A DNA stretch of 64,000 nt from an uncultured Mycobacteriaceae bacterium (GTDB lineage Bacteria; Actinomycetota; Actinomycetes; Mycobacteriales; Mycobacteriaceae). Made by a program: the position numbers and the translations under genes. The DNA lies in the NCBI GenBank assembly GCA_902826815.1, contig CADEGF010000007.1, positions 1-64,000 on the forward strand. The letters run 5' to 3'. Below are positions 1 to 64,000 of this stretch, piece after piece; within the stretch, counting starts at the first letter, position 1, and each line of letters begins with the position of its first letter. Under the pieces are notes generated by a model, which saw nothing but the letters and a program-made list of their open reading frames with translations, had not been told where the DNA came from and did not search any database.

Positions 1-103
1 CAACCTCCCAAATCCATGGATGTTGCATTGACCGTATGAATCCGCCTCGCACTTCTGCGCCACCACCGCAATGTCAACGGGGTGAAGCCGACGACTGGCG
101 GGC

Positions 104-307
104 TTACTTGCGCTTCATCAAAACAGCGGCTCCCCCGCCGAGCACCATCCCGACGAGCAGCAGCGCGGCCCAGCCTGCGCCGAAGAACCACCACACGACG
201 GCTAGTGCGACGAGAGCGGGAGACGCCGCGAACAGCACCATGCCGGGGTGCTGCTTGATGACCGCGATGGCGCTCTGCGCGCGCACCCGGTCGATTTCCT
301 TTGCCAT
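104..307 (-). CDS. small two-segment membrane protein, function unknown
   Basis: The product has 67 residues. It starts with a short charged segment (MAKEIDRVRAQ), followed by two closely spaced hydrophobic stretches at about residues 22-42 and 45-62, and it ends in the basic tail LMKRK. This pattern fits a small hairpin-like inner-membrane protein. The start is the only ATG that gives the full charged head; no clear Shine-Dalgarno sequence precedes it, so the message may be leaderless. It is divergent from the AIM24-like gene at 379 and shares a 71-bp intergenic region with it. I do not recognise a family and infer no function. The 103 bases to its left, up to the window edge, hold nothing I can support. 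Confidence 0.6.
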   Translation of the reverse strand: MAKEIDRVRAQSAIAVIKQHPGMVLFAASPALVALAVVWWFFGAGWAALLLVGMVLGGGAAVLMKRK

Positions 308-378
308 CTAGTAAGCATGCCAGCGCCGAGCCAACCACGGCATAGTGTCTTCAAACCCCAAGCACAGAGGAGTGAATC

Positions 379-1230
379 GTGACTGGACCGCAAGCCGGCA
401 GTTGGCAACCCGATCCCGAGGGCCGCTACGAGTACCGGTGGTGGGACGGGCAACGCTGGACGGATCAGGTATCGCATCGCGGCCAGGTGAGCCGCGTCCC
501 GGTGGGCGGCGCTCCGGCGCCAGGCGGCCAAGCCCAAGCGCAGCCTCAGGGAGACGGCTTCGCAGGCATCACCGGTGATCTCGTCGACGGGCGGTTCAGC
601 GAGAAGGAGGCAAAGTCGATCGCGAACCAGAACTCGAAGCTGCTGCGGGTGCGCCTCGGTGAGCCGTTCATGGCGCGGCAGGGGTCAATGGTCGCCTACC
701 AGGGCAACGTGGACTTCTCGTTCGAGGGTGGTGGCGCCGGGAGGTTCATCAAGAAGGCGTTGACGGGCGAGGGGCTGCCGCTGATGCGCTGCCAGGGCCA
801 GGGCGACGTATTTCTCGCGGAGCGGGCCTACGACGTACATCTGTTGAACATCAACAACTCCGGGCTGTCGATCAGCGGCAAGAACGTGCTGGCCTTCTCG
901 TCGAGCCTGGACTGGAACATCGAGCGGGTGAAAGGCGGCAGCATCGCGACCGGCGGGCTGTTCAACACGACGTTGCGCGGCACCGGCTGGGTGGCGTTGA
1001 CGACTGACGGTCCGCCGGTGGTGCTGAACGCCGCGGAGGCGCCGACGTTCGCAGACACGAACGCTGTCGTGGCGTGGTCGGCGCACCTGCAGACGCAGCT
1101 GAAGACGAGCTTCAAGGCGGGCGCGCTGATCGGTCGCGGATCCGGCGAGGCGGTCCAGGTGTCCTTCCACGGGCAGGGCTTCGTGATCGTGCAGCCGTCG
1201 GAGGGCTTCCAGGTCACCGCGACCGGGTAG
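379..1230 (+). CDS. AIM24-family protein with N-terminal DUF2510 domain
   Basis: The 283-residue product begins with a DUF2510-type tryptophan-rich module (residues about 5-40, GSWQPDPEGRYEYRWWDG), common at the N terminus of actinobacterial envelope or secretion-linked proteins. A Gly-rich beta domain of the AIM24/TerD-like type follows, from about residue 80 to the end, with QNSKLLRVRLGEPFMARQGS and repeated Gly-Ser turns. AIM24 proteins were named for a mitochondrial assembly factor; the role of the bacterial members is not established. There is no signal peptide. The GTG start at 379 places the DUF2510 module at the very N terminus. The gene is convergent with dtd, which ends 2 bp away. 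Family call is confident, function unknown. Confidence 0.8.
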   Translation: MTGPQAGSWQPDPEGRYEYRWWDGQRWTDQVSHRGQVSRVPVGGAPAPGGQAQAQPQGDGFAGITGDLVDGRFSEKEAKSIANQNSKLLRVRLGEPFMARQGSMVAYQGNVDFSFEGGGAGRFIKKALTGEGLPLMRCQGQGDVFLAERAYDVHLLNINNSGLSISGKNVLAFSSSLDWNIERVKGGSIATGGLFNTTLRGTGWVALTTDGPPVVLNAAEAPTFADTNAVVAWSAHLQTQLKTSFKAGALIGRGSGEAVQVSFHGQGFVIVQPSEGFQVTATG

Positions 1231-1232
1231 AT

Positions 1233-1664
1233 CTACAGTTCGAGCTGGACGGTCACCGGGCCGTCGTTGACGAGCGCGACCTGCATGTCCGCACCGAACA
1301 TGCCCATCTCGACATCGGCGCCGAGCTCGCGCAGCGCGGCGACGAAGGCCATCACAAGCGGTTCGGCGACGGCGCCGGGCGCGGCGGCGTTCCACGTCGG
1401 CCGCCTACCCTTGGTCGTGTTGGCGTACAGGGTGAACTGGCTGACGACCAGGATCGGGGCGTTGACGTCTGCCGCTGACTGCTCATCGTCGAGAATCCTG
1501 AGCTGCCAGAGCTTTTCGGCCAGCCGCTGCGCCTTGGCCGCATCGTCGTCGTGCGTGACACCGACGAGCGCCAGCAGGCCCTGGCCATCGGGCTCGATCA
1601 TGCCGACCGTCTTGCCGTCGACCTTCACCGACGCCGACGTGACCCGCTGGACGAGGATGCGCAC
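1233..1664 (-). CDS. dtd: D-aminoacyl-tRNA deacylase
   Basis: The 143-residue product has the usual length of DTD and both of its signature motifs: SQFTLYA in the middle and NDGPVT near the C terminus. DTD hydrolyses D-amino acids (and glycine) from mischarged tRNA, which keeps D-residues out of proteins; it works as a cytosolic homodimer. The N terminus [13 protein letters not shown] is typical. The gene lies 10 bp downstream of the DUF305 lipoprotein gene on the same strand. It is therefore probably transcribed with it from the promoter that carries the copper-type operator at 2355-2377, an unexpected link for a tRNA proofreading enzyme. Confidence 0.93.
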
Positions 1665-1674
1665 GGCGACGACG

Positions 1675-2325
1675 CTACAGCGTCTCGAGCAAGCCCTTCA
1701 TGGTGTCGACCTCCTGCTGCTGCGACTTCGCGATGGCGTGGGCCATTTCGATTGCAGGCGCGAACTTTCCGTCCTCGATCTCGGCCTGCGCCATGTCGAT
1801 CGCACCTTCGTGATGCGCGATCATGCCCGTCAGGAACAGCCTGCTGGCCTCGACGCCATCGGCACTCTTCAGCGCCGTCATCTGCTCGTCGGACATCATC
1901 CCCATCCCGTCGCCGGACATGCCCTCCATGTCATGACCGCCGTCAGTCGCTTCCACGGGCGGCATCGACGGGTTACCCCACTGGCCGAGCCAGTCCCGCA
2001 TCTGCTCGATCTCTGGGCCCTGCGCGGCCTTGATCTCAGCGGCCAGATCGGTGACCCGAGGGTCGACGTCCTGCTTGGCCAACACGATGTCGCTCATCTC
2101 GATCGCCTGCTGGTGATGCGGGATCATGTGCTGGGCGAACATCACGTCCCCGTCGTTGTGGTCGCCTGCGTCCGGCGCCGCGTTCGCAGGCCCGTCAGCC
2201 GACGTCGTCGCCGTTGCGCCATGCCCTTCCGAGTGTCCGGCGCCCGAGTCGCCGCCACTACAGCCTGCGATCACCAGCGCCGCGATCGCGCCCCCACAGA
2301 GCGCAACTGCCCGTTTCCACATCAC
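1675..2325 (-). CDS. DUF305-family lipoprotein, probably copper-linked
   Basis: The product has 216 residues with a lipoprotein signal ending in the lipobox VIAGC (Cys about 22), followed by a Gly/Ser/Asp-rich linker. Two DUF305 repeats carry paired histidines within Met-rich helices: [13 protein letters not shown] and [12 protein letters not shown]. Many Met and His residues between them ([17 protein letters not shown]) suggest metal binding outside the membrane. DUF305 proteins are ferritin-like helical bundles often found beside copper-export genes; a direct role in copper handling is inferred here. The gene is divergent from the Cu(I)-ATPase, with the operator-like palindrome 2355-2377 between the two starts, and it is followed after 10 bp by dtd. 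Confidence 0.88.
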
Positions 2326-2354
2326 GTGTCTCGATCCCTTCGTCGTTACCTTTA

Positions 2355-2377
2355 CCTATACCCCCTATGGGTATAGG
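2355..2377. promoter_or_regulatory. copper-repressor (CsoR/RicR-type) operator
   Basis: A perfect 9-bp inverted repeat, CCTATACCC (2355-2363) and GGGTATAGG (2369-2377), is separated by 5 bp. It contains TACCC-N5-GGGTA, the core reported for the mycobacterial copper regulator RicR and similar to CsoR sites. It sits in the 61-bp gap between two divergent genes for copper handling, so one site could control both. The ribosome-binding sequence of the ATPase (AGGGTGG) overlaps its right edge. No csoR or ricR gene lies in the window, so the regulator is encoded elsewhere. Confidence 0.8.
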
Positions 2378-2386
2378 GTGGCAACT

Positions 2387-4630
2387 ATGCCGTCCACCGC
2401 CAACAGCACCGACCGTCGCGAAATCACCCTGGCCATCAGCGGGATGTCGTGTGCGTCGTGTGCGGCGCGGGTCGAGAAGAAGCTCAACCAGGTGAATGGC
2501 GTGGTCGCAAGCGTCAACTTCGCCACCGAGCAGGCAACCGTCGACATCCCGGACAGCGTCTCGCCGGATGACCTGGTCGCCGCGGTCGAAGAAACCGGCT
2601 ACACCGCGACGCTACCCGCGCGCGACGAGCCATCCGCGACGCCTGCCGACTCCGACACCACCGCGTCCTGGCTGCGACGCCTGCTGATCTCGGCGGTCCT
2701 CACCGTTCCGGTGGTGCTGCTGTCGATGGTGCCAGCGCTGCAATTCGACTACTGGCAGTGGGTTGCGCTCGCACTCGCCTCACCTGTGGCGATGTGGGGC
2801 GCGTGGCCGTTTCACCGCGCGGCGTTGGCCAACCTGCGCCACCGTGCGGCGACGATGGACACCCTGATCTCCGTCGGTGTCGCCGCCGCGTACCTGTGGT
2901 CGGTCTGGGCGCTGCTGTTCACCCACGCGGGTGCACCGGGTATGAAGATGACCCTGAGCCTGCTTGCCGACGATGGCGGCGGGGCCCATCTCTATCTGGA
3001 GGTCGCCGCGGCCGTTACGACGTTCATCCTGGCCGGACGTTATTTCGAGTCCCGCGCAAAGCGGAGTTCCGGCGCGGCGCTTCGGGCGCTGCTCGACATG
3101 GGTGCCAAGGACGTCGCCGTGCTGAGCGACGGATCGACCGAGACACGCATCCCCATCGCAGAACTCGCCGTCGGCGACATTTTCGTCGCACGACCCGGCG
3201 AGAAGATCGCCACCGACGGCGTCGTGATCGCCGGAACGTCGGCGGTCGACGCGTCGATGCTGACCGGCGAGCCAGTACCCGTCGAAGTGAGCCCGGGCGA
3301 CAGCGTCGTCGGCGCGACCGTCAACGTCGGCGGCCGGCTCGAGGTCCGGGCCACCCGCGTGGGCTCCGACACTCAACTCGCCCAGATCGCCAGGTTGGTC
3401 GCCGCCGCACAGAGCGGCAAGGCCGACGTGCAGCGGTTGGCCGACCGGGTCTCCGCGGTCTTCGTCCCCATCGTCATCGGGCTTTCCCTTCTGACACTTG
3501 CGACTTGGCTGCTCATCGGCGCCTCGGCAGCCGCTGCCTTCACCGCGGCCGTCGCGGTGTTGATCATCGCCTGCCCGTGTGCGCTTGGCCTCGCCACGCC
3601 GACCGCGCTGCTGGTGGGTACCGGGCGTGGCGCGCAGTTGGGCATCCTGATCAAGGGGCCGCAGGTGTTGGAGTCGACACGGCGCATCGACACCGTCGTC
3701 CTCGACAAGACGGGCACCGTCACCACCGGGCAGATGACGGTGGTCGCCGTGCACGCAGCCGACGATGCCGCCGACCCCGAGATGCTGCGACTGGCGGGCG
3801 CGCTCGAGCACGCATCCGAGCACCCGATCGGGCGTGCGGTTGCGGCGCGCGCGACCGACGCGGGATCCCTTCCTCCGGTGACGGACTTCGAAAACCACGG
3901 CGGCAGAGGCGTTACCGGTGTCGTCGAAGGCCATTCGGTCGCCGCGGGTCGGTACAGCTGGCTGCACGAGACATGGGCGCTGGAGGCGCAAGACGTTCTC
4001 CGAAGGGCGGCCGACGAAGCCGAAGCCGACGGCCAGACCGTCATCTGGCTAGCGGTCGACGGCCGCATCGGCGCGGTCATCGTCGTCTCGGACGTCGTCA
4101 AGGAGACGTCGCACGCGGCGATCACCGAACTGCGCGAACTCGGGCTGGCACCCGTTCTGTTGACCGGCGACAACCGCCGAGCCGCCGATGCGGTAGCGCG
4201 CCGGCTCGGCATCACCGAGGTGTTCGCGGAGGTGCTGCCCGCCGAAAAGGTAGACCAGATCAAGCGATTGCAGGCCGACGGCAAGGTGGTGGCGATGGTC
4301 GGCGACGGTGTCAACGACGCCGCCGCCCTCGCGCAGGCCGATCTGGGCTTGGCGATGGGCACCGGCACCGACGTGGCCATCGCGGCCTCCGACCTCACCC
4401 TCGTGCGCGGCGATCTGCGAGCGGCGCCGGACGCCATCCGCCTGTCCCGCGCGACCCTTCGCACGATCAAGGGAAATCTGTTCTGGGCGTTCGCCTACAA
4501 CGTCGCCGCGCTGCCGCTGGCCGCGCTCGGTCTGCTGAATCCATTGATCGCAGGCGCCGCAATGGCTTTCAGCTCAGTGTTCGTCGTGACCAACAGCCTG
4601 CGGCTGCGGCGTTTCGCGCCGTCGCGGTAA
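2387..4630 (+). CDS. Cu(I)-exporting P1B-type ATPase (CtpA/CtpB/CtpV type)
   Basis: The 747-residue product pumps monovalent copper out of the cytosol using ATP. It has an N-terminal heavy-metal domain with GMSCASC (Cys 22 and Cys 25), the CPC transport motif at residues 396-398, the phosphorylation motif DKTGT at Asp 440, the SEHPIG nucleotide-site motif, a TGE actuator motif and GDGVND near 639. The last membrane helices carry YN and MAFSS, the pattern typical of the Cu(I) subgroup P1B-1. Its length fits CtpA, CtpB or CtpV; sequence alone does not decide which. The frame stays open further upstream, but ATG 2387 follows AGGGTGG and gives the normal N terminus. GTG 2378 is an alternative. 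Confidence 0.93.
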
Positions 4631-5746
4631 TCAGCCCGCGGCGCGACGAACCTCGAAGAGCTTCACGTCTCCGCTGACACCCTTGAGTTGTCGCGCACCG
4701 ACAGGCAACAACTCAAAACTGCTCGCGCTGTCGATGAGATCCCTCGTCGACTCGGCGACAAGCATCGATCCCGGCTCCGCAGCCGCGGTCACCCGGCTCG
4801 CCACATTGACGGGGCTGCCGAACCAGTCCCCCGCACGCGTCACCGCGCACCCCGTCGCCACGCCTACCCGTAACGGGGGCAAGTCGTATGCCGCGGCAGC
4901 GTCCAACAGGTCCAGCGCCGCGATGACCAGCGGCAGCGGATCGGCGCACACCAGCATTACCGCATCGCCGATCGACTTGACGAACCGCACAGGAAGCGGC
5001 GAAACGTCGTGGGCCAACTCGCCCAGTCGATTCGCAACGCGCTCAAGGTCTTCGGGCGGCAGCGCCTCACCGAGGGTGGTGAATCCGGCGAGGTCCGCGA
5101 AGCACACCGTCATCTGACGGGCGCCGGGAAGTATGCCTGCGGCGCGCTCAGCTGCGTTGACCGCTTCGGTGTCGAACGACCGCCGCAGTTCGAGGCTCAG
5201 CAGGGCCTCCAACATCGGCCCGAACGTCGGCGCCGCTCGCAGCGCCATTGCCTCGATCGCCCCTGCGACTTCGATCTCGGTGGCGCCGGGCCTCAATATC
5301 GATTTCAGCGCCGCCTCCCGCATCACCGCGGCGGTGTGGCCGAGGCTCTCCTTCATCACCCGCAGGACGGCGATCACGTCCTCGGGGGCGATGCCAAGGT
5401 CGAGGATGACCTTTGCCTGAGCGGCGGCGGCGCCGTCTGCGCGCAACAGATTCGGGACATCGGGATCCTCGATCCGCGGCAGTCCGACCGCGCAGTGGAT
5501 CCGTTGCAGGAACTCGACATCGATGCCCGTGGACTCGCATATCTCGCGGGCGGATACGTACTCGCCGTTATCACCGATAGCCCGGTTGCCCGGCAGGCTC
5601 AGCGGCGCTCCGACAGAGCCAAGGATCTGCTCCATGTCGAAGCCGCGGTCCAACAGCCAGGCGATCAGGTCGATGCGCTCATGTCGCGCATCGCCCTCAA
5701 GACCGTCGAGCAGGCCAAGCGCTTCGAAATCAGCGGCCGAAGCCAT
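4631..5746 (-). CDS. class III adenylate cyclase, Rv1264-like (second copy of a tandem pair)
   Basis: The 371-residue product has an N-terminal helical regulatory domain (about 1-200) and a class III cyclase domain (about 212-345), the architecture of the pH-sensing M. tuberculosis enzyme Rv1264. All key residues are present: metal aspartates 218 and 261, base-recognising Lys 257 and Asp 307, and transition-state Asn 314 and Arg 318 (in FADLAGFT, FVKSIGDAVM and AGDWFGSPVNVASR). The protein should make cAMP from ATP in the cytosol, with activity gated by the N-terminal domain. It starts 12 bp after the stop of its paralogue on the same strand, so the two form an operon born by tandem duplication. 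It is convergent with the copper ATPase, with no gap. Confidence 0.9.
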   Translation of the reverse strand: MASAADFEALGLLDGLEGDARHERIDLIAWLLDRGFDMEQILGSVGAPLSLPGNRAIGDNGEYVSAREICESTGIDVEFLQRIHCAVGLPRIEDPDVPNLLRADGAAAAQAKVILDLGIAPEDVIAVLRVMKESLGHTAAVMREAALKSILRPGATEIEVAGAIEAMALRAAPTFGPMLEALLSLELRRSFDTEAVNAAERAAGILPGARQMTVCFADLAGFTTLGEALPPEDLERVANRLGELAHDVSPLPVRFVKSIGDAVMLVCADPLPLVIAALDLLDAAAAYDLPPLRVGVATGCAVTRAGDWFGSPVNVASRVTAAAEPGSMLVAESTRDLIDSASSFELLPVGARQLKGVSGDVKLFEVRRAAG

Positions 5747-5758
5747 GTGCTGAACGTA

Positions 5759-6883
5759 CTATTCCTGACCTGCCCCGCGGGCCCGGAACAGCTTCACTTC
5801 GCCCTTGATTCCCTTGATGTGCCGCGCACCGGCAAAAGACCAGGTGAACTCGTCGGTTTCGCCGATCATCTCGTGCGCCGACTCGGCCACCAGCACCGTA
5901 CCCGGACGCGCCACCGAGGTCACCCTGCTCGCCAGGTTCACGGGGCTGCCGAACCAGTCGCCTGCCCGGCGAACCGCGCTGCCCGCCGCCAGCCCGACGC
6001 GCAGCTGCGGCAGATCCTCCTTGTCGGCAGACGCCAAGAGGTCCAGCGCGGCCCGCAGCAGTGCGGCGCCGTCGGCGCTGACGAACATCACCGCATCGCC
6101 GATCGTCTTGATGAACTGCACAGGTGGCGCGGCGACATCGCGGGCCAGAATCGACAACCGGTTGGCGAGGCTCTCCAACTCCTCGGGTGGCACCGCCTCG
6201 CCCAACCGGGTGAAGTCGACGAGGTCGGCGAAGCAGACCGCCACCTCGCGTGCACCCGGCAGCTTGCCCGCCGCACGTTCGGCGACGTTGACCGCTTCCG
6301 TCTCGAGCCCGTGGCGAAGCTGCAGGCGCAGCACGTCTTCTGCCATCGGGCCGAGAAACGGCGAAACATTCTGCACGAGTTCGCCGTACGCCTTGGCGAT
6401 CTGCAGCTCGGTCGCGCCGGGCTCGATGACCGCCTCCAGCACCACCTGGCGCATCACCTCGGCCGTCTGCGCCATCCCCTGGCCGAGCACGCGTGCCACG
6501 GCGATGACCTGTTCGCGGGTGAAGCCGGCGTCGACGAATATCTGGGCCCGCGACGCAGCGTCGGCGTCGGCGCGCAGGTGAACCGGTGCGTCGTAGTCGT
6601 CCTCGCGAGGAAGTCCGAGCGCGCGCTGCATCGCCTCGAGAAGCTCGAGATCGATGCCGCTGTCCTCGCAGATCTGCCGCGTCGAGACGTACACGCCGTC
6701 GTTTCCGACGACCCGACCGGCGGGCATCAGCATCGGCGCGAACTGAGTACGGATGTGGTCGACGGTGAAGCCCTCGTCGAGCAGCCATTCGATCAGCTCG
6801 GCACGCTCGGCTCTGACCTGCCCTTCGAGGCCGTCGAGCAGCCCCGAAGCCTCAATAGCTTCAGTACCTCTGTCGTCGGACAC
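5759..6883 (-). CDS. class III adenylate cyclase, Rv1264-like (first copy of a tandem pair)
   Basis: This 374-residue product aligns along its whole length with the neighbouring cyclase and with Rv1264: helical regulatory domain, then the linker LETEAVNVAERAAG, then the catalytic domain. Catalytic residues are complete: Asp 220, Lys 259, Asp 263, Asp 309, Asn 316 and Arg 320. The metal-binding loop reads FADLVDFT, with Asp instead of the usual Gly after the second hydrophobic residue, whereas the sister copy keeps FADLAGFT. It is the promoter-proximal gene of the pair and divergent from the glycosylase gene, 17 bp away. It should make cAMP; pH response is inferred only from homology. Confidence 0.9.
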   Translation of the reverse strand: MSDDRGTEAIEASGLLDGLEGQVRAERAELIEWLLDEGFTVDHIRTQFAPMLMPAGRVVGNDGVYVSTRQICEDSGIDLELLEAMQRALGLPREDDYDAPVHLRADADAASRAQIFVDAGFTREQVIAVARVLGQGMAQTAEVMRQVVLEAVIEPGATELQIAKAYGELVQNVSPFLGPMAEDVLRLQLRHGLETEAVNVAERAAGKLPGAREVAVCFADLVDFTRLGEAVPPEELESLANRLSILARDVAAPPVQFIKTIGDAVMFVSADGAALLRAALDLLASADKEDLPQLRVGLAAGSAVRRAGDWFGSPVNLASRVTSVARPGTVLVAESAHEMIGETDEFTWSFAGARHIKGIKGEVKLFRARGAGQE

Positions 6884-6900
6884 CGCCTCAACGTATACCT

Positions 6901-7401
6901 GTGGTCATGGCGGAACCGTTGCTGGAGGGTCTGGCGCCGATCGCGGGCGACGGCGCGCGGATCCTCATCCTCGGCAATATGCCGAGCGTGATGTCGCTGG
7001 CAGCACAGCAGTACTACGGCAACCCGCGCAATGCCTTCTGGCGCATCACCGGTGACGTCTTCGGGTTCGACGCCGCATCCGACTACGGGAACCGCACCGC
7101 CGCGCTGCGGAGTTGTGGCGTGGCAGTCTGGGATGTGTTACGGCTGTGCAGGCGACACGGCAGCCTCGATTCGGCCATCGAACCGGAAAGCATGGTGGCC
7201 AACGACTTCGAGTCGTTCTTCGACACGCATCCCGCGATCGATCGTGTCTTCTTCAACGGTGCGGCAGCGGAGAAGAACTATGTGCGCCTTGCCGGGATCG
7301 ACCGCCCGCTGCGCTACCGCAGGCCGCCTTCGACGAGCCCGGCCCACACGATTCCGTTTGCAGACAAGCTGGCGGCGTGGCGTGAAGCGCTGCAGGCCTA
7401 G
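6901..7401 (+). CDS. hypoxanthine (deoxyinosine)-DNA glycosylase
   Basis: The 166-residue product belongs to the uracil-DNA glycosylase superfamily, hypoxanthine-DNA glycosylase branch. It shows the N-terminal motif LILGNMPSVMSL, the segment QQYYGNPRNAFWRI and the C-terminal RRPPSTSPAHT, in positions typical of this group. The enzyme removes deaminated bases, mainly hypoxanthine, from DNA in base-excision repair. The start is GTG 6901, or ATG 6907 two codons later; the second gives MAEPLLEGL. The gene is divergent from the cyclase pair and convergent with amiB2, whose end it overlaps by 4 bp (7398-7401). It is not at this position in H37Rv as I recall it, so it is probably part of the variable gene content. 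Confidence 0.82.
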   Translation: MVMAEPLLEGLAPIAGDGARILILGNMPSVMSLAAQQYYGNPRNAFWRITGDVFGFDAASDYGNRTAALRSCGVAVWDVLRLCRRHGSLDSAIEPESMVANDFESFFDTHPAIDRVFFNGAAAEKNYVRLAGIDRPLRYRRPPSTSPAHTIPFADKLAAWREALQA

Positions 7402-8789
7402 GAGATCGGCGGTCTGCGATCCGCCCACGGCCGCACCTCCTCGATCTGCGACGCCAGCGACAACAGCGTGGCCTCGCCGAAGGGCCTGCCAACGATCTGG
7501 ATCGCCGTCGGAACGCCGTCCGCGTCGAGGCCCCACGGCACGGCAGCAGCCGGCTGGCCGGTGCCATTGAACATCGCCTGGAACGGCACCCGCTGCGCGA
7601 CCAGCGCGAGCGTCGTCACCGCGCCGCGCCGCTGGTAGGCCCCGATCCGCGACGGCCCGCGCGCGGTCGCAGGCGTGATCACCACGTCGACATCGTCGAA
7701 TATCGACAGAACACGTTGTGTCAGTTGGGCTTCCGCCTGCCTGATTGTCGCCATCCGCCGGTCGGAGATCAGCCCGCCGATGCGGGCGAATTCACGGGTA
7801 CGCTTCTCCAGACGCTCCTTGCGGGGCAGCGTCTGCACTTCGTCGTAGACACCGCGGAAGTACCGAGGCAGCAGGTGGCCGTAGACCGCCCCGGTCGGAT
7901 AGTCAGGGTCGCGGACCACCACCTCGTGGCCGAGTTGACGCAACAGCGCACCCGCTTCGTCGACGGCCGCCCGTTGCGCCCGGCCCACCCTCGCGGTGAG
8001 GAGAGGAGGCACCTTGGTGCTCAACGCAATTCGCAGTCGGCCCGGTTCGCGGCCTGCAGCGGCGACGAAGCTACCCTCGGCGGCGGGCATCGTCGACGTC
8101 ACGTCAAGGAACACGGCGGCATCCTCGACGGTCCGCGCGATGGGGCCGTTGACGGAAAGGCCGTTCCACGCACCGTCGTGTGGCGCCATCGGCACCCGGT
8201 CCCGTTGCGGTTTGATCCCGAACAGCCCGCACCACGCCGACGGAATTCTTATCGACCCCATCCCATCGGAGCCCAAGGCCATCGACGCCATCCCTGCCGC
8301 GACCGCCGCACCGCTGCCACCGCTGCTGCCGCCGGGTGTGCGGTTGGTGTCCCACGGGTTTCGCGTCGCGCCGAACTCGAGGGTTTCGGTGAACGACCAC
8401 ACCGTCATCTCGGGCACGGTCGTCTTACCCAGCATGACGGCGCCTGCAGCGCGCAGCCTGCGCACCACCTCCGCATCGTCGGATTTGGCGGGCCCGTACG
8501 CGCCGGAGCCGTAGGTCGTCACCTCGGCTGCGATATCGACGTCGTCCTTGATCGCGATCGGCACGCCGAGAAGTGGCAGCCGCTCGCCCTCGTCGATCCG
8601 GACCTGCGCGGCGGCGGCCTCCTCACGCGCCGAATCGGCCAGCACCACGCGGTAGGCCCCGAGCGTCGGATCCAGCCGGGCGATGCGTTCGAGGTAGAGA
8701 TCGAGCAACGCGGGTGCGGTGATGGTGCCCGCTGCCAGCAGCCGCGCCTGCTCTGCAGCGCCAGCAAAGGCCAAATCCGAGGACTCCAC
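7398..8789 (-). CDS. amiB2: amidase AmiB2 (amidase-signature family)
   Basis: The 463-residue product matches the mycobacterial AmiB2 pattern from end to end (LAFAGAAEQARLLAAG, PLLGVPIAIKDDVDIA, FGIKPQRDR). The catalytic triad of amidase-signature enzymes is present: Lys 81, cis-Ser 155 in GGSSGGSG and nucleophile Ser 179. The nucleophile motif reads GSDGMGSIR, where most members, including AmiB2 as I recall it, have GSDGGGSIR or GSDTGGSIR, so Met replaces a conserved Gly two residues before the nucleophile. The physiological amide substrate is unknown. In H37Rv amiB2 sits directly beside Rv1264; here the glycosylase gene is inserted between them. Confidence 0.9.
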   Translation of the reverse strand: MESSDLAFAGAAEQARLLAAGTITAPALLDLYLERIARLDPTLGAYRVVLADSAREEAAAAQVRIDEGERLPLLGVPIAIKDDVDIAAEVTTYGSGAYGPAKSDDAEVVRRLRAAGAVMLGKTTVPEMTVWSFTETLEFGATRNPWDTNRTPGGSSGGSGAAVAAGMASMALGSDGMGSIRIPSAWCGLFGIKPQRDRVPMAPHDGAWNGLSVNGPIARTVEDAAVFLDVTSTMPAAEGSFVAAAGREPGRLRIALSTKVPPLLTARVGRAQRAAVDEAGALLRQLGHEVVVRDPDYPTGAVYGHLLPRYFRGVYDEVQTLPRKERLEKRTREFARIGGLISDRRMATIRQAEAQLTQRVLSIFDDVDVVITPATARGPSRIGAYQRRGAVTTLALVAQRVPFQAMFNGTGQPAAAVPWGLDADGVPTAIQIVGRPFGEATLLSLASQIEEVRPWADRRPPIS

Positions 8790-8879
8790 GCGCCGCAGCG
8801 TATCGGCTCGCCCTGTTCAGCGGCCGCGCATCGAGGAAAGCATGGCCCGCCGGGTCAGCCTGTCTTAACCTTGGTCGCT

Positions 8880-9359
8880 ATGTCACGCGCATTCTTGGCG
8901 GTCCCGATGGCCGCACTCGGACTCGTCCTATCCCCCGCAGTCGGCAACGCGGCCGCCGAATGTCCGTCCGGCTGGGAGTTCGGGCCGTCATTGAGGCTGC
9001 TGCAGAACGACGGCTGGACCGTGACGGTCGCTACCGCGGGCCGCACCATCGGCGGCTCCGCCGTCGCCATTCCGCCCAACAACGGCGCGCTGTGGCGCGG
9101 GACCGGCGAAGGCGGCAGCGACGGTATGACCGTCGCCTTCGGTGTCGGCTTCGACAACGGAAAAGTGCTGCATTACACCGGCGTCATCGACCAGACCACC
9201 GGATCGCTGACCGGTGAACGTCCCGACGGTGTGACGTGGAAGTCCACGACCAACATGCGGTGTATCGGCGCCCCGGATGCCGCGGCCACACCGGCTACCG
9301 ACGGCACACCGCCAGGAGACCCGAATGCGCCCGGCGCACCGGGTGCGCCGGCCGCCTAG
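8880..9359 (+). CDS. secreted protein of unknown function
   Basis: The product has 159 residues. A signal peptide (MSRAFLAVPMAALGLVLSPAVGNAAA) is followed by a small domain of about 100 residues with two cysteines (ECPSG and MRCIG) that could form a disulfide, and by an Ala/Pro/Gly-rich tail. The frame is open far upstream, but ATG 8880 is the only start that places the signal peptide at the N terminus. The gene is divergent from amiB2 (90-bp gap) and ends just before the strong hairpin terminator at 9369-9402. I do not recognise the family; export is well supported, function is not. Confidence 0.75.
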   Translation: MSRAFLAVPMAALGLVLSPAVGNAAAECPSGWEFGPSLRLLQNDGWTVTVATAGRTIGGSAVAIPPNNGALWRGTGEGGSDGMTVAFGVGFDNGKVLHYTGVIDQTTGSLTGERPDGVTWKSTTNMRCIGAPDAAATPATDGTPPGDPNAPGAPGAPAA

Positions 9360-9368
9360 CGGCACAAG

Positions 9369-9402
9369 AAAGAGGGACACCCGTCGCCGGGTGTCCCTCT
9401 TT
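9369..9402. terminator. intrinsic terminator, bidirectional
   Basis: A 15-bp perfect stem (left arm 9369-9383, right arm 9388-9402) closes a TCGC tetraloop. Because the arms begin with AAA and end with TTT, both strands give a hairpin followed by a short U-run. It lies between two convergent genes, the secreted protein ending at 9359 and the small secreted protein ending at 9419, and should stop transcription from both sides. Confidence 0.9.
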
Positions 9403-9418
9403 TAGCTGTTGTCAGCGA

Positions 9419-9577
9419 CTAGCTCGCGGTCATGTCCACCTGCGGCACGTTCACCTGCTGCTGGATGTCATGAACCCAGTTGTGGTGGACGATGTCGGCC
9501 TGCGCGGGAGCGGCGAAGCCCAGGACTGCGGCGGCCAGACCGGTTGCGGCGATGGAAGCGAATCCGAACTTCTTCAT
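9419..9577 (-). CDS. small secreted protein
   Basis: The product is 52 residues if it starts at MKKFGFASIAATGL, which follows AAGAAGG at a good distance. A longer frame from 9637 adds a charged, unlikely head. The signal peptide ends at about APAQA, leaving a mature peptide of only some 25 residues (starting DIVHHNWVHDIQQQ). Tiny exported proteins with this MKKFG signal type are common in mycobacteria and remain uncharacterised. The gene is convergent with the secreted protein at 8880, and the terminator lies between them. Confidence 0.65.
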   Translation of the reverse strand: MKKFGFASIAATGLAAAVLGFAAPAQADIVHHNWVHDIQQQVNVPQVDMTAS

Positions 9578-9713
9578 TTTGGTGCCTTCTTTGTCATCTC
9601 TGTGGGCTCTTTTTGTGCCCTCTGATCGTCTAAACACAGAGGTCAGAGCGATAATTCCGCTGGCAGAAATTGATCGGCGGTTGGCAGAATCCGCTACCTA
9701 ATACGATTCTCGG

Positions 9714-10145
9714 ATGGCCAAACTCGAGCTGTCCCGCAGCCTGAAGATGACACCGGACGACGCATGGGCGCACGCGTCTGACTTCTCCGCGCTCGGCGAC
9801 TGGCTCGCCATGCACGAAGGCTGGCGGTGCGACCTCCCGGACGAGCTCGAAGTCGGCACCACCCTCATCGGCGTCGCGGGTGTCAAAGGTATGCGTAACC
9901 GCGTCACATGGACAGTCAAGGAACTCGACGCGCCGTCGCTGCTGGCAGTCACCGGCAAGGGCGTGGGCGGCACCAGATACGGGCTGAAAATGACCGTGAA
10001 GCCGACCAAGGCCGGATGCGACTTCACGGTCAAGATCGACCTCGGCGGTGCGCCGCTGTTCGGCCCGATCGGCGCCACCGCCGCCCGGCTGGTCAAAGGC
10101 GATATCGAGCGCTCGATCGAGCGGTTCGACGAGCTGTACGCCTGA
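9714..10145 (+). CDS. SRPBCC-fold protein, Rv0910-like
   Basis: The 143-residue product has the START/polyketide-cyclase fold pattern and closely follows Rv0910 of M. tuberculosis as I recall it: MAKL start, WAHASDFSALGDWLAMHEGWR, KGMRNRVTWTV and the closing GGAPLFGPIG. Rv0910 is annotated as the toxin partner of Rv0909 in a proposed toxin-antitoxin pair; the biochemical mechanism is not settled. No antitoxin-like gene lies beside this copy, so it may be an orphan with another role, such as binding a small hydrophobic ligand. It is convergent with the PepD-like protease gene, 3 bp away. Confidence 0.82.
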   Translation: MAKLELSRSLKMTPDDAWAHASDFSALGDWLAMHEGWRCDLPDELEVGTTLIGVAGVKGMRNRVTWTVKELDAPSLLAVTGKGVGGTRYGLKMTVKPTKAGCDFTVKIDLGGAPLFGPIGATAARLVKGDIERSIERFDELYA

Positions 10146-10148
10146 CCG

Positions 10149-11594
10149 CTATGTCTTGGCCTGGCCCAGCGTGACCTGCACGGTCTGCGAGGCGCCGGAG
10201 TGATCCGTGTAGGTCAGCGTCACGTTGTCTCCCGGTGCCTTCGACCGAACCGCGGCGACCAGCGCCTCGGCGCCCTCGATCGGACGGTCGTCGACCTTGG
10301 TGATCACCACACCGCTCGGCAGACCCGCCGCCGCTGCCGGACCGCCCTCGACCACCTGGCCGACCGCGGCCCCTGGCCCGCTCGCATCCTGCGTCAGCTG
10401 AACACCCAACGCCGCGTGGGTCACGCTGCCGTTGGAAACCAGTTGGTCGGCGATGCGCTTGGCCTGATCCGACGGGATCGCGAAGCCGAGCCCGATCGAG
10501 CCGCTCTGGGCGCCCTGGGCACTCGGCCCGCCGCCCATCGAGGCGATGGCCGAGTTCACGCCGACGAGTTCGCCGTTCATGTTCACCAGCGCGCCGCCGG
10601 AGTTGCCCGGGTTGATGGCGGCATCAGTCTGGATCGCGTTCATCACCGAATGCTGGCCGGTGCTCTCGTCGCCGGTGCTGACCGGCCGGTCCAGCGCGCT
10701 GATGATGCCCGTGGTGACGGTGCCGTCCAGTCCGAGTGGCGATCCGATCGCGACGACGTTCTGGCCGACCTTGAGGTCCTTCGACGATCCCATCGTGATG
10801 GGGGTCAGACCCGAGACGCCTTCGGCCTTCACGACGGCGAGGTCGTCGGCCGGGTCGGTGCCGACAACGGTGAACGGAACAGTCTTACCGTCGGCGAACG
10901 AAACCGTGGCCTGCGCGTCCTGACCGGATGAGCCGTCACCGAAGGGGGAGGGCTGGCCATCCGGGCTGCCCAGTCCGGGAAGGCCAGGGAAGGTCGGATC
11001 GTCCTGACCGCCGAACTGGCTCGACGACGCAGGGTCGGTCGAGGGCCCGCTCGCCGCGGCCACAACGTGGTTGTTGGTCAGGATCAGGCCGTCGGAGCTC
11101 AGCACGATGCCGGACCCCTCCTCCTTGCCCTGTCCCATGCTGATCTGCAGCTTCACCACGCTGGGCAGCACCTTTGCGGCGACCTGCTCGACAGAACCGG
11201 CCGGCGGGGCGGCGACGGGCTGCTCGGGGGCGGGTGCCGCTGCGGTCGCAGCGGTGGCCGCGCTGTTGGCCGCCGAAGGATCGGGCTCGTTGGCCAGTAC
11301 TGCGGCACCGACGCCGCCGGACACCAATGCCACCGCGGCGGCCCCGGCGATCACGATACCGTTTCGAGAAGTCTTCCGTACCACGGGAATCGGTGCCGTT
11401 GGCGCCGAATCAGACTGGTATGCATGGGGGTACGTCCCATAGCTCGGCTGGGGCTGTTGTGTTGCGTAACGCCAGTCGTAAGGCTGTTGATATCCGCCCT
11501 GCGGGGTGAAGTGTGAATGCTGTTGATTCACAGGCTGGCTCGGAGTCGAATCAGCGCGATTACGGCGCAGCGAGTACCGCGATTGCTTTTTCAT
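10149..11594 (-). CDS. membrane-anchored serine protease, PepD/HtrA-like
   Basis: The 481-residue product has a Gln/Pro/Tyr-rich cytosolic head, one membrane span (about 79-100), a trypsin-like domain and a C-terminal PDZ domain (from about 390). The triad is His 176 (LTNNHVVAAA), Asp 251 (PADDLAVVK) and Ser 332 (NPGNSGGAL). This is the plan of mycobacterial PepD (Rv0983), an envelope-stress protease and chaperone. Between strands near the active-site His it carries an insertion of about 45 residues rich in Gly, Ser, Pro and Asp (about 183-226), longer than in PepD as I recall it. ATG 11594 is preferred because GGGAAG lies just upstream; TTG 11624 would add ten residues. Confidence 0.88.
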   Translation of the reverse strand: MKKQSRYSLRRNRADSTPSQPVNQQHSHFTPQGGYQQPYDWRYATQQPQPSYGTYPHAYQSDSAPTAPIPVVRKTSRNGIVIAGAAAVALVSGGVGAAVLANEPDPSAANSAATAATAAAPAPEQPVAAPPAGSVEQVAAKVLPSVVKLQISMGQGKEEGSGIVLSSDGLILTNNHVVAAASGPSTDPASSSQFGGQDDPTFPGLPGLGSPDGQPSPFGDGSSGQDAQATVSFADGKTVPFTVVGTDPADDLAVVKAEGVSGLTPITMGSSKDLKVGQNVVAIGSPLGLDGTVTTGIISALDRPVSTGDESTGQHSVMNAIQTDAAINPGNSGGALVNMNGELVGVNSAIASMGGGPSAQGAQSGSIGLGFAIPSDQAKRIADQLVSNGSVTHAALGVQLTQDASGPGAAVGQVVEGGPAAAAGLPSGVVITKVDDRPIEGAEALVAAVRSKAPGDNVTLTYTDHSGASQTVQVTLGQAKT

Positions 11595-11719
11595 GAAGTG
11601 GTTCTTCCCTAACAGTGGGCGCAAATTGGTTAGCTCTACTGTGCAGCTGCTCGCTGAGACGGGGCTGAGAGGACGGTCTATACAGTCGAAGAGAATGGCA
11701 ACAAGTTAGCCTGGCGGCT

Positions 11720-12166
11720 ATGTCCTGTGTGTTCTGCGCCATAGTCGCGGGCGATGCCCCTGCCATTCGGATCTACGAGGACGATGACTACCTGGCCATC
11801 CTCGACATCCGCCCGTTCACCCGCGGCCACACCCTCGTCATCCCCAAGCGTCACTCCGTCGACCTGACCGACACTCCGCCGCAGACCTGCGCCGATCTCG
11901 TGCGCATCGGTCAACGGATCGCGAAGGCGGCACGACAATCCGGGCTGCACGCCGACGGCAACAACGTCGTCATCAACGACGGCAAGGCGGCGTTCCAGAG
12001 CGTGTTTCACATCCACCTGCATGTGCTGCCCCGCCAGTCGGGCGACAAGCTGTCGTTCGCCAAGGGCATGTTGCTGCGTCGCGACCCCGACCGCGAGGAG
12101 ACCGGCCGGATCCTGCGGGATGCGCTCGCCGAACTCGACTCGACACCACGGGACGGAGCATCATGA
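11720..12166 (+). CDS. HIT-family nucleotide hydrolase
   Basis: The 148-residue product has the histidine-triad motif HIHLH (97-101) followed by VLP, with catalytic His 99, and two cysteines near the N terminus (Cys 3 and Cys 6) that may help bind zinc. HIT hydrolases of the HINT group cleave nucleoside phosphoramidates and related AMP conjugates; the native substrate here is unknown. It matches Rv1262c in position. A possible minus-10 element, TAGCCT (11707-11712), lies 7 bp before the ATG and no ribosome-binding site is visible, so a leaderless message is likely. The stop overlaps the next start by 4 bp (ATGA). Confidence 0.9.
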   Translation: MSCVFCAIVAGDAPAIRIYEDDDYLAILDIRPFTRGHTLVIPKRHSVDLTDTPPQTCADLVRIGQRIAKAARQSGLHADGNNVVINDGKAAFQSVFHIHLHVLPRQSGDKLSFAKGMLLRRDPDREETGRILRDALAELDSTPRDGAS

Positions 12167-12597
12167 ACCTCGTCGAAAAGGCGGCCGGTCGACTTTTTCA
12201 GTTGCACGACAGCGTCTATCAACGCACCAATGGATGGATCGGCCATCGGCTCCTGATCCTGCCCAGCCTGCTGCTGCACACCGTCGGCGCCAAAACCGGC
12301 AAAGCGCGGGTCAATTCGCTGACCTACGCCCGCGACGGCGACGACTATCTGATTGTGGCGTCCAATGGCGGCGCGCCGCGGTCACCGGGCTGGTACCACA
12401 ATCTGAAGGCCGACCCGAACATCGAAATCAACGTCGGCCCAAAGCGTCTCGCCGTCACGGCACAGCCGGTGCTGCCCGGCGATGCAGACCGCGAGCGGCT
12501 GTGGAGAATCGTCACCAAATACAATAAGGCCTATCCGGAATACCAGAAGAAGACCAGCCGGCCGATTCCGATCGTCAGGCTGACGCCAAAAGCCTGA
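12163..12597 (+). CDS. deazaflavin (F420)-dependent nitroreductase-family protein
   Basis: The 144-residue product shows the Ddn/FDOR pattern: an N-terminal amphipathic helix, LLLHTVGAKTGKARVNSLTY, then IVASNGGAPRSPGWYHNLKADPNIEINVG. These segments bind coenzyme F420. Ddn relatives reduce quinones and activate nitroimidazole prodrugs. The natural substrate of this member, equivalent in position to Rv1261c, is not known. It overlaps the HIT gene by 4 bp and should be translationally coupled to it. It is convergent with the luciferase-like gene, with no intergenic gap. Confidence 0.9.
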   Translation: MNLVEKAAGRLFQLHDSVYQRTNGWIGHRLLILPSLLLHTVGAKTGKARVNSLTYARDGDDYLIVASNGGAPRSPGWYHNLKADPNIEINVGPKRLAVTAQPVLPGDADRERLWRIVTKYNKAYPEYQKKTSRPIPIVRLTPKA

Positions 12598-13656
12598 TCA
12601 GAAAAGCTCTTTCGCGAGCAGCTCCAGCGTCTTGGTGCGCGCAGGCGAGGTCGACGGATCGGTGCCGCGGTGCGCCGAGGCCACCGGATGCACCATCACC
12701 TCGTCGACATCGAACTCCTCGGCCAGCGCCCGCACCTGGTCGGCCGCCTCGGTCGGATCGCCGACGACCGCACGGCGCAGCCCGGACTCGACGACGGCTT
12801 CCTCCTGCGGAGTCAGATTGTTTCGTTCGGCGTCCTCGACGAGATCGACAGGGCCGAGCGGCTGCCCGGTCCGTAGCCGCGCCATCATCTGCAGGTTCGG
12901 CAGCAGCAATGCCATTGCCTCGTCGTGTGTTTCGGCCGCTACCGCGTTGACGGTCAGGAATGTCACGGGTTCGGGGGCGAGGTCGCTTGGCCGGAACTCC
13001 GACCGGTAGACGGCCAGTGCCTCCGCGGTGCCCTGCCCGGAGAAGTGGTGCGCGAACACGTACGGAAGTCCCTTGGCGGCGGCGAGATGCGCTGAGTACA
13101 TCGACGAGCCGAGCAGCCACATCCGCGGCTCCGTCGTCGCCGACGGCGTCGCCTTGAGGATGTAGTCCTGCTGCGGGATCGAGACACGCACCCCGCTGGC
13201 GCTCATCATCGCGACGACGTGGTCCAGGTACTCCGGGAACTTGTCGATGTCCGTGTCGTCCCGCCCCGCAGCGTTGCGCAACAGATACGACGTCAACGGG
13301 TCTGAGCCCGGCGCTCGGCCGATGCCGAGGTCGATCCGGCCGGGGTGGGCCGCCTCGAGCAGTGCGAACTGTTCGGCCACCGCCAACGGCGCGTGGTTGG
13401 GCAGCATCACGCCGCCGGAGCCGAGTCGGATCTGGGAAGTGTGGGCCCCCAGGTGGGCGATGAGCACCGGCGGGCTTGTAGCCGCCACCGAGGGCATGTT
13501 GTGGTGCTCGGCAACCCAGTAGCGGGTGTATCCGAGACGGTCAGCGGTCTGCGCGAGCTGCGTCGACGCGGCAAGCGCATCGGACGTCGACTGGTCGGTA
13601 CGCACCGGGACGAGGTCGAGGACGGAAAGTCGCATACGGGGGTCAACGCCTGTCAT
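12598..13656 (-). CDS. luciferase-like (LLM class) flavin-dependent oxidoreductase
   Basis: The 352-residue product has a TIM-barrel of the bacterial-luciferase superfamily. Signatures are [19 protein letters not shown] near residue 40, then [22 protein letters not shown] and [13 protein letters not shown]. This MsnO8-like subgroup normally uses FMN; F420 use cannot be excluded. The substrate is unknown. ATG 13656 overlaps the stop of udgB by 4 bp, which supports coupling, although MRLSVLDL (13635) also fits as a start. H37Rv has a different oxidoreductase (Rv1260) at about this place. Confidence 0.85.
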
Positions 13657-14558
13657 GGCGCGCTCGTTCCCGGCGATTTCGGCGCGCTAACCGACGGTGA
13701 GCGTCCGGCAGCGCGCCCGATTCGCTTTATGCCGGCCAGCGCGGCGGCTCGGGCGAAGACATCGTCGAGCATCGCCGGGGTGAGCTTGCCAGTGAAGGTG
13801 TTCTGCTGGCTCGGGTGATAGACGCCCATCAGCGTCACCTCACCGTGCGGCGTCTGCAGCGTGGCCGTCGCACCGTGCCCGAACTTCGGCGCCGGACGAC
13901 AAACCGTCCCACCGGCCGCGCGGACCATGTCCAGCACGGCGCGCCACGCAAAACCGCCGAGTGCGATCAGGACGCGCACATCGGCGCCGACAAGCTGCCA
14001 TTCGGCGTCAAGCCACGGCGCACACGTGGCACGCTCGGCCGGTGTCGGAGCATTCGCAGGCGGTGCGCACCGGACGGCCGCGACGATCCGAGTGTCGTTG
14101 AGTACCAATCCATCCGCGGCGTCGACGCACAGCGCCTGATTGGCCAACCCGGCGCGGTGCAGCGCAGCGAACAGGAAATCGCCTGACCGGTCGCCGGTGA
14201 ACACCCGCCCGGTCCGATTGGCGCCGTGTGCGGCGGGTGCCAGCCCGACGACCATCACCCTTGGCCTTGCCGACCCCAAGCCGGGTGCCGGTCTGCCCCA
14301 GTACGGCTCGCCTGCATAGGACTTGCGCTTCTCGACCGCGACGCGTTCCCGCCACTCCACCAGCCGCGAGCACGCCCGGCACACCGAAACCTCTGCGTCG
14401 ATCTGCTCGACCGAGTCCGCCGCTTCGGCCATCGCCGTCACCTGTGCGGCGGAGCGGGCGACCGCGGTGGCGGGCGTCGCCGGATCACCCGGCCAACCGT
14501 CGCCTGCGGGAACCGGCGAGTCGAACCGCTCACCGGTGCGTGGATGGGCCAACTTCAC
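13653..14558 (-). CDS. udgB: uracil-DNA glycosylase, family 5 (UdgB)
   Basis: The 301-residue product is an iron-sulfur glycosylase with four cluster cysteines (Cys 60, 63, 164 and 179), the active-site segment [19 protein letters not shown] (105-123) and the C-terminal HPSQQN motif. Family 5 enzymes remove uracil, ethenocytosine and hypoxanthine from DNA, and use no Asp or Asn at the usual catalytic place. The start is GTG 14558 ([12 protein letters not shown]), which gives the known UdgB length; the frame is open to 14741, but that extension looks like noise and would run into the divergent tap gene. The gene heads an operon with the luciferase-like gene. Confidence 0.92.
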
Positions 14559-14590
14559 CGTTCTACTGTGCCTGTGCAGGTAAATCCAGC

Positions 14591-14618
14591 GCCGACCGGG
14601 CCGGACCGCTGTTAGATT
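14591..14618 (+). promoter_or_regulatory. possible tap promoter
   Basis: TAGATT (14613-14618) is a good mycobacterial minus-10 element, and GCCGAC (14591-14596) a poor minus-35 with a 16-bp spacer. An AT-rich patch (TAAAT, 14581-14585) sits just upstream, as at promoters activated by WhiB7, known to control tap. The match is weak; the promoter is inferred from spacing and from knowledge of tap. Confidence 0.3.
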
Positions 14619-14633
14619 CTGCGGAGATAACCC

Positions 14634-15875
14634 ATGATCAACGGCAAGCGCGGTCCGCTCTTCGTCATCCTCTTCGCCGCGCTGATGGCCGGTGCGGGTA
14701 ACGGCATCTCGATCGTCGCGTTCCCATGGCTGGTGCTGCAACGCACCGGATCCGCCCTCGACGCGTCAATCGTCGCGATGGCCGGCACCATCCCCCTGTT
14801 GGTGGCGACGTTGATCGCAGGCGCAGCGGTGGATTACCTAGGGCGCAAGCGTGTTTCGATGATCTCCGATGCGCTGTCCGCGCTTTCGGTTGCTGCGGTC
14901 CCTGTGCTCGCTCTCATCTTCGGCGCACACGTCGTCAACGTCGCCGTGCTCGCAGGCCTCGCTGCGCTCGGCGCCCTCTTCGACCCCGCAGGCATGACGG
15001 CACGCGAGACGATGCTGCCCGAGGCGGCAACCAAGGCGGGCTGGACGTTGGACCACGCGAACAGCGTGTACGAGGCGATGTTCAACCTGTCCTACATCGT
15101 CGGCCCCGGCGTCGGCGGCCTGATGATCGCCACGCTCGGCGGGGTGAACACCATGTGGGTGACGGCGGGCGCATTCGCGTTGTCGATCTGCGTCATCGCG
15201 GCGCTCCGCCTCGAAGGCGCGGGCAAACCCGACCGCACAGCGCTGCCGGAGGGCGTCTTGGAAGGCGTCGTCGAAGGGCTGCGCTTCGTCTGGAACAACA
15301 AGGTGTTGCGCACGCTCGCGATCGTCGACCTCGCGGCGACCGGTCTGTACATGCCACTCGAGTCAGTTCTTTTCCCGAAATATTTCACCGATCGCAATGA
15401 GCCGGCTCATCTCGGCTGGGTGCTGATGGCGCTGAGCGTCGGCGGGCTCGTCGGCGCGCTGAGTTACGCAGTGCTGTCGAAGTATTCGCGCCGACGAACC
15501 GTCATGCTGGCCGCGGTGCTTACCCTCGGGGTGGCGATGACGATCATCGCGTTCCTGCCTCCGCTGCCGTTGATCCTGGTGCTGTGCGCGATCGTCGGGT
15601 TCTTCTACGGCCCCATCGCGCCGATCTACAACTACGTCATGCAGACAAGGGCGCCACAGCACCTGCGCGGCCGCGTTGTCGGGGTGATGGGCTCGCTGGC
15701 CTACGCCGCGGGACCGCTGGGGCTCGTGGTGGCGGGGCCGCTGGCTGACGCCGCAGGGCTGCACGTGACATTCCTTGCGCTGTCGCTGCCGATGCTGCTG
15801 CTCGGCGCTGTGTCAGTATTCCTGCCCGCGCTTCGCGATCTGGATAGGGACCCCGTCGAACAAAACACGCCGTAG
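14634..15875 (+). CDS. tap: multidrug efflux pump Tap (MFS)
   Basis: The 413-residue product has about 12 membrane helices and matches Tap (Rv1258c) throughout, including [46 protein letters not shown] and [20 protein letters not shown]. Tap exports tetracycline, aminoglycosides and spectinomycin by proton antiport and is part of the WhiB7 intrinsic-resistance response in mycobacteria. A good ribosome-binding site (GGAG, 6 bp before the ATG) fixes the start. It is divergent from udgB with a 75-bp gap. Confidence 0.93.
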
Positions 15876-15911
15876 ATGGCCTCGTTAAGAGCGGGCGATC
15901 TTGGGTACACG

Positions 15912-15927
15912 TGTGACGCAAACCACA
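15912..15927 (+). promoter_or_regulatory. Crp-like cAMP receptor protein site upstream of lldP
   Basis: TGTGACGCAAACCACA matches the mycobacterial Crp consensus TGTGA-N6-TCACA at nine of ten defined positions. It lies 22 bp before the GTG start of the lactate permease gene. Control of a carbon-source transporter by cAMP-Crp is plausible, and two adenylate cyclase genes lie 9 kb away. Direction of control is not evident; a site this close to the start would more often repress. Confidence 0.5.
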
Positions 15928-15949
15928 ACTCGAACATCGAGGTTCGCTC

Positions 15950-17602
15950 GTGTACCAGCAAGTTCTCGATCCGGTTGTCCAGTCCCTTGCGTGGAGTTCG
16001 CTGGTCGCGGCGATACCCCTGCTGCTGTTGTTCGTCTTGCTCGGCGTGCTGAGAGTCACCGCATGGGTGGCGTCGCTGATCTCGCTGGCGGTGGCGATCG
16101 CCGTCGCGGTCCTGGTCTACGGGATGCCGATCGGACAGACATTGCTCGCAGGCACCGAAGGCGCCGCGTTCGGTTTCTTCCCCATCCTGTGGATCGTCAT
16201 CAACGCGATCTGGGTCTATCAGCAGACGGTCGAGACGGGGCACTTCGATGTGCTGCGCCGCTCCTTCAGCCGGGTGAGCGACGACCAGCGCATCCAGGCC
16301 GTCCTCATCGCGTTCTCCTTCGGCGCGCTGCTCGAGGCGCTGGCTGGCTTCGGCACACCCGTCGCGGTGACATCGGTGATGTTGATGGCCCTTGGCTTCA
16401 AACCGATAAAGGCCGCGGTGCTCGCGCTCGTCGCCAACACCGCGCCGGTCGCCTTCGGCGCGATGGCGACGCCGATCCTCACGCTGGCCAAGGTCACCGA
16501 GCTACCCGCGGACACCCTCGGCGCGATGGTCGGCAGGCAGACACCGATCCTGGCGTTTCTCGTCCCCCTCGTCCTTGTCGCGATCGTCGACGGCTGGCGC
16601 GGCGTCCGCGTGACATGGCTGCCCGCGCTGGTGTGTGGTCTCGTGTTCGGGGTGGCCCAGTTCGCCACGTCCAACTTCCTGTCGGTGCCGCTGGCCGACG
16701 TGGTGGCCGCCCTGTTGTCGGCCGCTGCGGTGGTCCTCCTGGTCCGCGTCTGGAGTCCACGCGAGACGTACACCGAGCCCACCGAGACCGGTGTCATCGC
16801 TGGCGGTGCAGCAGACGAGCCGACGCCCGAATTCGCACACCGGGTCGAGCATCCTGATTCACGCGCCGACGTCGTGAAGGCGTACGCGCCGTACGCGATC
16901 ATCATCGCGGTCTTCGTCGTCTGCCAGATCTCGGTCGTCAAGAGGCTGCTCGACAAGGCGACGATCAAGTTCCAGTGGCCGGGGCTCGACGTCGTCAGCC
17001 CAAGCGGCAAGCCCGTGACACTGACCGAATTCACCCTCAACCTGCTCACCACGCCGGGAACCCAGATGCTGATCGCAGGTGTCCTGACGGCGATAGCGCT
17101 CAAGCTGTCGGCACCTCGGGCTCTGAAGGCGTACGGAACGACACTGCATCAGCTGCGCTGGGCGATCGTCACCGTGATGGCGGTGCTGGCGCTGGCGTTC
17201 GTGATGAACCTGTCCGGCCAGACGATCACCCTCGGCACCTGGATGGCCGCGGCAGGCGGAGCGTTCGCCCTGCTGTCGCCCATCCTCGGCTGGCTCGGCG
17301 TCGCGGTCACCGGTTCCGACACCTCGGCCAACTCATTGTTCGGCGCGCTGCAGGTCACCGCTGCGAACCAGGCCGGGCTGTCCGAGGTCTTGATGGCGGC
17401 TTCCAACAGTTCGGGCGGTGTGCTTGGCAAGATGGTCTCGCCACAGAACCTCGCCATCGCGGCCGCTGCGGTCGGCATGAACGGCAAGGAAGGCGACATC
17501 TTCCGCCGGGTCGTGGTGTGGAGCCTGCTGTTCCTGTTGCTGATGTGCATCCTGTCCGCGCTGCAGTCGTCGCCGGTGCTGTCCTGGATGGTGCCACAGT
17601 GA
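15950..17602 (+). CDS. lldP: L-lactate permease
   Basis: The 550-residue product has 12 or more membrane helices and the signatures of the LctP family: EGAAFGFFPILWIVINAIWVY, FGALLEALAGFGTPVAVTS, NTAPVAFGAMATPI and the C-terminal TGSDTSANSLFGALQ. It carries lactate (and probably glycolate) into the cell with protons. The GTG start (MYQQVLDPV) is typical of the family. A GlcD-type 2-hydroxyacid oxidase gene follows 48 bp downstream on the same strand, so the two may make one uptake-and-oxidation unit. A Crp-like site lies just upstream. H37Rv has no permease at this place as I recall. Confidence 0.93.
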   Translation: MYQQVLDPVVQSLAWSSLVAAIPLLLLFVLLGVLRVTAWVASLISLAVAIAVAVLVYGMPIGQTLLAGTEGAAFGFFPILWIVINAIWVYQQTVETGHFDVLRRSFSRVSDDQRIQAVLIAFSFGALLEALAGFGTPVAVTSVMLMALGFKPIKAAVLALVANTAPVAFGAMATPILTLAKVTELPADTLGAMVGRQTPILAFLVPLVLVAIVDGWRGVRVTWLPALVCGLVFGVAQFATSNFLSVPLADVVAALLSAAAVVLLVRVWSPRETYTEPTETGVIAGGAADEPTPEFAHRVEHPDSRADVVKAYAPYAIIIAVFVVCQISVVKRLLDKATIKFQWPGLDVVSPSGKPVTLTEFTLNLLTTPGTQMLIAGVLTAIALKLSAPRALKAYGTTLHQLRWAIVTVMAVLALAFVMNLSGQTITLGTWMAAAGGAFALLSPILGWLGVAVTGSDTSANSLFGALQVTAANQAGLSEVLMAASNSSGGVLGKMVSPQNLAIAAAAVGMNGKEGDIFRRVVVWSLLFLLLMCILSALQSSPVLSWMVPQ

Positions 17603-17650
17603 ATTTCCTGCTCCTCACGTCCGCCGTGAACCGCCCGTAGCATCAAACCC

Positions 17651-19012
<1,362 letters not shown>

Positions 19013-19025
19013 TGTCAATTCGCTG

Positions 19026-19043
19026 TGCCCTGTTGACAGGGCA
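19026..19043. promoter_or_regulatory. inverted-repeat operator over the cyp130 minus-35
   Basis: TGCCCTG (19026-19032) and CAGGGCA (19037-19043) form a perfect 7-bp inverted repeat around TTGA. The repeat covers the TTGACA minus-35 box of the P450-TetR operon. A TetR repressor is encoded by the second gene of that operon, so this is the natural candidate for its autoregulatory site. Binding has not been shown. Confidence 0.6.
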
Positions 19044-19062
19044 TGGGGTTGTGTCGTACCCA
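19033..19062 (+). promoter_or_regulatory. leaderless promoter of the cyp130-tetR operon
   Basis: A consensus minus-35 TTGACA (19033-19038) is followed after 18 bp by TACCCA (19057-19062). The ATG at 19069 lies about 7 bp after the minus-10, so transcription probably starts at or next to the start codon. No ribosome-binding site is visible, which agrees with a leaderless message. Confidence 0.5.
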
Positions 19063-19068
19063 TAAGAC

Positions 19069-20310
19069 ATGCCAGCCGCTGTGTCTCACCGCACGCCTGC
19101 CCGCTTCGAACTCGCCACCGCCGACACGTGGGCCGACCCGTGGCCGATGTACCAGGCGCTGCGCGACAAGGATCCGGTGCATCACGTCGTGCCCGAGGAC
19201 CGGCCCGACCACGACTACTGGGTGCTGTCCAGGCACGCCGACATCTGGAACGCCGCCCGTGACAACGAGACGTTCTCGTCGGCCCAGGGTCTCACCGTGA
19301 ACTACGGCGAGCTGGAGATGATCGGCCTTGCCGACAACCCGCCGTTCGTCATGCAGGACCCTCCGACTCACACCGAGTTCCGCAAGCTGGTCTCACGGGG
19401 GTTCACGCCGCGGCAGGTGGAGGCCGTCGAACCCGCCGTTCGGCAGTTCGTCGTCGACCGCATCGAGAGACTGCGCGCCGCCGGTGGCGGAGATATCGTC
19501 GCCGAGTTGTTCAAACCGTTGCCGTCGATGGTCGTCGCCCACTACCTCGGTGTCCCCGAGGAGGACCGCGCGCAGTTCGACGGCTGGACCGATGCCATCG
19601 TCGCCGCCCAGACCCAGGACGGCGGCCTTGCATCCGCGGGCGAGTCAGCCGGTGAGGCGGTCGCGTCGATGATGGCCTACTTCACCGGGCTGATCGAGCG
19701 GCGCCGCGTCGAGCCCGAGGACGACACGGTGTCACATCTCGTCGCCGCGGGTGTGGGAGCCGACGGCGATATGGCCGGCCTGCTGTCGATTCTCGCCTTC
19801 GCGTTCACGATGGTCACCGGCGGTAACGACACCACCACCGGAATGCTCGGCGGGACGGTTCAGCTGCTGCATCGACGGCCGGATCAACGAAGGCTGCTGA
19901 TCAACAATCCCGACCTGATCGCCGATGCGATCGACGAGCTGCTGCGGCTCACTTCGCCTGTACAGGGCCTGGCCCGCACCACGACTCACGATGTGCGGGT
20001 GGGCAACACCACGATCCCCGCCGGCCGCAAGGTTCTGCTGCTGTACGGGTCGGCCAACCGCGACGAGCGCGAATACGGCGCCGACGCAGGCGAACTCGAG
20101 GTGCGTAGGCGGCCGCGCAACATCATGACGTTCAGCCACGGCGCCCACTTCTGCCTCGGCGCCGCCGCGGCGCGGATGCAGTCGCGCATCGCGCTCACCG
20201 AACTGCTGGCGCGCTGCCCCGAATTCGAGGTCGACCTGTCGAAAGTGGAATGGGCCGGCGGCAGCTACGTGCGCAGGCCCCTTTCGGTTCCGTTCCGGGT
20301 GACCGGGTGA
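19069..20310 (+). CDS. cyp130: cytochrome P450 CYP130
   Basis: The 413-residue product has the P450 landmarks in order: the I-helix oxygen motif TGGNDTTTG, the ExxR of the K helix (ELLR in DELLRLTSPVQGLART) and the heme ligand loop FSHGAHFCLG with Cys at about 362. It follows CYP130 (Rv1256c) closely over its whole length, including FSSAQGLTVNYGELEMIGL. The substrate is not established; electrons must come from a ferredoxin and reductase that are not encoded nearby. The stop overlaps the start of the TetR gene by one base, so the two are coupled. Confidence 0.93.
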   Translation: MPAAVSHRTPARFELATADTWADPWPMYQALRDKDPVHHVVPEDRPDHDYWVLSRHADIWNAARDNETFSSAQGLTVNYGELEMIGLADNPPFVMQDPPTHTEFRKLVSRGFTPRQVEAVEPAVRQFVVDRIERLRAAGGGDIVAELFKPLPSMVVAHYLGVPEEDRAQFDGWTDAIVAAQTQDGGLASAGESAGEAVASMMAYFTGLIERRRVEPEDDTVSHLVAAGVGADGDMAGLLSILAFAFTMVTGGNDTTTGMLGGTVQLLHRRPDQRRLLINNPDLIADAIDELLRLTSPVQGLARTTTHDVRVGNTTIPAGRKVLLLYGSANRDEREYGADAGELEVRRRPRNIMTFSHGAHFCLGAAAARMQSRIALTELLARCPEFEVDLSKVEWAGGSYVRRPLSVPFRVTG

Positions 20311-20894
20311 TGGCGGGCAACGACTGGCTGGGCGACCGCCGCACCGAGGTAGCCGCCGACCGTATCCTCGACGCCGCGGACGCGCTATTCGCGCAGCAGG
20401 ATGCCGCGACCGTCGGTATGCACGAAATCGCCAAGGCTGCAGGGTGTTCGCGCGCGACCCTGTACCGGTACTTCGAGAATAGGGAAGCGCTGCACACCGC
20501 ATATGTGCACCGGGAGAGCTATCGGCTGTTCCACCAGATGACCGACCAGCTGACCGGCGTCGAGGAACCGCGCGAGCGACTCATCGAAGGCATGGTGTCG
20601 TCGCTGCGCAACGTCCGGAACAGTCCGGCGCTGTCATCGTGGTTCGCCACGGCGCAGCGGCCGATCGGCGCCGAGATCGCCGAGCAGTCACAGGTCATCA
20701 AGGCGCTCACCGAGGCCTTCCTGATCTCGATGGCGCCCGACGAGCCGGAGGTGGTCGAACGCAAGGCGCGCTGGCTGGTGCGGGTGATGACGTCGCTGTT
20801 GGTGTTCCCCGGACACGACGAAGCCGACGAACGGGCGATGATCGAGCACTTCGTCGTCCCGATGGTGGTGCCGACGACGTCCGACGCGAGCTAG
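20310..20894 (+). CDS. TetR-family regulator
   Basis: The 194-residue product has an N-terminal helix-turn-helix (about 15-65; ILDAADALFAQQDAATVGMH, CSRATLYRYFENREAL) and an all-helical ligand domain. It is encoded in the same operon as cyp130 (TGATG junction), as in H37Rv (Rv1255c). It probably represses this operon through the palindrome 19026-19043 and may respond to the P450 substrate; this is inference. ATG 20310 is chosen; GTG 20307 is one codon upstream. It is convergent with the arylsulfatase, 6 bp away. Confidence 0.88.
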   Translation: MAGNDWLGDRRTEVAADRILDAADALFAQQDAATVGMHEIAKAAGCSRATLYRYFENREALHTAYVHRESYRLFHQMTDQLTGVEEPRERLIEGMVSSLRNVRNSPALSSWFATAQRPIGAEIAEQSQVIKALTEAFLISMAPDEPEVVERKARWLVRVMTSLLVFPGHDEADERAMIEHFVVPMVVPTTSDAS

Positions 20895-20900
20895 CCGCCG

Positions 20901-23306
20901 CTACTGGCGTGCCATCGCCACCCGGAAGCGTTCGTCTGGCTCGATGTAATGGTTGGCGTCCTTGGCGTCGTCGCCCAGATCGATTCTTACCCAGTCGATC
21001 TTGCCGCTGAACCTGCTGCTGTGGGTGGTGTAATCCGGGCTGACGGTGGTGCCGGACTCGTAGCCGACGTCGGTCGTCTCGTCGGCCGAAAAAATGAAGC
21101 CCTGGGTTTGATCGACGCGGCCGCTGCCGACTTCTTTGCCGTCGTAGTAGAGCGTCACGTTGCCGCCCTTGCCCATTCCGCCGCCGTCATAGGCGAACTC
21201 CATGCGCACCTGGGTGGTGCCGGACGGAACGGGTTCAGTCGCCTCGACATCAAAGGACTTGATACCCAGCACGTTGTAGTGAAACTTGGCCTTCCCGTCT
21301 TTGGCATAGAGGCTCCACCCGCCGAACCGTCCGCCCTGGGCGATGATCACGCCGTCGGCGCCGTCGGCAGGTACGTCCAACTCAGACGTGACCGCGAACG
21401 ACTTGTTCTTGATGTCGACCACGCTGTTCTCCGACAGTCGTCCCATTCCCGGGAACAGCAATTGGCTATTGCCCTTGATCAGTGAGGGCCTACCGGCGAG
21501 CGTCGGATTGATGCGCTCGATCTGCCGGTCATCGAGCGGAAGCACGTTGTACTTGACTGCCTCGATGAGCCAAAGCCGTTGCAGCTCATGCAGTTTTTCT
21601 GGGTTCTCCTTGGACAGGTCGTTCGCCTGTGTCCAGTCGGTACTGCCGTCGTACAGTTCCCAAACGTCATCGTCGAAGGCAGGCATCTCCTGGCCGCCCA
21701 TCGCCCACGGTGTGCGGTGCTTGGTCACCGCGCTCCACCCCTTGTGATAAATACCTCTGTTGCAGAACATTTCGAAGTATTGCGTCTCGTGGCGCTCAGG
21801 CGCGTCGGCGTCGTTGAAACTGTAAAACAGGCTGGTGCCCTCGTACGGGCTCTGCATCACCCCGTTGACCATCGTCGGCGCCGGAATGCCCGCGGCCTCC
21901 AGAACGGTGGGAGCCAGGTCGATGACATGGGTGAACTGATTACGCACGCCACCCTTGTCGTCAATTCCGTTGGGCCAGTGCACGATGGTGCCGTTACGGG
22001 TACCGCCCCAGTGTGACGCCACCTGTTTGGTCCACTGGTAGGGCGTATCCATCGCCCACGCCCAACCGACCGCGTAATGACCGTAGGAGCCTTCGCCACC
22101 GAACTCATCGAGCTTGGAAGCCAAGAATTCCGGCGTCTCGAGATCGGCCATGCCATTGAAGTTGGCCATCTCGTTGAACGCTCCCTGCAACGTGCCCTCA
22201 GCCGAAGCGCCGTTATCGCCGATGATGACGTAAACCAACGTGTCGTCCAGAATCGGACCCATCGCCTCGAGCAACCTGCCGACGTGGTGGTCGGTGTGCT
22301 CCAAAAATGCCGCATACACCTCCATTTCGCGTTCCAGCGCCGGTTTGAGCAAAGGGTCCATCTCGTCCCAGGCCGGGATCTCCGGGTGCCGCGGCGTCAG
22401 CACCGAATCGGGTCCGATGACGCCCAGTTCCTTCTGCCGCTCGAAAGTGATCTCGCGCTGGCGGTCCCAGCCGTGGGCGAACTTTCCCTTGTACTTGTCG
22501 ATCCACTCCTTCGGCACATGGTGCGGCGCATGTGTGGCGCCTGGCGCGAAGTACATGAAGAACGGCTTGTCGGGCAGAAGCGCCTTCTGCTGGCGCACCC
22601 AGTTGATCGCCTTATCGGCCAGATCTTCGGTCAGGTGGTAACCCTCGGCGGGTGTCTTCGGCGGCTCGATCGGGGTTGTGCCCTCATATAGGGCCGGATC
22701 CCACTGGTTGTTCTCGCCGCCGATGAAGCCGTAGAAGTACTCGAAACCACCGCCGCCCGTGGGCCACGCGGTGAACGGGCCCGCCGGACTGGTCTGCCAG
22801 ACCGGAACCTCATGGCACTTGCCGAACTGTGCGGTGGAGTAACCATTGAGCTTCAAAGTCAACGCCAGCGGCGCCTTGGTGTTCGGCAACACCGAGGTAT
22901 AGCCGGGCGCCGCGGTCGCGGTCTCGGTGATGTTGCCCATCCCGACCGAGTGGTGATTGCGGCCGGTGAGCAGCGCTTGACGGGTCGGCGAGCACAACGC
23001 GGTGGTGTGCAAGCGCGTGTACTTCAGGCCCCTCGACGCCAGCTTCTCGAAGTTGGGCGTCTGGCACGGCCCCCCGAATGCGCTACTGGCTCCGAAGCCG
23101 ACATCGTCTATGAGGACGACGAGCACGTTGGGCGCGGTCGCCGGCGGGCGCACATCCTTGATCGGCGGATAGCTGGTGTCCGGGTCCTTCGCGTCGTAGG
23201 TCGTCAGCCCGATGTGCGTGATGTCGGGGATGGGAAGAATGTCGCGCCGGATCTCGCCCGCCCCCGCATCCGACTGGCCGTTGCTCTGCGTTGACGAGCT
23301 GGGCAT
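20901..23306 (-). CDS. type I arylsulfatase (AtsD-like)
   Basis: The 801-residue product has the alkaline-phosphatase-fold sulfatase domain with metal aspartates at 67-68 (VLIDDVG), the sulfatase signature CSPTRQALLTGR with Cys 105 as the residue converted to formylglycine, and the metal site GDNGAS. A C-terminal beta-rich domain (about 640-780) resembles a lectin-like jelly roll. The enzyme cleaves sulfate esters, serving sulfur scavenging or remodelling of sulfated lipids. It needs a formylglycine-generating enzyme encoded elsewhere. No signal peptide is seen. It is absent from this place in H37Rv as I recall, so it is probably a variable insertion. Confidence 0.9.
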   Translation of the reverse strand: MPSSSTQSNGQSDAGAGEIRRDILPIPDITHIGLTTYDAKDPDTSYPPIKDVRPPATAPNVLVVLIDDVGFGASSAFGGPCQTPNFEKLASRGLKYTRLHTTALCSPTRQALLTGRNHHSVGMGNITETATAAPGYTSVLPNTKAPLALTLKLNGYSTAQFGKCHEVPVWQTSPAGPFTAWPTGGGGFEYFYGFIGGENNQWDPALYEGTTPIEPPKTPAEGYHLTEDLADKAINWVRQQKALLPDKPFFMYFAPGATHAPHHVPKEWIDKYKGKFAHGWDRQREITFERQKELGVIGPDSVLTPRHPEIPAWDEMDPLLKPALEREMEVYAAFLEHTDHHVGRLLEAMGPILDDTLVYVIIGDNGASAEGTLQGAFNEMANFNGMADLETPEFLASKLDEFGGEGSYGHYAVGWAWAMDTPYQWTKQVASHWGGTRNGTIVHWPNGIDDKGGVRNQFTHVIDLAPTVLEAAGIPAPTMVNGVMQSPYEGTSLFYSFNDADAPERHETQYFEMFCNRGIYHKGWSAVTKHRTPWAMGGQEMPAFDDDVWELYDGSTDWTQANDLSKENPEKLHELQRLWLIEAVKYNVLPLDDRQIERINPTLAGRPSLIKGNSQLLFPGMGRLSENSVVDIKNKSFAVTSELDVPADGADGVIIAQGGRFGGWSLYAKDGKAKFHYNVLGIKSFDVEATEPVPSGTTQVRMEFAYDGGGMGKGGNVTLYYDGKEVGSGRVDQTQGFIFSADETTDVGYESGTTVSPDYTTHSSRFSGKIDWVRIDLGDDAKDANHYIEPDERFRVAMARQ

Positions 23307-23417
23307 GAAGGTCCTCTCGGCATTCGGCCACGCTTCTCGGGCCCGAGAAGACCAGCCTATTGGGGCACGCCAACGAACACAGTCTTTTTGACGCGAGCGA
23401 CGAAAGTCCTCGGCCCG

Positions 23418-24131
23418 TCAGGCCACCCAGTACGCCTGCGCCTTCATCGACTTGCGCGGGATCTTGTACTCCTCGCGGAAGATCTTCGACACCGCGCGAG
23501 TCGTGCGGTTGTCGCAGGCGACCCAGCCGAAGTAGTCGGACGCGTCGAAGGCCGACGACCGCACCGCCTCCACGAGTGCGTCGCCGTCGTTGCGGTCCAC
23601 CCACACCACGTCGGTACCGCGAACGATCGGAATCTCGCGGTCGTCGTCGTGCGCCGTCTCGATGAACACCCGCGCAGGCGCGTCACCGATCGCGTCGAGC
23701 AGCGAGTTGATCGCGGGCAGCGACGCGGAGTCGCCGACGATGACATAGCCCGACGGCGCAGGCTCCGGCAGTGCGAAATTGCTGCCGAGGACGGTCACTT
23801 CGAGAACATCGCCGGGCTCGGCCTGTTGCGCCCACCGGGTGGCGAGGCCGTCGTGCATGGCGAAGTCGATGTCGACGGTGCCCGCGGCCGGGTCGGGGTT
23901 GACCAGGGTGTACCCGCGCATATGCGACTTCGCGCCGTCGGGAAACCAGCCGCGGATCCACATCGTCGGATGCAGTTCCTTATCGGCGAGCATCTCCTTC
24001 GCGGCGAAGTGCAGACGCAGATAGTTGGGGGTGATCTCGGTGCGACCGGTCACGGTGATCGCATAGTCGCCACCGCGCCATATCTTGCACAGGACGCCCT
24101 CGAATCCGCGTGACGTCTTCTGGTCAGCCAT
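23418..24131 (-). CDS. siderophore-interacting FAD/NAD(P)H reductase (ViuB-like)
   Basis: The 237-residue product has an N-terminal FAD-binding barrel (TPNYLRLHFAA, MRGYTLVNPDPAAGTVDIDF) and a C-terminal NAD(P)H-type domain (YVIVGDSASLPAINSLLDAIG). Proteins of this family release iron in the cytosol by reducing ferric siderophores. The ATG at 24131 is preceded by an IdeR-type iron box (24136-24154), so repression by iron-loaded IdeR is likely. It lies 111 bp upstream of the arylsulfatase on the same strand; that gap holds no visible terminator, so read-through is possible. Confidence 0.9.
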   Translation of the reverse strand: MADQKTSRGFEGVLCKIWRGGDYAITVTGRTEITPNYLRLHFAAKEMLADKELHPTMWIRGWFPDGAKSHMRGYTLVNPDPAAGTVDIDFAMHDGLATRWAQQAEPGDVLEVTVLGSNFALPEPAPSGYVIVGDSASLPAINSLLDAIGDAPARVFIETAHDDDREIPIVRGTDVVWVDRNDGDALVEAVRSSAFDASDYFGWVACDNRTTRAVSKIFREEYKIPRKSMKAQAYWVA

Positions 24132-24135
24132 TAAG

Positions 24136-24154
24136 CAAGGGTAGCCTAACCAAC
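24136..24154 (-). promoter_or_regulatory. IdeR iron box
   Basis: Read on the minus strand the site is GTTGGTTAGGCTACCCTTG, which matches the IdeR consensus TTAGGTTAGGCTAACCTAA at 14 of 19 positions, including the central GGTTAGGCTA. TAGGCT inside it could be the minus-10, so bound IdeR would block transcription. It lies 4 bp before the ATG of the siderophore-interacting protein. Confidence 0.75.
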
Positions 24155-24201
24155 TTGCAATGCGGCAACCCCCGTCGCTCAGCCCCGCGATCGCCGAGCC
24201 C

Positions 24202-24262
24202 CGCGAAATGGCATTCCAGCAGCGGAAGTGCGAGTGACGGCCTGCTTGGATGCAATCTCGCG
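24202..24262. repeat. 61-bp palindromic element, copy 1 (diverged)
   Basis: Left arm 24202-24223 and right arm 24241-24262 (22 nt each) flank a 17-nt spacer. The outer CGCGA and TCGCG, and cores such as GCATTCC, are shared with the copies at 49047 and 61560. The arms have several mismatches (left 3 and right 4 from the shared form), so this is the most decayed copy. It lies between the siderophore-interacting gene and the acyltransferase gene. Confidence 0.8.
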
Positions 24263-24266
24263 AAAT

Positions 24267-25418
24267 CTACGGGGAGCGGACCCGGGTGAATCGGTGTAGC
24301 AGCCACGCCAGCGGGACCGTCACGACGAACGTCGCGACGAAGAGCATGGGCATCGATCCCGTGTAGATGTGGAAGTGCAGGATCTCGACCATCACGAGCT
24401 CCATCGTGATCAGGTGGATCAGGAAGATCTCATACGAGATCTCACCGAGGAAGACCATCGGACGACTGGCGAGCAGCCGGGCGTACCAGCCGCGGTCACC
24501 CAGTGCCAACGGCGCGACGACGAGCGTCGCGATCACGGCATAGAAGACCGCCTTCCATACCGCGGGCGCGAGGGCATAGGGGGAGGTCGTCGGCTCCCCC
24601 GCGATCGGTGTCGAGGCGATGAAGTAACTCACCACCACGACCGGCAGAACGGCGAACGCGTAGCAGCGGACACCCATCACCGAGAGAACCGCGAGCATCA
24701 TGCCGCCGACGAACCACACCAGGTACGTCGGCAGCCACAGGCGCGCACCGTCGGGCAATCCGTCGACGGTGTGGACGAAGATCAACCACGCCGGCGTCGC
24801 CGCGGCCAGCAGCAGCAGGCCGCCGAGCAGCAGCACGGGGCGCCACCGGCGGCGACACAGCACCGCGAGCAGCAGCCAGGCCAGCAGCGGCAACACGACG
24901 TAGAACGCAGCCTCGACGGCCAGGCTCCACATTTGCGTAAGCCCTTGGTGCAGGAACGAGTACATGTACTGGTCGGTGTAGATCTGCGTCAGGCTCAGGT
25001 TGCGCAGGAAACCGATCCAGGTATGGCCCGGGTTAGGCCCGGCGTAGCGAAAGTGGTAGATCGCGTACGCCACGACGACGGTCACCGCATAGGCGGGCAT
25101 GATCCGTCGCACCCGGTGCCAGGCATAGCGGCGCACCGATGGCCAGTCGGTATCCGCCGCCGTCGCTTTCACCCACGGCCGGAAGAGCAGGAACCCGGAA
25201 AGCACGAAGAAGATCGGCACGCCCATCTCCATGCGGGCATACACGAGCCCCACATAGCCGTGCGTGTACTTGCCCGTGGTGTAGGCGGCGTGGGTGGCCA
25301 ACACGAGAAGCGCAGCGACGGCACGGATCCCCGTGAGTGATGCCACCCGGTCAGGCGTCGCGACGGATTCGAGACCGCCCTGCGCCTCAGAGCCGACGAC
25401 ACCCTTGGAGACGGTCAT
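24267..25418 (-). CDS. integral membrane acyltransferase (OafA/acyltransferase-3 family)
   Basis: The 383-residue product has about ten membrane helices and the family signatures RVASLTGIRAVAALLVLATHA near the N terminus (the His is the proposed catalytic residue), FFVLSGFLLFRPW and QMWSLAVEAAFYVVLP. Members transfer acyl groups to envelope sugars or lipids. The acceptor here is unknown. It corresponds in position to Rv1254. Its start overlaps the stop of deaD by 4 bp, so it is cotranslated with the helicase gene despite their unlike roles. Confidence 0.88.
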   Translation of the reverse strand: MTVSKGVVGSEAQGGLESVATPDRVASLTGIRAVAALLVLATHAAYTTGKYTHGYVGLVYARMEMGVPIFFVLSGFLLFRPWVKATAADTDWPSVRRYAWHRVRRIMPAYAVTVVVAYAIYHFRYAGPNPGHTWIGFLRNLSLTQIYTDQYMYSFLHQGLTQMWSLAVEAAFYVVLPLLAWLLLAVLCRRRWRPVLLLGGLLLLAAATPAWLIFVHTVDGLPDGARLWLPTYLVWFVGGMMLAVLSVMGVRCYAFAVLPVVVVSYFIASTPIAGEPTTSPYALAPAVWKAVFYAVIATLVVAPLALGDRGWYARLLASRPMVFLGEISYEIFLIHLITMELVMVEILHFHIYTGSMPMLFVATFVVTVPLAWLLHRFTRVRSP

Positions 25419-27097
25419 TTCGATTTGCGATGTGGCTTCTTCGGACCGTGATCGGGTCGCAGCTCGATCAGCTGACCCTGAATGCGGGTCTTCGCAAGGG
25501 CTTTCAGCGTCTCTTTGGACAACTTCGCGGGGAGCTCGACCAGCGAGTACTCGGGGCGAATGGAGATGTGCCCGAAATCGCTCCGGTGCAGACCGCCCTC
25601 GTTCGCGATCGCGCCGACGATGGCACCGGGCATCACCTTGTGCCGCTTGCCGACCGCGATGCGGTACATGGCGAGATCGCTGCGAACATCGCGCCGCTTA
25701 CGCGGCGACCCGTCCTCACGCGGTCCGCGGTCGGGACGCTCGCGACGCTTGTCCGGCGGCGGTTCCGTCATCAGGAACTCTTCCCCGTCGCGACTCTGAA
25801 GTGCCAGCGCGGCAGCGATATCGGCCATGGAGACGTCGTTGTCGCGTTCGTAGCCCTCGATCAGCTTGCGGAACAGCTCGATTCCGGGCGCGTTGAGCGC
25901 GCTGGTGATCGAGTCCCGGAACTTCTCCACCCGCTGGGCATTGACGTCGTCGACCGACGGCAGCCGTGATTCGACGAGCTTCTGGCGGGTGACCCGCTCG
26001 ATGGAGTTCAGCAGATGCCGTTCGCGGGGCGTGACGAAGAGCAGCGCAGCACCCGATCGCCCGGCCCTGCCGGTTCGCCCGATCCGGTGCACGTAGGACT
26101 CCGGGTCGTGCGGGATGTCGTAGTTCAGCACGTGCGAGATGCGGTCGACGTCGAGGCCACGCGCCGCGACGTCGGTCGCGATCAGGATGTCGAGCTTACC
26201 GTCCTTGAGTGCGGCGATCGTCCGCTCGCGTTGGGCCTGCGCGATGTCGCCGTTGATGGCCGCCGCGGAGAAACCTCTGGCGCGCAACTTCTCGGCGACC
26301 TCTTCGGTGGCCTGCTTGGTGCGGACGAACACGATCATCGCCTCGAACGGCTCGACCTCGAGCAGTCGGGTCAGCGCGTCCATCTTCCGGTGCCCGGAGA
26401 CTTGGATGTAGCGCTGCGAGATGTTGTCGGCGGTCGCGGTCTTGGATTCGACCTTCACCTGGACCGGGTCGTGCAGGTACTTGTTGGTGATCTTGCGGAT
26501 GGCAGGCGGCATGGTCGCCGAGAACAGCGCAACCTGCTTGTACTCGGGGGTGCCTTCGAGGATCCGTTCGACGTCCTCGGCGAAGCCCATCTGGAGCATC
26601 TCGTCGGCCTCGTCGAGCACCAGGTAGTCGAGGTGCGAAAGGTCGAGTGTGCGCTTCTCGAGGTGGTCGATGACCCGGCCGGGAGTGCCGACGACGACTT
26701 GGGCGCCACGCTTGAGCCCGGCCATCTGCGGTCCGTACGGAGAGCCGCCGTAGATCGGAAGCACATTCACGGGTAAGTGGGCGCCGTAGCGACTGAACGC
26801 CTCGGCGACCTGCAATGCGAGTTCACGGGTGGGCGCCAGCACCAGCGCCTGCGTGATGCGGCTGGCCGTGTCGATCTTCGACAGGATCGGGATGGCGAAT
26901 GCCGCCGTTTTACCCGTTCCGGTCTGTGCGAGGCCGACCACGTCGGAGCCCGCCATCATGGCCGGAATGGTCGCCGCCTGGATCGCCGAGGGCGTCTCGT
27001 AGCCGACGTCGGAAACGGCCTGCAGCACCGCGGGGTGAATCTGCAGGTCGGCGAAGGTGGATTGCGCGGGAGGCGCGTCCGGATCGGGCGTGGTCAT
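25415..27097 (-). CDS. deaD: DEAD-box RNA helicase (DeaD/CsdA)
   Basis: The 560-residue product carries the DEAD-box motifs in order: Q motif region, AQTGTGKT, PTRELALQ, TPGR, DEAD, SAT, then helicase-C motifs RGLDV and HRIGRTGRAGRSG. A C-terminal DbpA-like RNA-binding domain (about 470-545, GAIVGAIANEGGLHRSDFGHI) follows a charged linker. It unwinds RNA during ribosome assembly and cold adaptation. Size and domains match Rv1253. It is divergent from lprE, 88 bp away, and heads an operon with the acyltransferase. Confidence 0.94.
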   Translation of the reverse strand: MTTPDPDAPPAQSTFADLQIHPAVLQAVSDVGYETPSAIQAATIPAMMAGSDVVGLAQTGTGKTAAFAIPILSKIDTASRITQALVLAPTRELALQVAEAFSRYGAHLPVNVLPIYGGSPYGPQMAGLKRGAQVVVGTPGRVIDHLEKRTLDLSHLDYLVLDEADEMLQMGFAEDVERILEGTPEYKQVALFSATMPPAIRKITNKYLHDPVQVKVESKTATADNISQRYIQVSGHRKMDALTRLLEVEPFEAMIVFVRTKQATEEVAEKLRARGFSAAAINGDIAQAQRERTIAALKDGKLDILIATDVAARGLDVDRISHVLNYDIPHDPESYVHRIGRTGRAGRSGAALLFVTPRERHLLNSIERVTRQKLVESRLPSVDDVNAQRVEKFRDSITSALNAPGIELFRKLIEGYERDNDVSMADIAAALALQSRDGEEFLMTEPPPDKRRERPDRGPREDGSPRKRRDVRSDLAMYRIAVGKRHKVMPGAIVGAIANEGGLHRSDFGHISIRPEYSLVELPAKLSKETLKALAKTRIQGQLIELRPDHGPKKPHRKSK

Positions 27098-27185
27098 CGG
27101 GGTGTCAGTCTAGTTGCCCGCGCATGCTCGACCCGCCGCGCCGCCTGCAACGGCACCGCGCGAGTTGGCGGTACGGTGCGCAACT

Positions 27186-27740
27186 GTGAAACGGGTACTG
27201 GTCGCTGCCGCGGCCGGCGCCGTCCTGTTGGCCGGTTGCGGATCGGGAGATTCGACGGTCTCCAAGACACCGGAAGCCGACACGACGACGCCCGCACCTG
27301 CGCCTGCGACGGCCCTGCCTGCACCGTCACGCACCGGCGCGCCAAGCACAGCGGCACCCGATCCGTGCGCGGTGAACCTTGCCGCACCCGAGATCGCCAA
27401 GGCCGTCTCCGAGCTGCCGCGTGACCCGCGCAGCGGGCAGGCGTGGAGTCCCGAACCGCTGGCGGGCACCTACAACGAGTGCGCCCAGCTGTCGGCGATC
27501 ATCATCAAGGCCAACACCAACGCCGAGAACCCCAACACCCGTGCGGTGCTGTTTCACCTCGGCAAGTACATCCCGACCGGGGTGCCGGACACCTTCGGGT
27601 TCAACAGCATCGAACCCACGCAGAGCACGGGCGACACCGTCGCACTGGTCTACTCCAGCGGCACGCAGGGCCTCGAGAGCGTGGTCAAGTTCCGCTGGAA
27701 CGGGGCTGGCGTCGAGTTGATCGGCAACACGCCCGGCTGA
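27186..27740 (+). CDS. lprE: lipoprotein LprE
   Basis: The 184-residue product has a short lipoprotein signal ending in LLAGC (Cys 18), a Thr/Pro/Ala-rich spacer to about residue 60, and a compact domain with two cysteines (DPCAVN and YNECAQ) that probably pair. It corresponds to LprE (Rv1252c), a surface lipoprotein linked to host interaction in M. tuberculosis; its molecular activity is unknown. GTG 27186 places the signal peptide correctly. The helicase gene starts 47 bp downstream on the same strand. Confidence 0.85.
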   Translation: MKRVLVAAAAGAVLLAGCGSGDSTVSKTPEADTTTPAPAPATALPAPSRTGAPSTAAPDPCAVNLAAPEIAKAVSELPRDPRSGQAWSPEPLAGTYNECAQLSAIIIKANTNAENPNTRAVLFHLGKYIPTGVPDTFGFNSIEPTQSTGDTVALVYSSGTQGLESVVKFRWNGAGVELIGNTPG

Positions 27741-27787
27741 CCTTTCGGCACGCTCGGCTGTCGGGCCGCAGGCCTACAGTTGGGCAC

Positions 27788-30700
27788 GTGTTCGTCGCCG
27801 ACGATCGAGTGATCTACAGCGCTTCCGACCTCGCAGCCGCCGCCCGCTGCGAGTACGCGCTGCTGCGCTCGTTCGACGCCAAACTGGGTCGCGGCGAGCG
27901 GGTCGCAGCCGACGACGACGACCTGCTGCGGCGGACCGCAGAGCTCGGCGATGCCCACGAACAGCGCACCCTAGAGGAGTACATCGCCCGCCATGGCGAC
28001 GACGTGGTCCGCATCGGCAGGCCGGCGTACACGCTGACCGCCTTCCTCGCCGCAGCCCGCAGCACCGCAGCGGCATTCGGACGCAAACCCGCGGTGGTGT
28101 ATCAGGCAACGCTGTTCGACGACAGGTTCGTCGGCTTCGCCGACTTCGTAGTCAAAGACGGCGACCGATACCGGGTGATCGACACGAAACTGGCCCGCAG
28201 CGCCAAGATCGAGGCACTGCTGCAGATCGCGGGCTACGCCGATGCACTCCGGGCGATGGGCGTTCCTGTCGCGCCGACCGCCGGCTTGATCCTCGGCGAC
28301 CGCTCGAGCGTCGAGTATCCCGTCGACGACCTGATCCCGGTATACCGTCAGCGGCGCGACCACCTGCGCGATCTCCTTGATCGCCATTTCGAGTCCAATG
28401 CGCCTGTCTCGTGGGTCGATTCGACCATCCGGGCGTGCATGCGGTGCGAGTACTGCGTCCCCCACGTCGTCGGCGACGACGACCTGTTGCTCGTCGCGGG
28501 TATGCGGATGACGCAGCGCGACACATTCATCGCTGCGGGCATCGACACCGTCGCCGAATTAGCCGAATCGTCCGGCGCGGTCGAGGGCATCGCGACGAGC
28601 ACCGTCACCGGCCTGCGCACACAGGCCCGCCTGCAGGTGAAGGAGCGAGATACCGGCACGCCGCATTTCGAGATCGCCGACGGTGACGCGTTGGGCGCTT
28701 TGCCTGCGAAGAGCCGGGGCGACCTGTTCTTCGACTTTGAGGGCGACCCGCTGTGGACCGACGACGGCGTCACATGGGGGCTCGAATACCTGTGGGGCGT
28801 GCTCGACATTCGCGACAACTTCACTCCGCTGTGGGCAGAGGATCGTCCCACCGAGCGAAAATGCTTCACCGACTTCCTCAACCTGGTGCGCAAACGCCGT
28901 CGCCGCTACCCGGACATGCACATTTACCACTACGCGTCGTACGAGCGCACCAAACTACTTGCGCTGGCCGCGCGGTACGGCATCGGCGAGGACGAGGTCG
29001 ACGACCTGTTGCGCGCCGACGTGCTCGTCGACCTCTTCCCGATCGTGCGCAACAGCCTGCGCGTCGGCGCGCCCTCGTACTCACTGAAGGCACTGGAGCC
29101 GCTGTACATGGGCGCCGAGTTGCGGACCGGCGAGGTGACCAATGCGGCCTCCTCCATCACCCAGTACGAGCGCTACCGCACATTGCTCGACGGCGGGCAC
29201 ACCGACGAGGCCGACGGCGTCATCAAAGAGATCAAGGATTACAACGAATACGACTGTCGCTCGACGCGTCGCCTCCGGGACTGGCTCCTGTTGCGCGCGT
29301 TCGAATGCGGGGTCACGCACCTGACCCGGCCCGCCAATCTTGGCGAACCCGTTCCGCCACTGGATGATACGGCTCAAAGACTGATGGGGTTCGCCGGCGA
29401 CGGGGTCAGCGCGGATCGCACACCGGATCAGACGGCGGCAGCACTGCTCAACGCCGCGCGCGGGTTCTGCCAGCGTGAGCGCAAGCCCTACTGGTGGGCA
29501 CACTTCCAACGGCTGAACCATCCGGTCGACGAGTGGGGAGACCCCTCGGGTGTCTTCCTCGTCGATGACGCAGTGGTCGAGGAGGACTGGCACAAGCCGC
29601 CGCGAAAGCAGAAGCACCGGCGACACATTCGGCTCACCGGCGTTCTGCAGGGCGGTAGCCTCGACCACAGGCCGCAGGCCCTCTACGACCGCCCGGCCCC
29701 TGCAGGCATCGACGACGAGCATCCGGAACGCCGGGCGGCACATGGCGTAACCGTGCTGGAGACTCGTGAGGTCGAAGGGGTGCCTGTCGAGGTCCTCGTT
29801 GAGGAACTCGAGATCGACGCCGGACAGTTCGGCCAGCTTCCCATGGCGTTGACTCCTGCCATCCCGTTCGGGACGTTGAAGATCGAGGAAGCGATCGAGC
29901 GGCTCGCCATCGCGGCCGCCGACACCGTCGCAGAGGGGCGGCTGCCCCGTTGCCCGGCGACCGACTTGCTGCGTCGTGCACAGCCGACCACGCGCAGCAC
30001 AGGGGACTTACCACGGCTGGCCGACGACGCCACCTCGATCACGGCGGCAGTGCTCGACCTCGACAGGTCCTATATCGCGGTGCACGGGCCGCCAGGGACA
30101 GGTAAGACCTACACCGCGGCTCATGTCATCAAGTCGCTCGTCAACGATCACGGCTGGTCGGTTGGCGTTGTCGCGCAGTCACACTCGGTCGTTGCCCATC
30201 TACTGAACAAGATCGTCGCAGCGGGCGTCGATCCCGCGCTTGTGGCCAAGAAGTCCAGTGGCGACAGCGCGTCGACGGATCGATTCACGGTAATCGGCGA
30301 CGGCGGGCACGCCGACTTCCTGGCAACTCACAGTGCATGCGTGATCGGCGGTACCGCTTGGGATTTCGCCAATGACGCCCGGGTCTCATCGGAGCACCTC
30401 GACCTGCTCGCGATCGACGAGGCAGGCCAGTTCTCGCTCGGTTACACCATCGCCGTTGCGCGTGCCGCGAAGAACATCATGCTTCTCGGAGATCCGCAGC
30501 AGCTGGGTCAGGTGTCCACCGGCAGCCATCCGGAGCCGGTCGACCGCTCTGCGCTGGGCTGGCTCATGGACGGCCACGACGTGCTGCCGTCGCAGTTCGG
30601 CTACTTCCTGGCACAGAGTCACCGCATGCACCCCGATGTCTGCCGCGTCGTCTCGGCGCTGTCGTACGACGGGCGGTTGATGCCACATCCCAAGACGTCG

Positions 30701-31216
30701 GCACGCACGCTGGCGGGCACGCCGCCCGGCGTGCATACCCTGCTCGTCGACCACCAGGGTCGTTCGACGTCAAGTCCAGAAGAGGCTGCTGCGATCGTCG
30801 ACGAAATTTCTGCGCTCATCGGGACGACATGGAGTGACGAGCACGGACCCCGCGACCTGGTGCAGAGCGATGTCCTCGTCGTCGCGCCGTACAACGCGCA
30901 GGTGGTGCAGCTACGCGACCAGCTTCACGCGGCAGGGTGCAGCGATGTCCTTGTCGGCACGGTCGACAAACTGCAGGGCCGCGAGGCTCCCATCGTGTTC
31001 GTCTCCATGACTGCATCGGCGATCGACGACATCCCGCGCGGAATGCCGTTTCTGCTCAACCGCAATCGGCTCAACGTCGCCATCAGCCGCGCGCAGTCGA
31101 CGGCGTTCATCGTGCGATCGCGCGCTCTCACCGACTATCTACCCGGATCGCCCGACGGCCTGGTGGATCTGGGTGCATTCCTCACGCTCGCGCCGTGTGA
31201 TAGACCCACGGGGTGA
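27788..31216 (+). CDS. RecB-like nuclease / RNase H-like exonuclease / superfamily 1 helicase fusion (TM0106 family)
   Basis: The 1142-residue product joins three enzymes. Residues about 1-220 form a RecB-like nuclease with VIDTKLA and, near 218, the cysteine cluster CMRCEYC. Residues about 310-520 form a DEDD (RNase H-fold) exonuclease, with Asp 316 and Glu 318 in FFDFEGDP and later YNEYDCRSTRRL. Residues about 750-1130 form an Upf1-like helicase with Walker A GPPGTGKT (767-774), DEAG from Asp 877, GDPQQLGQVS, SHRMHP and NVAISRAQ. It matches Rv1251c in size. A role in DNA or RNA repair is likely but unproven. The next gene overlaps its stop by 4 bp. Confidence 0.9.
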   Translation: MFVADDRVIYSASDLAAAARCEYALLRSFDAKLGRGERVAADDDDLLRRTAELGDAHEQRTLEEYIARHGDDVVRIGRPAYTLTAFLAAARSTAAAFGRKPAVVYQATLFDDRFVGFADFVVKDGDRYRVIDTKLARSAKIEALLQIAGYADALRAMGVPVAPTAGLILGDRSSVEYPVDDLIPVYRQRRDHLRDLLDRHFESNAPVSWVDSTIRACMRCEYCVPHVVGDDDLLLVAGMRMTQRDTFIAAGIDTVAELAESSGAVEGIATSTVTGLRTQARLQVKERDTGTPHFEIADGDALGALPAKSRGDLFFDFEGDPLWTDDGVTWGLEYLWGVLDIRDNFTPLWAEDRPTERKCFTDFLNLVRKRRRRYPDMHIYHYASYERTKLLALAARYGIGEDEVDDLLRADVLVDLFPIVRNSLRVGAPSYSLKALEPLYMGAELRTGEVTNAASSITQYERYRTLLDGGHTDEADGVIKEIKDYNEYDCRSTRRLRDWLLLRAFECGVTHLTRPANLGEPVPPLDDTAQRLMGFAGDGVSADRTPDQTAAALLNAARGFCQRERKPYWWAHFQRLNHPVDEWGDPSGVFLVDDAVVEEDWHKPPRKQKHRRHIRLTGVLQGGSLDHRPQALYDRPAPAGIDDEHPERRAAHGVTVLETREVEGVPVEVLVEELEIDAGQFGQLPMALTPAIPFGTLKIEEAIERLAIAAADTVAEGRLPRCPATDLLRRAQPTTRSTGDLPRLADDATSITAAVLDLDRSYIAVHGPPGTGKTYTAAHVIKSLVNDHGWSVGVVAQSHSVVAHLLNKIVAAGVDPALVAKKSSGDSASTDRFTVIGDGGHADFLATHSACVIGGTAWDFANDARVSSEHLDLLAIDEAGQFSLGYTIAVARAAKNIMLLGDPQQLGQVSTGSHPEPVDRSALGWLMDGHDVLPSQFGYFLAQSHRMHPDVCRVVSALSYDGRLMPHPKTSARTLAGTPPGVHTLLVDHQGRSTSSPEEAAAIVDEISALIGTTWSDEHGPRDLVQSDVLVVAPYNAQVVQLRDQLHAAGCSDVLVGTVDKLQGREAPIVFVSMTASAIDDIPRGMPFLLNRNRLNVAISRAQSTAFIVRSRALTDYLPGSPDGLVDLGAFLTLAPCDRPTG

Positions 31217-32571
31217 CCGAATCGCTGGCCGAGCGCCTCGCCGAGATCGTCGGGCCCGCGCACGTCAGCGCCGATCCAGACGTGCTCGACGGCCGCAGTA
31301 TCGACCACACGGGCCGCTATCGCGGCAAGGCCAGCGTGCTCGTCCGCCCCGGCACCGCCGATCAGATCGCCGCGGTGCTTGGTGCATGCCGCACAGCCGG
31401 CGTGCACGTCACGGTCCAGGGCGGCCGCACCTCCTTGGTCGCGGGAACGGTGCCAGAACATGACGACGTGCTGCTGTCCACCGAGCGGCTGACCGATATC
31501 GGTGAGGTGGACACCGTCGAACGGCGCATCCGGGTCGGCGCGGGCGTGACCCTGGCCGCCGTCCAACGGGCGGCGACCAAAGCGGGTCTGGTGTTCGGTG
31601 TCGACATCGCCGCGCGCGACTCCGCCACCGTCGGCGGGATGGCATCGACCAACGCAGGCGGGCTGCGCACCGTGCGGTACGGCAACATGGGCGAGCAGGT
31701 CATCGGCCTTGATGTGGCACTTCCCGACGGGTCGATCGTGGCGCGGCACAGCCAGGTTCGGCAGGACAACACCGGATACGACCTGGCATCGCTGTTCGTC
31801 GGCGCGGAGGGCACGCTCGGCGTAATCACCAGCCTGGATCTGCGACTGCATCCCACGCCGACCCACCGGGTGACTGCGGTCTGCGGGTTCGCCGACCTCG
31901 ACGATCTCGTCGAGGCGGGCCGCGAATTCCGCGATATGGACGGTATCGCCGCGCTGGAGTTGATCGATTCCCGCGCCAGTGACCTGACCTCGGAACATCT
32001 CGGCGTTGCCGCGCCGGTGGACGGCGCCTGGCAGCTGCTGATCGAACTCGCGGCCGACACCGATCAGACCGAGCAGTTGGCCGACGCGCTGGAGTATGCG
32101 CGGCTGACCGGCGAGCCCGCGGTCGGCGTCGACGTCAACTCGCAGCAGCGGCTGTGGCAGGTGCGCGAATCGGTCGCCGAGGTTCTGGGTCTCTACGGCC
32201 CGCCGCTGAAATTCGATGTGTCGCTGCCTCTCTCGGCGATCGCGCCGTTCGCGCGCGAATCCGGCGAGCTGATCGCCGAGCACGCCCCTGATGCCATCCC
32301 GGTGCTGTTCGGTCACATCGGCGAGGGCAACCTTCACCTCAACGTGTTGCGGTGCGCGCTCGATGGGGACCGCGAGGCCGCGCTGTATTTGGCGATGATG
32401 GCGTTGATCGCGGCGCGCGGCGGCAACGTCAGCTCCGAACATGGTGTCGGCAGCCGCAAACGCGACTACGTGGGGATGTCGCGAACCGACGCCGACATCG
32501 CCGCGATGCGGGCGGTCAAGATGGCGTTCGATCCCGCCGGCTATCTGAACGCTGCCGTGTTGTTCGACTAG
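31213..32571 (+). CDS. FAD-linked 2-hydroxyacid dehydrogenase (second GlcD-type)
   Basis: The 452-residue product has the same fold as the enzyme at 17651: an FAD-binding PCMH domain ([39 protein letters not shown]) and a C-terminal domain with [14 protein letters not shown] and [14 protein letters not shown]. The [10 protein letters not shown] and EHG motifs are those of the D-2-hydroxyglutarate and D-lactate dehydrogenase branch, where His residues bind a divalent metal. The substrate is uncertain. The GTG start overlaps the helicase stop (GTGA), and its own stop overlaps the convergent MFS gene by 4 bp. I recall no counterpart at this place in H37Rv. Confidence 0.87.
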
Positions 32572-34715
32572 TCAGCGGGGCGCGAGTGTCGCCCGCGCCG
32601 CCCGTAGCTCGACGCGTCGTCGGCGTCGGTGCGGGAATGTCTGCCGCCGGAAGGGTTGTCCTCATCGGTCAACCCGTGGCGCGACGGCGGATCGAATCCG
32701 GCCTCATCGGGGCTTTCGAAGTGGGCGTGGCTGCCGAAATCGAGCGGATAGTCGGGGCTGAGGATGTCCGGCTTCGGGGGTTCGGCGTCCGACGGTGGCT
32801 CCTCGCGCGCCTCGAAGCGTTCCAGGGGCTGGAAGCGCTCCTCGTCATCGGTGTGGAAACCGTTGTGGGCGAAGCCGATCGGCTCCACCGATGGTTTCGG
32901 CGGCGGCACATCGGCGAGGAAGTCGTAAAGGCTGCACACGGGCTCGCGTCGATAGCCGGGCAATTCCACTGGCTCGACGGGTGCGGGCGTCGGTAGAACC
33001 TCCTGCCGCGCCACGATAGGCTCGGTGTCGTCCTCGTCCTCGACCGTCTCGACAACGGGTTCGGCGGCGACCGGAGCGGGCGCCGCGCCAGGCACGACCG
33101 GCGCGGGGGCCGGAGCGATAGCCGTCAGCACGGCCGTGGGATCGTCACGCACCACGGTGAACTCGACGTAGTGGTCGTCGTCGACGTAGTCATCGTCATC
33201 CAAATAGTCGTCGTCCAGATGCCCGTCGGTGCGCTGTTGTTTCGGGGCGTCCGCGCCGTCGAAACCGAGCAGAAACATCGCGGCCACCACGCCGGCCAAC
33301 GCGATGAACGCAGACAGCAGCAGCGACTGCGACATCGCGGCGGCGAACGGCACGTGCAGGAATGCCGGAAGCTCGGTCACTGACCCCTCCCCACCTGCAC
33401 CGTCGGCGGCAAGCGGCATCTCAGCGCTGATTCGCGTCGTCATGAACGCCGCCATGCTGGCGCTGCCCAACACCGACCCAACTTGGCGGGTGGCGTTGTA
33501 CACACCGGAACCGGCGCCCGCCACCGTCGACGCCAGATTGCGCGTCGCAGTCGCCGCCAGCGGTGACCAGATGAACGCCATCCCGATACCAGTCGTCGTG
33601 AGCGGCAGCACGATTCGCCAGATCGGCGTCGTCGGCGTCATCTCGACGGACAACCACGTCAGCGAAATTGCCAACAGCGAGAATCCGAACCCGATGATCG
33701 GCCGCGGGTGATACCGGTCGACGAGCTTGCCGACCCACGGCGCCAGCACGCCTGACGCGATCGCCATCGGCGCGGTCAGAAGCGCCGAACGCGTCGGCGT
33801 CAGTCCACACACCGCCTGTGCGTAGAACATCACCGGCAGGATCATCCCCGTCACGACGAAGCCGATCGTGGCGACTCCGACCGCCGAAAGGCTGAAGTCG
33901 CGGTCGCGGAAGATGCCAAGCGGCACCAGCGGCTCGCCCCGGTTGGCCTGCTGCCAGAAGACGAAGGCCGCCATGAAGCCGATGCCGCCTGCCAGCGTGC
34001 CCCAGACCCACGGCGCCCAGTGGTGCGACTGCCCCTCCTGCAGGGCGAACACGACCATGAACATGCCGATGCCGGACAGCACGACGCCGATCAGGTCGAA
34101 ACCGTGCTTCTCCGTCGGCAGATTCGGCACCAGCCAGAAGGCGAGCCCCAACCCGATGATCCCGATCGGCACGTTGACGAAGAAGATCCATTGCCAGCCG
34201 AGCTGGTCGACCAAGACACCACCGGCAAGGGGGCCCGCCAGGGTGGCCACCCCCGCGGTGGCGCCCCACACGCTCATGGCCACACCACGGCGCTCGGCGG
34301 GGAAGATGCGGGTGATCGTCGACAGGGTCTGGGGGGTGAGCAGCGCCGCACCGACGCCCTGAACCACGCGGGCTGCGATGAGCATGCCGATGGTGCCCGA
34401 CAGCCCACACCACAGCGATGCGCCGGTGAATACCAGCAGGCCGATCAGGTAGAGGTTCTTCGGTCCGTATCGATCGCCGAACCGGCCGGCGAGCAGGAGC
34501 GGCACCGCGAAGCCGAGCAGGTAGGCGCTTGTAACCCAGATGACCGCGTCGTAGCCGGTGCCCAGCTTGGTCATGATCGACGGGTTGGCTACCGACACGA
34601 TCGTCGCGTCGACGAGGATCATGAAGAAGCCGACCATCATGGCCCATAGCGCATGCCACGGGTCGGCGACCGGCGCGGACCCGGCCGCGGGCCGGCCTCG
34701 CAGCGCCGTGGTCAT
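32568..34715 (-). CDS. EmrB/QacA-type MFS drug transporter with long acidic C-terminal tail
   Basis: The 715-residue product begins with a 14-helix drug:H+ antiporter core (about 20-475; [27 protein letters not shown]). A cytosolic tail of about 230 residues follows. It starts with a dense Asp/Tyr stretch ([20 protein letters not shown]), goes on with Ala/Pro/Val/Glu-rich spacers and ends in a basic segment ([10 protein letters not shown]). Rv1250, its apparent counterpart, is about 579 residues as I recall, so this tail is longer. A strong ribosome-binding site (GGGGAGTGGGG) precedes the ATG. Exported compounds are unknown. Confidence 0.87.
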
Positions 34716-34934
34716 ATCCCCACTCCCCTCGCAAGCTGGGGCCCCACGTCCCGAGCTTCACTCGATGGTGTCGGCAAATCCGCCCCGACGCCACCGCTAT
34801 CGGCCTGTTCTTACTGACTTCGCAGCCACATGACCTGCGCCTGCCCGTAGATCAGCAAAAAACAGCCGTTACGGCCGCTTACCCCATACGGAGTAATTCG
34901 CCCCGACGGTACGGACCGTTAACCACCCCGACAA
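34716..34934. other. longest intergenic gap, probably the upstream region of the EmrB-like gene
   Basis: No gene is visible in these 219 bases, which are less GC-rich than their surroundings. Three TACGG words (34870-34874, 34887-34891, 34910-34914) and two small inverted repeats, CCGT-T-ACGG (34866-34874) and ACGGT-ACGG-ACCGT (34906-34919), cluster near the 3' end of the neighbouring bcr-like gene. They could be a regulator binding region, but spacing is irregular and no factor can be named. Confidence 0.3.
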
Positions 34935-36188
34935 CTACGCCGGCTCGGCCAACGCCTCATCGGAGAGCACCTTGTCGGCGTCGTCGCTGGTGGAGACGCC
35001 TACCGCAAGGAGCGCGAGCAACGCCACAAGCGCGCTGACGGCCATCACGGCGGCCAGCGCGAGCTCGTCGTTCCCGAGGACGCCGACCAGCGGAGCCACC
35101 GCGGCGCCAAGGCCGAACTGCGCGGCGCCAAGCAGCGCGGCGGCGGTTCCCGCGGCGTCGGGGTGCCGGGACAAGGCGACGGCGGGTGCATTGGGAATGA
35201 CCAGGCCCATCGCGGCAAGGATCGCCCACACCGGAGTGACGAATCCGGCGAGGCCACCGACGTCCGCCACGGACAGTCCGACGAAGACCCCGCCCGCGAG
35301 GAGCGCCGCGGCAAGGGCCCACAGTGTGATCGCCTGCGGCGAGAACCGCCTCAGCAGCACGACGTTGAACTGGGTCGCACCGATCAGTGCGACGGCGCCC
35401 GCGCCGAACACCAACGCGAAGGCCTGCTGATCGAGACCGTAGGTGCCTTGCAGGACGAACGACGCCCCCGCGATGTAGGCGAAGAGACCCGACATGCCGA
35501 GCGCGGCAACCAGCACGAGGATGACGAACCGCCTGTCGCGCAGCAGTTCCACGTAGGTCGCGGCGATACTGCGCACCCGCAACGGCCTGCGATGCGACGG
35601 CGGCAGCGTCTCGGGCAACGCAAACACCGCCACCAGCAGCAGGGCGCCCGCCATGATCACCAGCGCGGTGAAGACCCAGCGCCACGAACCGTGCAGCAGC
35701 ACCGCCGCACCAAGCGAGGGCGCGATGACGGGTGCGACACCGAGCACAAGCATCAGCCGGGACAACACCGTTGCGGCGGCGTTGGCGGCGAACAGGTCAC
35801 CGACGACGGCGATTGCGACCACCATGCCCGCGGCGGCACCGACGCCCTGCAGAACGCGGCCAACACCCAGTACGACGAGGTTCGGCGCAAGCATGCAGAT
35901 GACCGACGCCACCATGTGCACCACGATGCCCGCCATCAGCGGGCGCCTGCGGCCAAGCGAGTCCGAGAGCGGCCCGATGATGAGCTGGCCCAGCGCGAGC
36001 CCCGCCAGCGTTCCGGTCAGGGTGAGCTGCACGACGGACGACGAGACCGACAGTTCGTCCGCGATCCTCGGCAGCGCGGGCAGATACATGTCGATGGTCA
36101 GCGGACCCAGCGCGACCATGACACCGAGCACGATGATCATGCGCCAGCGGCCAGGTGTCTTGACGTCCACAGGGGGCGATGTTGCCAT
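34935..36188 (-). CDS. Bcr/CflA-type MFS drug efflux transporter
   Basis: The 417-residue product has 12 membrane helices and the Bcr/CflA signature, with LGPLTIDMYLPALPRIADEL in helix 1 and LGQLIIGPLSDSLGRRRPL in loop 2-3. Members export drugs such as bicyclomycin or chloramphenicol by proton antiport; the substrate here is unknown. I prefer ATG 36188 (MATSPPVDVK); the frame also contains GTG 36203, but that codon lies inside the inverted repeat 36197-36208. I recall no counterpart at this place in H37Rv. Confidence 0.85.
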   Translation of the reverse strand: MATSPPVDVKTPGRWRMIIVLGVMVALGPLTIDMYLPALPRIADELSVSSSVVQLTLTGTLAGLALGQLIIGPLSDSLGRRRPLMAGIVVHMVASVICMLAPNLVVLGVGRVLQGVGAAAGMVVAIAVVGDLFAANAAATVLSRLMLVLGVAPVIAPSLGAAVLLHGSWRWVFTALVIMAGALLLVAVFALPETLPPSHRRPLRVRSIAATYVELLRDRRFVILVLVAALGMSGLFAYIAGASFVLQGTYGLDQQAFALVFGAGAVALIGATQFNVVLLRRFSPQAITLWALAAALLAGGVFVGLSVADVGGLAGFVTPVWAILAAMGLVIPNAPAVALSRHPDAAGTAAALLGAAQFGLGAAVAPLVGVLGNDELALAAVMAVSALVALLALLAVGVSTSDDADKVLSDEALAEPA

Positions 36189-36196
36189 GCAAGTGG

Positions 36197-36208
36197 TTAG
36201 CACGCTAA
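36197..36208. promoter_or_regulatory. small inverted repeat before the Bcr-like gene
   Basis: TTAGC-AC-GCTAA is a perfect 5-bp inverted repeat 9 bp upstream of the preferred ATG of the efflux gene, in an AT-rich stretch. MarR- or TetR-type repressors often bind such sites next to drug-pump genes. No regulator gene is adjacent, so the call is tentative. Confidence 0.35.
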
Positions 36209-36326
36209 ATCAATATTTTCTTCCCTGATCAGCCCCGTGACCGCCGTCACCAGCGGGGACAACGGGCCTCGGTCGTTCGTTGACCAACCGTTAGCCTGAA
36301 GGCGACGGTTACCCCAGGAGGCCGCA

Positions 36327-37079
36327 ATGAGCGCTCGGTCCAAGGCGAAGAGCCAGCTTCCGGCGACGAGAAACAACGCAGATGAACATCCCGGCGCCGC
36401 CGCGCGTGCGTTGTCGGAAATCATCGAACGCGGCGCCCGGGTGCAGGGCCCCGCTGTCAGGGCATATGTCGACCGGCTTCGCGACGGAAATCCCGACGCC
36501 ACGCCTGCCGAGATCGTCACCAAGCTGGAGAAGCACTACCTGGCCGCGGTGATGGCCAGCGGCGCGGCGGTCGGTTCTGCGGCGGCGTTCCCCGGCATCG
36601 GCACGCTGGTGGCGCTTTCGGCGGTGGCGGGCGAGACCGTGGTGTTCCTCGAGGCGACGGCGGTTTTCGTGCTCGCGGTGGCCGAGGTGCACGGCATCCC
36701 TGCCGACCATCGGGAACGCAGGCGCGCGCTGGTGCTGGCGGTGCTGGTCGGCGAGGACAGCAAGCACGCCGTCGCCGACCTTCTCGGCCCTGGCCGGACC
36801 AAGGGCGCCTGGCTCAGCGACGGCGCGGCGACCCTGCCGCTGCCTGCGGTGTCGCAGCTGAATTCGCGGCTGCTGCGCTTCTTCGTCAAGCGCTACGCCC
36901 TCAAACGCGGGGCGATCGCGTTCGGCAAGCTGCTGCCCGTCGGCATCGGCGCGGTCGTCGGCGGTGTCGGCAACCGTTTGATGGGTAAGCGGATCATCGA
37001 GAACGCGCGGATGGCGTTCGGGTCGCCGCCGCCCCGCTGGCCGTCGAAAATCCATGTGCTGCCCCCGCCTCCCGGCTGA
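36327..37079 (+). CDS. conserved mycobacterial membrane protein (Rv1249c-like)
   Basis: The 248-residue product has a charged N-terminal region (1-75), a Gly/Ala-rich hydrophobic hairpin (about 77-118, ASGAAVGSAAAFPGIG and ALSAVAGETVVFLEATAVFV), and near the C terminus a second glycine-rich segment (KLLPVGIGAVVGGVGNRLMG). The pattern suggests insertion in the membrane by short hairpins, somewhat like EcsC-family proteins; that relation is only a guess. It matches Rv1249c in position and size. ATG 36327 follows CCAGGAGG, a clear ribosome-binding site. Confidence 0.75.
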   Translation: MSARSKAKSQLPATRNNADEHPGAAARALSEIIERGARVQGPAVRAYVDRLRDGNPDATPAEIVTKLEKHYLAAVMASGAAVGSAAAFPGIGTLVALSAVAGETVVFLEATAVFVLAVAEVHGIPADHRERRRALVLAVLVGEDSKHAVADLLGPGRTKGAWLSDGAATLPLPAVSQLNSRLLRFFVKRYALKRGAIAFGKLLPVGIGAVVGGVGNRLMGKRIIENARMAFGSPPPRWPSKIHVLPPPPG

Positions 37080-37245
37080 AACCTCAGCCTGCGATTAGCG
37101 CTCTTGTGGCGTGCACGTCTGCGCGTAAGCGCTAGCCTTTAAGGCGGCGTTGATGCGGGGTAACCGCAGGCTGGAAGGAAGACAAGACGGGTAGGCGTCC
37201 GTTCGGACTCTTGCCCAACAGAAGGAATCGAGGCGAGTAGCTGCC

Positions 37246-40200
37246 GTGAGCAGTTCAACTTCACCATTCGGACAAAACGAGTGGCTGGTCGAGGAGATGT
37301 ACCGCAAGTTCCGCGAAGATCCCTCCTCGGTCGACCCGAGTTGGCATGAATTCCTCGTCGACTACTCGCCCGAGTCGACCGCAGGCACGACAACCGGGCC
37401 CGCCAAAGCGCCCGCGTCCGCGTCCGCGTCTGCGCCTATCGCGCCGCGCGAACCAGGGCCTGCCCCCGCGCCGAAGGCCGCCGAGGGCAACGGCGCCGCA
37501 CCCGTGAAGGCCGAACCGGCGGCCGCAGCGCCGCCCGCCAAGGCCGCAGCGCCACCCGCCACGACGCCGCCCCCCGCCGACAAAACCGATGTAGCACCGG
37601 CCAAACCCGCAGCGGCCGAACCGAAGCCGGCCGAGAAGGCCGCCCCTTCAGCCGACGGTGACGAGGCCCAGGTGCTGCGCGGCGCGGCTGCGGCCGTCGT
37701 AAAAAACATGTCGGCATCGCTGGACGTGCCGACCGCCACGAGCGTGCGCGCCATCCCCGCCAAGCTGCTGATCGACAACCGCATCGTCATCAACAACCAC
37801 CTCAAGCGGACCCGCGGCGGCAAGATCTCGTTCACCCACTTGATCGGTTACGCGATCGTGCAGGCGGTCAAGAAGTTCCCGAACATGAACCGCCACTTCG
37901 CCGAGGTGGACGGCAAGCCGAACGCGATTACGCCTGCGCACACCAACCTCGGCCTTGCGATCGACCTGCAGGGCAAGGGCGGCGCGCGCCAGCTGGTGGT
38001 GGCGGCCATCAAGGGCTCCGATGAACGGCGGTTCGGCCAGTTCATCGCGGCCTACGAAGACATCGTGCGGCGCGCCCGCGACGGCAAGCTGACCGCCGAC
38101 GATTTCTCGGGCGTGACGATCTCGCTGACCAACCCCGGCACCATCGGCACCGTGCACTCTGTGCCGCGGCTGATGCGTGGTCAGGGCGCGATCATCGGCG
38201 TCGGCGCGATGGAGTACCCGGCCGAGTTCCAAGGCGCCAGCGACGAGCGCATCGCCGAACTCGGAATCGGCAAGCTGATCACGCTCACCTCGACCTACGA
38301 CCATCGGATCATCCAAGGTGCGGAGTCCGGCGACTTCCTGCGCACCATCCACGAGCTGCTGCTCTCCGACGATTTCTTCGACGAGATCTTCCACGAGCTC
38401 GGGATCCCCTATGAGCCGGTGCGGTGGCGCACCGACAACCCCGACTCGATCGTCGACAAGAACGCCCGAGTGATCGAATTGATCGCCGCCTACCGCAATC
38501 GCGGGCATCTGATGGCCGACATCGACCCGCTTCGGTTGGACAAGAACCGATTCCGCAACCACCCCGACCTCGATGTCACCACGCACGGGATGACGCTGTG
38601 GGACCTGGACCGGGTGTTCAAGGTCAACGGCTTCGCAGGCGCGGAGCACAAGAAGCTGCGCGACGTCCTCGGCCTGCTGCGCGATTCGTACTGCAGGCAT
38701 GTCGGAGTCGAGTACACGCACATCCTCGAGCCCGATCAGCAGAAGTGGCTCGAGGAGCGCGTCGAGATCAAACACGAGAAGCCCACCGTCGCGCAGCAGA
38801 AGTACATCCTGTCCAAGCTCAATGCCGCCGAAGCGTTCGAGACCTTCCTGCAGACCAAATACGTTGGGCAGAAGCGGTTCTCGCTTGAGGGGGCGGAGAC
38901 CGTCATTCCGATGATGGACGCCATGATCGACCAGGCCGCCGAGCACGCTCTCGACGAGGTCGTCATCGGTATGCCGCACCGCGGCAGGCTCAACGTGCTT
39001 GCCAACATCGTCGGCAAGCCCTATTCGCAGATCTTCAGCGAGTTCGAGGGAAACCTGAACCCGTCGCAGGCGCATGGCTCAGGTGACGTCAAGTACCACC
39101 TCGGCGCCAGCGGCACCTACATACAGATGTTCGGCGACAACGACATTGCGGTGTCGCTCGTCGCCAACCCGTCACACCTCGAGGCGGTCGACCCTGTTCT
39201 CGAGGGCATCGTGCGCGCCAAGCAGGACCTGTTGGACAAGGGAGATGGGGCCGACGGCTTCACGGTCGTGCCGCTGATGCTACACGGCGACGCGGCCTTC
39301 GCAGGCCAGGGTGTGGTCGCCGAGACGCTCAACCTCGCGCTGCTGCGCGGGTACCGCACCGGCGGTACCATCCATATCGTCGTCAACAACCAAATCGGTT
39401 TTACCACTTCACCTTCCGATTCCAAGTCGTCGGAGTACTGCACTGACGTCGCGAAGATGATCGGCGCGCCGATCTTCCACGTCAACGGTGACGATCCGGA
39501 AGCAGCGGTATGGGTGGCGCGGCTGGCGATGGACTTCCGGCAGAAGTTCAAGAAGGACGTCGTCATCGACATGCTGTGCTACCGCCGCCGCGGGCACAAC
39601 GAGGGCGACGACCCGTCGATGACGCAGCCCGCCATGTACGACGCGATCGACACCAAGCGCGGCGTTCGCAAGACCTATACCGAAGCGCTGATCGGCCGCG
39701 GCGACATCTCGATGAAGGAAGCCGAGGACGCCCTTCGCGACTATCAGGGCCAGCTGGAGCAGGTGTTCAACGAGGTTCGCGAGCTCGAGAAGCATGCGAT
39801 CGAGCCCAGCGAGTCGGTGGAGAGCGACCAGATGCTGCCCGCGGGCATGAACACCGCCGTCGACAAGTCGCTGCTGGCGCAGATCGGCGACGCCCACCTC
39901 GCGGCGCCGGACGGCTTCACGGTGCACTCGAGGGTCAAACCCGTGCTGGAGAAGCGACGGGAGATGGCCTACGAGGGAAAGGTCGACTGGGCCTTCGCCG
40001 AACTGCTGGCGTTGGGCACCCTGATCGCCGAAGGCAAGCTGATTCGATTTTCCGGCCAGGACACCAGGCGCGGCACGTTCACGCAGCGGCACGCGGTGGT
40101 CATCGACCGCACGACCGGCGCCGAGTTCACGCCCTTGCAGCTGTTGGCCACCAACTCCGACGGACAGCCGACCGGCGGCAAGCTGATGATCTACGATTCG

Positions 40201-41043
40201 GCGCTGTCGGAGTACGCCGCGGTCGGCTTCGAATACGGCTACTCGGTGGGCAATCCCGAAGCACTCGTGTTGTGGGAGGCGCAGTTCGGCGACTTCGTCA
40301 ACGGCGCGCAGTCGATCATCGACGAGTTCATCAGCTCCGGTGAGGCCAAGTGGGGTCAGCTGTCCGACGTCGTGCTGTTGCTCCCGCACGGGCATGAAGG
40401 GCAGGGCCCCGACCACACGTCGGGCCGCATCGAGCGGTTCCTGCTGCTGTGGGCCGAAGGGTCGATGACGATCGCGATGCCGTCGACGCCTGCGAACTAC
40501 TTCCATCTGTTGCGGCGGCACGCGCTGGACGGTATCCACCGCCCGCTGATCGTCTTCACGCCGAAGTCGATGCTGCGAAACAAGGCCGTCGTCAGCGATA
40601 TTCGTGACTTCACCGAGCAGAAGTTCCGTTCGGTGATGGAAGAGCCGACCTATAGCGACGGCATCGGCGACCGCAACAAGGTCAAGCGGATCCTGATGAC
40701 CAGCGGCAAGATCTACTACGAACTCGTTGCACGCAAGGCCAAGGACAAGCGCGAGGACGTGGCGATCGTGCGCATCGAGCAGCTCGCGCCGCTGCCGAAG
40801 CGGCGGCTGAGCGAGACGCTCGACAGCTACCCCAACGCCGAGCAGTTCTTCTGGGTGCAGGAGGAGCCCGCGAACCAGGGCGCGTGGCCGACGTTCGGGC
40901 TGACGATGCCCGAGTTGCTGCCGGAGAAGTTGACGGGGCTCAAGCGGATTTCGCGGCGCGCGATGTCGGCGCCGTCGTCGGGTTCGTCGAAGGTGCATGC
41001 GGTCGAACAGCAAGAGATCATCGACGAGGCGTTCACCGACTAG
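37246..41043 (+). CDS. kgd: multifunctional 2-oxoglutarate decarboxylase/dehydrogenase E1-E2 (KGD)
   Basis: The 1265-residue product is the central TCA-cycle enzyme KGD (SucA). Residues 1-40 form the conserved docking helix ([15 protein letters not shown]). An Ala/Pro/Lys linker follows to about 135, then an E2-type acyltransferase domain (about 140-370; catalytic His in [14 protein letters not shown]) and a thiamine-diphosphate E1 domain (about 410-1260; [29 protein letters not shown]). It decarboxylates 2-oxoglutarate and, with Lpd and the shared E2, makes succinyl-CoA; GarA inhibits it in mycobacteria. The linker is longer than in H37Rv (1231 residues overall there). The GTG start follows GAGGCGAG. 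Confidence 0.96.
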
Positions 41044-41097
41044 TGAAGTAGTCGATTACTTACCGCCCCGTACCTGCGCGCGTCCAGAATCAGCAGC

Positions 41098-42243
41098 ATG
41101 AGCAAATTCGGCGTGGGTGTGGTTGAGTTTCTGGCGAACAGTCGGTTCGGCCCCGGGCCCATGGTGCGGAACAGCCTGATGACCGCCCAAGCAGCCCGGG
41201 CCGATTCGCTGTGGGTGCCCGATCATCTGAACTCATTGTTCCCTCGGTCGGTCATGAAAAAGCCGTACGTGGGCGCGGCGGCCTTGTTGCCGCGTCCCGA
41301 CGCGTGTCTCGAGCCGTGGACCATGCTCGGAAACATCGCCGCGAAGAACCGCCTCCGTCGGCTGAAACTGGGTTTGTCCGTCACCGACACCGGCCGACGC
41401 AACCCTGCGGTCACCGCTCAGGCGGCGGCGACTCTGCACCTGCTGACGAAGGGCCGGGCGATCCTCGGCATCGGGACCGGCGAGCGGGAGGGCAACGAGC
41501 CCTACGGGGTTGAGTGGTCCAAACCGGTTGGCCGGTTCATCGAGGCGGTGGCGACCATCCGGGCGCTGTGGGAGTCCGACGGGGCGCCCGTCACCCGGGA
41601 CTCGGAGTTCTATCCACTGCACAACGCCACCTTCGACCTTCCGCCGTACAAGGGGACGTGGCCGGAGATATGGATCGCCTCGCACGGTCCGCGGATGTTG
41701 CGGGCCACCGGCCGCTATGCCGACGGTTGGTTTCCCGCAGCCATCGTCCACCGGCCGGATTACAAGGCGTGCCTTGACGTGGTCCGCACCACAGCATCCG
41801 ATGCGGGGCGAGATCCGGCGTCGATCCGCGCCGCTAACTTCTTCTACGTCATCACCGGATCGAATCGCGACGACGTGGAAGAGGCTCTCGATTCAGTTGC
41901 GATGAAAACCTTCGGGCTGTTACTTCCAGCGGACGTCTGGAAGCGGCACGGCAGCCGACACCCGATGGGCGACGATTTCACGGGCTATCAGGACCTCATT
42001 CCGCAGGTGCTAGACGAGCAGACGGTGCTGTCCTACACCGCGCAGGTTCCGGACGGCATGCTGCGAAATTGCTTCGTCAACGGCACGCCTGACGAAGTCG
42101 TCGACCAGGTGGCCGAATGGCGCGATTTCGGCGTCGAGTACGGCGTCTTCGCCAACGCCAGCTTCCTGCAACCCAGCTTGAAGAAAGGCCTTTCCGCCAG
42201 CGCGCCGTTCGTGCAGATCCTGCGTCGACTCCGGAAGCTGTAG
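41098..42243 (+). CDS. F420-dependent oxidoreductase of the phthiodiolone ketoreductase type
   Basis: The 381-residue product follows Rv2951c, the F420-dependent phthiodiolone/phenolphthiodiolone dimycocerosate ketoreductase, over its whole length: DSLWVPDHLNSLFPRS, DTGRRNPAVTAQAAATLHLL, IGTGEREGNEPYGVEW and EIWIASHGPRMLRATGRYAD. It should bind F420 in a TIM barrel and reduce a keto group. No phthiocerol biosynthesis genes are in the window, so the substrate may be another lipid or ketone. It lies 54 bp behind kgd on the same strand, where H37Rv has relBE as I recall. Confidence 0.85.
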   Translation: MSKFGVGVVEFLANSRFGPGPMVRNSLMTAQAARADSLWVPDHLNSLFPRSVMKKPYVGAAALLPRPDACLEPWTMLGNIAAKNRLRRLKLGLSVTDTGRRNPAVTAQAAATLHLLTKGRAILGIGTGEREGNEPYGVEWSKPVGRFIEAVATIRALWESDGAPVTRDSEFYPLHNATFDLPPYKGTWPEIWIASHGPRMLRATGRYADGWFPAAIVHRPDYKACLDVVRTTASDAGRDPASIRAANFFYVITGSNRDDVEEALDSVAMKTFGLLLPADVWKRHGSRHPMGDDFTGYQDLIPQVLDEQTVLSYTAQVPDGMLRNCFVNGTPDEVVDQVAEWRDFGVEYGVFANASFLQPSLKKGLSASAPFVQILRRLRKL

Positions 42244-42317
42244 CCCGGGCAGTCTGCCAGCCGTTTCCCAGAGAGGTAGCGTCCCGCCGGCGAGCATTCG
42301 GTTCTACCGTGAGGAAG

Positions 42318-43085
42318 ATGACCGACACACTGGTTGACGTACGTCAGCACAACGCCGACTACGGATTCGACGGGGACTACCGCGCCGTGCCCGCGCCCGT
42401 CATCGCGGGCATCACCGCAGCCACCAGCGTCTCGCTGCTCGCGTCGGCGACGAGAAGCCTGTCCAGGGGCAGGCGTCGACGCGCAGCGTTCACGGGCGGT
42501 TCGGGCACGCTGATCGCAACGACGGCAGCGCTTTTCGTCCACACCACCCGGGTTGGCAAGTTCACCGTGTGGGCGGAGCTTCTCGAAGGGCTGCAGTTGC
42601 GCGGCGATGAGCGGCTGCTCGATCTCGGCTGCGGTCGCGGCGCGGTATTGCTCGCCGCGGCCAAGCTGCTACCACGCGGCCGAGCCGTCGGCGTCGACAT
42701 CTGGCGCGCCGACCAGACCGACAACTCCCGCGACGACACGCTGCGCAACGCCGCGCTCGAGAACGTCGCCGACCGCGTCGAAGTACAGACCGCCGACATC
42801 ACCGACCTACCGTTCGACGACGACAGCGTGGGCGTCGTCACCAGCAGCCTCGTGGTGCACAACCTCCCGGACAGGACCGGCCGCGAGAAGGCGATCGCGC
42901 AGGCTGCGCGCGTGCTGCGCCCCGGCGGCCGGCTCGTGCTCGTCGACATCTTCTTCACCAGCCAATACGCTCGCCAACTGCGCGCACTCGGCTGGACAGG
43001 CGTCTCCCGTCGCAACCTCGGCTTGCGCATGTGGTGGGGTCCGGGAATGGGCACCCACGTCGTCACCGCCACCAAACCCGGCTAG
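42318..43085 (+). CDS. membrane-associated class I SAM methyltransferase
   Basis: The 255-residue product has an N-terminal hydrophobic region (about 25-80) with two segments that may anchor it to the membrane. A Rossmann methyltransferase domain follows, with motif I LLDLGCGRGAVLLAAAKLLP, GVDIWRADQ, an acidic motif TADITDLPFDDDS and VLRPGGRLVLVDIFF. The methyl acceptor is unknown. ATG 42318 is preceded by GAGGAAG; GTG 42309 is an alternative. It lies 74 bp downstream of the ketoreductase-like gene and may belong with it in lipid modification. Confidence 0.8.
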   Translation: MTDTLVDVRQHNADYGFDGDYRAVPAPVIAGITAATSVSLLASATRSLSRGRRRRAAFTGGSGTLIATTAALFVHTTRVGKFTVWAELLEGLQLRGDERLLDLGCGRGAVLLAAAKLLPRGRAVGVDIWRADQTDNSRDDTLRNAALENVADRVEVQTADITDLPFDDDSVGVVTSSLVVHNLPDRTGREKAIAQAARVLRPGGRLVLVDIFFTSQYARQLRALGWTGVSRRNLGLRMWWGPGMGTHVVTATKPG

Positions 43086-43154
43086 GCCGCTGTACGCGCT
43101 ACCGGCGGTACCGGATAGCCTTTGCCGAGTCAGTCCACATCTGGGGGTGCGCAC

Positions 43155-43991
43155 ATGAAGGGCTTCGACGGGAAAGTCGCCGTCGTCACCGGCGCCGGTT
43201 CGGGAATCGGCCAGGCGTTGGCGATCGAGCTAGGGCGCTCCGGCGCGAAGCTGGCGATCAGCGACGTCGACACCGAGGGCCTCGCGACGACCGAGGAGCG
43301 GCTGACGGCCATCGGTGCGCCGGTAAAGGCCGATCGCCTCGACGTCACCGAGCGCGAGGCGTTCGAGTTGTACGCCGACGCGGTCAAGGACCACTTCGGC
43401 ACCGTCAACCAGGTCTACAACAACGCGGGCATCTCGTTCATGGGCAGCATCGAAGCCAGCCAGTTCAAGGACATCGAGCGGGTGATGGACGTCGACTACT
43501 GGGGCGTCGTCAATGGCACCAAAGTCTTTCTGCCTCACCTGATCGCATCCGGCGACGGACACGTCGTCAACGTATCCAGCGTCTTCGGGTTGCTCGCGGT
43601 GCCGGGGCAGGGCGCCTACAACGCGGCCAAGTTCGCCGTCCGCGGGTTCACCGAGGCGCTGCGCCAGGAGATGCTCGTCGCGGGCCATCCGGTCAAGGTG
43701 ACGTGCGTGCACCCGGGCGGGATCAAGACCGCGATCGCGCGCAACTCGGCAGCCGTCGATGGTGTGGACCAAGAGGCGCTCGCGAAGTACTTCGACAAGC
43801 GGCTGGCCAGTACGTCCGCCCAGAAGGCCGCGCGGGTCATCCTCGACGGCGTGCGAAGGAACAAGGCGCGGGTGCTCGTGGGCAGCGACGCGAAGGCCCT
43901 CGATCTGCTCGCCCGTGTCACCGGATCGGGCTATCAACGGGTGATCGCCAAGGTGACGTCCCGGCAAGGGCCCGCAAGCACGCTTGCCTGA
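43155..43991 (+). CDS. short-chain dehydrogenase/reductase
   Basis: The 278-residue product is a classical SDR: cofactor loop TGAGSGIGQA, NNAG, catalytic Ser in NVSSVFG, and YNAAK with Tyr and Lys. Asp in LAISDVD after beta-2 suggests preference for NAD(H). The substrate is unknown. Position and size match Rv1245c. ATG 43155 follows CTGGGGG at a good distance; the frame stays open to 43122, but that start would be poor. It is convergent with lpqZ, 15 bp away. Confidence 0.88.
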   Translation: MKGFDGKVAVVTGAGSGIGQALAIELGRSGAKLAISDVDTEGLATTEERLTAIGAPVKADRLDVTEREAFELYADAVKDHFGTVNQVYNNAGISFMGSIEASQFKDIERVMDVDYWGVVNGTKVFLPHLIASGDGHVVNVSSVFGLLAVPGQGAYNAAKFAVRGFTEALRQEMLVAGHPVKVTCVHPGGIKTAIARNSAAVDGVDQEALAKYFDKRLASTSAQKAARVILDGVRRNKARVLVGSDAKALDLLARVTGSGYQRVIAKVTSRQGPASTLA

Positions 43992-44006
43992 CCCGGGTCG
44001 AGCGCG

Positions 44007-44849
44007 CTATCGGCTGGTGGCGCCCAGCGGGTGTTCGGCGAGGAACCCGTCGGCGACGTGGGCCGGGTCGCTTCCCGCGTCGACCTGACGACGCATCTGC
44101 ACCAGCCCCGCGGTATCCAGCACGCCCGCCACCTCGTTGAGCGCGAGCATCTGCATTTCGGACAGTTCGTTACGGCGGTACAGCGGTACGACATTCTCGG
44201 CGCGGATCAGCGCAGTGCGGTCCGTCAGCACCACCGCGTCGGCGGGGATGTCCGGATCGGCCGTCGACGTCCACGCCGCGTTGATCTGCCCGATGCGCAG
44301 CGCCTCGAACAGCCTTGCGGCGTTGGCATATTCGTTCGCCTTGGCCGCGCACGTACCGATGGTCACCGGAGCGTCGGCGACCCGTCCGACCTCGAGCTTG
44401 GCGCAGTGGCGCACGGCCGCCGTCACATCCCGTCCGCCCCACGCGTCGACGGTGGACTCGGTCACCGCGAGCGCTGGCTTGTCTTCCGCAGCCTCGGCGA
44501 AGTCGCCCGCGGCGATGCCTTCTGGAAGAGCTGACACCATGTCGCGGTACACCTGAGCAGCGGCCCGGGCCTTGGCGCCGGGCGCGAAGGTGTCGAGCAG
44601 CCGGCCGGTGAACCCCGCCACCACGGTGATGTCGCCGGAGTCCAGGCCTGTCAACGGGTCGGGCGACACCTCGACGTGCGCGGCCGTTCCGTACGTTCGC
44701 AGCGCCGACGCATAGAGGTTCGCGAGCAGTGTCGACTGGGCGTCTTTATGGGCCCCGACGGCGATCGACTGGCTGGTGGTCGTGCCTGCGCAGCCCGCAA
44801 CGAGAAGTGTGGCGAGCAGTGCGGCGAGCAGTGGCCTGCGCACCGACAT
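44007..44849 (-). CDS. lpqZ: lipoprotein LpqZ, osmoprotectant-type substrate-binding protein
   Basis: The 280-residue product has a lipoprotein signal ending in LLVAGC (Cys 20). The mature part has the fold of OpuAC/ProX-type substrate-binding proteins (IAVGAHKDAQSTLLANLYA, GDITVVAGFTGRLLDTF, ALNEVAGVLDTAGLVQMRRQ), usually specific for betaine, choline or similar quaternary amines. No ABC permease or ATPase lies beside it, so it may serve a distant transporter or act as a sensor. It follows the malic enzyme gene after 8 bp on the same strand. It matches Rv1244. Confidence 0.85.
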   Translation of the reverse strand: MSVRRPLLAALLATLLVAGCAGTTTSQSIAVGAHKDAQSTLLANLYASALRTYGTAAHVEVSPDPLTGLDSGDITVVAGFTGRLLDTFAPGAKARAAAQVYRDMVSALPEGIAAGDFAEAAEDKPALAVTESTVDAWGGRDVTAAVRHCAKLEVGRVADAPVTIGTCAAKANEYANAARLFEALRIGQINAAWTSTADPDIPADAVVLTDRTALIRAENVVPLYRRNELSEMQMLALNEVAGVLDTAGLVQMRRQVDAGSDPAHVADGFLAEHPLGATSR

Positions 44850-44857
44850 CGAGCGGA

Positions 44858-46036
44858 TCAGACGTCTCCGGTGCTTGCGGCCGCCGCTACCGCCTTGGCC
44901 ACTGCGGGTCCGACACGGGGGTCGAGCGGGCTTGGGACGATGTACTCCGCGGACAGTTCGTCGCCCACCACCCCGAAGATCGCTTGGGCCGCAGCCACTT
45001 TCATCTTCTCGGTGATGCGGCGGGCACCGGCGTCCAGCGCACCGCGGAACACTCCGGGGAATGCCAGCACGTTGTTGATCTGGTTCAGGTAGTCGCTTCG
45101 GCCGGTCGCCACCACCGCGGCGTGCTTGGCGGCGAGTTCGGGATGGATCTCCGGATCGGGGTTGGACAGCGCGAACACGATGCCGTTCGGGGCCATCGTC
45201 GCGATCAGTTCTTCGGGGACGATGCCGCCGGAAAGCCCGAGGAACATGTCCGCACCCTTGAGCGCTTCGACCATTCCGCCGGAGATTCCGTCGGGGTTGG
45301 TGTGCTGCGCCAGGTCGGCCTTCACCGGGTTCATGTCATCGCGGCTCGGATGCAGGATGCCTCGCGAGTCAAGCAACGTGATATCCGAAACACCCGCTGC
45401 CAGCAGGATTCTCGTGCATGCCACGCCTGCGGCACCGACGCCGGAAACCACCACGCGCAACGAGGAGATATCGCGATCGAGCACCTTCGTCGCACCGAGC
45501 ACCGCCGCGAGCACCACGATCGCCGTGCCGTGCTGATCGTCATGCATGACCGGGCAGTCGAGCGCCTCGATGAGGCGACGCTCGATGTCGAAGCAGCGCG
45601 GGGCCGAGATGTCTTCGAGATTGACGGCACCGAACGTCGGCCGCAGCCGCACCAATGTCTCGACGATCTCGTCGGGATCGTTGGTGTCCAGTACGAGCGG
45701 AATCGCGTCCAGGTCGCCGTACGCCTTGAACAGCGCGCACTTGCCCTCCATCACCGGCAGCGATGCGGCCGCACCGATGTCGCCGAGGCCGAGCACCGCG
45801 CTGCCGTCGCTGACGACGGCCACCAGACGGTTCGCCCATGTGTAGCGGGCGGCAAGTGTCTGATCCGCTGCGATCGCACGGCTGACCTGAGCCACCCCAG
45901 GGGTGTAGGCGATCGAAAGCGCCCGCTGGGTGTCCAGCGGAGCCTTCAACTCCACGGAGAGCTTGCCTGCTACATGGGCCTCGAAGATCTCTTCGTCAGT
46001 GACGATGATCTGCGGGTTCTCTGGCTTCTCCGGCAC
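44858..46036 (-). CDS. NAD(P)-dependent malic enzyme, short form
   Basis: The 392-residue product is a short bacterial malic enzyme: SIAYTPGVAQVSRAI (with the catalytic Tyr), LVAVVSDGSAVLGLGD, metal site VMHDDQHGTAIV and a nucleotide domain VVVSGVGAAGVA. It decarboxylates malate to pyruvate, making NADH or NADPH. The frame is open far upstream, but GTG 46036 (MPEKPENPQIIVTDEEIFEAH) gives the normal length. It is unlike the long Mez (Rv2332) of H37Rv. It lies with lpqZ in an apparent operon and near mdh, in the place where H37Rv has a PE_PGRS gene and vapBC33 as I recall. Confidence 0.9.
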   Translation of the reverse strand: MPEKPENPQIIVTDEEIFEAHVAGKLSVELKAPLDTQRALSIAYTPGVAQVSRAIAADQTLAARYTWANRLVAVVSDGSAVLGLGDIGAAASLPVMEGKCALFKAYGDLDAIPLVLDTNDPDEIVETLVRLRPTFGAVNLEDISAPRCFDIERRLIEALDCPVMHDDQHGTAIVVLAAVLGATKVLDRDISSLRVVVSGVGAAGVACTRILLAAGVSDITLLDSRGILHPSRDDMNPVKADLAQHTNPDGISGGMVEALKGADMFLGLSGGIVPEELIATMAPNGIVFALSNPDPEIHPELAAKHAAVVATGRSDYLNQINNVLAFPGVFRGALDAGARRITEKMKVAAAQAIFGVVGDELSAEYIVPSPLDPRVGPAVAKAVAAAASTGDV

Positions 46037-46147
46037 AAATCCAGGGTAACGACGAACTCGTAGGTAACCTAATTTCCTTGTTTTCAGATCGAACGACGTC
46101 GCCGCTCCCCCGGCCATATCCTTTCGCCAAGAGAGGGATGGGTACGG

Positions 46148-46750
46148 ATGTCGAATTATCTTTCGCCCGAGCAGGAAGACCCCGAGCGGCGCATCAGAGA
46201 ACTCGAGCGCGGACTGGCCGACACCAACCGGCCTGCGCCGCAGTATCGGGCACAACTCCCCGATTACGGCGTCAGTCCCACCGGTGGATCGACGCCGACC
46301 TGGTCGCCCACCCCTGTGCCGTCGGGCGATCTCGGCACGCCCGCGTTCCGTCCGAGGCGCGGTGGGCTGCGGTGGATCGGGGTATTCGTCGGCATTGTTT
46401 TTCCAGTCGCAATGGCCGTCGCGTTCGCCGTGCCGTGGAAGCACTTGGGTGTATTCGAAGGCCTATTCGGCCCCACGAAGGTGCCGCGCGGCGGGAGCCT
46501 GATGGTCAACGAGAGCAACGAGACCAAGACCGTCGAATGCAATGACGGCAGGCTGACGCTCAACGGGAACAACCTGACGGTCACCGTAACCGGCCACTGC
46601 GCCAACCTCTTTGTCAACGGGCACAACCACCAGGTCACCGTCGACAGTGCCGACAGCATTCAGGTCAACGGCATGAACAGCATCGTCGTCTACCATTCCG
46701 GCCGACCTGCGATCAGCAAGAACGGGAGCGTCACGGTCACCCAGGGCTAG
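46148..46750 (+). CDS. membrane protein with DUF3060 domain
   Basis: The 200-residue product starts with a charged, DUF1707-like segment (LSPEQEDPERRIRELERGLAD), then a Pro/Thr-rich linker and one membrane span (about 75-97). An extracellular DUF3060 domain follows (about 115-200), made of short beta repeats with many Asn, Val and His residues (LTLNGNNLTVTVTGHC, LFVNGHNHQVTVDS, QVNGMNSIVV) suggesting a small beta-helix. Function is unknown. It is convergent with mdh, 22 bp away. Confidence 0.75.
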   Translation: MSNYLSPEQEDPERRIRELERGLADTNRPAPQYRAQLPDYGVSPTGGSTPTWSPTPVPSGDLGTPAFRPRRGGLRWIGVFVGIVFPVAMAVAFAVPWKHLGVFEGLFGPTKVPRGGSLMVNESNETKTVECNDGRLTLNGNNLTVTVTGHCANLFVNGHNHQVTVDSADSIQVNGMNSIVVYHSGRPAISKNGSVTVTQG

Positions 46751-46772
46751 TGTCCTGCGGCGAGGAGCCCGG

Positions 46773-47762
46773 TCAGATCAAACCGAGTTCCTTGACCGCC
46801 TTGCGCTCGTCGGCCAGCTCGGCGGTCGACTTGTCGATCCGGCTGCGCGAGAAGTCGTCGATCTCCAGCCCCTGAACAATCGACCAGTTGCCGTCCTTGG
46901 TCGTCACCGGGAAGGACGAGATCAGACCCTCGGGCACGTCGTAGCTGCCGTCGGAGACCACCGCCATCGACACCCAGTCGTCCTTCGGGGTGCCGAGTAG
47001 CCAGGAGCGGGCTGCGTCAACGGTCGCCGACGCGGCGGAAGCGGCCGAGGAGGCGCCGCGCGCATCGATGATCGCCGCGCCGCGCTTGGCTACGGTCGGG
47101 ATGAAGTCGTTCTCGATCCAGTCCTGGTCGTTGACGACCTCGGCGGCGTTCTTCCCGCCGACCTCGGCGTGGAACACGTCGGGGTACTGGGTTGCGGAGT
47201 GGTTACCCCAGATCGTCATCTTCTTGATGTCGGTGACCTTGGCGCCGGTCTTGCGGGCCAGCTGCGAGATCGCCCTGTTGTGGTCGAGCCGGGTCAGCGC
47301 GGAGAACTGCTCCTGCGGGATGTCGGGTGCGTTGGTCATCGCGATCAGCGCGTTGGTGTTCGCCGGGTTGCCGGTCACGCCGATACGGACGTCGTCGGCA
47401 GCCACCGAGTTCAGCGCCTTGCCCTGGGCGGTGAAGATCGCGCCGTTGGCCTCGAGCAGATCGCCGCGCTCCATGCCGGGGCCGCGCGGACGTGCGCCGA
47501 CCAGCAGAGCGAGGTTCACCCCGTCGAAGATCTTGTTGGCGTCCGCGCCGATCTCGACACCCGACAGCAGCGGGAATGCGCAGTCGTCGAGCTCCATCAC
47601 GACACCCTCGAGTGCCTTCAGCGCGGGCTCGATCTCGAGCAGGCGGAGCTCGATCGGCCGGTCGGGGCCGAGCAACGAGCCGCTCGCCAAGCGGAACAGC
47701 AGGCTGTAGCCGATCTGGCCGGCGGCTCCGGTCACCGCGACCTTGAGGGGAGATGTGCTCAC
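46773..47762 (-). CDS. mdh: malate dehydrogenase
   Basis: The 329-residue product has the NAD-binding loop [19 protein letters not shown], substrate arginines in [25 protein letters not shown] and the catalytic His in [13 protein letters not shown]. It interconverts malate and oxaloacetate in the TCA cycle. The GTG start follows AAGGAGCC. With kgd and the malic enzyme within 10 kb it forms a loose carbon-node cluster. It is divergent from corA, 154 bp away. Confidence 0.96.
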
Positions 47763-47916
47763 GTCTTCAGGCTCCTTGGGAAGAGAGGTATTTCCGTCGT
47801 CGAGACTGGGTCGAAACTAGCGCACCGGCGACATCGCGAAACGGGCGGTCCACAACCGCCCGCGCGTAGCATTGTCCGGGGCCGAATAGGGCTGCGCTGC
47901 GATAGGAGGTGGTGCG

Positions 47917-49026
47917 ATGCCTTCGTTCCGGGGCGCTCTGCCTCCCTCCCTCCGGCCGGCTCGCACCAAGCACAGCCACGACCGCTCCGACGCCAAGTCC
48001 ATCCACGTGCCCGTCGCGCGAGCGATGGTCGACTGCGGCATCTACGTCGACGGTAAGCGGCTGCCGGGCAAGTACACCCACGCCGCGGCGCTGAACAAGG
48101 TGCACGAGCTCGAAGCCGAGGGTAAGGACGCCTTCGTGTGGATCGGCCTGCACGAACCCGACGAGCACCAGATGATGGCGGTTGCCGACGTATTCGGGCT
48201 GCACGAACTGGCCGTCGAAGACGCCGTACACGCCCACCAGCGACCGAAACTGGAGCGCTACGACAAGACCTTGTTCATGGTCCTCAAGACGGTGAACTAC
48301 ATCGAGCACCTGTCCGTCGCTCTGGCTCGCGAAATCGTCGAGACCGGCGAGATCATGATCTTCGTCGGCGCCGACTTCGTCGTGACGGTCCGGCACGGCG
48401 AGCACGGTGAGCTGGCCGGGGTGCGCAGGCGGCTCGAAGCCTCCCCCGCCCTGCTCAAGTTGGGCCCCTACGCGATCATGCACGCGATCGCCGACCACGT
48501 CGTCGACGACTATCTCGACGTCACCGATCTCATCGAGGTCGACATCGACGCGATGGAGGAGGACATCTTCTCGCCGTTGAAGCAGACCAATATCGAATGC
48601 ATCTACCTGCTCAAGCGGGAAGTCGTCGAGCTGCGAAGGGCCGTGAACCCTTTCACGCTTGCACTGCAGCGGCTGCACACCGACCACAACGACCTCATCT
48701 CCGTCGAGGTCCGCCGTTATATGCGCGACGTGCTCGACCACAACATCCAGGCCTCCGACCGAATCACCAGCTACGATGAAATGCTCAGCTCGCTGGTGCA
48801 GGCCGCGCTTGGCAAGGTGGCGATGCAGCAGAACGTCGATATGCGCAAGATCTCGGCGTGGGTGGCGATCGCCGCTGTGCCGACAGCGCTTGCAGGCATC
48901 TACGGGATGAACTTCGAGCACATGCCCGAGCTGCAGTGGACGTGGGGTTATCCGGCCGTGCTGATGGTGATGTTCTGCGTCTGCTTCCTTCTCTACCGGA
49001 CGTTCCGCCGCAACCACTGGCTGTGA
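47917..49026 (+). CDS. corA: magnesium/cobalt transport protein CorA
   Basis: The 369-residue product has a large cytosolic domain and two C-terminal membrane helices, with the family signature YGMNF at the end of TM1 (ISAWVAIAAVPTALAGIYGMNF) followed by an acidic loop (EHMPELQWTWGYP) and TM2. CorA pentamers carry Mg2+ into the cell. A strong ribosome-binding site (AGGAGG) precedes ATG 47917. No Mg-sensing riboswitch is recognisable in the 154-bp gap to mdh. The palindromic element at 49047 follows its stop after 20 bp. It matches Rv1239c. Confidence 0.93.
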   Translation: MPSFRGALPPSLRPARTKHSHDRSDAKSIHVPVARAMVDCGIYVDGKRLPGKYTHAAALNKVHELEAEGKDAFVWIGLHEPDEHQMMAVADVFGLHELAVEDAVHAHQRPKLERYDKTLFMVLKTVNYIEHLSVALAREIVETGEIMIFVGADFVVTVRHGEHGELAGVRRRLEASPALLKLGPYAIMHAIADHVVDDYLDVTDLIEVDIDAMEEDIFSPLKQTNIECIYLLKREVVELRRAVNPFTLALQRLHTDHNDLISVEVRRYMRDVLDHNIQASDRITSYDEMLSSLVQAALGKVAMQQNVDMRKISAWVAIAAVPTALAGIYGMNFEHMPELQWTWGYPAVLMVMFCVCFLLYRTFRRNHWL

Positions 49027-49046
49027 GCTCCCGCGAAGCCCGCCCG

Positions 49047-49107
49047 CGCGAAATTGCATTCCGGCAGGCCGTCTCTCGCGATTTCCCTGCCGGAATGCAA
49101 TTTCGCG
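49047..49107. repeat. 61-bp palindromic element, copy 2 (perfect)
   Basis: The 22-nt arms (49047-49068 and 49086-49107) are perfect inverted copies of one another, starting CGCGAAATTGCATTCC, around a 17-nt spacer. The element lies between the convergent corA and SUFU-domain genes, ending 6 bp before the end of the latter. It could act as a terminator on either side, though no U-run follows. See copies at 24202 and 61560. Confidence 0.9.
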
Positions 49108-49113
49108 GAGGGT

Positions 49114-49698
49114 CTAGCTGGGTGCTGAGGCTTTCCGGTGCGGGTCGAGCACGTCAACGCCGTCGCTCTGCCACGCCTCCCGCAGTGCGGGCGCCCCCTT
49201 GAGCCGCACCCACGCCGCCTCCGTCGGTGTGATCGGAATGGCCGAAAGCACTGCGACCGGGTCGCGGGGCGCGGGCAGTTCGACGTCGCTGATCTCGCTG
49301 CGGCCCAACAGGAATGCCGTGAACGCGGCGCCACTCCACAGCGGACTACCGAGGTCGACGAGCGCGTCGGGAGCCAGCACCAATCCCTCCACGGCGGGTG
49401 CGGCGGCCAGCACCGCGACGCTGCGAGCCAGGCCTGTCGGTGTGGTCCCGCGCAACGCGACCGCCACCTCAGCACGGGGTCCGCGTACGGCACTTCTTTC
49501 GGCGGCGGCGAACTCGGCGGGATCGGTCATCGGCTCGCGTGAACACCCTAGCGACACATAGTGAATAACGCCGTCGTCGGATCCAAACCGCAGCACATCG
49601 AAGGACCGCGTGCCCAGAAACGTCACGCTCGCGGCGTCGGGTTCCCTGGCGAAGTGCGCGCACAGGTGGGCACGAACGTCGGCCAGGACGTCCGTCAC
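49114..49698 (-). CDS. suppressor-of-fused (SUFU) domain protein
   Basis: The 194-residue product is a SUFU-domain protein: an N-terminal half with VTFLGTRSFDVLRFGSDDGVIHYVSLGCS, a middle with AVALRGTTPTGLARSVAVLA, and PITPTEAAWVRLKGAPALREA near the end. Bacterial SUFU proteins are mostly uncharacterised; many occur as immunity proteins for polymorphic toxins, but no toxin is near. Its GTG start overlaps the sugC stop (GTGA), so it is translationally coupled to the trehalose importer operon, where I recall no such gene in H37Rv. The role in sugar uptake, if any, is unknown. Confidence 0.78.
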   Translation of the reverse strand: MTDVLADVRAHLCAHFAREPDAASVTFLGTRSFDVLRFGSDDGVIHYVSLGCSREPMTDPAEFAAAERSAVRGPRAEVAVALRGTTPTGLARSVAVLAAAPAVEGLVLAPDALVDLGSPLWSGAAFTAFLLGRSEISDVELPAPRDPVAVLSAIPITPTEAAWVRLKGAPALREAWQSDGVDVLDPHRKASAPS

Positions 49699-50939
49699 TC
49701 CGCAGGCGACGAGGTCTGCTCGTCCTGCTGCACCGGTGGCGGCGGCGGCGGTGGCGACTCTTCCTCCCGAGCGCCCGGCGGAATGCTCAGGTTGGCACCG
49801 GTGTCGGCGTCGAAGATGACCAGCTTCGTCGTGTCGAAGGCAAGCTCAACCGTCTGCCCCGGCGCCACCTTCGACTCGGTGGAAACCCTTGCCACGAACT
49901 CGTTCTCGCCGACGCCCGACTCGGCCGCGAGCTCTTCCAGCTGCGCGGCCCGCGCACCCGCGCCCTCGGACTTGAAGTGCGCGTACTTGTCGGCACCGAG
50001 CGATTCGACGAAATCGACCGTCACCTCCGACGTCAGCGCCCGAATCCTGGCGTAGGTGTCGATCAGCGAGGCGTCCTCGATGTGTTCGGGGCGGATGCCG
50101 ACGATCACGTTGTTCGGTCTGTTGTGTTGGGCCAGCACGTCATGCACCTCTTGGGTGAGCGTGACCTCGCCGAACGGCAGCTTCACCCCGACATCGGTGA
50201 AGGTCGCCGGGAAGAAGTTCATCGCGGGCGATCCGATGAACCCGGCGACGAAGAGGTTGGCCGGTTTGGAGTACAGATCCTCCGGCGTGCCGATCTGCTG
50301 TGCGATCCCGGCCCGCATTACGACGACGCGATCGCCCAGCGTCATCGCCTCGGTCTGGTCGTGCGTCACGTAGACCGTGGTGGTGCCCAACCGGTTCTGC
50401 AGGCGCGCGATCTCCGCACGCATCTGCACGCGCAGCTTGGCGTCCAGGTTCGACAGCGGCTCGTCCATCAAGAACGCCTTGGGGTTACGCACGATCGCGC
50501 GTCCCATCGCCACCCGCTGCCGCTGACCGCCCGACAGCTGTGCCGGCCTGCGATCCAGAAGTGCAGTCAGATCAAGGATTTTCGCGGTCTCCTCGACCTT
50601 GGTGGCGACATCTGCCTTCTTCAGCTTCGCCAACGTCAGGGGGAACGCGATGTTCTGGCGGACGGTCATGTGCGGGTAGAGCGCATAGGACTGGAACACC
50701 ATCGCGATATCGCGGTCCTTCGGCGCCTTCTCGTTCACCCGCTCGCCTGCGATGCGCATCTCGCCTGAGGAGATCTCCTCCAGCCCGGCAATCATGTTCA
50801 GCGTGGTGGACTTCCCGCAGCCGGACGGGCCGACAAGGATGATGAACTCACCGTCGGCGATCGTGATCGAGAGATCCTTCACGGCCGTGGCGCCGTCTGG
50901 GTAACTCTTGGTCACCCGGTCCAACACAATCTCGGCCAT
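49695..50939 (-). CDS. sugC: trehalose ABC transporter ATPase SugC
   Basis: The 414-residue product is a MalK-type ATPase with Walker A GPSGCGKST, signature LSGGQRQRVAMGRAI, Walker B AFLMDEPLSNLD and a C-terminal TOBE regulatory domain. It drives the LpqY-SugABC importer, which in mycobacteria recycles trehalose released during mycolate transfer to the cell wall. The C terminus ends in a Pro/Glu run (EEESPPPPPPP), longer than in H37Rv SugC (about 393 residues as recalled). It lies 4 bp after sugB. Confidence 0.95.
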   Translation of the reverse strand: MAEIVLDRVTKSYPDGATAVKDLSITIADGEFIILVGPSGCGKSTTLNMIAGLEEISSGEMRIAGERVNEKAPKDRDIAMVFQSYALYPHMTVRQNIAFPLTLAKLKKADVATKVEETAKILDLTALLDRRPAQLSGGQRQRVAMGRAIVRNPKAFLMDEPLSNLDAKLRVQMRAEIARLQNRLGTTTVYVTHDQTEAMTLGDRVVVMRAGIAQQIGTPEDLYSKPANLFVAGFIGSPAMNFFPATFTDVGVKLPFGEVTLTQEVHDVLAQHNRPNNVIVGIRPEHIEDASLIDTYARIRALTSEVTVDFVESLGADKYAHFKSEGAGARAAQLEELAAESGVGENEFVARVSTESKVAPGQTVELAFDTTKLVIFDADTGANLSIPPGAREEESPPPPPPPVQQDEQTSSPAE

Positions 50940-50943
50940 CGAA

Positions 50944-51779
50944 CTACCCCTTCACCGCACCAGACGTCAATCCAGCGACGATCCGTCGTTGGAAGATTAG
51001 AACAAAGATGATGATCGGAACCGTGATCACCATTGCGCCCGCCGCAATGGATCCGGTCGGCTCCTCGAATTGCGAACTGCCGGTGAAGTTCGCGATCGCC
51101 ACCGGCGCGGTGATCGCGCGTTCGGTGGCGGTCAGCGACAGCGCCAGCAGCAGGTCGTTCCACGCGAAGATGAAAACCAGGATTGCCGCGGTGACGATAC
51201 CGGGTGCCGCCAGCGGCGCAATCACCTTGCGGAACGCCTGCGCCGGTGTGGCGCCGTCCATCTTGGCCGCCTTCTCCAGATCCCATGGGATCTCCCGGAA
51301 GAATGCCGACAGTGTGTAGATCGCCAGCGGCAGCGCGAACGTGATGTACGGGATGATCAGACCCGGCCACGTGTTGAACAGCCCGATGCTGCGCCACATG
51401 TTGAAAATCGGTGTCACAAGCGAGATCTGCGGGAACATGGCGATCAGCAACGCGACGCCGACGAGCAGTTTCTTACCGGGGAAGTCCAACCGTGCCACCG
51501 CGTAGGCCGCCATGCCTCCGACGACGACGGCGATCACCGTGGTGATGAGGCCGATGCCGATCGAGTTGATCAGCGCCGAGCTGAACGCACTGCCGGAGAA
51601 GATGCCCTTGTAGTTCTCGAAGGTGATCTCACTCGGAATCAGCTTGCCGTCCTTGACCGTTGAGGTCGGCTTCAGCGACAGCGACAGGATCCACAGGACG
51701 GGGAACAGGGCGTAGATCACCACGATGATGTTGACGACGGTCCACCCCGTCGCCTTCCCCGCGCCGACCCGCTCGGCCA

Positions 51780-51780
<1 letters not shown>
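50944..51780 (-). CDS. sugB: trehalose ABC transporter permease SugB
   Basis: The 278-residue product has six membrane helices and the MalG-type cytoplasmic EAA loop [20 protein letters not shown], which contacts SugC. It forms the channel with SugA. Its start shares one base with the stop of sugA (51780), which shows tight coupling. It is followed by sugC after 4 bp. Confidence 0.95.
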
Positions 51781-54250
<2,470 letters not shown>

Positions 54251-54257
54251 CTACGCG

Positions 54258-54785
54258 CTAAATGGCCAAGCGCGCCAGCAGTTCCCGGCCCTTCTCGGCG
54301 CTCTGCGGGTCACACAGCACGTCATAGCGGCCTGCGACCAACTGCATCGTCGAACTGAAATCTCTTGTGCCACGAGCCATCGCGTACGGGATCGCCGAGG
54401 TGATCAGGCCGAAGAAGACACCCGCGACCAGGCCTGTGATCAGCGACGCCCACGGGTTCTCGCTGAAGAACCCGAGGATCAGGCCGATGAAAAGGCCGAG
54501 CCATGCGCCGGTGATCACACCACCGCCGAGCACCTTGGGCCAGGTCAGGCGGCCGGTCACCCGCTCGACCTGCATGAGGTCGACGCCGACGATCGTCACC
54601 TGCTGGACCGGGAACTCCTGATCGGACAGATGGTCAACGGCACGCTGCGCCTCTGCGTAGGTCGGATACGAGCCGATCGGCCAGCCCTTCGGCGGCGTCG
54701 GCAAGGCGGCGGGCCCACGGGCCGGGGTTGTCGGCGCGCCCGGCGTCGCGCCGGGGGTTTGTCCGGGCTGGAAGGGGCTGGTCAT
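54258..54785 (-). CDS. membrane protein with general-stress-protein-17M-like domain (Rv1234-like)
   Basis: The 175-residue product has a Pro-rich head (1-30) and an N-terminal module GWPIGSYPTYAEAQRAVDHL, typical of the general stress protein 17M domain. A membrane hairpin follows (about 88-137, GGGVITGAWLGLFIGLILGF and ITGLVAGVFFGLITSAIPYA), then a C-terminal segment ending in GRELLARLAI. It corresponds to Rv1234. Function is unknown; the name implies only a domain relation to a Bacillus stress protein. It is divergent from the DUF4190 gene at 54914. Confidence 0.8.
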   Translation of the reverse strand: MTSPFQPGQTPGATPGAPTTPARGPAALPTPPKGWPIGSYPTYAEAQRAVDHLSDQEFPVQQVTIVGVDLMQVERVTGRLTWPKVLGGGVITGAWLGLFIGLILGFFSENPWASLITGLVAGVFFGLITSAIPYAMARGTRDFSSTMQLVAGRYDVLCDPQSAEKGRELLARLAI

Positions 54786-54913
54786 GGATCCTCATTCTCC
54801 TCTATCCACGGCGCGAATTCTCATCGCCACACCTGCTCAACGATCCGGCGCGAACGTTGGTGCCCAACGGGCACGCCGACCACGAGTACCAGCGCATACG
54901 CTAGGTTGACAGC

Positions 54914-55636
54914 ATGACAAATCCGGGCGGGGACTCCTCCGAAACGCCAGCATCCGACTCCGGCTCGAGCTCGTCGGAGCCAGCGTCGGGGGGGTACGAG
55001 GCGCCGTCGATCGAGGAGTCGCCGCAGCAGGACGATCGGCCCTCTCCGCCGCCCGCCGCCGAGCAGTTCACTCCGCCGGACTACGCCCCGCCGCCGTCGG
55101 CATTCGACACTCCACCGACCGGTTTTCAACCGCCCACCGACTTCCAGCAAGGCGGTTACCCGCCGGCCGGCTACCCGCCTACGCCTGGTTACCCGCCGCC
55201 CCCGCCCGGATACCCGTCGGCGGGTGCGCAACAGCACGGCTATCCACCGCCCTTCCCCGACCCTTCGGGATTCGGTGGGCCGACGGGATACGGCGCCCAG
55301 CCCTATCCCCCGCCGCCGTACGGCGCCGCACCGACGGGCTACCCGCCGCCACCGTCGTCGTATCCAGGGCAGGGGTACCCCGGGGGGTACGGCGGCGACT
55401 ACGGCCAACCGCAGCCAGAAACCAACCAGATGGCGATCTGGTCGCTGGTCGCCTCGCTGATCGGAATCCTGTGCACCCTTGGATCACTCGTCGGGATCGG
55501 GCTCGGGATCGTCGCGCTCAACCAGATCAAGGAGAGGCGTCAGGGCGGTCACGGACTGGCCATCGCGGGCATCGCGGTCGGCGTCGCCACGTTGATCATC
55601 AGCATCATCTGGACCGTGTTCGCACTCAGCGCTTGA
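54914..55636 (+). CDS. proline-rich DUF4190 membrane protein (Rv1233c-like)
   Basis: The 240-residue product has an acidic, Ser-rich head and a long Pro/Tyr/Gly-rich region (about 45-170, repeats such as GYPPTPGYPPPPPGYPS). A C-terminal DUF4190 domain follows, with two membrane helices (about 176-200 and 214-238) around a loop LNQIKERRQGGHGLAIAGI. Such proteins are common near actinobacterial cell-division and envelope genes, but no activity is known. The next gene, a shorter DUF4190 protein, starts one base after its stop. Confidence 0.82.
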   Translation: MTNPGGDSSETPASDSGSSSSEPASGGYEAPSIEESPQQDDRPSPPPAAEQFTPPDYAPPPSAFDTPPTGFQPPTDFQQGGYPPAGYPPTPGYPPPPPGYPSAGAQQHGYPPPFPDPSGFGGPTGYGAQPYPPPPYGAAPTGYPPPPSSYPGQGYPGGYGGDYGQPQPETNQMAIWSLVASLIGILCTLGSLVGIGLGIVALNQIKERRQGGHGLAIAGIAVGVATLIISIIWTVFALSA

Positions 55637-55637
55637 C

Positions 55638-56048
55638 ATGAGCAACCCGCACGAGCCGCCGGATCCCTATGCGCCGGTCGACTATCCGGCGGATTATCCG
55701 CAGCTGCCGCCGCCCGTCTACCCGCAGGGCGGGGGGTATCCACCGCCGTATCCGGCCTACCCGCCGCCGTACGACCCGTATCGGCCGGGTAAGCCGCTCG
55801 GCACCAACGGCAAGGCGATCGCGTCGTTGGTCACCGCGCTCGGCGGCCTGGTGTTCTGCGGTCTGCCGTCGATCGCGGGGTTCATCCTCGGCATCATCGC
55901 CATGCGTGAATGCAAGCGCACCGGCCAGGACGGCTACGGTCTCGCGCTGGCGGGGACCATCGTCGGCGGACTGGTCAGCGCACTGGTCCTGCTCTACTTC
56001 ATTTTCGTCGTCGGCATCTACGCCACCGGATGGCAGTGGGCGCCATAG
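55638..56048 (+). CDS. short DUF4190 membrane protein, tandem paralogue
   Basis: The 136-residue product repeats the plan of the preceding gene: a Pro/Tyr-rich head (PPDPYAPVDYPADYPQLPPP), then two membrane helices (about 60-85 and 100-127) around MRECKRTGQDGYGLALAG, the counterpart of the DUF4190 loop. The close spacing (one base) and shared architecture suggest tandem duplication with shortening of the head. Function is unknown. Confidence 0.8.
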   Translation: MSNPHEPPDPYAPVDYPADYPQLPPPVYPQGGGYPPPYPAYPPPYDPYRPGKPLGTNGKAIASLVTALGGLVFCGLPSIAGFILGIIAMRECKRTGQDGYGLALAGTIVGGLVSALVLLYFIFVVGIYATGWQWAP

Positions 56049-56058
56049 GGATTCGCGG

Positions 56059-57042
56059 CTAGCTCGTCGGCTGGAAGGACTCGGCCTTGCGCGTCATACC
56101 TGCCGCACGGCCTTTACCGGCGATCACCAACGCCATCTTGCGGCTGGCTTCGTCGATCATCTCGTCGCCGAGCATCACCGCGCCGCGCGCTCCCCCCGCG
56201 CGTGAGGTGTGCCATTCGTAGGCCTCGAGGATCAACTCGGCGTGGTCGTAGTCGGCCTGGCGGGGGCTGAAAAGCTCATTGCCCGCGGCGATCTGGTCGG
56301 GATGCAACACCCACTTGCCGTCGTAACCGAGCGCCGCCGACCGGCCTGCCACCCGGCGGAACGCGTCGACGTCACGCACCTTCAGATACGGGCCGTCGAT
56401 CGCGAGCACTCCGTGGGTGCGGGCGGCGATCAGGATCCGCATCAGCACATGGTGATGAGCGTCGCCGACGTCGTACCCCTCGGGCTGCTCGCCCACCTCG
56501 AGCGTGCGCATGTTCAGGCTGGCCGCCATATCCGCCGGGCCGAGCACAAGGGCCTGCACGCGCGGGGCCGCCGCGATCGCGTCGATATTGGTCAGCCCCT
56601 GCGCATTCTCGATCTGCGCCTCGATGCCGATCCGGCCCACCGGAAGGCCGTGGGTGGTCTCCAACTGGCTCAGCAGCAGATCGAGGGCGCTGATGTGGGA
56701 CGCATCGGTGACCTTCGGCAGCACGATGATGTCCAGCGACGCGCCCGCGGTGGAGACCACCTCGATGGTGTCGGCGTAGGTCCACGGCGTGGTCCAGTCG
56801 TTGACCCTGACGCCGCGCAGTTGACCCGCCCAGCCCGAGTCGGCAAGCGCCGTCGCGACCTGCGTGCGGGCCTCGGTCTTGGCCTCCGGTGCGACGGCGT
56901 CCTCCAGATCGAGGAACACCTCGTCTGCGGGCAGAGCCTTGGCTTTCTCGATCATCTTGGCGCTGCTGCCCGGAACGGAAAGGATCGTTCGGCGGGGTCG
57001 ATACCGGTTTTCCACAACCACACTCTCTACCCTTTGAGTCAT
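56059..57042 (-). CDS. HpcH/HpaI-type CoA-ester lyase (CitE-like)
   Basis: The 327-residue product is a CitE-like TIM-barrel lyase: RRTILSVPGSSAKMIEKA (CoA-binding Arg), DEVFLDLEDAVAPEAK (metal-binding Glu/Asp), GIEAQIENAQGLTN and GPADMAASL. Such enzymes split malyl-, citramalyl- or beta-hydroxyacyl-CoA. The substrate is unknown; stand-alone forms in mycobacteria act on citramalyl-CoA or hydroxymethylglutaryl-CoA types. Its ATG at 57042 overlaps the ATG of the divergent gene at 57041, so GTG 57021 or 57015 is a likely alternative start. I recall no such gene at this place in H37Rv. Confidence 0.85.
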   Translation of the reverse strand: MTQRVESVVVENRYRPRRTILSVPGSSAKMIEKAKALPADEVFLDLEDAVAPEAKTEARTQVATALADSGWAGQLRGVRVNDWTTPWTYADTIEVVSTAGASLDIIVLPKVTDASHISALDLLLSQLETTHGLPVGRIGIEAQIENAQGLTNIDAIAAAPRVQALVLGPADMAASLNMRTLEVGEQPEGYDVGDAHHHVLMRILIAARTHGVLAIDGPYLKVRDVDAFRRVAGRSAALGYDGKWVLHPDQIAAGNELFSPRQADYDHAELILEAYEWHTSRAGGARGAVMLGDEMIDEASRKMALVIAGKGRAAGMTRKAESFQPTS

Positions 57043-58336
57043 GGCGGCGGTGAACAGGGTCTACGCGGCCCGGCTTGCGGGAATGGTGGTGTTGGGCCCC
57101 GACGGTGAGTCCATCGGCCGTGTCCGCGACGTGGTGATCAGCATCAGCGTCGTCCGGCACCAACCCCGGGTACTCGGCCTCGTCGTCGAACTGCTCACCC
57201 GCCGTCGCATTTTCGTACCGATCGGCCGGGTCACCGCGATCGATCCCAGCGCCGTCACGCTCATCACCGCCAACGTCTCCCTGCGCAAGTTCTCGCAGCG
57301 GCCCGGCGAGGTGCTGGTGCTCGGCCAGGTGATCGAGACCCGCGTTCGCGTCGACGATCCCGACCTGCCCGAGCTCGCCGGGCTGGACGTCGTCGTCATC
57401 GATCTCGGGATCGAGCAGTCACGGACCCGCGACTGGCTGGTCACCAAGGTCGCCGTGCGAGCGCTTGGGCGCAGGCTCGGCCGTCGCAAGAACATCGACA
57501 CCGTCGACTGGCAGCAGGTGCAGGGCTTGACGCCGTCGGGGTTGGCAATGCCCGGTCAAGGTGTCGCCCAGCTGCTCGAACAGTTCCAGGGCCAGCGCCC
57601 GATCGAGGTGGCAGAGGCGATCCGCGAGCTGCCGCAGAAGCGCCGGTTCGAGGTCGTGAGGGCCCTCGACGACGAGCGGCTCGCCGACGTGCTGCAGGAG
57701 CTGCCGGAAGAGGAGCAGGTCAACATGCTGCGGCAGCTGGAGCCTGAACGCGCGGCCGACGTGCTCGAGGCAATGGATCCCGACGATGCCGCCGACCTGT
57801 TGGGCACAATGACCCCCGCCGACGCCGAGCTGTTCCTGCGTCGGATGGATCCAGAGGATTCCGAGGACGTGCGTCGCCTGCTGGCCCACTCACCCGACAC
57901 CGCGGGCGGCCTGATGACCTCCGAACCGGTGGCGATCGCGCCCGACACCACCGTGGCCGAGGCGCTGGCCCGCGTCCGCGACCCCGACCTGACCCCGGCG
58001 TTGGCCTCGCTGGTCATCGTGGTGCGGCCACCCACGTCGACTCCGACCGGCCGCTATCTGGGCTGTGTGCACCTGCAGCGCCTGTTGCGCGAGCCGCCCG
58101 CCGCGCTGGTCGGCGGCATGCTCGACACCGACCTGCCCTACCTGGACCCCGAGGACCCGCTGACGGCCGTCACCCGCTACTTCGCTGCCTACAATCTGGT
58201 CTGCGGCCCGGTGGTCGACGACGACCACCACCTGTTGGGCGCGGTTTCCGTCGACGACGTACTCGACCATCTGCTGCCCGACGACTGGCGCGAACGCGAG
58301 GAACCCGAACTGCCGAGCGCTGAAGGGGTGAGATGA
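57041..58336 (+). CDS. PRC-barrel / MgtE-N / CBS domain protein (Rv1232c-like)
   Basis: The 431-residue product has no membrane helix. Residues about 1-160 form PRC-barrel-like repeats (VVLGPDGESIGRVRDVVIS), about 190-290 the MgtE N domain with its acidic helical repeats (LADVLQELPEEEQVNMLRQL, DAADLLGTM, DPEDSEDVRRLL) and about 295-415 a CBS pair (TAGGLMTSEPVAIAP, DDHHLLGAVSVDDVLDHLL). In MgtE these domains sense Mg2+ and gate the pore, but the pore is absent here. The next gene, a DUF1003 membrane protein, overlaps by 4 bp and may supply a membrane partner. It matches Rv1232c. Confidence 0.87.
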   Translation: MAAVNRVYAARLAGMVVLGPDGESIGRVRDVVISISVVRHQPRVLGLVVELLTRRRIFVPIGRVTAIDPSAVTLITANVSLRKFSQRPGEVLVLGQVIETRVRVDDPDLPELAGLDVVVIDLGIEQSRTRDWLVTKVAVRALGRRLGRRKNIDTVDWQQVQGLTPSGLAMPGQGVAQLLEQFQGQRPIEVAEAIRELPQKRRFEVVRALDDERLADVLQELPEEEQVNMLRQLEPERAADVLEAMDPDDAADLLGTMTPADAELFLRRMDPEDSEDVRRLLAHSPDTAGGLMTSEPVAIAPDTTVAEALARVRDPDLTPALASLVIVVRPPTSTPTGRYLGCVHLQRLLREPPAALVGGMLDTDLPYLDPEDPLTAVTRYFAAYNLVCGPVVDDDHHLLGAVSVDDVLDHLLPDDWREREEPELPSAEGVR

Positions 58337-58887
58337 GTGACCTGACTGCGCGCCAGCGCCTCGACACCCCGCGTTCGTCACGGCGCCGATTGGCCTTCAA
58401 CGTCGACGCCGAGACCGTCGGCCAGTTCAGTGAATCCATCGCCCGGTTCCTCGGCACCGGGCGCTTCCTGCTGTGGCAGACGATCCTCGTCGCCGTTTGG
58501 ATCGTGCTGAATCTCTTCGCGGTCAAACTGCGCTGGGATCCTTACCCGTTCATCCTGCTCAACCTGGCCTTTTCCACGCAGGCCGCCTACGCGGCGCCGC
58601 TGATCCTGCTGGCCCAGAATCGGCAGGAGAACCGGGACCGCGTCTCGCTCGAAGAGGACCGCCGCCGAGCCGAGCAGACCAAGGCCGACACCGAATATCT
58701 GGCCCGCGAGCTGGCCGCGTTGCGGCTGGCCGTCGGCGAGGTCGCCACCCGCGACTACCTCCGTCGCGAACTCGACGAGCTGCGCGACCTGCTGAACCAA
58801 ATGCGGCCGACGGAACCCGCCGACGACGGCAAGGACGGCGCCGGTAGGTCCCACTCCGGCGAGCGTCGAACCAAAAAGCCCAGTTAA
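58333..58887 (+). CDS. DUF1003 membrane protein (Rv1231c-like)
   Basis: The 184-residue product has a charged head, two membrane helices (about 50-65 and 77-96; LLWQTILVAVWIVLNLFAV and FILLNLAFSTQAAYAAPLIL) and the DUF1003 loop RWDPYPFILLN, followed by AQNRQENRDR and a long charged coiled-coil tail (about 100-165). It is translationally coupled (ATGA) to the MgtE-N/CBS protein upstream. A joint role in divalent-cation handling is inferred from that pairing only. Confidence 0.85.
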   Translation: MSDLTARQRLDTPRSSRRRLAFNVDAETVGQFSESIARFLGTGRFLLWQTILVAVWIVLNLFAVKLRWDPYPFILLNLAFSTQAAYAAPLILLAQNRQENRDRVSLEEDRRRAEQTKADTEYLARELAALRLAVGEVATRDYLRRELDELRDLLNQMRPTEPADDGKDGAGRSHSGERRTKKPS

Positions 58888-58932
58888 CCCAGGTCAGGCA
58901 TTGTTGTAACGCGCTGCGTGCCGACTAGGTAT

Positions 58933-58948
58933 GGTGACTTGGTTCACA
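58933..58948 (+). promoter_or_regulatory. Crp-like site upstream of the lytic transglycosylase
   Basis: GGTGACTTGGTTCACA matches the Crp consensus TGTGA-N6-TCACA at nine of ten defined bases, with a perfect right half. It lies 28 bp before the first GTG of the gene, in an 88-bp gap. Crp regulates some mycobacterial wall-hydrolase genes, such as rpfA, so control here is plausible but unproven. Confidence 0.45.
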
Positions 58949-58975
58949 AGGCAGAGCGAACATTAGGACGGTCGA

Positions 58976-60361
58976 GTGCACATAGGGGGAGGAGCCGCGC
59001 TGGAGGCAGTGCGGAGCCGCGCCGCGCGGGCTATGCGCTCACCCGTGATCGGCATTGCGGCCATCACCCCCATCGTCTTCGCCGGAGCCGTCGCCGCCAC
59101 GCCGGGCACGGTGTCGCCGATCCGCGATTCCGCGGTCACACCGCTGGCGGCCGTCGCTCCAGGGCCGATAAATCCGGACGGCGCCAGGGTCGTCGCGGCC
59201 ACCAAAACGCCGACTCCGTTCCACATCGCCTCGGCTGCGGGCATCTCAGGGCCGCCACCCTCGGCTGTGGTGAGTTCGCCTGGCACGCTTCGTATTCCGA
59301 TGATCGCACTGAACGCATACCAGAACGCCGAGCGGATGATGGCCGCGTCCTACCCCGGCTGCGGCATCAGCTGGAACCTGCTCGCAGGCATCGGGCGCAT
59401 CGAGTCGATGCACGCTAACGGCGGCGCCACCGATGTCGCGGGCTCGGCGGCTCGGCCCATCTACGGGCCGTCGCTTGACGGCAGCCTGCCTGGCAACGAG
59501 GTCATCGAGTTGAGCCGCAGCTCGAGCCGGGTCACCTACGCCCGCGCGCTCGGTCCGATGCAGTTCCTGCCCGGCACCTGGTCGCGCTACGCCTCCGACG
59601 GCAACGGCGACGGCAAAGCCGATGTGCAGAACGTGTTCGACGCCAGCCTGGCCGCGGCCCGATATCTGTGCAGCGGCGGGCTGAACCTGCGCGACCAGTC
59701 GCAGGTGATGGCCGCGATCCTTCGCTACAACAACTCGATGGCCTACGCCCAGAACGTGCTGGGCTGGGCCGCCGCGTACGCGACGGGGGTCGTGCCGGTC
59801 GATCTGCCGCCGATCACCGGCCCAATCCCGCCGATCGCCGACGCCCACCTGGACAACTACCAGGGCCTCGGTCCCGGATCACCGATGAACGTGCTCGGAC
59901 TGCCCGCCGATGACCCGTTGGCGATGGTCCCGTTGCTGGACCAGACCCGCACCGACGTGGCGAGCCAGCTCAACGGTCAGTTCGGGCCGCTTCCGGGGCC
60001 CGCGCAGGAGGGTGCGCCGATATTTGCGCAGCCCGCCGCGGCGCCGCCCGCGCCGTCCTGGATGCCGCCGTGGATGCAGGCAATGCAACAACCGCAACCT
60101 CAACGGCAGCCCCAACAGAACTGCGCAGTGTTCTGTATCGGCACCAACCCACCGGCACCCGTGCAGCCCCAGCTGCCGCCGGAAGCGTTGCCACCCGGCG
60201 TCGTCCCGCCGCCCACCGCACCGCTCGACATCGCGCCTCCCCCGATGCCAGGACTTCCGCCGCCGGCACCCGGCGAAGCACCGCCCGCACCGGGGCCGCC
60301 TGCCGAGCTACCGGTCGTCGGGCCGGCGCCCGGTCCGCCGCCCGGTCCGCCGCCCGCCTGA
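58976..60361 (+). CDS. lytic murein transglycosylase-like exported protein (Rv1230c-like)
   Basis: The 461-residue product has a signal or anchor helix (about 20-42, SPVIGIAAITPIVFAGAVAA) and an SLT-type lysozyme-fold domain (about 110-265). The catalytic Glu lies in GIGRIES; SYPGCGISWNLLAG, LGPMQFLPGTWSRYASDGNG and ILRYNNSMAYAQNVLGWAAAYATG follow. A Pro/Gln-rich tail fills the last 130 residues. It should cleave peptidoglycan glycan strands outside the membrane. The start is uncertain: GTG 58976 has no ribosome-binding site, GTG 59009 and ATG 59034 lie downstream and give a more usual signal peptide. Confidence 0.85.
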   Translation: MHIGGGAALEAVRSRAARAMRSPVIGIAAITPIVFAGAVAATPGTVSPIRDSAVTPLAAVAPGPINPDGARVVAATKTPTPFHIASAAGISGPPPSAVVSSPGTLRIPMIALNAYQNAERMMAASYPGCGISWNLLAGIGRIESMHANGGATDVAGSAARPIYGPSLDGSLPGNEVIELSRSSSRVTYARALGPMQFLPGTWSRYASDGNGDGKADVQNVFDASLAAARYLCSGGLNLRDQSQVMAAILRYNNSMAYAQNVLGWAAAYATGVVPVDLPPITGPIPPIADAHLDNYQGLGPGSPMNVLGLPADDPLAMVPLLDQTRTDVASQLNGQFGPLPGPAQEGAPIFAQPAAAPPAPSWMPPWMQAMQQPQPQRQPQQNCAVFCIGTNPPAPVQPQLPPEALPPGVVPPPTAPLDIAPPPMPGLPPPAPGEAPPAPGPPAELPVVGPAPGPPPGPPPA

Positions 60362-60403
60362 CCGGGTGCGAATCCGCCCGACTCACTCCGCCTACACTCG
60401 GCG

Positions 60404-61549
60404 GTGATGTCACAACGTCCCACTGAGCTGGAATCCGCGATCCGCGCCTGCCTCGCCAAGGTGATCGACCCTGAGTTGCGCAGGCCGATCACCGAGCTCG
60501 GCATGGTCAAGAGCGTCGATGTCGAGGCCGACGGCGGCGTGCACGTCGCCGTGTACCTGACCACCGAGGCATGCCCGAAGAAGGCCGAGATCTCCGAGCG
60601 GGTGGTGGCCGCGGTCGCCGATGTGCCTGGCACCGGCGCCGTCAAGGTCACCCTGGACGTCATGAACGACGAGCAGCGCACCGAGTTGCGCAAGCAGTTG
60701 CGCGGCGACGCCCGCGAACCCGTCATCCCGTTCGCCCAGCCCGGCTCGCTGACGCGGGTGTACGCCGTCGCATCGGGTAAGGGCGGCGTCGGCAAGTCCA
60801 GCGTGACGGTCAACCTCGCCGCGGCGATGGCGACCCGCGGGCTGTCGGTCGGCGTGCTCGACGCCGATATCTACGGCCATTCGATTCCGCGGATGATGGG
60901 CACCGACGAGCGGCCGACCCAGGTCGAGTCGATGATCCTCCCGCCGATCGCCCACGACGTGCGGGTGATCTCGATAGCGCAATTCACGCAGGGCAATACG
61001 CCGGTGGTGTGGCGCGGTCCGATGCTGCACAGGGCGCTTCAGCAGTTCCTGGCCGACGTGTACTGGGGCGATCTTGACGTGCTGCTGCTGGACCTCCCAC
61101 CGGGCACCGGCGACGTCGCGATCTCGGTCGCGCAGCTGATCCCCGGCGCCGAAATCCTGGTCGTCACAACGCCACAACTGGCCGCAGCCGAAGTCGCCGA
61201 GCGCGCGGGTGCGATCGCACTGCAGACCCGCCAGCGCATCGTCGGCGTGGTCGAGAACATGTCCGGCTTGGTGCTGCCCGACGGCACCACGATGCAGGTG
61301 TTCGGCGAGGGCGGCGGACGCCAGGTCGCCGAGAGGCTGACGACGGCCATTGGCGCGGACGTCCCACTGCTCGGGCAGGTTCCGTTGGACCCCGCGCTGG
61401 TGTCCGCAGGAGACTCCGGGGTGCCGTTGGTGCTCAGCGCACCGGATTCGGCCGCAGGCAAGGAGTTACGCGGCATCGCGGACGCGATCTCGTCCCGTAA
61501 GCGCGGGCTCGCGGGGATGTCGCTGGGGCTGGATCCCAGCGCACGCTGA
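60404..61549 (+). CDS. mrp: Mrp/NBP35-family iron-sulfur carrier ATPase
   Basis: The 381-residue product has an N-terminal MIP18/DUF59 domain (VIDPELRRPITELGMV) and a P-loop ATPase domain with deviant Walker A GKGGVGKS (124-131) and DLPPGTGD. Mrp proteins carry Fe-S clusters to target enzymes and bind them through a C-terminal CxxC. Here the corresponding segment reads VENMSGLVLPDGTTMQVFG, with no cysteine pair, so cluster binding must differ or be lost. I recall the same feature in other actinobacterial Mrp proteins. It matches Rv1229c. The palindromic element at 61560 follows after 10 bp. Confidence 0.93.
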   Translation: MMSQRPTELESAIRACLAKVIDPELRRPITELGMVKSVDVEADGGVHVAVYLTTEACPKKAEISERVVAAVADVPGTGAVKVTLDVMNDEQRTELRKQLRGDAREPVIPFAQPGSLTRVYAVASGKGGVGKSSVTVNLAAAMATRGLSVGVLDADIYGHSIPRMMGTDERPTQVESMILPPIAHDVRVISIAQFTQGNTPVVWRGPMLHRALQQFLADVYWGDLDVLLLDLPPGTGDVAISVAQLIPGAEILVVTTPQLAAAEVAERAGAIALQTRQRIVGVVENMSGLVLPDGTTMQVFGEGGGRQVAERLTTAIGADVPLLGQVPLDPALVSAGDSGVPLVLSAPDSAAGKELRGIADAISSRKRGLAGMSLGLDPSAR

Positions 61550-61559
61550 TTTTTCTCTA

Positions 61560-61620
61560 CGCGAGATTGCATTCTGGCAGGGCTCTACTCGGAGTTTTCC
61601 TGCCGGAATGCAATTTCGCG
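61560..61620. repeat. 61-bp palindromic element, copy 3
   Basis: The arms (61560-61581 and 61599-61620) pair over 22 positions with two mismatches, both of which become G-U wobbles in RNA. The right arm is identical to that of the copy at 49047, and the spacer is again 17 nt, ending in TTTT. It lies between mrp and the downstream membrane protein gene, both on the plus strand, so it may terminate or process the mrp transcript. Confidence 0.9.
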
Positions 61621-61636
61621 GCCAGACTTAGGCGCG

Positions 61637-62506
61637 ATGGACTCCGAACAGGTCATCCGCATAGCGCTGACGGTCGTCACGCCGATCCTGACGGCGGGAA
61701 TCGGCATCGTCGCATTGGTGATCGGCGACTGGCGCGAACGCCGGACGCAGGAAGGCCGGCGCAAGGTCTCGTTCGAAGACGCCACCCGGCAGGTCCAATT
61801 CGCCTCCGACTGGTTCAACGCCAGCAAGCTGATCACCCCCGACGAGGAGCAGGCCGCCGCGGCACGGTCGCGGGCGTGGCTGGAAGAGGCCTCCGAACTG
61901 GTCGCCGAGACGAAACCGCCACCGCGCTCTGAAGAGAAGCGATCCGTCACCGCTCGCCGACTGCTGCTCGCCTACCCGATGCATCGACGCGGCGCGCGGG
62001 TGCTTCGCGGCTTCTACTACTTCTTCCTCGGCATGGTGATCTTCCAGGTCTCCGGGGCGTTGGCCTCGATCTTCGGCAGAGCGGACACGCTTGGCGTGCC
62101 CAACTACTTCTCCGGCGGGCTGATCTACGCCGACCTCGCAGGCATCTTCATGTACACGCTCATCGCGATGGGGTTCCGCTTCTGGTCGCTGCGTGTCGAG
62201 AAATCGCACACCGCGGACGAGCCACAGCCTCGGATGACGCTGCGAAATGCTTTGTTGTTGTACCGGTTCACCGGGATTCGCGCCAGCATCGCGCGGATCG
62301 TCTTCTGGTTGTGGCTGTTTTTGACCGCATTCATCGTCGTCGTGATCGTGATGAGCGCCGTCGACGACCCGCGGATCTTGGCTTCCAACCTCGTTGTACT
62401 CGTCGCCTGGATCGGATGGGCGGTCGGCATCCGCTACTGGGCGGAGTCACACAACGAACGCGCCATTGAGCGGGCCGGCCAACGCGCGGAGGCCGCCAAA
62501 GGCTAG
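61637..62506 (+). CDS. membrane protein of unknown function
   Basis: The 289-residue product has an N-terminal membrane helix (about 5-30, [20 protein letters not shown]), a charged cytosolic region (35-115), two hydrophobic segments (about 127-185), and another pair near the C terminus (about 220-265), ending in the charged [12 protein letters not shown] recognise no family. The start codon lies 16 bp after the palindromic element. It is convergent with tatB, which it overlaps by 4 bp. I recall other genes (Rv1225c-Rv1228) at this place in H37Rv. Confidence 0.7.
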
Positions 62507-62912
62507 GTGGCGTCGCTGTCGTACGGCGTCGCGCCCGGCTGCTTGGAGGTCGGGGTCGACGGTGGTGGCGGCGTCGTCGAATCGGCGGCGGGCTGGACTG
62601 CGGGCTTGCCGTCGGGCTGATCGAACTTGCCGGTGAAGATCGAATCATCGCCGTCGAGAAGGTGTTTGGTCAGCGCAGCACGCGGTGTCATACCCCGCAG
62701 CTTCTGCAGCTCGCTGAGCGGCTCGCGGAGGTCGTCGAATTCGGGGCCGAAATCGTCGCGCAGCTGCTTGGTCGCACCGCTGACGTAGTCGCGCGCCTGG
62801 CGCAGTGCGCCAGACGTCCACCGGATCGCGCCCGGCAGCCGCTCCGGCCCCAGGATCACCAGTCCGGCGATCACCAGGAGCAGCATCTCGCCCCAGCCGA
62901 CGTTGGCGAACA

Positions 62913-62913
<1 letters not shown>
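62503..62913 (-). CDS. tatB: Sec-independent protein translocase subunit TatB
   Basis: The 136-residue product has the TatB plan: one short N-terminal membrane helix with an acidic residue ([22 protein letters not shown]), an amphipathic helix after the GPERLP hinge ([18 protein letters not shown]), and a disordered Pro/Thr/Ser tail. TatB with TatC recognises twin-arginine signal peptides of folded exported proteins. The start shares one base with the htrA stop, so the two are coupled. It matches Rv1224. Confidence 0.93.

Positions 62914-64000
<1,087 letters not shown>

Follow-up and report, generated by a model that had tools for sequence, protein, structure and literature searches.

A dispersed REP-like 61-bp palindrome of mycobacteria, paired with an AbiEi-like protein gene that may drive its spread

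What are the long palindromes that follow genes in a mycobacterial genome, and what could have carried them there? The question is raised by a stretch of 64,000 nucleotides from an uncultured Mycobacteriaceae bacterium (contig CADEGF010000007.1, positions 1 to 64,000; hereafter the window). A reading of the window from its sequence alone had placed 61-bp palindromes at 24202-24262, 49047-49107 and 61560-61620 and had proposed either a mobile, REP- or MITE-like hairpin or a termination signal. The explanation towards which we lean is that of a REP-like, non-autonomous repeat that is paired with the gene of an AbiEi-like protein and would owe its spread to this protein.

The 61-bp palindrome and its family

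Palindromes of 61 bp do stand at these three places, and an inverted-repeat listing confirms arms of 22 nt around a gap of 17 nt for 49047-49107 and 61560-61620. The copy at 49047-49107 (plus strand) is the perfect one, with 100% complementary arms of 22 bp (49047-49068 and 49086-49107) and a 17-nt loop that holds the core CTCG at 49075-49078. At 61560-61620 (plus strand, core CTCG at 61588-61591), the arms are 91% complementary and their two mismatches can indeed form G-U pairs, on the plus strand only; this copy folds with -44.3 kcal/mol on the plus versus -32.7 kcal/mol on the minus strand. The arms of the third copy, at 24202-24262 (minus strand, core CTCG at 24234-24231), are partly decayed, as had been noticed, with 16 of 20 outer pairs left, and the inverted-repeat listing does not contain it. 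When 16 or more of 20 outer pairs are required, the 64-kb window holds exactly these three palindromes in the length range 53-67 bp, versus a mean of 0.6 in local shuffles (n = 5). A chance origin is ruled out by these shuffles and by a reversed-pattern control, which gave 0 matches. The Rfam scan of the window returned zero matches at the gathering score, and three sub-threshold matches of miRNA models at the element were taken as generic hairpin matches.

The length of the element is almost always the same beyond these copies too. In the genome from which the window comes (hereafter the source genome), a pattern with a free gap of 13-27 nt matches 13 places, every one of them 61 bp long (the reversed control being the one cited above). 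A covariance model trained on 23 copies of this genome finds 37 distinct places at E<=0.1, of which 30 are below 1e-6 (the 23 training copies included); 34 of the 37 are exactly 61 bp and the other three 57-59 bp long. The family thus has about 30 places in the source genome. A genus-level set was also assembled, with 122 places and 120 distinct sequences from 112 loci, mostly chosen around matches. When the arms are scored independently at any distance up to 120, the length is 61 bp in 236 of 236 pairings, in loci preselected with a 61-position model; because of this preselection, the free-gap pattern in the source genome is the cleaner length test.

The spacer, which had been described as variable, turns out to be constrained and oriented rather than free, since it holds a core that is fixed in orientation. 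Once the copies are put in the orientation that has CTCG on the forward strand, columns 29-32 do not vary among the 23 copies of the source genome, and CTCG occupies them in 118 of the 120 distinct copies, which come from about 30 genomes. All 120 also have CGA at positions 3-5 and TCG at 57-59. The stems keep pairing while their letters change: 2400 of 2684 stem cells are Watson-Crick pairs, and alternative pairs occur at 1-61, 8-54, 9-53, 17-45 and 21-41. G-U cells outnumber A-C cells (71 vs 49), but this bias vanishes without the pair 22-40 (46 vs 49) and there is therefore no clear preference for one RNA strand.

Of the 118 genomes that were sampled in the genus, 98 have at least one match at E<=0.01 and 20 have none. 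Copy counts are very uneven between species; as at most 46 candidates were scored per genome and both strands were counted, these counts reflect the number of copies only approximately. A more complete search (E<=1e-7, both strands) gives 62 matches in G048, 34 in G101, 48 in G098, and eight each in G038 and G076. This search of the source genome and of the genus, which had been suggested with the first description, thus reveals many intergenic copies with a strong bias towards 3' ends, and neither a family of three copies nor one lying mainly inside genes.

Such a short element with inverted ends, a fixed length and a patchy copy number could be an ordinary MITE, its terminal inverted repeats deriving from an insertion sequence that has lost its transposase or has it elsewhere. 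This seems very improbable, however, because 27 of the 32 arm matches in the source genome (0-1 mismatch) are parts of 61-bp copies, with no longer element seen between two arms, because the gene found between copies (see below) is AbiEi-like, and because inspection by eye revealed no target-site duplication beside the copies, the ends of the element being putative. Collections of phages and plasmids hold no similar DNA, which also speaks against a MITE. Viral contigs contain no exact pattern match and, among 33 pattern matches, no relative of the partner protein.

Placement after stop codons

As had been claimed, each copy of the window directly follows a stop codon; its neighbours were placed by ORFs and third-position G+C alone. 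The copy at 49047-49107 lies 20 bp past the end of the ORF 47917-49026(+), which we take to be CorA, and 6 bp past the end of the convergent ORF 49114-49698(-). That at 61560-61620 stands 10 bp past the end of the ORF 60404-61549(+), presumably Mrp-like, in tandem with the next ORF, 61637-62506(+). The third, 24202-24262, is 4 bp past the end of the ORF 24267-25418(-), assumed to be an acyltransferase, and precedes the ORF 23418-24131(-). Before this last ORF, at 24133-24153, stands TAAGCAAGGGTAGCCTAACCA, which in our opinion resembles an iron-repressor box.

The same placement is seen in the genus-level set. A called gene end lies at most 20 bp away from 105 of the 122 copies, and 146 of 175 called ends are within 20 bp of an element. 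Among the 111 copies that could be classified (the 11 with an uncalled side were left out), 61 are between convergent, 44 between tandem and six between divergent genes, versus 26, 52 and 33 expected from the intergenic space of the window and of 80 named loci, as delimited by a simple ORF caller. The base at -1 is C in 93 of the 122 copies and that at +1 is G in 90; T prevails in the left flank and A in the right one, so that from either side it is A rather than U that comes after the hairpin.

Orthologous junctions are occupied irregularly. At the junction of 49047, the element is present in four of 30 loci (the source genome, L114, L118 and, with a reversed core, L121); L139 may hold an eroded element, and in many others the stop codons are only 4-40 bp apart. 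Tandem units of the GGCGGCTCGCCGCTCA type occur at the junction corresponding to 49026-49114 in L115, L116, L119, L120 and L127. At the junction of 61560, three of 30 loci carry the element (the source genome, L146 and L161), and other hairpins are found in L155, L156 and L170, in L157 and in L160. In the first three of these, the junction corresponding to 61550-61640 bears another hairpin family, GCGATTTCGGCGCG - 25 nt - CGCGCCGAAATCGC. Yet another family is the 64-bp palindrome AGTGTGCGTTCAGATCGC... of L352:11991 and L354:12317, nearly identical in two species. Beside some elements of the source genome (G000), tandem or direct duplications of gene ends are observed (C9:12314, C12:99920, C47:35012, C49:46299 and C74:15726), the copy at C9:12314 having a 16-bp direct repeat on both sides.

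The nearness of gene ends, the excess of convergent neighbours, the stability of the hairpins, the pairing kept in stems whose letters change and the occupation of the 61560 junction by other hairpins in some species are what would be expected of bidirectional terminators or of hairpins that stabilise 3' ends. Such hairpins would be useful after stops, the gene that they bracket being incidental or using them as ends of its own. We consider this explanation unlikely. A U-tract is absent, the sequence after the stem being A-rich in both directions in the 122 copies, and a terminator scan of 48500-49600 found no site; U-tract (intrinsic) termination, one of the two original proposals, is thus not supported. 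Furthermore, a terminator needs neither a specific core nor a fixed length, nor sequence families that track a protein family, and tolerated mobile repeats such as REPs are also placed after stops, according to their description in PMC3733652. The hairpins may nonetheless serve at Rho-dependent ends or in the stabilisation of RNA. As for the other proposal, a REP- or MITE-like repeat, it is strengthened by the numerous intergenic copies, their bias towards 3' ends and their uneven counts, and loses only the free spacer.

An AbiEi-like gene bracketed by palindromes

The first reading was formed from the window alone, and the gene family that appears to be the partner of the palindrome lies outside it. 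In the source genome, two copies about 0.95 kb apart bracket one gene, at C44:21947-22765. Among the 31 closest gene loci (at least 57% identity), matrix scoring places elements on both sides of the gene in 12, on a single side in another 12 and on neither in seven, several of the element scores being weak (21-44); the elements stand 47-93 bp before the aligned start and 3-51 bp downstream of the gene. The same matrix finds none at 26 more distant paralogues, of which the covariance model recovers one, upstream of L279. Some of these distant paralogues have different palindromes in a similar layout.

This layout was followed in 80 named loci, the best 80 of 550 matches, all titled as mycobacteria. 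With at least 15 of 20 outer pairs, a palindrome is found upstream in 52 of 79 named loci versus six of 203 background windows, and downstream in 18 of 80 versus four of 203; at the stricter cut-off of 17 of 20, the counts are 26 upstream and nine downstream, with none in the background on either side. At 15 of 20, an upstream palindrome is missing from 28 of the 80 loci and a downstream one from most of them. The core of the first loop type is present upstream in 37 of the 80 loci versus six of 685 background windows. A second loop type, ACACGCCG, precedes four proteins that are close in leaf order (L385, L393, L395 and L408). Its core is also seen in the solitary hairpin of L160, at the junction orthologous to 61550-61640. 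Altogether, 94 gene loci represent up to 37 locations.

Palindromes and proteins vary together. The upstream and downstream palindromes of the same gene match at 17.4 of 20 positions versus 10.5 between genes (n = 15; 0 of 20000 shuffles), with one exception among these 15 units, L399, whose palindromes are unlike (7 of 20). Protein identity correlates with palindrome similarity (r 0.44, n = 35, p 2e-4). Relatives that have diverged from the gene are accompanied by their own palindromes, at the same offsets. That the palindrome brackets the AbiEi-like gene suggests a repeat spreading with its own partner gene.

The protein appears to be AbiEi-like, with a C-terminus that weakly resembles restriction endonucleases. 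The AbiEi models of PADLOC match 45 of 46 members, the similarity spanning about residues 33-150. In Pfam (E<=0.1, 22 members), REase_MTES_1575 is matched by 19 members, DUF559 by 12 and AbiEi_1 by eight; among six proteins spot-checked at the curated cut-off, one passes and one lacks any match. The DUF7030 model also matches one bracketed protein. The conserved residues E, D, EYDGxxH and D could, on weak grounds, fit a predicted restriction-endonuclease-like site, and the search for relatives of solved structure gave three matches, at E 0.05-0.09, none of them convincing. No transposase model (HUH/Y1) is among the families matching the bracketed proteins. PF04480 (DUF559) as such was rejected as the partner: it has 18 matches in five genomes, the five of the source genome all being away from elements, and the right partner subfamily scores below the threshold of this model.

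The AbiEi family includes a regulator with comparable sites. As described in PMC7319586, the promoter of Rv2827c contains pairs of 23-bp inverted repeats, separated by 13 bp, to which the protein itself binds. This is close to the 22+17+22 arrangement of the mycobacterial element and, together with the protein similarity and the inverted half-sites present upstream of the AbiEi-like gene, recalls AbiEi-type operators. The upstream distance is regular, 21 of the 35 stronger upstream palindromes lying 59-63 bp before the aligned start (a start set a few codons inside the gene), and by analogy a 22+17+22 layout about 60 bp upstream would fit binding of the Rv2827c kind. The palindromes could then be operators of the AbiEi-like protein, used for autoregulation and as dispersed bound sites, and spread by selection instead of mobility. 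This appears quite unlikely to us, as solitary palindromes are dispersed at gene ends and not in promoters (recall that only six of the 111 classified copies are between divergent genes), as the gene is often bracketed on both sides, with a second copy downstream, and as a patchy distribution among species and the alternation described below are unexpected for a regulon. The partner protein also differs from AbiEi antitoxins by its additional endonuclease-like C-terminal part.

Units, solitary palindromes and their possible spread

As far as the aligned sequences tell, a palindrome-gene-palindrome unit alternates with a single palindrome (solo) at one locus across species. The flanks of the units of M. 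lehmannii (L332), L304, L305, L306 and L333 adjoin in G101 (L174) and G113 (L186), where they surround one single 61-bp element. Up to and including column 72, the solo of G101 and its left flank show a single difference from the upstream palindrome and flank of M. lehmannii; from column 73 on, the sequence follows the downstream palindrome and flank, again with one difference. The unit L331 and a solo of the source genome (C22:55534) display the same upstream-to-downstream switch with more divergence. At these two loci, the solo thus reads as the left part of an upstream palindrome joined to the right part of a downstream one. A similar switch between L309 and L178 was judged by eye. At two further junctions, the units and the solo that share one spot belong to different palindrome families (L361/L388 vs L104; L362/L373 vs L175).

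We also considered that the gene might have been inserted in the loop of a palindrome already in place. Outer-outer plus inner-inner arm matches exceed within-palindrome matches in seven of 17 units (two lower, eight equal; Wilcoxon p 0.29), and comparison with direct-repeat matches gives six higher, eight lower and three equal (p 0.20). Individual units (L331, L332, L333 and L305) resemble such an insertion, but overall it is unsupported and was rejected.

Both flanks are recognised in another locus for 71 of the 122 copies, many of these being the same genome sampled twice. The relatives sampled for G048 proved too distant for a comparison of empty sites. The remaining comparisons, among the matches listed, comprise retained copies, reversed-core copies and empty sites; no transposition event was seen in the compared loci. 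The core is reversed relative to the flanks in L086 vs L350/L207, in L200 vs L221 and at the corA-type junction of L121, as if the palindrome had flipped at orthologous positions.

Genomes rich in copies tend to hold a close relative of the gene. The closer its best gene homologue is, the more copy matches a genome tends to have (rho 0.55, n = 118, kinship being ignored), also when the source genome is excluded (rho 0.54, kinship again ignored and at most 46 candidates scored per genome). The eight genomes with the closest homologues besides the source genome all have at least 19 matches, and at least 15 matches are found in 12 of 19 genomes with a gene -log10 E of at least 104 versus 11 of 98 others. 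The trend is broken by G101 (42 matches) and G113 (36), both of which have a solo where their relatives have the gene. Solos are closer to the gene-flanking copies of their own genome (0.853) than to those of others (0.787; p 5e-4, seven genomes with at least two solos), but the own gene-flanking copy is their best match in only three of the seven.

These features bring to mind REPs and REPtrons. RAYT-associated REPs are palindromes that measure 20-40 bp and bear a GTAG or CGTC tag; their partner is a HUH/Y1 tyrosine transposase, the RAYT. As presented in PMC3733652, REPs with their REPtrons, and TIRtrons, share with the mycobacterial system a gene bracketed by repeats, several repeat families each with its partner gene, dispersed copies that lie outside genes but close to 3' ends, in many cases those of convergent genes, and large differences between species. 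By contrast, the mycobacterial element has 61 bp instead of 20-40 bp, no GTAG (or CTAC) is found in the outer 6 nt of any of the 120 distinct copies, and the models that the bracketed gene matches are those of AbiEi and, weakly, of REases, with no HUH/Y1 transposase among them. Lacking both a GTAG tag and a HUH transposase, the system was not filed as a REPtron; we rather infer a REP/REPtron-like system with another kind of partner, whose protein would mobilise the palindrome. To our knowledge, every REP family for which a dedicated mobiliser has been described is associated with a HUH transposase. We found no description, in the open-licence literature, of a palindrome paired with an AbiEi-like gene.

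Nuclease genes such as those of Vsr-like or EDxHD homing endonucleases may move between copies of their recognition site. The nuclease-like gene studied here possibly does so too; unlike them, it is outside any intron or intein, and cutting by its product is only predicted. Among the hairpins of mycobacteria, TRIT is reportedly located downstream of genes. It is named, with RNIE, as an intergenic hairpin in PMC3526491, and the CGAAA(N)19TTTCG hairpin (PMC5217627) and the Myt families (PMC2267715) are presented as repeated stem-loops of mycobacteria. All resemble the 61-bp element in being repeated stem-loops, a likeness drawn from these descriptions, but CGAAA and TTTCG are 51 apart in the element and not 19 as given in PMC5217627. 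TRIT is a possible sister family, for example of the ACACGCCG loop type.

Under the reading that we prefer, a REP-like repeat spread by its AbiEi-like partner, the protein would bind the arms of the palindrome, as AbiEi-family proteins bind inverted repeats, and its nuclease-like part would cut or nick near the core. Repair from another copy could then spread both the gene unit and solitary palindromes, and unit and solo would be converted into each other when the two palindromes that flank the gene recombine, or by the opposite process. Copies would persist mainly after stop codons, where insertion is least harmful and a stem-loop may be tolerated or useful. The fuller version, a new REP-like mobile class in which an AbiEi-like, REase-like protein recognises its own palindrome, cuts at CTCG, homes into palindromes and copies them, is put forward tentatively.

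If true, this class would comprise many co-evolved subfamilies of gene and palindrome, with solos remaining where the gene was lost. A repeat family with the life-style of REPs but tied to an AbiEi- and nuclease-like protein would represent a second bacterial route to dispersed palindromes, would give a testable function to a mycobacterial gene family that has many copies and no known role, and would partly account for the long hairpins at many mycobacterial gene ends. The question of what moves these hairpins becomes one that can be tested with one protein and one 61-bp DNA.
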